Origin: Gammaproteobacteria bacterium
GTDB taxonomy: Bacteria > Pseudomonadota > Gammaproteobacteria > SZUA-152
Length of the DNA stretch: 36,523 bases
Assembly: GCA_022627515.1 (NCBI GenBank)
Contig: JAKEGK010000108.1
Location: 1-36,523 of the forward strand
Direction of reading: 5' to 3'
Part shown: in pieces, positions 1-36,523 of the stretch
Numbering within the stretch: position 1 is the stretch's first letter
Layout of the letters: each line of letters starts with the position of its first letter
Made by a program: the position numbers and the translations under genes
The notes under the pieces: generated by a model
What the model was told of the DNA's origin: nothing
Database searches by the model: none
The model's input: the letters and a program-made list of their open reading frames with translations, nothing else

Positions 1-340
1 CGGTATCCGACAAGGAAAAAGCATTGCTGACGATAGAAAGCGCAACGAAGCCGCCACCCCAGCTCAAGCCGGAAAGAAAATTGCCGGACAGGAAATTGAT
101 AGCGGCGAATATGCCGTGTCCTTCCGCTTTGGTATCGCCGAAATAGCGCAGGCATATGACGACAATAAAGCGGTACAGGTTAACGGAAAGAATAAGCGTA
201 ACAAAGGCAGCGAAATGATTCCCGGAAATCGTTCCCCGGTAATGATGGGAAAAAATCGCCAGTGCCGCCAGTTGCAATAGAATTTCCACCGGCATCAGCC
301 GGTATAGCGATTGGTTCCCCTCGGGCGTGTTGCTAATCAC
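1..340 (-). CDS. Membrane protein, N-terminal part (cut by window edge)
   Basis: An open frame runs from a GTG at 340 off the left edge (113 codons visible). The GTG is preceded by AAGGGAT at a good ribosome-binding distance, which is why it is chosen. The visible protein is mostly hydrophobic, with membrane segments around residues 18-30, 43-60 and 75-105, starting with YRLMPVEILLQLAALAIF. The spacing of short loops, including a GLSWGGGF stretch, resembles the N-terminal membrane sensor part of some histidine kinases and diguanylate cyclases, but no catalytic domain is in view. It diverges from the EAL-domain gene. The membrane location is clear; the signalling role is only a guess. Confidence 0.6.
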   Translation of the reverse strand, partial: MISNTPEGNQSLYRLMPVEILLQLAALAIFSHHYRGTISGNHFAAFVTLILSVNLYRFIVVICLRYFGDTKAEGHGIFAAINFLSGNFLSGLSWGGGFVALSIVSNAFSLSDT

Positions 341-674
341 AAAAAATCCCTTTGATTATGAGTGGCCGGACTAAACGGATAGCTCTCTGTCAGCAGTAAT
401 AATTTCGGTCGAATTTTACAAGTCTTGACCGGAAATATCGTGATAATAGGCCGCAAATGAACAGGCGCGCGGCGCCGGAACGGATTCGGGAATCCTGCTG
501 TGGCCGCTGCCACTCAATAGTTATGATAATCAATGGCTTACAAGTAGAACTATTCGCGTCTTGCGGAACAAATCGGTAAAGAAAATACGAAACCGTTCGA
601 TAATTATATATAGTCAGCGCAGGAAGTATCCGGCAAGGGCCATATCGCGCTGGTATATTTATTGGGGTGCGCGC
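341..674. other. Divergent intergenic region
   Basis: This spacer lies between the divergent membrane protein gene and the EAL gene and should carry both promoters. A 14-bp palindrome, GGATTC-GG-GAATCC, sits at 482-495. An AT-rich TATATA stretch near 606-612 could be a -10 element, but no convincing -35 partner was found. The frame of the EAL gene is open upstream to 561 (TTG), but that stretch does not look like a conserved domain. Confidence 0.4.
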
Positions 675-2525
675 GTGGTTCCAGGCAATCAATTAAAAAC
701 TGCCAAGATTCTGTTGGCCGATAATGATCTGGTTAATGTTCTGGCTCTAAAAAATATTCTGCACGCGCACGGATTCCGGAATATCTACAATAACAAACCT
801 GTCACCAATGAAAGACTGGTGGATCCGGACAATCTGCCGGCGCTGGTTGTTCTCAATGTCGATAATACAAACGGTTCTCAATTGCAGGTGTTGAAGAACC
901 TGCTACGGGAAATCGCCCTGCCTGAAATCCCCATTTTGCTGCTGACACGTGACACCAATTCGGAACTGGTGCGTAATGCGCTGCAGTTGGGAGTGAAAGA
1001 TGTTATAAGCTGGCCGTTTAACGAAAACGAAGTTGTGTCGCGGATCAGTGTGTTATTGGAAAATCACTATCTCGCCAAAATGGTCAGGGAAAGACATATG
1101 GGCCAGAAAGGCGCCTCACCCGGCCATCAATTACAGGTCATCGAATTAACCCGGCAACTCGAACAAATTAAAAGAACTCAACTGCAGGACAGGCAACTGG
1201 CCGGGTATGATTCACTTACCGGTCTGGCAAATACGGCAAGCTTGTGCGATCACCTGTCCAATGTCATGCGCAATATCCGTGAAGACGACCGGATCGTGGC
1301 AATGCTGCTCTTTTCCCTGGAGAGTTTCAGCGAAATCACCAAATCGGTAGGCTATGCCAGCGGCGATCAAATACTGCAGGCCGCGGCTGACAGAATCAGC
1401 GAAAGCGTGGAACGCCTGTCTAATTTAAAAAATTCTCCGGAAACCTATTTCACCGCGAAATATTCCGGTGGCAAGTTCGTTGTTGTGATCAACGACCTGG
1501 AATCCGAAACCAAAGCCATCTCCATCGCTCACCGGATTCTGGCGACGATGTCGGCGCCGTTTGAATTACCCAATATCGTGCTGGACATCGGCACCCAGGT
1601 CGGTGTGTCCCTGGCGCCGAGATTTACCACCGAGGCGACTGAGATAGTCCGTCAGTCAGAAGTGGCGTTGCATACCGCGAAGATGGGAAGTCAACCGTTG
1701 ATAGTCTATGAAAAATCTATAGACAACTATGATCCACGGCGGCTGGCGTTAATGGCCGAGCTGCGCAAGGCGATCAACAATGATGCGCTTTACCTGGTAT
1801 ATCAGCCGAAAATTGACATTAAAACAGGCGTGGTCTCGGGTGTCGAAGCCTTGCTGCGCTGGAACCATCCGGAACTGGGATTGATACCTCCAAACGAATT
1901 CATTCCGTTGGCGGAACAGAGCAGCGTTATCAAACCATTAACGGTATGGGTGTTGAATAACGCAATGCGCCAGGCGACAGCGTTTGCGAGTTCCGGTCTG
2001 GATATCGCGATTGCGGTCAATATATCGGCGTGCAGTTTGCGGGACGATTCACTGGTTGGTTACACCAAAATGTTGTTGCAGAAAAATAATGTTGAACCCA
2101 ACCGGTTGATCCTGGAGATTACCGAAAGCGCCATGATGCAGGATCCCAATAAGGGGCTAAACCTGCTAAATCAATTGAACAATATCGGCGTGCAGATTTC
2201 CATTGACGACTATGGCACAGGTTACTCATCGCTGGCTTACCTGAAACGGCTGCCGGTTAAGGAAATGAAAATCGACCGTACTTTTATTAAAGATATGGCG
2301 GTTGATGAAGACGACAAACTGATCGTGGGCACAACTATTGATATGGGGCACAATTTCGGATTGCGGGTGATTGCTGAGGGGGTGGAGGATGGCCAGACCG
2401 TAAAATTGTTAAAGGAAATGGGATGTGACCAGGTCCAGGGATATTATTATGCCAAACCCATGCCGGTGGGTGAGTTGTACGAGTGGATGACGGTTGACAA
2501 CAAAGTGGCCTGGACGTTGAATTAG
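675..2525 (+). CDS. Degenerate receiver-GGDEF with intact EAL c-di-GMP phosphodiesterase
   Basis: The predicted 616-residue protein has three domains: receiver-like (about 9-125), GGDEF (about 175-335) and EAL (about 345-610). The EAL part keeps EALLRW (E391), LEITES, the DD of DDYGTGYSS (D511-D512) and AEGVED, so hydrolysis of cyclic-di-GMP to pGpG is expected. The GGDEF signature reads SGGKF (264-268), so cyclase activity is not expected; a regulatory GTP-binding role is possible. In the receiver, the phospho-acceptor position is Asn61 (LNVDNTNG) and the usual Lys before PF is Trp113, while T91 is kept. GTG at 675 is chosen because GGGGT lies just upstream and the domain begins 10 residues later; a TTG at 561 would add 38 residues of unlikely sequence. 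Confidence 0.85.
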   Translation: MVPGNQLKTAKILLADNDLVNVLALKNILHAHGFRNIYNNKPVTNERLVDPDNLPALVVLNVDNTNGSQLQVLKNLLREIALPEIPILLLTRDTNSELVRNALQLGVKDVISWPFNENEVVSRISVLLENHYLAKMVRERHMGQKGASPGHQLQVIELTRQLEQIKRTQLQDRQLAGYDSLTGLANTASLCDHLSNVMRNIREDDRIVAMLLFSLESFSEITKSVGYASGDQILQAAADRISESVERLSNLKNSPETYFTAKYSGGKFVVVINDLESETKAISIAHRILATMSAPFELPNIVLDIGTQVGVSLAPRFTTEATEIVRQSEVALHTAKMGSQPLIVYEKSIDNYDPRRLALMAELRKAINNDALYLVYQPKIDIKTGVVSGVEALLRWNHPELGLIPPNEFIPLAEQSSVIKPLTVWVLNNAMRQATAFASSGLDIAIAVNISACSLRDDSLVGYTKMLLQKNNVEPNRLILEITESAMMQDPNKGLNLLNQLNNIGVQISIDDYGTGYSSLAYLKRLPVKEMKIDRTFIKDMAVDEDDKLIVGTTIDMGHNFGLRVIAEGVEDGQTVKLLKEMGCDQVQGYYYAKPMPVGELYEWMTVDNKVAWTLN

Positions 2526-2566
2526 GTTGGTTATACTGAGGCATTCGTTAGTGGTCAACCACCAAA

Positions 2567-2716
2567 TCTGCGCAAAGGCGCTAAGAAAACAATTTATTAA
2601 TAGCGTCTAACAACACCGATTCATGGCTTGAATGTGGTGCATTCAACGCTATTTCTGCTTTCAAAACCATTGCAATTCACTAAATACTTTTTGCGCCTTG
2701 GCGCCTCTGCGTTGAA
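2567..2716. repeat. Imperfect inverted repeat of an 11-bp-period CGCAAAG-type motif
   Basis: Two arms, at 2567-2590 (core GCGCAAAGGCGCTAAG) and 2688-2716 (reverse complement of GGCGCCAAGGCGCAAAAAG), are related in inverted orientation about 100 bp apart between the convergent EAL gene and uvrA. The motif resembles a short dispersed repeat common in many bacterial genomes, from general memory rather than a search. No gene is seen in the 2526-2776 spacer. It could act as a transcript end for both genes, but it lacks a clear T-run. Confidence 0.45.
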
Positions 2717-2776
2717 GATTTTTCAATTTTCATTGCCAGGATCAGGGCGAGCTGCTGAATTGCAGTTGCATTCAGT

Positions 2777-5629
2777 CTATGAAGTACCGGTTGCCTTCAG
2801 TCCGGCTTTTTTCAAAATAGGCGCGAGAAACTGCCCGGTATAGGATTCCCTGCATGAGGCAACCCGTTCCGGCGTGCCTGCGGTAACAATTGTGCCGCCT
2901 TTGTCGCCGCCTTCCGGACCCAGATCAACGATCCAGTCGACGGTTTTGATCACATCCAGGTTGTGCTCGATGATCACAATGGTGTTGCCATGGTCCCGCA
3001 GCCGATGCAGCACGTCGAGCAATTGCTGGATGTCATGAAAGTGCAGGCCGGTGGTGGGCTCATCAAGTATATAAAGCGTATTGCCGGTGTCGCGCTTGGA
3101 TAGTTCGCGCGCCAATTTTACCCGCTGCGCCTCGCCGCCGGACAAGGTTGTTGCGCTCTGGCCGAGACGGATATAGCTCAAGCCCACATCGATCAGGGTT
3201 TGCAGCTTGCGCGCTAATACCGGCACGGCATCGAAGAATTCCCGCGCATCTTCCACCGTCATGTCCAGAACTTCGTATATATTGCGTCCCTTGTATTTGA
3301 TTTCCAGTGACTCGCGGTTGTAACGTTTGCCTTTGCAGATATCACAAGGCACATAGATATCCGGCAGGAAATGCATTTCCACTTTAATGACGCCATCGCC
3401 ATGGCATGCTTCGCAACGTCCGCCCTTGACATTAAAACTGAAGCGGCCCGGATTATAGCCACGGGAACGCGCTTCCTGTGTTCCGGCAAACAGCTCGCGG
3501 ATCGGCGTGAACAAGCCGGTGTAAGTGGCGGGATTGGAGCGCGGCGTGCGGCCGATAGGGCTTTGGTCGATATCAACGACCTTGTCAAACACCTCAAGGC
3601 CGCTGATTTTTTTGTGGGGCGCCGGTTCATTGGGATTGCCGTTAATGTGTTTGGCCGCGTAACGGAACAACGTATCATTAATCAGGGTGGACTTGCCGGA
3701 ACCGGATACTCCGGTGACCGCGGTCATCAGGCCCACGGGGATTTCCACGTTAATATTCTTCAAGTTGTTGCCCGATGCGCCTTCAATTTTAATCACCTTG
3801 TTCCTGTCGAACGGCGCGCGTTTCCCTGGAATCGTGATGGATTTTTTACCGGATAAATACTGGCCCGTCAGGGATGCCGGTTCATTCATGATTTGTTGCG
3901 GCGTGCCCTGCGCAATAATCCGCCCGCCGTGAACACCCGCGCCGGGTCCGATATCCACCAAGTGATCCGCGGCACAAATGGCGTCTTCGTCATGTTCCAC
4001 GACAATCACGGTGTTCCCCATATCGCGCAGATAGATCAATGTATTTAACAGGCGTTGATTGTCTCTTTGATGAAGGCCGATGGATGGTTCGTCGAGTATA
4101 TACATGACGCCCACCAGGCCGGCGCCGATCTGACTGGCCAGCCGGATACGTTGCGCTTCGCCGCCGGAAAGCGTTTCCGCGCTGCGGTCCAGTGTCAGGT
4201 AATCCAGCCCGACATTGATCAGGAACTGCAAACGCTGACCGATTTCCTTCAGGATTTTTTCCGCGATTTCGCCGCGCCTTCCCGGCAGATTCAGGTTTTC
4301 GAAAAACGCCTGGGTTTTTTCTATGGACAGTGCCGTCACCTGCGGCAGAGAGCTGTCGTTGATAAAAACACTGCGCGACGCCCTGGACAGCCGGGTGCCG
4401 TTACAGTCGGGGCAGGGCTGCTGGCTGAGATACTTGGCCAGTTCCTCGCGCACCACATTGGAGTCCGTCTCCCGGTAGCGGCGCTCCATGTTGGGAATTA
4501 TGCCTTCAAAGCTTTGCTTGCGTTTGGTGACGCCGCCGCGGTCGCTTTGATAGTGGAACTCGATTTTTTCTTCCTTGCTGCCGTATAAAACGATGTCCTG
4601 GATTTTTTTTGGCAGTTTGTTGAATGGTTTTTCAATATCAAACTTGTAATGTTTCGCCAGTGACTGGATGAGTTGAAAATAATACGCATTGCGCCGGTCC
4701 CAGCCGCGCACCGCGCCGGCCGGCAAACTCAGGTCCGGATGCACCACAATCCGTTCCGGATCAAAAAACTGTTTGCTGCCCAGGCCGTCGCAGGAGGCGC
4801 ACGCTCCGGCCGGATTGTTGAAGGAAAACATGCGCGGTTCCAGTTCGGGAATCGAATAGCCGCACTCGGCGCAGGCAAACTGCGAGGAGAAGACAATATC
4901 CGCCGCGTTTTTTTCATCCATATAAGCGATGGATGCAATGCCGCCGCTGAGCGTTAACGCGGTCTCAAAAGAATCGGCAATGCGTTGTTGCAAATCCGGC
5001 CGCACTTTAAACCGGTCGACGACAACTTCAATGGTGTGTTTTTTATAGAGGTCGAGTTCCGGCACGGAATCGAGTTCATGCATTTCACCGTCAATGCGCG
5101 CGCGGATATAACCTTGCGAACGCAGGTCGGCAAGCAGGTTGATATGTTCGCCTTTACGATTGCGCACCACCGGCGCCAGCAGCATCAGTTTCGCGCCTTC
5201 CGGCAGGGCCAGCACCTGATCCACCATCTGACTAACGGTTTGCGCTTCCAGGTTGATGCCGTGATCCGGGCATTTGGGCACGCCGGCGCGCGCGTATAAC
5301 AGCCTTAAGTAATCGTAGATTTCCGTAATGGTGCCCACGGTCGAACGGGGGTTGTGAGAGGTTGATTTTTGTTCAATCGAGATAGCAGGCGACAAACCTT
5401 CGATATGGTCCACATCGGGTTTTTCCATCATGGACAAAAATTGCCGGGCATAGGTGGAGAGTGATTCCACATAGCGCCGTTGACCTTCGGCGTAAATGGT
5501 GTCAAATGCCAGGGAGGATTTGCCTGATCCGGAAAGCCCCGTGAAAACAATGAGTTTATCACGAGGCAAGGTTAACTCGACATTTTTCAGGTTATGCGTT
5601 CTGGCGCCGCGTATGTAAATCTTATCCAT
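2777..5629 (-). CDS. uvrA: UvrABC excinuclease ATPase subunit A
   Basis: The 950-residue product matches UvrA in length (E. coli 940) and throughout its sequence. UvrA dimers scan DNA for bulky lesions and load UvrB for nucleotide excision repair. Visible features are the first Walker A (GLSGSGKSS, 31-39), two ABC signatures (LSGGEAQR twice), the second Walker A (GVSGSGKST) and zinc-binding cysteine sets (CAECGY...CASC and CEAC...CDIC). The start [16 protein letters not shown] is the standard one. It diverges from the transporter gene and ssb, as in many gammaproteobacteria. I looked for a LexA box upstream and found none; instead a triple 14-bp repeat lies there. Confidence 0.98.
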
Positions 5630-5657
5630 TTTCGTTTCCGCTATCTTATTTCTGCCA

Positions 5658-5699
5658 ACTTGTTTTCACCGACGTGTTTTCGTCAACTTATTTTCGTCA
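5658..5699. repeat. Three tandem imperfect 14-bp repeats between uvrA and the MFS gene
   Basis: The units are ACTTGTTTTCACCG (5658-5671), ACGTGTTTTCGTCA (5672-5685) and ACTTATTTTCGTCA (5686-5699). They lie between two divergent start codons, and the third unit covers the likely -35 region of the transporter promoter. They may be binding sites for a regulator; no family is implied by the sequence. Confidence 0.6.
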
Positions 5700-5720
5700 A
5701 ATAAGCGAACCTGCTAATAT
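5691..5720 (+). promoter_or_regulatory. Likely promoter of the MFS transporter gene
   Basis: TAATAT at 5715-5720 is a good -10, with a poor -35 (TTTTCG, 5691-5696) 18 bases upstream. It is placed 39 bases before the GTG start at 5760. The -35 overlaps the third 14-bp repeat, which would suit repression or activation at that site. Confidence 0.45.
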
Positions 5721-5759
5721 ACGTCGTTTTCACACTTCGACGCAAAGGGGCAGTACCAC

Positions 5760-7157
5760 GTGACGCGCAATGACCCGCCACATAAACACAAAAAGAAAGA
5801 CGGGATGACACCTACGGAACGTAAATCAGTATATTCGTTGGCAAGCATTTACGCCCTGCGAATGATGGGGCTGTTCATGATCCTGCCTGTGTTTGCGCTG
5901 TACGCGGAAAAACTGCAGGGTAGCACGCCCGCTTTGGTCGGTCTGGCGATTGGAATTTATGGCCTCACCCAGGCCGCCTTGCAGATTCCTTTCGGCATGG
6001 TGTCTGACCGCATAGGCAGGAAAAAGGTCATTACGTTCGGGTTACTGATTTTTGCAGCCGGCAGTGTAGTAGCAGCCACTGCTGATACGATATCGGGTGT
6101 GATTATCGGGCGCGCGTTGCAGGGCGCGGGCGCCATTGCCGCGGTTGTTATGGCGCTGACCGCCGATCTCACGAGGGAAGAGCATCGTTTGTCGGCGATG
6201 GCGGTCATCGGTATCAGCATGGGAATGTCCTTCATGGTGTCCTTGATACTTGGACCGCTGCTCAATCACTGGATTGGCGTGGATGGAATATTCTGGCTGA
6301 CGGCGGTACTGGCGGTTTTGGCCATCGGCGTGTTGAATTTCATCGTGCCCAGCCCGGTGCAGAGTTCCTTTCACAGGGATACCATGACCGCGCCGCAACA
6401 ATTGCAACAGGTCATTACCGATCCGCAGTTGTTACGCCTCGACTTTGGCGTGCTGGCTTTGCATATGATGCTAACGGCAACCTTTGTCGTATTGCCGCTA
6501 TCATTGCGGGATGTAGCCGGCCTGAGTGCGGAAAATCATTGGCTGATCTATGCGCCGGTCATGTTGCTGTCCATGCTCATGATGATACCGTTCGTGATTA
6601 TTGCGGAAAAGAAACGGCGCATGAAAGAAGTGTTTGGCGCCGCGATTATGACCCTGGCGATCGCGGAAATCGTGCTGATGCTGATGCACCACTCTATTGC
6701 CGGAATTGTATTTTCATTGTTCCTGTTTTTTGTCGCGTTTAATGTGCTGGAGGCGACCTTGCCGTCGCTGATTGTAAAAATGGTCGCGCCGGACCGCAAA
6801 GGCACCGCAATGGGCGTCTTCTCTACTTCCCAATTCAGCGGCGCGTTTTTTGGTGGCGTACTGGGAGGCTGGCTGCATGGCGCGTTTGGCATGAACGCGG
6901 TGTTCGGTTTGTGCGCTGCATTGGCCGTGGTCTGGTTTCTTTTAGCATCCACCATGCACAGTCCGCGCTATCTCAGCAGTCATATGATCAAGGTGGGAAA
7001 AGTTGATGAGCAGCAGGCAAGGCGCCTGGTCAATGAGCTGACCGGCATCACCGGCGTGGCGGAAGCCGTGGTGGTCATAGAAGATGGAATCGCGTATTTA
7101 AAGGTTGATCTGAATGCGCTGGACCGGGAGCGGTTGCGTCAGTATTCGGTTGCATAA
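5760..7157 (+). CDS. YajR-like MFS efflux transporter with C-terminal YAM domain
   Basis: The 465-residue protein has about twelve membrane segments and the major facilitator loop GMVSDRIGRKKV after the second helix. After the last helix, a soluble tail of about 65 residues (MIKVGKVDEQQARRLV to the end) resembles the ferredoxin-like YAM domain of E. coli YajR (454 residues). It is therefore a proton-coupled drug-type exporter of the inner membrane; the substrate is unknown. The GTG start at 5760 has AGGGG nine bases upstream. It is followed after 72 bases by ssb and diverges from uvrA, a common gammaproteobacterial layout. Confidence 0.9.
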   Translation: MTRNDPPHKHKKKDGMTPTERKSVYSLASIYALRMMGLFMILPVFALYAEKLQGSTPALVGLAIGIYGLTQAALQIPFGMVSDRIGRKKVITFGLLIFAAGSVVAATADTISGVIIGRALQGAGAIAAVVMALTADLTREEHRLSAMAVIGISMGMSFMVSLILGPLLNHWIGVDGIFWLTAVLAVLAIGVLNFIVPSPVQSSFHRDTMTAPQQLQQVITDPQLLRLDFGVLALHMMLTATFVVLPLSLRDVAGLSAENHWLIYAPVMLLSMLMMIPFVIIAEKKRRMKEVFGAAIMTLAIAEIVLMLMHHSIAGIVFSLFLFFVAFNVLEATLPSLIVKMVAPDRKGTAMGVFSTSQFSGAFFGGVLGGWLHGAFGMNAVFGLCAALAVVWFLLASTMHSPRYLSSHMIKVGKVDEQQARRLVNELTGITGVAEAVVVIEDGIAYLKVDLNALDRERLRQYSVA

Positions 7158-7229
7158 GCATTCAATGCAGATGATAATTTGGGCAAGCAAGGGTTTGATT
7201 CGGAAAAATCCAGACGGGGAGATTTGATT

Positions 7230-7673
7230 ATGGCGCGTGGTATCAACAAAGTGATATTAATCGGTAATTTGGGTGCTGATCCTGAAGTGAAATATATGCC
7301 TAGTGGTGATCCCGTTACCACGGTGCGGCTGGCCACCAGTGAAAGCTGGAAAGACAAAACCACGGGTGAAAATGTTGAAAAAACCGAATGGCACCGCGTG
7401 GTATTTTTCAAGCGCCTGGCGGAAATCGCGGGTGAATATCTGAAAAAAGGCTCCAAGGTTTATATCGAGGGCCGCCTGCAAACCCGCAAGTGGCAAGGGC
7501 AGGACGGGCAGGACCGCTATACCACGGAAATCATCGCCAATGAAATGCAGATGCTCGACAGCCGGGGAGGCACCGCATCCATGAATAGCGGCGCACCATC
7601 CGCGAAGGAACCGGCGTTTACCAATGAACCGGCCGGCGGCATACCGGATTTTGATGATGATATTCCTTTCTGA
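7230..7673 (+). CDS. ssb: Single-stranded DNA-binding protein
   Basis: The 147-residue protein has the OB-fold sequence [19 protein letters not shown], a flexible Gly/Ala/Ser/Pro linker from about 113, and the acidic tip DFDDDIPF that recruits replication and repair proteins. It coats single-stranded DNA as a tetramer. The ATG at 7230 is chosen because bacterial SSB begins at MARG and GGGGAG lies upstream; an in-frame start at 7179 would add 17 unconserved residues. The linker is short compared with E. coli SSB (178 residues). A clear terminator follows. Confidence 0.97.
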
Positions 7674-7715
7674 TCCAGTGCGCCTGAACGGCCACTTGTT
7701 CGAGCTATAGTTAAG

Positions 7716-7745
7716 TAACGCGCTTTTCCGGCGCGTTATTTTTTA
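7716..7745 (+). terminator. Rho-independent terminator after ssb
   Basis: Perfect 8-bp stem TAACGCGC (7716-7723) / GCGCGTTA (7731-7738), loop TTTTCCG, followed by a T-rich tail at 7739-7745. It lies 43 bases after the ssb stop. Confidence 0.9.
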
Positions 7746-7906
7746 TCGTATCCTTGATTTGCTGTCAGCGGCCGCAGTTTACCTTGTTTTGTGAGCTTAA
7801 GATGATGCTATCGATGCCTGTACGTCAACGAATACGGCAGTTGATTAATTGCAAACATACAGAAGCATGCATTTGACTCAGTATCGATTAGCTCAGGTAT
7901 TTTATT

Positions 7907-8050
7907 ATGGAAGATGAACAACCAACACAGCAACAACAACCGGAAGCGCCAAAAAAACCGGGGATATTGAACACGCTTATGCTCAAGTTTCTCATGCTGA
8001 TTGTATTTGCGTTAATGATCGGCATGTGCAGTATCAAATATATTAGTTGA
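7907..8050 (+). CDS. Small single-pass membrane protein (47 aa)
   Basis: ATG to TGA encodes 47 residues: a polar Gln/Pro-rich head (MEDEQPTQQQQPEAPKKPG) followed by one hydrophobic helix of about 20 residues (about 24-43) and a short tail KYIS. The composition change from Gln-rich head to clean membrane helix argues for a real gene. The ribosome-binding site is weak (AGG about ten bases upstream). It stands alone between the ssb terminator and the cytochrome gene. Function unknown; it may be a small subunit or regulator of a membrane complex. Confidence 0.5.
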   Translation: MEDEQPTQQQQPEAPKKPGILNTLMLKFLMLIVFALMIGMCSIKYIS

Positions 8051-8297
8051 GAGATCGATTTATAAGCGGTACAGCGGGCTGTTGCTGTTTAACGAACAAT
8101 CAGCGCCGCAGGTTATCAAGTATTTCAGCTTTTCATTTCTGTTGAAATTTACTACCATGTCGGCCATGAGTTGCAATGAATCATGTCTTACGCCACTTAG
8201 TCGGAACCGCTGTCCAAAAAAATAGAGACGATGTATCAAATAACAATGCACTTTACATATGCATCGGTGATAAGAATAAATACAGGGACGTGTGCAA

Positions 8298-9293
8298 ATG
8301 GAGCCGCGCGGAATTGTTGCATCGATAATTGGTTTCAGCTTGTTCATTGGATTTGCGGCTAACGGTTTAGCTGCGCCTGGTACCGGCCAGGGTATTGGCC
8401 GGCAGATGAATAGTATTTCTGATTCCTACCACAATCTTGGATCGACCAACATACGGCCTACGACACCCAATGGCGGTACACCCGCAAACCACAGCCTTGA
8501 TACCGCGGAGATCCGCGTCTTTTGCCATACGCCTCATGGTGGCGATAATACGGCGGTGGTTCCTATCTGGAACCGAAGATTAATTGATCCCGCGGTTTAC
8601 ACACGATATTCCTCTCTGGGAACTTCCACCTTTGACGCAACGGAGGCGCCCGTTGGCTCGGTTACCATCGCCCGTTTGTCGTGTCATGCTGGCACGCAGG
8701 CTATCGATTCGGTCATCAACGCTCCCGGGTCCGGCAAATTTAATTCTACCGGGCAGCGAATAGGCAATAATTTTGCGGGGGGAGATGTTTGCATGATTGA
8801 GCCTTGGCTGTGTACGGGAATAGTGCAAAATCTTGGCCTGGATTTATCCAACGATCATCCCGTGAGTATGCAATATGGCGGAGGTGGTGTTAATGTCCAA
8901 AATCCAATGGGCCCGACAAATGATCCGGATTTTGTGGCGGCAGGTAATCCTAAACCACATCCGCAAGCGTTCACGTTAAATAATATGAATGCGCCGACCA
9001 ATGCCGCAATTACAAGACTATGGTGGGTAGAACGATATGCAGAATCCATTTCCAGCGGCAACCGTGACCGCACCGACATCATTTTATATACGCGGTTGGA
9101 GGGCGAAACTGATGTCGCCGGTGGCGAGCAGCCGTTTGTGGAATGCGGTTCCTGTCATGACCCGCATAACGTGGACAATCCAACGTTTCTGCGGGTGTCC
9201 AACGGCATTCCATCAGCATTGGAGCTGGATTTTCCTAATGCGATTGCTCCGGATCATGGCAGCGCGCTTTGTCTAACGTGTCATATCAAATAA
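8298..9293 (+). CDS. Exported doubled-CXXCH cytochrome c-like protein, two haem sites altered
   Basis: The 331-residue protein begins with a signal peptide (hydrophobic residues about 8-24, cleavage near GLAA). Its layout matches the doubled CXXCH motif family: VFCHTPHGG, an IWNR segment, a YSSLGTSTFDA segment, LSCHAGTQA, NDHPVSMQYGG, then CGSCHDPH (C283-H287) and CLTCH (C325-H329). The last two haem sites are complete. The first two read RVFCH (R73, C76, H77) and RLSCH (R126, C129, H130): the first Cys of each is Arg, encoded by CGC and CGT where TGC and TGT would give Cys. ATG 8298 is preferred over GTG 8292 because AGGGA lies ten bases before it. A periplasmic electron-transfer role is inferred. 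Confidence 0.8.
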   Translation: MEPRGIVASIIGFSLFIGFAANGLAAPGTGQGIGRQMNSISDSYHNLGSTNIRPTTPNGGTPANHSLDTAEIRVFCHTPHGGDNTAVVPIWNRRLIDPAVYTRYSSLGTSTFDATEAPVGSVTIARLSCHAGTQAIDSVINAPGSGKFNSTGQRIGNNFAGGDVCMIEPWLCTGIVQNLGLDLSNDHPVSMQYGGGGVNVQNPMGPTNDPDFVAAGNPKPHPQAFTLNNMNAPTNAAITRLWWVERYAESISSGNRDRTDIILYTRLEGETDVAGGEQPFVECGSCHDPHNVDNPTFLRVSNGIPSALELDFPNAIAPDHGSALCLTCHIK

Positions 9294-9324
9294 ATATAAG
9301 CCGGATTAAACGATTCCTTAATGC

Positions 9325-9615
9325 TTATACCAGGTCCTTGATCTGTCCCGCAATGGAGTAACCCCCGCTGGAATTACTCTGGGTTCTTATCACTTTAATC
9401 GTGGCATCCAGCGGGGTAACCATGAGTTGCTCAGGTTTGATGGTTATTTCCATCAGGGTGCCGGGCGTGACATTATGTGCACTGGTAAACAATACCCCGC
9501 CCGCGCTCAGGTTGATGCATTCACCATAGTAAGTTTCTTTGGAGCCCATTACCCGGTATTCAATTTTTGATTGCGTCTTAATACGGATAAATCCGCGTTT
9601 CTCTGAATAATCCAT
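9325..9615 (-). CDS. PilZ-domain c-di-GMP receptor protein
   Basis: The 96-residue protein is a stand-alone PilZ domain. Both cyclic-di-GMP contact motifs are present: R7xxxR11 (KRGFIRI) and N35xSxxG40 (NLSAGG). Between and after them is the expected beta-barrel pattern ending at QIKDLV. Such proteins pass the cyclic-di-GMP signal to motility, polysaccharide or other targets by direct contact; the partner is not evident. It converges on the cytochrome gene. The upstream region contains a short inverted repeat, ATATGC-GCT-GCATAT, at 9670-9684. Confidence 0.9.
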   Translation of the reverse strand: MDYSEKRGFIRIKTQSKIEYRVMGSKETYYGECINLSAGGVLFTSAHNVTPGTLMEITIKPEQLMVTPLDATIKVIRTQSNSSGGYSIAGQIKDLV

Positions 9616-10124
9616 TCTGTTAGTACCCCGATACGGCTGTCAGTTAGTTATACTTTGAGTATGTTTTGGATATGCGCTGCATATACATTTGCACATTTAA
9701 TAAGCACAGGTTGTGCCAAACATTTCCGGTGGATAAGGATTTGGCGGTTGTCCGGCACCTGATGACGGCGCGGCAATGAATTGATAGTTTTTACTTAAGT
9801 AGTTTGCGCCGACGGTGACAGTTAAGCGCGCCGGGCTATAACGATATAGTGAAACGTCATAATCCTTATGATCCAATTTGTTTTTAGCGTGTTAACGACA
9901 TAGAATGCGCAAGTTGTTTGGTTGTTGAACCTTACGATAAGTTAAAGTCCATGGTTCAGAATGGTTGAAATTGCCGGAAATACGACAGCATGAAAGTGAC
10001 CGGATTTAAGCGATCAGCTGTTTGTCGACAGGGACGGCGTGCATAGTTTGGCGGTGCGTTGATGCTGTTTTGAATCAATGTTTCGCTGACGACAGGGACA
10101 AAATTGTGAGGGTATCAACGGTTA
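9616..10124. other. 509-base intergenic region
   Basis: This region separates the divergent PilZ gene and pcnB. It holds the ATATGC/GCATAT inverted repeat (9670-9684), a CTATA-ACGA-TATAG repeat (9836-9849) and two copies of CGACAGGGAC (10026-10035 and 10090-10099). I see no RNA gene and no reading frame that looks coding. Confidence 0.4.
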
Positions 10125-11492
10125 ATGGATAATCTGGTCACCCCTCAGCAGGACTGTGCAAGAAGTAACGATTCATTGAAAACTGAAATTAAAAATAAAT
10201 TACCCGCTCCCGTTGTCTTGCAGCGTGACGCGCATACTCTATCGCGCAGCAATATCAGCGAACCCGCACTCAAGGTTTTATATCGCCTGAAAAAATCCGA
10301 TTACGACGCTTATCTGGTGGGGGGCGGCGTGCGTGATCTGCTGCTGGATCGTCATCCCAAGGACTTCGATATTGTAACCAATGCCCTGCCCGAGGACGCT
10401 ATTCAGTTGTTTCGCAACAGCCGGTTGATTGGCCGGCGTTTCCGCCTGGTGCATGTGCATTTTGGCGATGAAATCATTGAGGTTGCCACATTTCGTGGTC
10501 ATGAAGAACAGAGTGAGGATGAAGAATTAAAAAACCGCCACACCCGGGACGGCATGTTAATCCGCGACAATGTATTTGGTACTATCGAGGAAGACGCCTG
10601 GCGCCGGGATTTTACGATCAATGCCTTGTACTATAACATCCAGGACTTCACGGTTATTGATTACACGGGTGGCCTGGAAGATCTGAAAAACCGGCTGATT
10701 CGTATCATCGGCGATCCCGGGCAACGGTACCGTGAAGATCCGGTTCGCATGCTGCGCGCCGCGCGTTTTGCCGCCAAGCTGGGCTTTAATATCGAACCCA
10801 ATACCGAAGCGCCTATTTACCAGCTTGCTGATCGATTGTCGCAAGTGCCGCCGGCGCGTTTATTTGAAGAAGTATTAAAGCTGTTTTTGAGCGGTCATGC
10901 GGTTGCTACCTATGATTTATTGCGCAAGTACACCTTGTTTGACAATTTGTTTCCGTATACTGCGTCGCTGTTAAAACCGGAACATCCGGCCAGCGCGGAT
11001 ACCGATGCGTTGATCCGGCTGGGTTTACGCAACACTGATGAACGCATTGCACAGGGAAAACCGGTAACCCCGGCATTTTTGTTTGCCATTATGTTATGGC
11101 GTCCCATGCAAAACCTGGCGCGGGAAAATATCGCCAACGGCATGCGGCCGTTGCCGGCGCACCAGCAGGCGGGAGCCGACGTGATCGCGCAACAAACTGA
11201 TTTTATTTCGTTGCCCAAACGGTTTGCGATGCAAACGCGTGAAATCTGGTCGTTACAGGCGCGGTTGGACAATCGCAGCGGTAAACGGGCATATCGTTTG
11301 CTGGCGTTACCCAGGTTCCGTGCCGGATATGATTTTTTATTGTTGCGTGCCCACTCTGTTGAGCCGGATTTGCTGCCGCTGGGTGACTGGTGGACGGAAT
11401 TTCAGGAAGCAAACGACGCAACGCGCGCGGCCATGTTAAAAAAAATCCATTCACCACGGCGGCGTGGCCGCCGGCCGCGTAAAATGCGCTGA
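10125..11492 (+). CDS. pcnB: Poly(A) polymerase I
   Basis: The 455-residue protein belongs to the class II nucleotidyltransferases and adds 3' poly(A) tails that mark RNAs for decay. Visible are the GGGVRDLLL motif, the catalytic DFD in HPKDFDIVTNA, the FTINALYYN segment, the RYREDPVRMLRAARFAAKLGF motif (split over about 20 residues) that separates this group from ClpP-like proteins, and a basic Arg/Lys-rich tail ending in RRGRRPRKMR that is typical of PcnB rather than CCA-adding enzyme. About 60 poorly conserved residues precede the core, so the true start could be further in. It heads the pcnB-folK-kinase-panB-panC series. Confidence 0.95.
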   Translation: MDNLVTPQQDCARSNDSLKTEIKNKLPAPVVLQRDAHTLSRSNISEPALKVLYRLKKSDYDAYLVGGGVRDLLLDRHPKDFDIVTNALPEDAIQLFRNSRLIGRRFRLVHVHFGDEIIEVATFRGHEEQSEDEELKNRHTRDGMLIRDNVFGTIEEDAWRRDFTINALYYNIQDFTVIDYTGGLEDLKNRLIRIIGDPGQRYREDPVRMLRAARFAAKLGFNIEPNTEAPIYQLADRLSQVPPARLFEEVLKLFLSGHAVATYDLLRKYTLFDNLFPYTASLLKPEHPASADTDALIRLGLRNTDERIAQGKPVTPAFLFAIMLWRPMQNLARENIANGMRPLPAHQQAGADVIAQQTDFISLPKRFAMQTREIWSLQARLDNRSGKRAYRLLALPRFRAGYDFLLLRAHSVEPDLLPLGDWWTEFQEANDATRAAMLKKIHSPRRRGRRPRKMR

Positions 11493-11529
11493 TGGTTCAT
11501 TGTTTAGCCTTATCCTATCAGGCATTTGT

Positions 11530-12042
11530 ATGACCACTGTGTTTGTCGGATTGGGTAGTAATCTGAATAATCCTGTGCGGCAAATAACGCAAGCCTGTGA
11601 TGATATCGCGGCGCTCGCGCATGTCACTCTCGTCAAAATTTCCAGTCTTTACCGCAGTCCGCCGATGGGGCCGCAGAATCAGCCGGAATATGTCAATGCG
11701 GTCGTTGAAATCGCTACAACTCTTTCACCGGAAACACTGTTGCTGGAACTCAATGCCATTGAAAATCGTCATGACCGCGCGCGTGGCGCTGAACGATGGT
11801 CGGCAAGAACCCTGGATCTCGATATCCTGCTGTATGGTGATAAGTTGATCAAAACTGAAAATCTGACTATTCCCCATTTGGGGCTGTATGAAAGAGCGTT
11901 CGTCCTGTATCCTTTATTGGAAATTGCACCGGACCTGCAGATACCCGGCCATGGACCATTACGTGAATTGGCGCATACCATTGATGCAGGGGGGCTGGAA
12001 AAAATAGGTACGTTCTCTTCCTTTAATAACAACGGCTTTTGA
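11530..12042 (+). CDS. folK: HPPK (6-hydroxymethyl-7,8-dihydropterin pyrophosphokinase)
   Basis: The 170-residue enzyme transfers pyrophosphate from ATP to 6-hydroxymethyl-7,8-dihydropterin in folate synthesis. Seen motifs are GLGSN near the start, YVNAVVEI, RWSARTLDLDILLYGD with the metal-binding DLD, and IPHLGLYERAFVLYPLLEIAP. The ATG at 11530 is chosen because HPPK begins MTxVFVGLGSN; the frame extends upstream into pcnB but that part is not conserved. It begins 37 bases after the pcnB stop, with AGG eight bases before the ATG. Confidence 0.96.
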   Translation: MTTVFVGLGSNLNNPVRQITQACDDIAALAHVTLVKISSLYRSPPMGPQNQPEYVNAVVEIATTLSPETLLLELNAIENRHDRARGAERWSARTLDLDILLYGDKLIKTENLTIPHLGLYERAFVLYPLLEIAPDLQIPGHGPLRELAHTIDAGGLEKIGTFSSFNNNGF

Positions 12043-12082
12043 TAAAGTAAAAACGGAACTGAAGCATAGGTTTTAATTATTT

Positions 12083-12751
12083 ATGAGCAGTGCTGAAACG
12101 CCGCGCTATATTGTGGTGGAAGGACCAATCGGCGTGGGTAAGACCAGTTTGTGCCGGCGGCTGGCGGACCATCTGGGTGCGGAAACATTACTGGAACAGG
12201 CGGAAGAAAATCCGTTCCTGGAGCGTTTTTACCAGAATCCCCGCCACACGGCATTGCCTACCCAGTTGTTTTTTCTGTTTCAGCGGGTGCGGCAGCTACA
12301 GGAATTGCGCCAATCGGATATGTTCGCGGCGCCGACCCGGGTTGCTGATTTTCTGATGGACAAGGATCGGCTGTTTGCGCAAATCACCCTGGATGACGAC
12401 GAGTTTCGTTTGTATGAACAGGTGTTTTCCTCATTAACTCTGGATGCGCCGAGGCCGGATCTGGTGATTTACTTGCAGGCGCCGGTGCCGACACTGGCAG
12501 AACGGGTACACAAGCGCGGCCGCAAATATGAACGCTTAATTGAAACAGCCTACTTGCAGAAATTGTCCGACGCGTATACCCGCTACTTCTATTATTATAA
12601 TGAATCGCCGTTATTGATCGTCAACGCGGCGGACATTGACCTGGTGAACAACCAGCAGGATTTCGAACTGCTGCTGGAACGCATCAAACAGATCAGGAGC
12701 GGCAGGCATTATTTCAATCCGGTTCCCTTTCCTGACAGGCGCAGCGGCTGA
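12083..12751 (+). CDS. Deoxynucleoside kinase family protein
   Basis: The 222-residue protein is a P-loop kinase of the deoxynucleoside kinase family. It has the Walker A GPIGVGKTS (about 14-22), a DFLMDKDRLFAQ segment that matches the conserved DxxxxKDRxFA motif, and an Arg-rich lid (ERVHKRGRKYER). Members phosphorylate deoxynucleosides for salvage. It lies between folK and panB, a position this gene commonly has in gammaproteobacteria. Substrate preference cannot be read from the sequence. It starts 40 bases after folK. Confidence 0.9.
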   Translation: MSSAETPRYIVVEGPIGVGKTSLCRRLADHLGAETLLEQAEENPFLERFYQNPRHTALPTQLFFLFQRVRQLQELRQSDMFAAPTRVADFLMDKDRLFAQITLDDDEFRLYEQVFSSLTLDAPRPDLVIYLQAPVPTLAERVHKRGRKYERLIETAYLQKLSDAYTRYFYYYNESPLLIVNAADIDLVNNQQDFELLLERIKQIRSGRHYFNPVPFPDRRSG

Positions 12752-12781
12752 TGTTGCCCTGTGGTAAAACCAGTTTCTGAT

Positions 12782-13582
12782 ATGTCAAAAATTACCGTAG
12801 CAACGCTGAAAAAAATGAAAGCGGCAGGCGAAAAGTTCGTCTGCTTGACTGCATATGATGCCCTGTTCGCCCAGGTGCTGGAAGCCGCGGGTATCGAAAT
12901 CCTGCTGGTTGGTGATTCGCTGGGAATGGTGATTCAGGGACACGAAAGCACCTTGCCGGTAACCATCGACGACATTGTTTATCATACGCAAACCGTGCAC
13001 CGGGGTTCCAAACAGGCGTTGATCATGGCTGACATGCCGTTCATGAGTTATATCAATGAAACACAGGCCCTAGAAAACGCCGCCCGTGTGCTGAAGGAAG
13101 GCGGCGCGCATATCGTTAAACTCGAGGGAGGCGCCGCGTTTGCCGGCATCGTGCGCCAATTGACGGCGCACGGCATTCCCGTATGCGGGCATCTTGGATT
13201 ACTGCCGCAATCAGTCAATAAAATCGGCGGCTATAAAGTCCAGGGTACGGATGCGCAATCCGCCAAATCCATACTGAATGATGCGAAAATCCTGGAACAG
13301 GCCGGTTGCGACGTCATGTTACTGGAGTGCGTGCCTTTAGAACTGGCACGGCAGGTGACGGAGTCCCTGTCGATTCCCGTCATCGGAATTGGCGCCGGCC
13401 CCCATTGCGATGGGCAGGTGCTGGTGCTGCAGGACATGCTGGGTATCACGCCGGGCAAGCGTCCCCGCTTCACACATGATTTTCTCAAAGACACCGGAAG
13501 TGTCAGCGCCGCGGTTGAAGCTTATGTAAAAGCGGTAAAGACGGGCGCGTTTCCCCTGGAACAACACAGTTTTACCGCCTGA
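12782..13582 (+). CDS. panB: Ketopantoate hydroxymethyltransferase
   Basis: The 266-residue enzyme transfers a hydroxymethyl group from methylene-tetrahydrofolate to 2-oxoisovalerate, the first committed step to pantothenate. It has the metal-binding Asp residues in VGDSLGM and MADMPFMSY, the catalytic Glu in LLECVP, and IGIGAGPHCDGQVLV, all family signatures. The ATG at 12782 gives a protein that lines up with E. coli PanB (264 residues) from its first residue; a GTG at 12761 would add seven residues. The ribosome-binding site is weak. It is followed after 32 bases by panC. Confidence 0.96.
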   Translation: MSKITVATLKKMKAAGEKFVCLTAYDALFAQVLEAAGIEILLVGDSLGMVIQGHESTLPVTIDDIVYHTQTVHRGSKQALIMADMPFMSYINETQALENAARVLKEGGAHIVKLEGGAAFAGIVRQLTAHGIPVCGHLGLLPQSVNKIGGYKVQGTDAQSAKSILNDAKILEQAGCDVMLLECVPLELARQVTESLSIPVIGIGAGPHCDGQVLVLQDMLGITPGKRPRFTHDFLKDTGSVSAAVEAYVKAVKTGAFPLEQHSFTA

Positions 13583-13614
13583 TACTCTTTGTCAGATTTT
13601 AATAACCACTCGCC

Positions 13615-14511
13615 ATGTTAACTATTGAATCGCCTCAATCACTCCGCGAGCAATTGTATAGCTGGCGCCGCCAAAGTCAGTCAATTGCCTTTGTGCCAAC
13701 CATGGGTAATTTGCATCAAGGCCATTTGCGGCTGGTGGAAGTGGCAAAACAACAAGCGGCAAAGGTTGTTGTTAGTATTTTTGTCAATCCGCTGCAATTT
13801 GCGCCGGGCTCTGATTTTGAAGCCTATCCGCGCACCTTGCAGCAGGATGTGAACCAGTTGCAGAGCCTCGATGTTGATCTGGTATTTTGCCCGCCCGTGT
13901 CCGCCATCTACCCTGAGAACATGAATGAATCAACCAGGGTAATAGTGCCTGGCTTGTCGGATATCCTGTGCGGCCGGTTCCGGCCGGGGCATTTTGCCGG
14001 TGTTACAACCGTGGTGGCAAAGTTATTTAACCTGGTGCAGCCGGATGTGGCGGTGTTTGGCGAGAAAGATTATCAGCAGTTATTGATTATCCGGCGCATG
14101 GCGGAAGATTTATTTTATCCGGTCAAAGTTGCCGGCGTTGAAACCGTTCGTGAAGCAAGCGGGCTGGCAATGAGTTCACGCAACCAATACCTGTCGGACG
14201 CGGAACGTAGAACAGCTGCGATGTTATTTTCCACGCTGACTAACGTGGCGGCTCAGGTTAAATAAAGGATCGAGCATGCTGATACCGCGCCAAGTGATTT
14301 TCATGATATCGAACAACAGGCGATGCGGGAATTGCAAGCGCGGGGCTTTCGGCCGGAGTACCTGAAAGTTTGTAACGCGGATAATCTCACGGAAGCCGAT
14401 ACCGCAACCGGAGCGAACAGCGATCTGCGGGTGCTTGCCGCCGCCTGGCTGGGTAAGGCCAGGCTGATTGACAATCTGCCGATAGCAAGTTTGCCGATTA
14501 GATCGGGCTAA
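13615..14511 (+). pseudogene. panC: Pantothenate synthetase gene with in-frame premature stop
   Basis: PanC joins pantoate and beta-alanine using ATP. The first 216 codons hold the normal catalytic domain: MGNLHQGHLRLV (HIGH-type), FVNPLQFAPGSDFEAYPRT, GRFRPGHFAGVTTVV, FGEKDYQQL and MSSRNQYLS. TAA at 14263-14265 (context CAG GTT AAA TAA AGG) then stops the frame. Translation of the same frame continues without another stop for 81 codons to 14511 and gives a normal PanC C-terminus (MRELQARGFRPEYLKV, VLAAAWLGKARLIDN). This is therefore a nonsense codon, not a frameshift. The lost part is the hinged lid/dimer domain, so the 216-residue product is probably inactive unless the stop is read through, rescued in two pieces, or is a sequence error. 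Confidence 0.85.
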
Positions 14512-14517
14512 TTCCGG

Positions 14518-17319
14518 TTAGCCGGTATTGCGCATGCCGGATGCGATGCCATTGATGGTTCGAAGCAGCGGATTTAACCACACTTGACGGTCTTCTTCAC
14601 TGATTGAGTCGTCGCGGTAACGTTTTAGCAATACGATCTGGATGTAGTTCAAGGGATCCAGATAGGGGTCGCGCCGGGTCAGTGACAAGGCCAGCGTCCT
14701 GTTATCTTCCAGCAAGGTTTGCTGCCCCGCGACATTCAATACCTGAAGGATAGTGCGTTCGTATTCCTTGCGGATAATCTGGTAAATTTTTTCACCCATG
14801 GCTTTGTCCTGACAAAGCCTGGAGTATTCCCGTGCGATATCCAGTTCCGCTTTGAACAGCGCCATCTGGGTATTGCTCAGCATGGCGCGGAAGAACGGCC
14901 ATTCCTGATACATTTTCTGTAATTTCGCCAGGCGTGTCGGATCATTATTGCGGTATTGTTCCAGCGCGCTGCCGATGCCGTACCAGGCCGGCAACGTATG
15001 GCGCGATTGTGCCCAGCCGAATACCCAGGCAATCGCGCGCACGGACGATTTGGAACGGTCGGTTTTTTTGCGATGTGAGGGGCGGGAGCCGATGTTCATT
15101 AATCCGATTTCATTGACCGGTGTTGCTTCGTAAAAATAATCCAGGAATCCTTCCGTTCTATCCGTCAAATCCCGGTAGGCTTTTTCCCCCATTTCTGCAA
15201 TTTCATCCATAATGGCAAGGTAGTCCCTGCGGTCGGGTTGCGACTCGGTGACAAGGTTGCTGCTGGCTTTTAAAAGTCCTGTGATACCCATGGTGAGTTC
15301 ATATACGGCGGTATTCACATTGGTGTATTTGAATGAAAGCACTTCACCCTGTTCAGTAAACTTGATTTCACCATGCACCGTGCCTTCCGGTTGCGACAAT
15401 ATTGATTCATGAGTGGGTCCGCCGCCCCGGCCAATTGTTCCGCCCCGGCCATGGAAGAGGCGGCTGGCGACACCGCGTGACCGCATCAATCTCGTTACTG
15501 TCACCTGTGCATCGTACAAACTCCAGGCCGAGGCCAGAATGCCGCCGTCTTTGCAGGAATCAGAATAGCCCAGCATGACTTCTTGCAGATTACCGGATGA
15601 TTTAAGCAGCGCCGCGTAGGTGGAATCGTCGAGCAGTGTGGTTAAAACCGGCTCGATATGTTCCAGGTCTTCAATGGTTTCGAACAGCGGCGAAATGCGA
15701 ATATGGCAGTACCAGGTTTCCCGGGTTTTTCCGGCCAGGCCCGCATGATGCGCCAGCATCATTACTTCCATGACATGGCTGGCTTCATGGGTCATGGAAA
15801 TAACGTAATTGCCAATCGCTTTTTCGCCGAGTTCCTTACGCATATCCGCGATGACCTTGAATACCGCAAGCGTTTCAGCGGTGCTCTCGCTGAAATTTTC
15901 TATGGCCAGGTCAACAGGCGGCGGTTCCGAGATAACCTGGGATAGAACCCGCAGACGCTCATGTTCTTCAAGCTTGTCAAATTCAATGGAATAGCGGCGT
16001 AAAATTTCCGATACAGCCTGGGTATGGCGTGTTGATTCCTGGCGGATATCCAGTTGCAGCAGGAAAAAACCGAATGTCTCGACCAGACGGATTAAATCCT
16101 TCAATTCTTCATCCGCAATGGCGCGGTCACCATGCTCAATCAGAGAGTCGCGAATCTGATACAGGTCATGCAAAAATTCCGTTTCTGTCCGGAAGCGATG
16201 CTGGATAATCTCCTGATCAACAATTTCCTCACCCTGGATGCAGTGGTTTACATATGCAAGATTCTGTTTCAAGCGGTAATTGACTATAGCCAATTTGCGG
16301 CGATAAGGCTCATTGGCAAATCGGTTGGGTTTCTCCGGAAACGCATTGGCGCAGTACGGATGCGAAGACGCGAGGCTATGCAGCAATTCTTCACTGGGTG
16401 TGCAGAGTTTGATGGAGTGGGTCAGGGTGCCCGTCAGGAATTGCACGCGTTCGATATATTCGGAAAGCGCGGCGCGTGACTGCAGCCAAAGCGCCATTAT
16501 CGTCGTTTCCGGTTTTACATTCGGATTGCCATCGCGGTCCCCGCCAATCCAGGAACCGAAATTCAGGAAGCTGGGTATTTTGATATCCTGCGCAGCTTCG
16601 CCGTAAATCCGCGTAACCGCTTTTTCAAACTGGCGATAGATCAGAGGCACGGCCTCAAATAAACATTCGCGGAAATAAGTCAGACCGTAGATGATCTCGT
16701 CCCTCACCTGTGGCCGGGCGGAACGGACTTCGTCGGTTTTCCACAGCACCTGTATCAGGTTGTGGAATTTTTGAATACACTCATCATATTCATCCTTGGT
16801 CAGATTATTTTCGTTCAAACGCTTGTTGACGGTGGTGATACGCCGCAACAAATCCCGGATAGTACGGCGTTTTGATTCAGTAGGATGCGCGGTGATTACA
16901 GGGTGGTAATGAAGTTTATCAAGCAGCGCCTGTAGCTGGGCGATGTTTACGCCGGCTGCTTTCAGCTCCCTTAAAGTGACTTCAAAGGATCCGAACCAAT
17001 TGGGGCCTTCATGCAGGCTGCTCTGATGCCGCAGAAAATGCTGATGGGTTTCTTCTGCAATATTGACCAGGCTGAAATAGTTACTGAACGCCCTTACCAC
17101 ATGGGTAAGTTTATCGGGATCAAGGTTTTCAATGATTTTACCCAGCTTTTCCTGGTCTTCCGCATTTTCCTGTTTGCGTAGCGCGACATAACCTTTGCGC
17201 AGTGTTTCCACTGCGTTATATACATTCTCGCCTTCCTGGGTGCGCAACACATCACCCAGCAATTTACCCAGGACTTTAACCAGTGAACGCAGCGTTTTGT
17301 CTTGAGTATCGTTTAACAT
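14518..17319 (-). CDS. ppc: Phosphoenolpyruvate carboxylase
   Basis: The 933-residue enzyme makes oxaloacetate from PEP and bicarbonate to refill the citric acid cycle. Catalytic signatures are intact: VITAHPTESKRRTI near residue 145 with the essential His, HGRGGTIGRGGGPTHESILS (about 600) and the conserved C-terminal NGIASGMRNTG. Length fits the bacterial family (E. coli 883), with some extra sequence. It converges on panC with only six bases between the two stop codons, which lie in a small GCTAA/TTAGC inverted repeat (14507-14522). The ATG has AAGGA about eleven bases upstream. Confidence 0.98.
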   Translation of the reverse strand: MLNDTQDKTLRSLVKVLGKLLGDVLRTQEGENVYNAVETLRKGYVALRKQENAEDQEKLGKIIENLDPDKLTHVVRAFSNYFSLVNIAEETHQHFLRHQSSLHEGPNWFGSFEVTLRELKAAGVNIAQLQALLDKLHYHPVITAHPTESKRRTIRDLLRRITTVNKRLNENNLTKDEYDECIQKFHNLIQVLWKTDEVRSARPQVRDEIIYGLTYFRECLFEAVPLIYRQFEKAVTRIYGEAAQDIKIPSFLNFGSWIGGDRDGNPNVKPETTIMALWLQSRAALSEYIERVQFLTGTLTHSIKLCTPSEELLHSLASSHPYCANAFPEKPNRFANEPYRRKLAIVNYRLKQNLAYVNHCIQGEEIVDQEIIQHRFRTETEFLHDLYQIRDSLIEHGDRAIADEELKDLIRLVETFGFFLLQLDIRQESTRHTQAVSEILRRYSIEFDKLEEHERLRVLSQVISEPPPVDLAIENFSESTAETLAVFKVIADMRKELGEKAIGNYVISMTHEASHVMEVMMLAHHAGLAGKTRETWYCHIRISPLFETIEDLEHIEPVLTTLLDDSTYAALLKSSGNLQEVMLGYSDSCKDGGILASAWSLYDAQVTVTRLMRSRGVASRLFHGRGGTIGRGGGPTHESILSQPEGTVHGEIKFTEQGEVLSFKYTNVNTAVYELTMGITGLLKASSNLVTESQPDRRDYLAIMDEIAEMGEKAYRDLTDRTEGFLDYFYEATPVNEIGLMNIGSRPSHRKKTDRSKSSVRAIAWVFGWAQSRHTLPAWYGIGSALEQYRNNDPTRLAKLQKMYQEWPFFRAMLSNTQMALFKAELDIAREYSRLCQDKAMGEKIYQIIRKEYERTILQVLNVAGQQTLLEDNRTLALSLTRRDPYLDPLNYIQIVLLKRYRDDSISEEDRQVWLNPLLRTINGIASGMRNTG

Positions 17320-17415
17320 GCAAAATAATTCCTTGCTTACAGAATGCGAGACATATTTTTATTTGTAGAAACTGCCGTTTTATATTTTTATTTTACAGGG
17401 CGCAAAAGAGCGTGG

Positions 17416-17444
17416 ATTATAACTTGTTTGACCGTATATGTTTA
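17416..17444 (-). promoter_or_regulatory. Likely sigma-70 promoter of ppc
   Basis: Read on the minus strand, TAAACA (17444-17439) and a perfect TATAAT (17421-17416) are 17 bases apart. They lie about 97 bases upstream of the ppc ATG, leaving an AT-rich leader. Confidence 0.6.
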
Positions 17445-17578
17445 ACTAATTGATATGAATTTCTTTTAAAATAATGATATCTCTGGCTATTTTCAATAGT
17501 AAGCTAGGAGGCTAAATATTGTCTGCCGGACTATGCAGGTAAAATTGCGGATTTTCAGCGGCTTAGGAAGGTGCAAAC

Positions 17579-17827
17579 GTGAAACTGATAGATCGAATCC
17601 CGATGTGGATTTTACTGTTATTAGCAGTTGGATTGGGAATTGCGCCCCCCGGTTCCCAACCCCATCTGGTGGAAAAGCTGTTAATGCTGGCGGATGGCGC
17701 CCTGGAGCGCCCCGTCGATATTTTTGACCTCTTTTTGCATGGTATTTTCCCTGTATTGTTTGCCGTCAAAGTGGCGCGAATGGTGTTTTTGAAAGCGCAT
17801 TCCGGAAGAAAAGAGAATTCTGAATGA
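17579..17827 (+). CDS. Small two-helix membrane protein ('RND transporter'-labelled family)
   Basis: The 82-residue protein begins MKLIDRIPMWILLLLAVGLG and has a first membrane helix at about 8-22, a short LVEKLLMLADGALERPVDIFD linker split over about 20 residues, and a second helix at about 52-70 with a charged tail. Related short proteins are commonly labelled 'RND transporter' in databases, from memory, but the protein is far too small to be an RND pump by itself. The GTG start at 17579 has AGGAAGG upstream. Function is unknown. Confidence 0.7.
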   Translation: MKLIDRIPMWILLLLAVGLGIAPPGSQPHLVEKLLMLADGALERPVDIFDLFLHGIFPVLFAVKVARMVFLKAHSGRKENSE

Positions 17828-17856
17828 CAAAAAATACTGATACGCGGCCGGCGCTT

Positions 17857-17918
17857 TGCCGGAAATTCCGGCATAACACCGCCGTTGAGACTGCCTGACA
17901 TTCAGGCGCCTGGAGGTT
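17857..17918. terminator. Two hairpins between convergent small membrane protein genes
   Basis: A perfect 17-bp palindrome TGCCGGAA-A-TTCCGGCA (17857-17873) is followed by a second stem GCCTGA-CAT-TCAGGC (17893-17907), then a TTTT-containing stretch ten bases later. The position between convergent stops suits transcript ends, but the T-run is not directly at a stem base. Confidence 0.4.
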
Positions 17919-17961
17919 TTATTTGTCCGTATCAGCTGCCGCGGCCGGCAGGGTGCGTCAG

Positions 17962-18264
17962 CTATTTGTGAAATAAGCGGCTGAGTTGATATGGTAAAGT
18001 GCCGCACGCGTTATGGCTGTCCGTGCCACAGGATCTGGTGTTAAACATGGCATGCACCGGGCACCAGCCGATTATTCCTGAAAGAAGCGGAATAATTCCG
18101 ATCAGGGGAAGCAGCGCCAGCCCCATGTTGACGGAACTGATGTCTACAACAAACCATACACTGATAAGCGCCATACCAATAATGATTCTTGCTGTTCTGT
18201 CTATTGCGCTGATATTTTGCAGTGGGTGTTTATGCTGCAAGGATTTATCAATAAATTGTACCAT
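17962..18264 (-). CDS. YgaP-like DUF2892 membrane protein
   Basis: The 100-residue protein matches the small DUF2892 (YgaP transmembrane) family. It begins with the typical AIDRTARIIIGMALI, has two membrane helices (about 25-42 and 48-64) and ends the domain with GWCPVHAMFNTRSCG, carrying the two usual Cys residues. In YgaP this part is a membrane anchor of a sulfurtransferase; here it stands alone, with an extra tail of about 18 residues. AGGAG lies eight bases before the ATG. Role unknown. Confidence 0.85.
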   Translation of the reverse strand: MVQFIDKSLQHKHPLQNISAIDRTARIIIGMALISVWFVVDISSVNMGLALLPLIGIIPLLSGIIGWCPVHAMFNTRSCGTDSHNACGTLPYQLSRLFHK

Positions 18265-18477
18265 AATAAAATCTCCTGCTCGTTAGTAGTATCAGTACGC
18301 ATTTAACTCCCTGCTATAACCGCTTTCGGTTCATTCCGGGTGGCAAGTGTTGCATCCAGTTAAGGCGCAACAATTACTGGGACTTATTGGCCGTGTTGCA
18401 ATGATAATGCAACGAATGTTGGAAGAGCGCCGCGCTGACCGCCAAAAACGCCGCTATTACAGCAGGAATTACGCGTA

Positions 18478-18511
18478 TTAATACCAAGTGTTAATACAAT
18501 TAGGGTTAATA
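18478..18511. repeat. Three direct TTAATAC repeats
   Basis: TTAATAC occurs at 18478-18484, 18491-18497 and 18505-18511, spaced 13 and 14 bases start to start. The site lies about 215 bases upstream of the DUF2892 gene. Confidence 0.5.
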
Positions 18512-18668
18512 CACTTAATTCATCCATCTATAATTGATTCTAGGTGACATATTAAAAATGTGTGGGTTATGTTTCAGAAAAAATATTGTTATGCCCGAAA
18601 AGTAATTTATATCCTTATCACGCGGCTAAAAGCGTTTTATGACGAAAGCGGAAAGCATATATCTTTGA

Positions 18669-18684
18669 GGGATTTTTAAATCCC
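18669..18684. repeat. GGGATTT/AAATCCC palindrome
   Basis: Seven-base arms with a two-base TT centre. It could be a hairpin in the 3' region of the DAHP synthase transcript or a dimer-binding site. Confidence 0.45.
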
Positions 18685-18873
18685 GTCAGCAACTATTTTA
18701 ATTTACTAATCTAGTGATGACGCCTAAGTCGTCATAGCTGCAGATTATCATTCAATCTAAAATTTTATGGATTAAAAATTTAGCAGGATGAAAGGTAAAC
18801 TGCGCTTAGTGAGTGAAGGTGAATAGTTCTTATGCAGGGATGAGGGGTTGAGGTTGATAACTCCTGTATTCAC

Positions 18874-20013
18874 TTATTGCCAGTCAGGGTTGGTTTTTGC
18901 AGAATTGAGGCGTTTGCAGGCTTCGCGGCGTTTTTCATATGCTTCCCTGGCGATGCTTACGTCTTCAAGAAAATAAGGCAATTCCTCCAATAATAATGCT
19001 TGCGCGCCATCGACCAACGCCACTTCGGGTTTGGGATGAAAGTCCACCAGTATCATATTGGCGCCTGCGATCACACCTTGCGCGGTAACGTGAAAAATGT
19101 CGAGTATATTATCCGATGATGCGGCGCGTGTGCCCGCGGAATGGGATGGATCAATACAGACAGGCATTCGCGTCAATCGTTTCACTACAGGAACATGGGC
19201 GAAATCCACCAGGTTGCGGTGCGGATCTCCGGCATTGCTTTTCATGCCACGTAATCCAAAAACTATTCTGGTATTACCTTCGCTGGCGAGATATTCCGCT
19301 GCGTTCAGTGATTCTTCCAGCGTGATGCCAAAGCCGCGTTTTAATAATACGGGAAAAGTCTGTTGGCGGCCCACGACCTTTAACAATTCAAAATTCTGGG
19401 TGTTGCGGGTGCCAATCTGCACCATTATGCCCGTGGGATGTCCCGTCTGTTCCAGAGCAGACCTGATTTCGTCCAGATGGTTTTCATGAGTAATTTCCAT
19501 GGCAATAATCCTGATATCGTATTTGCCGGCGAGTTCGAAAACATAAGGCAGGCACTTTGCGCCGTGACCTTGAAAAGAGTATGGATTGGTTCGTGGCTTG
19601 TAAGCGCCCATGCGTGTGCATTGCTGGCCATTGTCCTTTAACGCTCTCATCATAAGGTCTACGTGTTCGCGCGTATCAACAGCGCAAAGCCCGGCAAAGA
19701 TGTTCAGGTTATCCTGACTAAACTCAATACCGTTGTATTCAAATGACGTGGAGCGCGACCGGTCGGCGTGACGGCCGAGAATGCGGTACTCTTCCGAAAC
19801 GCGGATCACACGCTCGACCAGCGGGATTGCTTCGACGGCTTCCTTGTCTACTGTCGCGGTTTCACCGATCAGGTATATCTCGGTCAATGTTTGTTGTGCG
19901 CCTTGAACTTTATGCACGCGGTACTGAATTCCTGGAAGTTGCGACAGGTGCCCTATTAGTTGCTGGTACTCGTTACTGGAAGCATCAGCGTTTGGTTCAA
20001 GAATAACGATCAT
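18874..20013 (-). CDS. aroF: Divergent type I-beta DAHP synthase
   Basis: The 379-residue protein looks like a Thermotoga/Bacillus-type 3-deoxy-7-phosphoheptulonate synthase, which condenses PEP and erythrose-4-phosphate to start the shikimate pathway. An N-terminal ferredoxin-like regulatory part (about 1-75) precedes the barrel. Family motifs are MGAYKPRTNPYSFQGHG, IQIGTRNTQNF-like VQIGTRNTQNF, PVLLKRGFG and CIDPSHSAGTR. Differences from the usual enzyme are GLC (108-110) in place of GPC, CAVD for CSVE, and VDFHPKPE where VEVHPEPE is usual, so a metal-site Glu may be Asp. It stands alone, not in an aro operon. AAGGGA precedes the ATG. A related aldolase with another substrate cannot be ruled out. 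Confidence 0.8.
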   Translation of the reverse strand: MIVILEPNADASSNEYQQLIGHLSQLPGIQYRVHKVQGAQQTLTEIYLIGETATVDKEAVEAIPLVERVIRVSEEYRILGRHADRSRSTSFEYNGIEFSQDNLNIFAGLCAVDTREHVDLMMRALKDNGQQCTRMGAYKPRTNPYSFQGHGAKCLPYVFELAGKYDIRIIAMEITHENHLDEIRSALEQTGHPTGIMVQIGTRNTQNFELLKVVGRQQTFPVLLKRGFGITLEESLNAAEYLASEGNTRIVFGLRGMKSNAGDPHRNLVDFAHVPVVKRLTRMPVCIDPSHSAGTRAASSDNILDIFHVTAQGVIAGANMILVDFHPKPEVALVDGAQALLLEELPYFLEDVSIAREAYEKRREACKRLNSAKTNPDWQ

Positions 20014-20570
20014 TTTGTTCCCTTCAATTTAAAATGACGCGAATTTAGAATTGATCTACTACGAAATCTGCTAGATTTATCGGTTCTTTTTGTTGGAGTT
20101 AGTTTAAGTTTTGCGCACTCTGCACGGCGAATTTAGTGACAATGTAGAGCGTGACTGACGGCAATGCAATGCGCACTCAACAGATGTTTTAAAATTGCAT
20201 CGTGATATATGTAAATTACGATCTGTTATTTAGTGTTTATTTAACGGTACCGCCATTTTGAAATTTCAGTGCGCTGCATACAATTTTTTATTTAAATCTG
20301 TAAATTCGTTTGCAAACTGGCAAACAATTGGCTAGAGTTTTGGAGATTGCCAGCAATAGAACCATAGCTGTTTAACAATAGCTTTGATGTTACCAAAGAC
20401 AATTTCAATAAAAAAACAGCCAGAATACTGGTTGTTTTCGGGGTAAAAATTGCAATTGCCATTCTCACTAAGCGGTATCCACGGTAGAGATTCTCTATTG
20501 CCTGGCAAGGTAGTGATTGGTATTTGTAGTTTAGTTCGCAGATATAGTACATGGATAGGGGTTAAATATT
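20014..20570. other. 557-base intergenic region upstream of the cold-shock gene
   Basis: This AT-rich spacer lies between the divergent DAHP synthase gene and the cold-shock gene. A long cold-shock 5' leader would fit here, but I did not find a clear cold-box sequence or a convincing promoter. One terminator-like hairpin is present (20411-20438). The short minus-strand frame at 20292-20552 has no coding character. Confidence 0.4.
20411..20438 (-). terminator. Hairpin with T-run on the minus strand
   Basis: Arms AACAGCCAG (20415-20423) and CTGGTTGTT (20428-20436) pair over nine positions with one G-U pair and an AATA loop. On the minus strand the stem is followed by a run of T; on the plus strand only TTTT follows. 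It could end minus-strand transcription coming from aguB or act as an attenuator in the cold-shock leader. Confidence 0.4.
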
Positions 20571-20837
20571 ATGCAGTCAGGAACAGTCAAATGGTTCAAT
20601 AATGCCAAAGGTTACGGCTTTATCGTACCAGAGAGTGGTGGTGAAGATGTATTTGTACACTACTCAACGATTGATGGCTCGGGGTTCAAAACATTAAAAG
20701 AAGGGCAGGTGGTTCAATATGAATCATCAGAAAGCCCTCGTGGCATCCAAACGACTCGTGTCATTGGCAATCCTTCACAAGCTGAGCAGTCTGATGCAGC
20801 TGGCAGGATCGGTGAGTCGGCAGGGGCTGGCGCTTAA
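20571..20837 (+). CDS. Cold-shock domain protein (Csp family)
   Basis: The 88-residue protein has one cold-shock OB domain (about 1-66) with both RNA-binding motifs, KGYGFI and VFVHYS, after [14 protein letters not shown]. It should bind single-stranded RNA or DNA and loosen mRNA structure. A low-complexity tail of about 20 residues, rich in Ala, Gly and Ser, follows; the tail makes it longer than CspA (70) and closer in size to CspD-like proteins. AGGGG lies nine bases before the ATG. It converges on aguB. Confidence 0.93.
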
Positions 20838-20894
20838 TTCTATCTAAAGAAAAAGCACACACGAGCCTTATAAACAGGGTTTAATCAACCAGCA

Positions 20895-21782
20895 CTAGTC
20901 GCAATAACGTTTGACGATACCCTTGTATGCGTCGATGCGTCTATCGCGGAAGTAGGGCCAGATCCGGCGCACTTGTTCGTTGCGGTCAAGATCAATATTG
21001 ACCGCGATCGCGCCGGTTTTGTCGGTTGGACATTGCGCCAGGATTTCACCCTGCGGACCCGCGATAAAGCTGGATCCCCAGAATTTGATTCCCGGCGTTT
21101 GGCCGCTTGTGTCTTTTTCTACCCCGGTTCGATTGCAGGAAACCAGCGGTAAACCGTTGGCTATGGCGTGTGCGCGTTGAATGGTTATCCACGCTTCGCG
21201 TTGCCGCTGTTGTTCCTCTTCAGTATCATCCGGATTCCAGCCGATCGCCGTGGGTATAACCAGAAAGTCGGCGCCTGCCAAAGCTGACAAGCGGGCTGCT
21301 TCCGGGTACCACTGATCCCAGCACACAAGTACGCCAATCTTTCCCAGCGATGTTTTTATCGGCGCAAAGCCGAGGTCTCCTGGCGTGAAGTAGAATTTCT
21401 CATAGTAACCGGGATCATCCGGAATGTGCATTTTGCGGTACATACCCGCGATTTCGCCATTGGTATCGATGACGACAGCGGTGTTGTGATAGATTCCAGC
21501 CGTTCGGCGTTCAAACAAACTGGTGACAATAATAACCTGATGCGCTTTCGCAATTTCAGAGAATCTGGTTGTTGAAGGGCCGGGAATGGTTTCCGCCAAA
21601 TCAAAAAAACGCGTTTCTTCGGTCTGGCAAAAATAGAGCGTTCGATGCAATTCAGGCAATACCACAACCTTGGCGCCTTGCCGCGCCAATGCTTCAATGC
21701 CCTGTATGCTGGCGCTGATATTTTGTTCCTGGTCTTCAGCGCAAACGTGCTGTACTAATCCTATTTTGATTATATTTGCCAT
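20895..21782 (-). CDS. aguB: N-carbamoylputrescine amidase
   Basis: The 295-residue nitrilase-fold enzyme hydrolyses N-carbamoylputrescine to putrescine, CO2 and ammonia. The catalytic triad is visible as E44 (LPELH), K117 (YRKMHIPDD) and C154 (CWDQWYPE). The segments GYYEKFYFTPGD and AIGWNPDD fit the plant/bacterial AguB subgroup. The ATG at 21782 (MANIIKIGLVQH) is chosen from family alignment and AAGG just upstream; an in-frame start at 21908 would run into aguA. It starts 17 bases after aguA, so the two steps of the agmatine route are co-transcribed. Confidence 0.95.
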   Translation of the reverse strand: MANIIKIGLVQHVCAEDQEQNISASIQGIEALARQGAKVVVLPELHRTLYFCQTEETRFFDLAETIPGPSTTRFSEIAKAHQVIIVTSLFERRTAGIYHNTAVVIDTNGEIAGMYRKMHIPDDPGYYEKFYFTPGDLGFAPIKTSLGKIGVLVCWDQWYPEAARLSALAGADFLVIPTAIGWNPDDTEEEQQRQREAWITIQRAHAIANGLPLVSCNRTGVEKDTSGQTPGIKFWGSSFIAGPQGEILAQCPTDKTGAIAVNIDLDRNEQVRRIWPYFRDRRIDAYKGIVKRYCD

Positions 21783-21799
21783 TCGAGAACCTTGTTTGA

Positions 21800-22852
21800 T
21801 TAAGCCAGAACGCCTTTGGGAAATTGCATGGTGACGCAATGCAGGCTCCCAAATTGATGGATTAACGGTAAACAGTTTATAGCAATCAAGTCGCGGTCTG
21901 GGAAACATTTTTGCAGCGCTTCGAGCGCCTGAGCATCTTTTTCCTGGCCGTAAACCGGTAACAACACAGCATTATTGATAATAAGAAAGTTGGCGTAGGT
22001 TGCCGGCAGGCGTTGCCCTTCGTCATTAAAAACCGCGTCAGGCAGAGGAAGTGGAATCAATTCATAGGGTTGATTGTCAGCCGTGCGCAATGCCGCCAGC
22101 TCCTGTTCCATCAATTGCAGTGGTTCAAAATGTTCGTCAGATTCCGTGTGACACGACACATACGCGATTTGCCTGTTACTGACAAAACGGGCAAGGGTAT
22201 CGATATGCGCATCGGTGTCATCACCCGCCAGTTTTCCGTGGTTTAACCAGTGAAAACGCGTGACACCGAGGTGAGCGGCCAGCGCCGATTCGATTTGTGC
22301 TTGTTCCAGTCCCGGGTTGCGGTTGGGGGTCAACAGGCATTGATTGGTCAGCAGTGTTTGTTCACCGTCACTCTCAATACTGCCGCCCTCCAGCACAAGG
22401 TTTATTGTTTGCAGCGGGACCGCGAACAGTTTCTGTTGCTGAAGAGCAGTGTTGATCTGGTTGTCGAATCGAAAGTCATATTTTCCGCCCCAGGCGTTGA
22501 ACTCAAAATCGAGTAATACCGGTTTGCCGTTTTCCATGATGGTAATCGCGCCATGGTCCCGCGCCCAGGAGTCATTGCTTTGCGCGATGCCAAACACAAT
22601 GTTTCCGATGTCAACGTCAATTTCCGCGGCCGTCAGCCGCTGCAGGATGTGTTGTCTATGGTTCATATCGCGCGCCACAACGAGCACTTTTTCCCGTTGG
22701 CTGGTATGGGCGCAAATGGACACAAATACAGGCTCCACCCGGGCCAATATCGGTTTCCAGTCTGAGTGCGCGTGGGGCCAGGTGAGCATGATGCCGCTCT
22801 GGGGTTCCCACTCGGCGGGCAATCTTCGGTAAGCCATCAATTGTTGTGTCAT
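21800..22852 (-). CDS. aguA: Agmatine deiminase
   Basis: The 350-residue enzyme of the guanidino-group modifying fold converts agmatine to N-carbamoylputrescine and ammonia. Substrate-binding and catalytic segments are present: NDSWARDHGAI, LEGGSIESDG, GDDTDAHIDTLARF with the catalytic His, and C339 in GSLHCVTMQFP. It lies five bases after the corB stop and 17 before aguB, which points to one transcript with both. An arginine decarboxylase gene, needed to supply agmatine, is not in the window. Confidence 0.96.
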   Translation of the reverse strand: MTQQLMAYRRLPAEWEPQSGIMLTWPHAHSDWKPILARVEPVFVSICAHTSQREKVLVVARDMNHRQHILQRLTAAEIDVDIGNIVFGIAQSNDSWARDHGAITIMENGKPVLLDFEFNAWGGKYDFRFDNQINTALQQQKLFAVPLQTINLVLEGGSIESDGEQTLLTNQCLLTPNRNPGLEQAQIESALAAHLGVTRFHWLNHGKLAGDDTDAHIDTLARFVSNRQIAYVSCHTESDEHFEPLQLMEQELAALRTADNQPYELIPLPLPDAVFNDEGQRLPATYANFLIINNAVLLPVYGQEKDAQALEALQKCFPDRDLIAINCLPLIHQFGSLHCVTMQFPKGVLA

Positions 22853-22857
22853 ATTCG

Positions 22858-24141
22858 CTATTCGGATTCAGTGTTTGGTGTGATTCTGCGTTTAGGATTG
22901 AGCTTAGCGACTTTCACAGCATTGTCCTTGATCTGCACAATTTCAATGGGATAACCACTAATCAGGATACTGGTGCCGGGCTCAGGTATTTGTTGCATTT
23001 GCTCGAGGATCAGTCCGTTAAAGGTTTTGGGACCTTCTGTGGGTAGATCCCATTTCATCATCCGGTTGAGGTCACGAATGCTGGCGCTGCCGTCAATCAA
23101 ATACGTGCCGTCTTCCTGTTGGTGAATATCCTTGATAGCCGCTGACGGATCGGATGTGAATTCGCCAACAATTTCTTCCAGAATATCTTCGAGGGTAACG
23201 AGGCCTTGCACATCACCGTATTCATCAACGACCAGTCCCATGCGGCGTTTTTGCCGCTGAAACTGCAACAGTTGGGTATTAAGTGGAGTATTTTCCGGCA
23301 CGAAATACGCGTTGCGAATCTGCGGCATCAAATCATCTTTAGTGGAATCCGGTTTGGTCAATACTTCCAGCGTATTGCGCACATGAATAAGGCCAATCAC
23401 ATTGTTGATATCAGTGCGATAGACAGGTAACCGGGTATGCCGGCTGTTGATAAGCAGTTTGACGATGTCTTCCCATTCATTATCAAGATCAATGCCGACG
23501 ATGTCATTGCGCGGAATCATTATGTCGTTGACGGTAACCTTTTCCAGATCCAGTATATTGGTCAGCATTTTCTGATGGCGCTTGGGAATCATGGCGCCTG
23601 CCTCGCTGACCACGGTGCGCAGTTCATCGGAAGTCAGATGTTCACCTTTTTTTTGCCTGGGGGAAACGCCGAATATTCTCAACACCCCGTTCGCCAGTAT
23701 GTTGACCAGCCATACAATGGGGTAAAGCAGTTTTAGCAAGGGTAGCAGGATCAGCGTAGCGGGAAATGCGATGCGTTCCGGGTGTAATACCGCCAATGTC
23801 TTGGGGGCGACTTCAGAAAAAATCAAAATCACCAGCGTGAGTACTCCGGCGGCGATCGCGATCCCCGTTTCACCCCACAAACGCAAGGCGATAATGGTTG
23901 CAATAGATGATGCAAGAATGTTTACAAAGTTATTGCCCAGGAGAATCAGGCCGATCAGCCGGTCCGGTTTATCCAGCAGTTTGCTGGCCCTTTGTGCTCC
24001 ACGATGATTTTGTTTGCTTAAATGACGCAGCCGGTAACGATTCAGGCTGATCAGTCCGGTCTCGGAGCCGGAAAAGAAAGCGGACAAAAAAATCAGCAGA
24101 ATGAGTACGCCAAGTAAAATACTAAGGGGAATATCGTTCAA
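22858..24141 (-). CDS. corB: CNNM/CorB-type membrane protein with CBS pair (YfjD-like)
   Basis: The 427-residue protein aligns along its whole length with E. coli YfjD. It has an N-terminal DUF21/CNNM membrane domain (about 1-170, with SAFFSGSETGLISLNRYRLR), a CBS pair (about 190-320, DIMIPRNDI, EYGDVQGLVTLEDILEEIVG) and a C-terminal CorC/HlyC domain (about 345-415). The family is linked to magnesium or cobalt movement and resistance. The start codon is TTG at 24141, with GAGG about ten bases upstream. It follows ypjD by 42 bases, the same pair found beside ffh in E. coli. Confidence 0.93.
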   Translation of the reverse strand: MNDIPLSILLGVLILLIFLSAFFSGSETGLISLNRYRLRHLSKQNHRGAQRASKLLDKPDRLIGLILLGNNFVNILASSIATIIALRLWGETGIAIAAGVLTLVILIFSEVAPKTLAVLHPERIAFPATLILLPLLKLLYPIVWLVNILANGVLRIFGVSPRQKKGEHLTSDELRTVVSEAGAMIPKRHQKMLTNILDLEKVTVNDIMIPRNDIVGIDLDNEWEDIVKLLINSRHTRLPVYRTDINNVIGLIHVRNTLEVLTKPDSTKDDLMPQIRNAYFVPENTPLNTQLLQFQRQKRRMGLVVDEYGDVQGLVTLEDILEEIVGEFTSDPSAAIKDIHQQEDGTYLIDGSASIRDLNRMMKWDLPTEGPKTFNGLILEQMQQIPEPGTSILISGYPIEIVQIKDNAVKVAKLNPKRRITPNTESE

Positions 24142-24183
24142 TGAAACAATGCCTCACTCTGGACAAAAAGATGGTTGCATCAT

Positions 24184-25005
24184 TTAACGACCAAGGATAA
24201 TTTCCAGAACCCATTTGCTGCCCATATAAGCCAGCAACAGGACGAAGAAGCCCGCCAATGTCCAGCGGATCGCGGTGCTGCCGCGCCAGCCGAAGCGCCA
24301 GCGACCCCACAGCAATATGGCAAAGACGAACCAGGATACGATCGAAAGTATGGTTTTATGCGCAATATGTTGTGCAAACATATCCTCCAGATAAATCATG
24401 CCGGTAATCAATGAGAGGCTGTGCAGGAAAAAACCCAGTCCGATCATCTGGAACAGCAGGTTTTCCATCGTTTCCAGTGGCGGCAGTGCGCGTATAAATC
24501 CGCCCGGTTTGCGGTTTCGCAGGTGTTTGTCCTGGATTGACAATATAACGGCATGGACCGCTGCAATAGTAAGCAAGGCGGTCGCCATGATAGACATCAG
24601 GATGTGTATTTTCAGTTCCATCGCCTGGGCGGGTTGCAGGGTATGTTCAACCGGAAACAACAGCACCAGTAAAATGGAAACGCCCGCCATGGGAAGCAGT
24701 ATAATCCCCAGGTTCTCCACTGGATTGGCAAAGGCAGCCAGCAAAATTGTCAGAGCAATCAGCCAGAGTATGAGAGAGCCCGCATTAAAAAAACCGAGGT
24801 CCAGTCCGCCAGCAACGAATAACGTGTTGTATAACACAACGGAGTGCAACCCCACAGCTGTCAGACCCAGGACGAGGATGCGGGTTTTTTTATAGAGCCA
24901 CGATTCAGGTTGGGTATCTTTCCGGGTAAACAGCCGGATTGCCAGCAATATGCCTGTTAAAAAATAAATTGTGACGGTGAAAAGACTAAGGATTGTTGTC
25001 TGCAT
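24184..25005 (-). CDS. ypjD: CcsA/YpjD-like cytochrome c assembly-family membrane protein
   Basis: The 273-residue protein has about eight hydrophobic helices and the order of the CcsA/CcmC superfamily, including conserved His residues in MELKIHILMSIMATALLT, LHSLSLITGM and AHKTILSIVSW. E. coli YpjD is the closest named relative. It is usually annotated as a cytochrome c assembly protein, but no direct role in haem delivery is proven for this branch. It is first in the likely ypjD-corB-aguA-aguB operon and faces away from ffh, as in E. coli. Confidence 0.9.
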   Translation of the reverse strand: MQTTILSLFTVTIYFLTGILLAIRLFTRKDTQPESWLYKKTRILVLGLTAVGLHSVVLYNTLFVAGGLDLGFFNAGSLILWLIALTILLAAFANPVENLGIILLPMAGVSILLVLLFPVEHTLQPAQAMELKIHILMSIMATALLTIAAVHAVILSIQDKHLRNRKPGGFIRALPPLETMENLLFQMIGLGFFLHSLSLITGMIYLEDMFAQHIAHKTILSIVSWFVFAILLWGRWRFGWRGSTAIRWTLAGFFVLLLAYMGSKWVLEIILGR

Positions 25006-25153
25006 TGAATTCAGTTTGGACGCTTTTTGTTGTTAAGATTTCTGGCGGTTTTTTAAGCACGGAGGCTAGTAGTAAAAGTTATAGACCATTCTTAATGGAT
25101 ACGAATATACGAGTATAAATGGATAAGTAACTAAGTCTAATTTTGTTTGTGGA

Positions 25154-25171
25154 GTGAATTGTCCAATTCAC
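25154..25171. promoter_or_regulatory. 18-bp operator-like palindrome
   Basis: GTGAATTG-TC-CAATTCAC has perfect eight-base arms with a two-base centre, about 150 bases upstream of the ypjD start. The form suits a dimeric repressor site; no regulator family is identified. Confidence 0.5.
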
Positions 25172-25306
25172 AATAATCGTAATTTAATTAATTTCCAACA
25201 TTAAACAGTCCCCATCATACTGCTTATTACCAATTCATTAGCATCAAAATCATAGCTATTTTAAGTAAATGAATTACAATAAAATTATGTACAAAATCAG
25301 GTGATA

Positions 25307-25429
25307 ATGAAAGACCATATTTTTTTCCGTAATGGTTGCGTTGTTCATGGCTCTGAAATCGCATCCCGTATATCGATGAACGTGTTCGGTCGTGAATTAA
25401 TCAGTATTAGACGGTACAGACCGCAATGA
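25307..25429 (+). CDS. Possible 40-aa peptide
   Basis: ATG to TGA encodes 40 residues starting MKDHIFFRNGCVVHGSE, with AGGTG about seven bases before the ATG. The peptide is basic toward its end (IRRYRPQ) and has no membrane helix. No family is recognised, and a chance frame is about as likely as a gene. Confidence 0.25.
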   Translation: MKDHIFFRNGCVVHGSEIASRISMNVFGRELISIRRYRPQ

Positions 25430-25640
25430 TCTGGTCAATATTTGCGCGTTTTATCGGATTAATGGAAATATTGTGTAATCTCGAAGTATTTTTTAAAGAC
25501 AAAATAACAAAAATGTGAATGAAAAAATAAAGAAATTACGCCGTCTGCCGTTGTCTCTACGCAATGGGCGGTAATAAATTTCAACCAATATTAATAACGT
25601 ATAACGAGCATACTTTGCAGTTATATTTATACATAGTGAG

Positions 25641-26405
25641 ATGAACTTACGCGTTTTGGGATGCAGCGGCGGAATCGGCGCTGATTTAAGGACAACATCA
25701 TTACTGATCGACGACGATATCCTTATCGATGCGGGCAGTGGTGTGGGTGATTTGACCCTGGAGGAGTTGGAAAATATCAAGCATATTTTTCTGACTCATT
25801 CTCATATGGATCATTTCACGTTTTTACCACTCATGGTGGATAGTATTTTTGGCAGTATCAAGGAACCCGTTATCGTCCATGGGCAACCCAAAACCATAGA
25901 AGCCTTGAAAACTCACATTTTCAATTGGACCATTTGGCCGGATTTTTCCAAACTGCCCAGCGAAGAAAATCCTGTGATGGTCTTCGAAACCATGATGCCG
26001 GGCACCACCATGCCGCTGGGGGACCGCACACTGGAAATGATACAGGTTAACCATATCGTTCCGGGCGTGGGTTACCGGGTGGCGTGCAATTCAGGAAGTT
26101 TTGCGTTTACCGGTGATACCACCAATCACGATAACTTCTGGGAGGTATTGAATCGTTACGATTCACTGGATCTGTTGATTTGCGAGGTGGCTTTTCCCAA
26201 TGTGCTGGAAGATCTCGCCAAACGGGCAGGTCATTATTCACCCGAGTTGCTGGCGCTGGATCTTGTGAAGTTGCGGCACCGGCCTGATATCTATATTTCC
26301 CATACCAAACCGGGCAAGGAAGACATCATCGTTGATGAGTGCCGCGCTGCTATTCCTGACCGTAAAATCCATCGCTTGTTCGGTGGCACTCAATTCGCGC
26401 TATAA
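25641..26405 (+). CDS. MBL-fold hydrolase, cyclic-nucleotide phosphodiesterase class II-like
   Basis: The 254-residue protein has the metallo-beta-lactamase fold with the metal motif THSHMDHF (H53, H55, D57, H58), AFTGDT and a late ISHTKPGKED segment. The order fits class II 3',5'-cyclic AMP phosphodiesterase-like proteins of the lactamase_B_2 group. Substrate is not certain; other RNA or nucleotide hydrolases share the core. It has no signal peptide, so it is cytoplasmic. It sits between ypjD and ffh, and its stop codon overlaps the probable ffh -10 element. Confidence 0.8.
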   Translation: MNLRVLGCSGGIGADLRTTSLLIDDDILIDAGSGVGDLTLEELENIKHIFLTHSHMDHFTFLPLMVDSIFGSIKEPVIVHGQPKTIEALKTHIFNWTIWPDFSKLPSEENPVMVFETMMPGTTMPLGDRTLEMIQVNHIVPGVGYRVACNSGSFAFTGDTTNHDNFWEVLNRYDSLDLLICEVAFPNVLEDLAKRAGHYSPELLALDLVKLRHRPDIYISHTKPGKEDIIVDECRAAIPDRKIHRLFGGTQFAL

Positions 26406-26406
26406 T
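26376..26406 (+). promoter_or_regulatory. Probable ffh promoter
   Basis: A perfect TATAAT (26401-26406) overlaps the stop codon of the MBL gene, 92 bases before the ffh ATG. The best -35 is TTGTTC at 26376-26381 with a long 19-base spacer. Confidence 0.5.
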
Positions 26407-26498
26407 ACGCCTGCTATTTAATTCACTCTGTTGCTCACACGTTTCGCGGATTGCCCGGGAACCGTGATATTCATATTCATAAACTTCAGGTTTTGACC

Positions 26499-27857
26499 AT
26501 GTTTGAAAATCTCACAGATCGGCTATCGCAAACCATAAAACAGATTCGCGGTCAGGCGCGGCTCACCGAAGACAATATTCAGGATACCTTGCGCGAAGTG
26601 CGCAAGGCCTTGCTGGAAGCGGATGTGGCTTTGCCGGTAGTGCGAGCGTTTGTTGACAAGGTCAAAGAGCGCGCCCTGGGCGAAGATGTTATCAAAAGCC
26701 TCACTCCAGGTCAGGCATTAATCAAGATAGTCCAGGCGGAACTGGTGCAATTGATGGGCGAGGCCAACGAAGAACTGGCGTTGAACGTGCGCCCGCCGGC
26801 CGTGGTGCTGATGGCCGGATTGCAGGGATCCGGCAAGACCACGACCGTGGCCAAACTGTCGCGCTGGCTGATCGAGAAAAAGAAAAAATCCGTTATGGTA
26901 GTGAGCGCGGATGTATATCGTCCCGCTGCAATTGATCAGTTAAAGACTCTGGCCCAGCAAGTGGGAGCCAATTTCTTTCCCAGTGATCCCAGCCAGGATC
27001 CCGTCGCAATCGCCAATAATGCCATCGATGCGGCACGCAAGCAGGCGCAGGACGTGCTCATTATCGACACCGCAGGCCGCCTGCATATCGACACAGAAAT
27101 GATGGTTGAAATCAAGCGTCTGCATGGCGCCGTGAATCCCGCGGAAACACTATTTGTCGTTGACAGCATGACTGGTCAGGATGCCGCCAACACCGCGAAA
27201 GTCTTTAATGATGCGCTGCCGCTCACAGGTGTGATTCTCACCAAGACCGACGGTGACGCGCGTGGCGGCGCGGCTCTATCCATACGCCACATCACCGGCA
27301 AGCCCATCAAGTTCTTAGGGGTAGGTGAAAAAACCACCGCATTGGAGCCTTTTCATCCCGACCGCATGGCTTCGCGAATTCTCGGCATGGGCGATGTGCT
27401 AAGCCTCATCGAAGAAATGGAGCAAAAGGTTGATCGCGGTGAAGCTGAACGCCTCGCGAAAAAGGTATCCAAAGGAAAAGGATTTGATCTGGAAGATTTT
27501 CGTTCCCAATTGCAGCAAATGCAGAAAATAGGCGGAATCGCCAGCCTGGTGGAAAAAATGCCCGGCATGTCAGGTATGACCCAGGCGGTCAAAAACCAGA
27601 TGGATGACAAACAATTCAAGCGCCTGGAGGCCATGATTAACTCCATGACCCCGCGCGAACGGCGTTTCCCCAAGGTTATTAACGGATCCCGTAAAAAGCG
27701 CATTGCGACGGGTTCCGGCACCCAGGTGCAGGATGTCAATCGTCTTTTAAAGCAATTTGACCAGATGCAGAAAATGATGAAAAAGTTTTCCAAAGGCGGC
27801 ATGAAGAAAATGATGCGCGCCATGAAAGGCCGGATGCCTCCGGGGGCGCCGTTTTAA
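26499..27857 (+). CDS. ffh: Signal recognition particle protein Ffh
   Basis: The 452-residue GTPase binds 4.5S RNA and signal sequences of nascent membrane proteins. It shows the N domain (MFENLTDRLSQTIKQIRG), the G domain with GLQGSGKTT (107-115), DTAGRL and TKTDGDARGG, and a methionine-rich M domain from about 320 ending MMRAMKGRMPPG. The 4.5S RNA contact region is visible as GSGTQVQDVNRLLKQF. The ATG at 26499 is the standard start; upstream in-frame codons are not conserved. It precedes the rpsP operon but has its own promoter. Confidence 0.98.
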   Translation: MFENLTDRLSQTIKQIRGQARLTEDNIQDTLREVRKALLEADVALPVVRAFVDKVKERALGEDVIKSLTPGQALIKIVQAELVQLMGEANEELALNVRPPAVVLMAGLQGSGKTTTVAKLSRWLIEKKKKSVMVVSADVYRPAAIDQLKTLAQQVGANFFPSDPSQDPVAIANNAIDAARKQAQDVLIIDTAGRLHIDTEMMVEIKRLHGAVNPAETLFVVDSMTGQDAANTAKVFNDALPLTGVILTKTDGDARGGAALSIRHITGKPIKFLGVGEKTTALEPFHPDRMASRILGMGDVLSLIEEMEQKVDRGEAERLAKKVSKGKGFDLEDFRSQLQQMQKIGGIASLVEKMPGMSGMTQAVKNQMDDKQFKRLEAMINSMTPRERRFPKVINGSRKKRIATGSGTQVQDVNRLLKQFDQMQKMMKKFSKGGMKKMMRAMKGRMPPGAPF

Positions 27858-27975
27858 AGGGAAATTTTCTTAATTTTCTTGGGCTTGGATACCAATTGAC
27901 GATTTCTGGCCGCGTATCGCGTATATTAAGGTTATCCATTGCGTGCAAACCATGTCCAAGTTGTCCAGATAACTG

Positions 27976-28004
27976 TTTCAATTTTCGGTAAATTTACATA
28001 CAAT
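27976..28004 (+). promoter_or_regulatory. Promoter of the rpsP-rimM-trmD-rplS operon
   Basis: TTTCAA (27976-27981) and TACAAT (27999-28004) are separated by 17 bases, 79 bases before the rpsP ATG. This fits a sigma-70 promoter serving the ribosomal operon. Confidence 0.6.
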
Positions 28005-28083
28005 ACGCGCTCTTTTAGGTTTGGCCGCCGTTTATGGACCGGCAAACCGCTTAACAAAGAATTTTTCGGAGATTTTTTTACCA

Positions 28084-28323
28084 ATGGTTACAATTCGTTT
28101 ATCGCGCAGTGGCGCCAAAAAACGTCCTTTTTACAACATTGTTGTTCAAGACAGCCGTAAATCGCGTGACGGCCGATTCATTGAGCGTATTGGGTTCTAT
28201 AATCCATCCGCTGTTGAGCATGAAGAAGGATTACGTATCGATCAGGAACGCATTGATTACTGGGTTGGGCAGGGTGCGCAGGTTTCCGATCGCGTTGCCA
28301 GCATTATCAAAAACCAAAAGTAA
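28084..28323 (+). CDS. rpsP: 30S ribosomal protein S16
   Basis: The 79-residue protein is a full-length S16 (E. coli 82), with [20 protein letters not shown] and [13 protein letters not shown]. It binds 16S rRNA early in small-subunit assembly. The ATG at 28084 is chosen because S16 begins MVTIRL; a longer frame from 28021 is not conserved. It leads the operon rpsP-rimM-trmD-rplS and is followed by a strong hairpin before rimM. Confidence 0.98.
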
Positions 28324-28355
28324 TATCCCACCCTCTATAAATTCCTGATGTGGAT

Positions 28356-28379
28356 CGTTGCCCATCGAATTGGGCAACG
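28356..28379 (+). promoter_or_regulatory. Hairpin between rpsP and rimM
   Basis: A perfect nine-base stem CGTTGCCCA (28356-28364) / TGGGCAACG (28371-28379) with loop TCGAAT lies in the 73-base gap, 17 bases before the rimM ATG. No T-run follows, so it is not a simple terminator. It could lower rimM translation or stabilise the rpsP message. Confidence 0.6.
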
Positions 28380-28396
28380 GCATCCATGAACCTGAA

Positions 28397-28918
28397 ATGG
28401 ATGATCGCACCCACCAATTTGTAGTTGTCGGCAAAGTCAGCTGCGCTTTTGGCGTGAAAGGCTGGCTTAAAATTCACTCGTATACCGACCCGGCGGATAA
28501 TATTCTGCAATTCGAACCCTGGTATCTTCAGGTCCGGCAACAAAACCAATCCTGGAAAATTGTGAAAGTGCTTGATGGCCGGGCGCACGGAAAACAGGTG
28601 GTGGTTCAGCTGGAAGGTATCAATGACCGCAATCAGGCGGAATTACTGCGTGGTCTGGATATCGCTATCAAGCGCGAACAATTGCCGGAGGCGCAAGACA
28701 ACGAATTCTATTGGATTGACCTGGAAGGCCTTAGGGTGATTAACCGTGACGGCATTTTTCTGGGCGTGGTGGAATCGATCATGGAAACCGGCGCCAATGA
28801 CGTTTTGGTCGTGCAGGGTGATAAGGAAAGGCTCATACCCTGCGTGATGGATGAATTTGTAATGGACATTAATCTGGAAACCGGCACCCTGACGGTGGAT
28901 TGGGACCCGGATTTCTAG
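28397..28918 (+). CDS. rimM: Ribosome maturation factor RimM
   Basis: The 173-residue protein helps assemble the head of the 30S subunit by working with S19. It has the N-terminal RimM domain (FVVVGKVSCAFGVKGWLKI), a middle ELLRGLDIAI segment and the C-terminal PRC barrel with EFYWIDLEGL and LIPCVMDEFV. The ATG at 28397 gives a length close to the family (E. coli 182); a TTG at 28358 is in frame but lies inside the hairpin arm. The ribosome-binding site is poor, in keeping with low output from this gene in the operon. Confidence 0.96.
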   Translation: MDDRTHQFVVVGKVSCAFGVKGWLKIHSYTDPADNILQFEPWYLQVRQQNQSWKIVKVLDGRAHGKQVVVQLEGINDRNQAELLRGLDIAIKREQLPEAQDNEFYWIDLEGLRVINRDGIFLGVVESIMETGANDVLVVQGDKERLIPCVMDEFVMDINLETGTLTVDWDPDF

Positions 28919-28930
28919 GGTTGAACTCAC

Positions 28931-29689
28931 GTGCCGCGCATTGATGTCATCACATTGTTTCCTGAAATGTTTGCTGCGGTTACGCAGTATGGCATTACAC
29001 GGCGCGCGATTGAAAGACAATTAATTGATGTGGAGCTGTGGAATCCGCGCGACTATACCATGGATAACCACCGCACGGTGGATGACCGGCCCTATGGCGG
29101 CGGGCCGGGTATGGTCATGATGGTTGAGCCGCTGAAAAAAGCTGTTAGTGACGCCCGGCGTGCGGCGCAGCAGGCAGCCGGCGCCAAAGTTAAAATTATT
29201 TATCTGTCGCCACAGGGAATACCGCTTAATCAGCAGATGTTACGGGAATCAGCGGCCCTGCCGGGATTGATACTTCTTGCCGGCCGCTATGAGGGAATCG
29301 ATGAGCGCCTCATCGAATCTGAAATCGATGAGGAATGGTCGATCGGCGATTACGTGTTGAGCGGCGGGGAGTTGGCCGCCATGGTGATTATCGATGGTAT
29401 TACGCGGCTGTTGCCCGGAGCCTTGGGGCATGATGACTCTGCCGGTCAGGATTCTTTCTTCAACGGTTTGCTCGATTACCCGCACTATACACGTCCCGAG
29501 AGTGTGGATGGCCGGACGGTACCCGGGATCTTGCTAAGCGGTGACCACCGCGCTATCGAACGCTGGCGTCTGAAACAGGCCCTGGGCCGTACCTGGCAGC
29601 GCCGTCCGGAATTGCTGGCCAGGCTGCAACTCAATGATTTACAAAACGAATTGTTGGAAGAATTTATTAGGGAGCAGCAAAAAACATAG
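28931..29689 (+). CDS. trmD: tRNA (guanine-N1-)-methyltransferase
   Basis: The 252-residue SPOUT-class enzyme methylates G37 of tRNAs to prevent frameshifting. The knot and AdoMet-binding segments are present: [13 protein letters not shown] and [14 protein letters not shown], plus [13 protein letters not shown] and the substrate loop [16 protein letters not shown]. It starts at GTG 28931, 12 bases after rimM, with AGGG about ten bases upstream. Confidence 0.98.
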
Positions 29690-29764
29690 CAATTTCGAAA
29701 AACAGAGCTATGTTTAACTTCCGGATCACGTAATCGCATAAATTGAGCAAATTTGAGATGTTAT

Positions 29765-29786
29765 CCAGACAATTGTCCGGTATAAT
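29765..29786 (+). promoter_or_regulatory. Possible internal promoter of rplS with overlapping palindrome
   Basis: TATAAT at 29781-29786 lies 27 bases before the rplS ATG. Directly upstream is the palindrome GACAATTGTC (29768-29777), extended to CC...GG with one mismatch. No good -35 is present at normal spacing, so activation or a weak promoter is possible. Confidence 0.4.
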
Positions 29787-29813
29787 GCGCCGCACTGAGA
29801 AATGGAGCAGGTC

Positions 29814-30155
29814 ATGAGCAATATAATTCAACAACTTGAAGCTGAACAAATGAAAAAGGTTCCCGATTTCAGTCCCGGGGACACTGTCGTGGTCAATGTG
29901 AAGGTAGTAGAAGGCAATCGTGAGCGTACCCAGGCGTTTGAAGGTATCGTCATTGCCAAACGCAATCGTGGCATCAATTCCTCGTTTACCGTGCGGAAGG
30001 TGTCGCATGGTGAAGGTGTTGAGCGTGTGTTCCAAACGCACAGCCCAGGCATCCAGTCAGTCAAGGTAAAACGACGCGGTGATGTGCGCCGCGCCAAACT
30101 TTACTTCTTGCGCGATCTGCAGGGCAAGGCAGCGCGTATCAAGGAAAAGCTGTAA
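29814..30155 (+). CDS. rplS: 50S ribosomal protein L19
   Basis: The 113-residue protein is a full L19 (E. coli 115) located at the subunit interface. Signatures are [35 protein letters not shown] split over about 20 residues, and [18 protein letters not shown]. The ATG at 29814 has GGAGCAGG upstream; a start four codons earlier is not conserved. It ends the trmD operon. Confidence 0.98.
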
Positions 30156-30166
30156 TTTCGCAGCAC

Positions 30167-30183
30167 GCCGGATAATCTTCGGC
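30167..30183 (+). terminator. Weak hairpin after rplS
   Basis: GCCGGA-TAATC-TTCGGC forms a six-pair stem with one G-U pair, 11 bases after the rplS stop. The following sequence is AT-rich but has no clean T-run. Confidence 0.35.
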
Positions 30184-30227
30184 ATTTATCATTTATATTC
30201 ATTTAATATTTGTCACATGTAAGTAAC

Positions 30228-30265
30228 GGGTGTTTGGTACAATACCAGGCACCCGCGTGCGTTTT
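30228..30265 (+). terminator. Long-stem hairpin between rplS and ogt
   Basis: GGGTGTTTGGTA (30228-30239) pairs over 12 positions with TACCAGGCACCC (30243-30254), using two G-U pairs and a CAA loop. A five-T run occurs at 30261-30265, six bases past the stem. It is either the operon terminator or a leader structure for ogt. Confidence 0.45.
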
Positions 30266-30329
30266 TGGAAAATTATTTACCGGGTAGTTCGCGTACTCCT
30301 GAAGGACAACCGCAGATTGGAGATAGGAT

Positions 30330-30824
30330 ATGCCGGCCATGGATTGTCACGATTATGATGCCATCATGCAAACGCCATTTCCCGGCCACACCAGTCATTT
30401 GGCGATTCATGTGCAGGGGGACAGGCTGCAGGAACTTTCGTTTGTTAATGTAACAAACCGGCCAAAAGCGCCGGCAAATCCTGCCGCCAGGAAAGTCGTT
30501 GAGCAACTCAACGCGTATTTTGAAGATCCCGCTTACCAATTTTCAATACCGCTCGCGCCTCAGGGAACGGACTATCAGAAACGCATCTGGAATATGATGC
30601 GCCGTTGCCCGATGGGAAAAGTCTGGTCTTACGGAGATCTGGCGGAAATGGTGCGAAGCGGCGCGCGCGCCGTTGGCAACGCGTGCCGCCGCAATCCTTT
30701 ACCCATCGTTGTACCGTGTCACCGGATTGTGTCGGCAAACGGGCTGGGAGGATACGCAGGTCAAACCAACGGCGACAATCTCGCAATTAAGCAGTGGTTA
30801 CTGCGGCATGAATCGGCCATCTAA
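30330..30824 (+). CDS. ogt: Methylated-DNA--protein-cysteine methyltransferase
   Basis: The 164-residue protein removes alkyl groups from O6-guanine by transfer to its own Cys. The active site PCHRI (C130) is preceded by PMGKVWSYGDLA and RAVGNACRRNPLPIVV and followed by GLGGYAG. The N-terminal part is short and unlike Ada, so the Ogt-type name is used. ATG 30330 has GGAG about ten bases upstream. It is 16 bases before xerD and may share its transcript. Confidence 0.93.
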   Translation: MPAMDCHDYDAIMQTPFPGHTSHLAIHVQGDRLQELSFVNVTNRPKAPANPAARKVVEQLNAYFEDPAYQFSIPLAPQGTDYQKRIWNMMRRCPMGKVWSYGDLAEMVRSGARAVGNACRRNPLPIVVPCHRIVSANGLGGYAGQTNGDNLAIKQWLLRHESAI

Positions 30825-30840
30825 GCAAAAAGACTCTTCC

Positions 30841-31740
30841 ATGCATCCCGCCAGTGAGCGACAACTGGAAACCTTTATTGATACCATCTGGATGGAGCGG
30901 GGGCTTAGCGAAAATACCCTGAATGCCTATCGTACCGATCTTAACGGCCTGGCCAAATGGTTATACACGCAATGCCAGCGGGACCTGCTGCATGCATCCC
31001 GCAGCCAGATTCTGGATTACCTCTCGCTGCGTGTTAACGGAGGCGCCAAGTCGAGATCCACCGCCCGCCTGTTATCCAGCGTTAAACGTTTCTATCAATA
31101 TTGTGTGCGGGAGCAGATGCTCAAGGTTGATCCTAGCGACCGCATTGACGCGCCAAAACTGGGTCGCCCCCTGCCCAAATATTTATCGGAAGCGGAAGTC
31201 GAGGCGCTGTTGCTTGCTCCCGACCTAAACCATCCCCTGGGGATACGTGACCGCACCATGCTGGAATTGCTCTATGCTACCGGCTTGCGTGTGTCAGAAC
31301 TGGTTACGCTCCGGTTAGAGCAAATCAATCTGCGACAGGGTGTGGTTCGCGTGCAGGGAAAGGGCGGCAAGGAACGGCTGGTGCCATTAGGTGAAGAGGC
31401 GTTATCCTGGCTGGATAATTACCTTAAAGACGCGCGCCATCAAATCACGCCGCCCGCCGCCAGCGATTATGTGTTTACCACGCGGCGCCAGTCGGCCATG
31501 ACACGCCAGGCATTCTGGTATTTAATCAAACGTTACGCGGGCAAGGTCGGTATCAAAAAGCATTTGACACCCCATACCTTGCGGCATTGTTTTGCGACCC
31601 ATTTGCTTAACCATGGCGCGGATTTGCGCGTTGTGCAAATGCTCCTGGGGCATAGTGATTTATCGACTACACAGATTTATACTCACGTGGCGCGGGAGCG
31701 ATTGCGCAGCCTGCACGCGGAGCATCATCCGCGGGGCTGA
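30841..31740 (+). CDS. xerD: Site-specific tyrosine recombinase XerD
   Basis: The 299-residue recombinase works with XerC at dif to resolve chromosome dimers. The core-binding domain (about 8-95, GLSENTLNAYRTDL) is followed by the catalytic domain with Arg (YATGLRVSEL), Lys (GKGGKERLVPLG), HxxR (HTLRH), His (LGHSDLS) and the nucleophile Tyr (TQIYTHVARE). The end LHAEHHPRG is typical of XerD. ATG 30841 makes the length equal to E. coli XerD (298); ATG 30808, inside the ogt end, is an alternative. Confidence 0.97.
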   Translation: MHPASERQLETFIDTIWMERGLSENTLNAYRTDLNGLAKWLYTQCQRDLLHASRSQILDYLSLRVNGGAKSRSTARLLSSVKRFYQYCVREQMLKVDPSDRIDAPKLGRPLPKYLSEAEVEALLLAPDLNHPLGIRDRTMLELLYATGLRVSELVTLRLEQINLRQGVVRVQGKGGKERLVPLGEEALSWLDNYLKDARHQITPPAASDYVFTTRRQSAMTRQAFWYLIKRYAGKVGIKKHLTPHTLRHCFATHLLNHGADLRVVQMLLGHSDLSTTQIYTHVARERLRSLHAEHHPRG

Positions 31741-31808
31741 TTGTTTTGCCCGTGAAAGCGAACCATATAAGCAGCCAGCAGGTGTGAAGCCAGGAAAGGA
31801 AAAACAAT

Positions 31809-32291
31809 ATGCCGTCCTTTGATGTGGTGTCGGAAATCAACATGCATGAACTGACCAATGCCGTGGATCAGGCAAACCGTGAAGTGGGTACCCGGTTTGA
31901 TTTCCGCGGCACCAATTCGAGAATTGAGCAGGCGCAGGCTGAAATTACCATTATCAGCGAAAGTGATTTCCAGGTGCAGCAGATCCGGGATATTTTGCGC
32001 AATAAAATGGTCAAACGCGGCATAGATATTGGATGCCTGGAAGTACAGGAACCTTACCCCAGCGGCAAGGAAGTGCGCCAGAAGGTGATTGCCAGACAGG
32101 GTATCGACAAGGAACTGGCAAAAAAAATCGTTAAATTGGTGAAAGACTCCAAAATAAAGGTTCAGGCGGCAATTCAGGGTGAACAGGTCCGGGTAACTGG
32201 AAAAAACCGCGATGATTTACAGCAGGTCATCGCATTGCTGAAAGAGTCAAAACTGGAAATGCCGTTGCAATATGCCAATTTCAGAGACTAG
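31809..32291 (+). CDS. yajQ: YajQ family nucleotide-binding protein
   Basis: The 160-residue protein matches YajQ along its length: [28 protein letters not shown], the [20 protein letters not shown] region split over about 20 residues, and the natural end YANFRD. A Xanthomonas member binds cyclic-di-GMP and acts with a transcription factor; whether this one does is unknown. AGGAAAGG lies about ten bases before the ATG. The TAG stop at 32289-32291 is inside the left terminal repeat of a 230-bp foldback element. Confidence 0.95.
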
Positions 32292-32513
32292 TTCTACTTT
32301 GTTACTTTAATTTATGTTAATTAAAAATCCCGAACGGGAAGCGGAGGCGTCTGGCAAGACCGTTGGCGGCAGGGATGCCGCCATCGAGCATTCTCTTGAA
32401 AACAAGAATGGACGTATTTACGGCGTGTCTTGCCAGACGCCTCCGCTTCCCGTACTGTGCACGCGGCTATTTAATGTAACGGCCATTTAATGTAACAAAG
32501 TAGAACTAGTCTC
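32284..32513. mobile_element. 230-bp nested inverted-repeat (MITE-like foldback) element
   Basis: The ends are perfect 22-bp inverted repeats: 32284-32305 (starts GAGACTAGTTCTAC) and 32492-32513 (ends GTAGAACTAGTCTC). Inside is a second perfect inverted repeat of 27 bp: 32334-32360 (starts ACGGGAAGCGGAGG) and 32427-32453 (ends CCTCCGCTTCCCGT). The centre adds TGGCGGCA-GGGA-TGCCGCCA and an imperfect CATTC/GAATG hairpin. A single strand would fold into a multi-branched structure. There is no open frame. CTAG occurs inside each end, as expected if a four-base CTAG target had been duplicated by an IS5-like transposase. Its left end supplies the yajQ stop codon. A structured RNA or transcription end is an alternative role. 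Confidence 0.7.
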
Positions 32514-32579
32514 ATCGAAATTATTTAACACAAATCCGGCTGCACAATTGTATTTATTGGAAGCCATTGAGAGGTTGTT

Positions 32580-33335
32580 ATGAAAAAGTTTTTCTTCGTT
32601 GTAACGGTTGCGTTATTTTCCCACTTGGCCGTTGCGGCGGACACTGAGGTTGAACAGGTCTCTAAAACGCTTCAGGAACTGATGCCGGCTGCAAAACCGG
32701 ACAGCATCAAACCTGCTCCGATACCCGGCTTATATGAAGCGGTATACGGTTCCCAGGTGATATACATGACCAAGGACGGACGTTTCATGATCGAAGGTGA
32801 TGTCTATGATGTGCAAAAACGGACAAATCTAACGGAAGCGGTACGCACGTCGGGCCGGGCAAAAGCGCTGGCATCTCTGGATAAGGAGCAGTTGATAGTG
32901 TTCCGCCCCAAGGACAAGGAAACAAAATTTGTAATCACGGCCTTCACGGATATCGATTGCGGATATTGCCGCAAACTTCATTCCGAAATAAAACAATATA
33001 ACGACCTCGGCATCGAAGTGCGCTACGCGGCTTTTCCCCGTTCCGGATTGCAGACACCATCCTATTTCAAGGCGGTCTCGGTCTGGTGCGCCAAGGACCG
33101 TAATAATGCGATGACGGTTGCCAAAGGCGGTGCAAAACTCGAAGAGCTGCAAAAACTTGCCCAGGTGGAAAATAACAAATCCTGCAAGGATGCCATCGCC
33201 AATCAACTGAATACCGCGCGGGAAGTGGGTGTAACAGGAACGCCCTCGCTTTTCACCGAAAGCGGTCAAATCATTCCCGGTTACGTTCCAGCGGAACGAT
33301 TGATAAAAATGCTGACTGACGCCAACCAGAGCTAG
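32580..33335 (+). CDS. dsbC: Periplasmic thiol:disulfide isomerase DsbC
   Basis: The 251-residue precursor has a signal peptide (MKKFFFVVTVALFSHLAVAA, cleavage near 20). The mature part has an N-terminal dimerisation domain (about 21-85, IPGLYEAVYGSQVIYMTKDG) and a thioredoxin-like domain with the redox site C127-GY-C130 and the cis-Pro loop TGTPSLF. It corrects wrong disulfides in periplasmic proteins. An extra Cys pair in VWCAKDR and NNKSCKD matches the structural disulfide of DsbC. GAGAGG precedes the ATG. The xerD-dsbC order is conserved, here with yajQ and the foldback element inserted between. Confidence 0.95.
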   Translation: MKKFFFVVTVALFSHLAVAADTEVEQVSKTLQELMPAAKPDSIKPAPIPGLYEAVYGSQVIYMTKDGRFMIEGDVYDVQKRTNLTEAVRTSGRAKALASLDKEQLIVFRPKDKETKFVITAFTDIDCGYCRKLHSEIKQYNDLGIEVRYAAFPRSGLQTPSYFKAVSVWCAKDRNNAMTVAKGGAKLEELQKLAQVENNKSCKDAIANQLNTAREVGVTGTPSLFTESGQIIPGYVPAERLIKMLTDANQS

Positions 33336-33477
33336 CTGATTTCACGCCAAATCAATTGCTTGAAGAGCAATACAAAATCCTTATTGGCAACTTCGCCGGA
33401 TTTTACTACGCTAGTTTCAGGCGCAATAAACAGTCTGTGGTTTTTAGACGTTAATGCAAGGTTGAAGAGACATAGCA

Positions 33478-33735
33478 ATGGCCAGAGTCAAAGTATATAG
33501 CACCGGCACCTGCCCTATTTGTGACAAGGCAAAAAATCTGCTGACCAAATGGCATATACCCTACGAAGAATTCCGTATTGATCAGGATAGAAACGCGCTC
33601 AAGGAAATGCTGACAGTTTCCAATGGCGCCAGAACCGTACCGCAAATCACCATTGACGGTAAATGGGTGGGTGGTTTCAGTGAGCTTACGGAATTACATA
33701 TGGATGGTGAGCTGGACGAACTTGAGGAACGCTAG
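33478..33735 (+). CDS. Glutaredoxin
   Basis: The 85-residue protein is a dithiol glutaredoxin with active site C12-PI-C15 in place of the common CPYC, the cis-Pro motif TVPQITID and the glutathione-binding GGFSELTEL. The size and order fit GrxC-type proteins. It reduces disulfides in the cytoplasm with glutathione; there is no signal peptide, so it does not act with DsbC in the same compartment. It lies 142 bases after dsbC. Confidence 0.93.
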   Translation: MARVKVYSTGTCPICDKAKNLLTKWHIPYEEFRIDQDRNALKEMLTVSNGARTVPQITIDGKWVGGFSELTELHMDGELDELEER

Positions 33736-33916
33736 TGCTCCACTATTGTTAAACTGCAGCAAGGCGCCGGCTAGACTGAAATAAAAAAACTATCCATACC
33801 ATAAATGACTAAACGCCTTTTACATCATGCCGGCAAACGCGCGCATGATTGCGCGACATGGAACGTAGTCTGGAACAACCGTTGAAAATTAAGAAACACA
33901 GACTTGGTCAGAATTC

Positions 33917-35698
33917 CTAACAATTCCTGCAGCCACCGAGAATATCGCTCGCTTCCTTGTGCCCCTGTTTAGCGGCGAGCCGGAACCATTTCACGGCTTC
34001 GGCATTGCTTTTGGTTATACCTAGTCCTCTGCGGTACATATTTCCCAGATGATATTGCGCGTCAGCATTGCCGCTTTGCGCGGCTTTTTCCAGCCACTTG
34101 AGCGCTATCAGATAATCCGCTTCGATGGATGGCGCTCCATTCATATAGATTTTGCCAAGTTCCAGTTGCGCGAGAACATGCTCATTATTCGCTGCGCTTT
34201 GCAGCCAGCGTATGCCTTCCTGGGTGTCCTGCGGCGCGCTCTGTCCTTCAATATACATCACGCCCACTTCATATTTCGCGCTTACATCACCCTTGTTTGC
34301 GCTGAGCAGATAGGGATAAATGGGAGAATTTTTCAGGCTTTGAAGTTCCTTGTCCAGAATACTTTGTTCTTCGGCGCGCAGTATATTTTCCAAAGCCTGG
34401 CTGGCTTTCGCCATTCCTTTACCCGCCGCCTTGCTAAGCCACAGCTTCGCTTCTTTGGTGTCTGATTCAACGCCTACGCCATTTTGGTACATTTCGCCTA
34501 ATCGGTACTGAGCTTCAGGATGATCCTGCCGCGCGGCCTTGAGAAACCATTCCGCTGCCGTGCTGGGATCCTTATCCACGCCTGTGCCATCGACATACAT
34601 TAAACCCAGTGCGAACTGGGCTTCGGGGTTGGATAACTCGGGATTGGAGGCGAAATCGTTTTTACTGGCCAGCAGTTGTTTGCGTAACAGGGCATCCAGA
34701 TCGCGCTGGGCGTTGCTGCTTCCCCAACTGGACGCCAGGCGTAACCATTTAATCGCTTCACTTTCGCTGGTTGGCACGCCGATGCCATCCCGGTACATGA
34801 TAGCCAGCTGGTACTGGGCGCCGGCGTGATCCTGCTCCGCCGCTTTACGTATCCACTCTACGGCTTTAGCGGGATTTTTATCGGCGCCTTCGCCTTTAAG
34901 AAAGCGAATGCCGAGGGAGTATTGGGCGTCCACATTGCCATTTTCCGCCTGGCGGATTTCCCGGTTGATTGCCGATTCGGCCACAACCGGCTCAGGATTT
35001 TTTTGTTTTAGTTTTGGTTTTTGTTTGGCGGTGGCGGTTGGCGCTTTTGAATTTACATCACTGCGGCTCTCAGCGGTACTCAGTATTTCCCTGGCTTTTA
35101 CGATTCCGTTTTCATAAGCCAGCTCCAGCCACTTTTGGCCGACCTTCCTGTCTTCCTTGACGCCAATGCCGCCGTAAAGAATCTTGCCCAATTGAAACTG
35201 GGCATTAGCGTGACGCCCCTCCGCCGCCGCCTTATACCACGTCACCGCTTGCTTGATGTCCTTGTTACCGTTATGGCCGAAGTAATAAAAATTTCCCAGT
35301 TCATATTGCGCATCAATATGATTTTTTTTTGCCGCAACGGCCAGGAGTTCCTCGGCCCTGGCGGCATTTTTTTGCACACCATCACCGTAAAGGTGCATAA
35401 CGCCCAGATAATAGGACGCCTTGTCGTGTCCTTTCGCGGCAGCCATTTCGAACCACTTGGCCGCTTCAGCCTTATTCTCGGTAACATTGGTGCCAAGATA
35501 ATACTTTCGCCCTATGAAATATTGCGCCGCTGTATCATTCATTTCGGTGGCTAATTTAAACATGGTATAGTCAATCGAACTTGGCAGTTCGTCCGCCGCA
35601 AGCGGAGAGAAGGGAAGCAACAGCAATAGTGGCAGTAATAGTAATGTCATTGCTGATGACGGGAAAACATGCCGTGTTGTGAGTGTGTGCTGCGTCAT
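33917..35698 (-). CDS. Exported Sel1-repeat protein with C-terminal CxxC
   Basis: The 593-residue protein has a very hydrophobic signal sequence (MTLLLLPLLLLLPFSPLAAD, from residue 17) and about eleven Sel1/TPR-like repeats of 36 residues, each with patterns such as AQYxLGxMYxxGxGV and AxxWxxxAAxxGH. Charged linkers (about 220-245, KPKLKQKNPEPVV; and about 440-465) split the repeats into groups. The last residues are GGCRNC, a CxxC at the very end. Such solenoids hold together protein complexes in the envelope. ATG 35698 is listed; ATG 35650, just before the hydrophobic stretch, is equally possible. Partners are unknown. Confidence 0.88.
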   Translation of the reverse strand: MTQHTLTTRHVFPSSAMTLLLLPLLLLLPFSPLAADELPSSIDYTMFKLATEMNDTAAQYFIGRKYYLGTNVTENKAEAAKWFEMAAAKGHDKASYYLGVMHLYGDGVQKNAARAEELLAVAAKKNHIDAQYELGNFYYFGHNGNKDIKQAVTWYKAAAEGRHANAQFQLGKILYGGIGVKEDRKVGQKWLELAYENGIVKAREILSTAESRSDVNSKAPTATAKQKPKLKQKNPEPVVAESAINREIRQAENGNVDAQYSLGIRFLKGEGADKNPAKAVEWIRKAAEQDHAGAQYQLAIMYRDGIGVPTSESEAIKWLRLASSWGSSNAQRDLDALLRKQLLASKNDFASNPELSNPEAQFALGLMYVDGTGVDKDPSTAAEWFLKAARQDHPEAQYRLGEMYQNGVGVESDTKEAKLWLSKAAGKGMAKASQALENILRAEEQSILDKELQSLKNSPIYPYLLSANKGDVSAKYEVGVMYIEGQSAPQDTQEGIRWLQSAANNEHVLAQLELGKIYMNGAPSIEADYLIALKWLEKAAQSGNADAQYHLGNMYRRGLGITKSNAEAVKWFRLAAKQGHKEASDILGGCRNC

Positions 35699-36523
35699 GC
35701 CGGTGCCTATAATGCTGCGAAAATTAACGACGAATTAAAACTAAACATTGCCGAATCAAAATTCAGAAGGCGCCAGCAGGAAAAGTTGGTTATTCAAAGG
35801 GGCAAGGTTGCAGCAACAGTCAGTGTAACTTATCCAAGATATACTGAAGTAAGTTCGTTGCCAATCGTATGACCGCGGGACAGGAAACACCTAAATTAAT
35901 TTGCAAATTTTCAATTGCGCTTTTACATGCCATACATAGCTTCAGTATACAAAGGGAAGTATCTGAATCGTTCCTGTCAGGCAAGTTGACGACGCTTGCC
36001 ACCTGACTTGCTGCTTTACAATAATGTACTAATTTTTATTTCAGCCGGTTAAGTCAGGAATAACAAACCAACAATTGGTTGACGCCAATTATGATCAATA
36101 TTATAGGGGATGAAAGAGCGAAATAATGTAGGAATTTACTGATATCAATGCCGCTGAACTTATTACAAACTTACATCAATCACTAATATGGATATTCAAT
36201 CGGGTAACTTGCATTTACTCAATTTAGGCCCCACTCATTTTTGTTTTGAGGTTAACGGTTGCGCCGTTAATGAGCAAATCTTGCTGCTTACTGGCGGCCT
36301 ACGGCTGTTTCCGGATTGGCAGGTTTGGTTATGGTGGACACAAGGTTTATTTCGGTGGCGGTAACGTCGGTTGCCTAGTGTGTTTCACCGACTTGTTGTG
36401 ACAGAATCAACTCCAGCGTTGCATAAAATATAACATTTGGTACAACAACCGTATTTCCTCCACTACCCTGACTTTATGCGGTGCAACTGATGGAATTTGC
36501 AGGTTTCTGGTGAGCACTAAAGC
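35699..36523. other. 825-base region without a convincing gene
   Basis: Only short frames occur here and none has a good start site or family resemblance. An inverted repeat TATACTGAAG (35840-35849) / CTTCAGTATA (35940-35949) and a GCATAAA/TTTATGC pair (36421-36427, 36473-36479) are present. Promoter elements for the Sel1 gene should lie near 35700-35800, but I could not choose one. Confidence 0.4.

Follow-up and report, generated by a model that had tools for sequence, protein, structure and literature searches.

The cytochrome gene studied here raises the question of what has become of the haems of a multihaem protein when two of its haem sites carry an arginine in place of their first cysteine. 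The gene lies in a stretch of 36,523 nucleotides (contig JAKEGK010000108.1 of assembly GCA_022627515.1, Gammaproteobacteria bacterium), the whole of which we call the window, and its features are given in Table 1. A sequence-only reading had claimed that the first cysteine of haem sites 1 and 2 is replaced by an arginine through a TGY-to-CGY difference, that the second cysteine and the histidine of both sites are kept and that sites 3 and 4 are intact. We confirmed each of these statements. Codons 73 and 126 of the assembly sequence, counted from the ATG at 8298, are CGC (8514-8516) and CGT (8673-8675), each one transition away from TGY, and the paralogue in the same genome has TGT at both. 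The altered motifs, RVFCH and RLSCH, keep the second cysteine and the histidine and match the XXXCH pattern of single-thioether c-type cytochromes, while sites 3 and 4 read CGSCH and CLTCH. The window protein has two CXXCH and two RxxCH motifs, whereas four CXXCH motifs are expected of an OmcE-type tetrahaem cytochrome. Its 331 codons are open and show none of the signs of a pseudogene that we looked for (stop, frameshift or lost start).

Table 1. Features of the cytochrome gene, in positions of the window.
Feature	Position	Strand	Remarks
OmcE-like tetrahaem cytochrome paralogue gene	8298-9293	+	331 aa, ATG start, frame intact
Putative Sec-type signal peptide, residues 1-26, MEPRGIVASIIGFSLFIGFAANGLAA	8298-8375	+	read by eye
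His45, conserved (family motif xHN/xHD), kept	8430-8432	+	near-invariant in 95 homologues; aligns with a His in 7tfs
Haem site 1, R73-V-F-C76-H77 (RVFCH)	8514-8528	+	CGC where the family has Cys
H80, kept, next to haem site 1	8535-8537	+	
Haem site 2, R126-L-S-C129-H130 (RLSCH)	8673-8687	+	CGT where the family has Cys
D131A (CHDG to CHAG), first residue after haem site 2	8688-8690	+	third near-invariant column departed from
Variable loop with two new Cys	8790-8813	+	C165 (8790-8792) and C172 (8811-8813); absent from the paralogue
His187 of NDHP, conserved, kept	8856-8858	+	
Haem site 3, C283-G-S-C286-H287 (CGSCH), intact	9144-9158	+	
H290, kept, next to haem site 3	9165-9167	+	
Haem site 4, C325-L-T-C328-H329 (CLTCH), intact	9270-9284	+	

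The window protein matched the doubled CXXCH family (Pfam PF09699, E 8e-6, and NCBIfam TIGR01905), and a sequence search of the PDB gave OmcE (7tfs; phmmer 3.8e-11) and 9yuq, a 'putative multiheme cytochrome c', as its only solved relatives. A profile built from 66 relatives matched 7tfs with an E value of 1.5e-34 and 9yuq with one of 2.2e-34, the homology covering the regions that bear the haems, and in both cases the four haem sites and eight histidines were aligned in the same order. These eight conserved histidines (H45, H77, H80, H130, H187, H287, H290 and H329), four of them proximal ligands and four distal candidates, are all present in the window protein. These alignments identify it as a homologue of OmcE, the tetrahaem nanowire cytochrome of Geobacter sulfurreducens, which polymerises with histidine ligation between subunits (PMC9473688). 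Unlike OmcE and 9yuq, the window protein has two RxxCH sites and longer inserts.

We then aligned the window protein with 95 homologues, including the paralogue of its own genome, which is 74% identical to it. All 95 homologues begin both site 1 and site 2 with a cysteine, and the window protein alone has an arginine there, so that arginine as a trait of a clade was ruled out, as was the case, raised in the sequence-only reading, of a non-haem subfamily in which arginine is usual. Searches with DNA patterns for the arginine forms of the two sites, which demand the flanking residues and let more divergent cases escape, matched the source genome alone, for site 1 among the 369 genomes of the class and for site 2 among the 24 genomes of the family. 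Among the 46 columns of the alignment that are near-invariant (at least 98% conserved), the window protein departed at three (C73R, C126R and D131A), all located in haem sites 1 and 2, while the paralogue departed at none. The earlier claim that the family sequence around the sites is kept held for F75, T78, P79, H80 and G81 and for the rest of the family-invariant residues, among them the eight histidines, but not for the aspartate that follows site 2. When three changes were placed at random over the 46 columns, the probability that both members of this equivalent pair of motif positions were hit was 0.003, and that of a double strike on any of six pairs of this kind was about 0.017. That both replacements are arginines was less telling, since the probability of arginine is about 0.18 for each one-step replacement of a cysteine. 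Taken together, these comparisons indicate a real change that is confined to haem sites 1 and 2.

Comparison of the two copies present in the genome showed that they differ in their surroundings. At all 13 loci checked in other genomes, the OmcE-like homologue belongs to a run that consists, in this order, of an NHL protein, the OmcE-like cytochrome itself, a PPIase, a beta barrel and a pair of small c7-type cytochromes, all or most of which is present within the reach of each contig. The paralogue (G000:C4:12414-13418), which has CXXCH at all four sites and is devoid of extra cysteines, sits in this conserved cluster, unlike the window copy, which is an orphan with ssb on one side and, on the other, a PilZ gene and then pcnB. 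Within the bases examined, no cytochrome of the OmcE-like family was found beside pilZ/pcnB in the relatives G002 and G004. In a maximum-likelihood tree, the window protein was the sister of the own-genome paralogue (support 98/96), with G002 outside. Tree and surroundings together indicate that the window gene is a relocated, within-lineage duplicate of the own-genome OmcE-type cytochrome. The sequence-only reading had noted neither this origin nor the orphan position nor the kinship with OmcE, and D131A and the two extra cysteines had also escaped it. More distant copies of the OmcE-like cytochrome are also held by the source genome, and a 935-residue protein of the paralogue's contig (L140 4998-7805, G000:C4:22997-25804) has an OmcE-like tetrahaem domain at its start, beyond which come numerous further CXXCH sites and repeats rich in glycine and methionine (GGGMGGGG). 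Around the window copy, no RNA family was found in the region, and the matches of a promoter scan were no more numerous than in shuffled sequences. The interval between ssb and the cytochrome contains a small open frame (7908-8050) whose product is rich in Q and P at its start and has a single hydrophobic segment (MEDEQPTQQQQPEAPKKPGILNTLMLKFLMLIVFALMIGMCSIKYIS). In five relatives (G001, G002, G006, G011 and G013), the stretch that matches the window pcnB is interrupted in frame by a TAA or TGA codon.

The source genome is an assembly of 312 contigs, which leaves room for an error of base-calling, assembly or binning as the origin of the arginine codons; a transcript edited back to cysteine would be a related case. 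The place of the window protein beside the copy of its own genome does not support a foreign or misbinned contig, and an error would have to account for three separate haem-site changes within a coherent frame in which 201 of the 293 aligned codons differ from the paralogue, 136 of them synonymously. C-to-U editing has not been established for bacterial mRNA, which we also counted against an explanation of this kind. We give it hardly any credence.

The two duplicates differ at 67% of their fourfold sites, so that dS is saturated (by the NG86 method it is also undefined for most pairs). With a branch length of 0.34 against 0.083, the window copy has evolved at about four times the pace of its sister. 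A codon model with free branches rejected an omega of 1 on the window branch (-3810.5 vs -3801.4, 2dlnL 18). When the two duplicates were given equal neutral time, omega was 0.047 for the window copy and 0.019 for the sister, values that are rough because saturation of dS makes exact omegas unreliable, and an omega of 1 was worse by 89 log units (2dlnL about 179). Old neutral decay since the duplication was thus rejected by both codon models, which indicate that the protein is under purifying selection. The earlier statement that the paired change is unlikely to be random decay agrees with this rejection and with the confinement of the departures from near-invariant columns to sites 1 and 2.

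A decay that started recently is a different case, in which a normal tetrahaem duplicate would have been maintained for most of its history and would lately have lost sites 1 and 2 at the onset of pseudogene formation. The longer branch of the window copy, its orphan position, the empty slot in the relatives G002 and G004 and the intact paralogue, which would cover the function, are all consistent with such a history. If sites 1 and 2 had been free since the duplication, the probability that C76, H77, C129 and H130 were all kept by chance would lie between about 0.08 and 7e-6, according to the length given to the branch, while a release of the haem sites limited to a neutral distance of up to about 0.3 makes the kept residues unremarkable. 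A release confined to the end of the branch is the main remaining weakness of the view that the paralogue is maintained, and the evidence comes from one genome. On the other side, the frame of the window copy has neither stop nor frameshift, and the three lost near-invariant residues are all in sites 1 and 2 rather than scattered along the protein. We consider a recent decay somewhat unlikely.

The cysteines located outside the CXXCH sites bear on whether haems 1 and 2 have been lost from a protein that is otherwise kept. In the aligned region, 90 of the 95 homologues have no non-haem cysteine and the other five have exactly two, while the window protein has four, two left over at the altered sites (C76, C129) and two new ones (C165, C172). 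In the five homologues (L012, L043, L089, L106 and L113) the two cysteines always come as a pair, in loops whose positions vary. A local frameshift was rejected as the origin of C165 and C172, the DNA alignment being fitted by an in-frame change and an insertion. The even numbers of non-haem cysteines hint at disulfides, and a two-haem cytochrome whose fold is held together by disulfides between C76, C129, C165 and C172 would also be consistent with the D131A change beside site 2 and with bacterial maturation systems, which are not known to handle single-cysteine sites. Such a protein would, however, have kept all eight histidine ligands as well as F75, T78, P79, H80 and G81. An AlphaFold model made with 66 sequences was too poor to judge the distances between cysteines (mean pLDDT 55, and no meaningful match to it in the PDB), haem-rich loops modelled without cofactor being badly suited to the method. 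The sequence-only reading had listed haem loss with retention of the fold among its options; an old loss is disfavoured because the histidine ligands are retained, and we judge the disulfide-held two-haem protein distinctly improbable.

The remaining question is whether a haem can be attached at an RxxCH site. On the contig of the paralogue (C4) lie a ResB/CcsA-like pair and a Ccm set, the latter recognised from CcmF- and CcmC-like matches and, by eye, from CcmA-, CcmB-, CcmE- and CcmG-like frames. Both follow the nanowire-type cluster (L140 10141-12230 and 13759-19213), so that parts of two maturation systems adjoin there. Single-cysteine attachment, another option of the sequence-only reading, is disfavoured by published work on these bacterial systems. 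The Ccm system of Escherichia coli reportedly attaches no detectable haem to single-cysteine variants (Allen 2002, cited in PMC4158909 and PMC6204919), and CcsBA attached no haem in vitro to single-cysteine peptides with a serine substitution (PMC8112865). Yeast HCCS, on the other hand, matures AXXCH (PMC4158909), and the mitochondrial cytochromes c and c1 of Euglenozoa (AAQCH and FAPCH) naturally have a single thioether (PMC8262978). Like sites 1 and 2 of the window protein, these cytochromes have lost the first cysteine and kept the second cysteine and the histidine, but they are eukaryotic mono-haem proteins with an alanine or a phenylalanine, for which kinetoplastids have a dedicated synthase, KCCS, whereas the window protein is bacterial and has an arginine at two sites of a tetrahaem protein. 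According to PMC8262978, the pyridine haemochrome peak lies at 550 nm with two thioethers and at about 553 nm with one. Our literature search, which covered open-licence papers, found no case of a single-thioether haem in a naturally occurring multihaem protein of bacteria.

Over recent decay, haem loss with disulfides and artefact, we favour a maintained OmcE-type paralogue in which haems 1 and 2 are still ligated by two histidines with at most one thioether. We hold this explanation tentatively, at somewhat less than an even chance, the remainder being left to possibilities not listed here. From the sequence we infer the export, haem occupancy, bond number and electron-transfer role of the protein as follows. 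The Sec signal peptide would export it, and haems 3 and 4 would be attached normally at their intact CXXCH sites. In the first doubled CXXCH pair, formed by sites 1 and 2, the proximal histidines, the distal candidates and the second cysteines would remain available after the replacement of the first cysteine by an arginine, and both pockets may still hold a bis-histidine haem, bound non-covalently or by no more than one thioether (C76, C129). The arginines and the loss of Asp131 would alter the environment of the haems, probably their potential or their retention. The full combination, an OmcE-type nanowire subunit that is one maintained protein with two haems, each bound through one thioether or through histidine ligands only, is in our view unlikely. 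If it is true, a maturation route would be needed that the bacterial systems described so far reportedly lack.

In multihaem cytochromes that have more than three haems, every haem is reported to be of the c type, the thioether tethers offsetting the entropic cost of haem packing (PMC11936953). A natural pair of single-cysteine sites and an intact, 74% identical sister in one genome offer a ready-made comparison for the role of the first thioether. The window protein would test whether bacterial Ccm or CcsBA acts on XXXCH in a natural context, and its RxxCH pair with all histidines kept would test the number of cysteine bonds that nanowire-type haems need. If the proposal is true, a subunit with two single-thioether haems could tune or end-cap cytochrome filaments.
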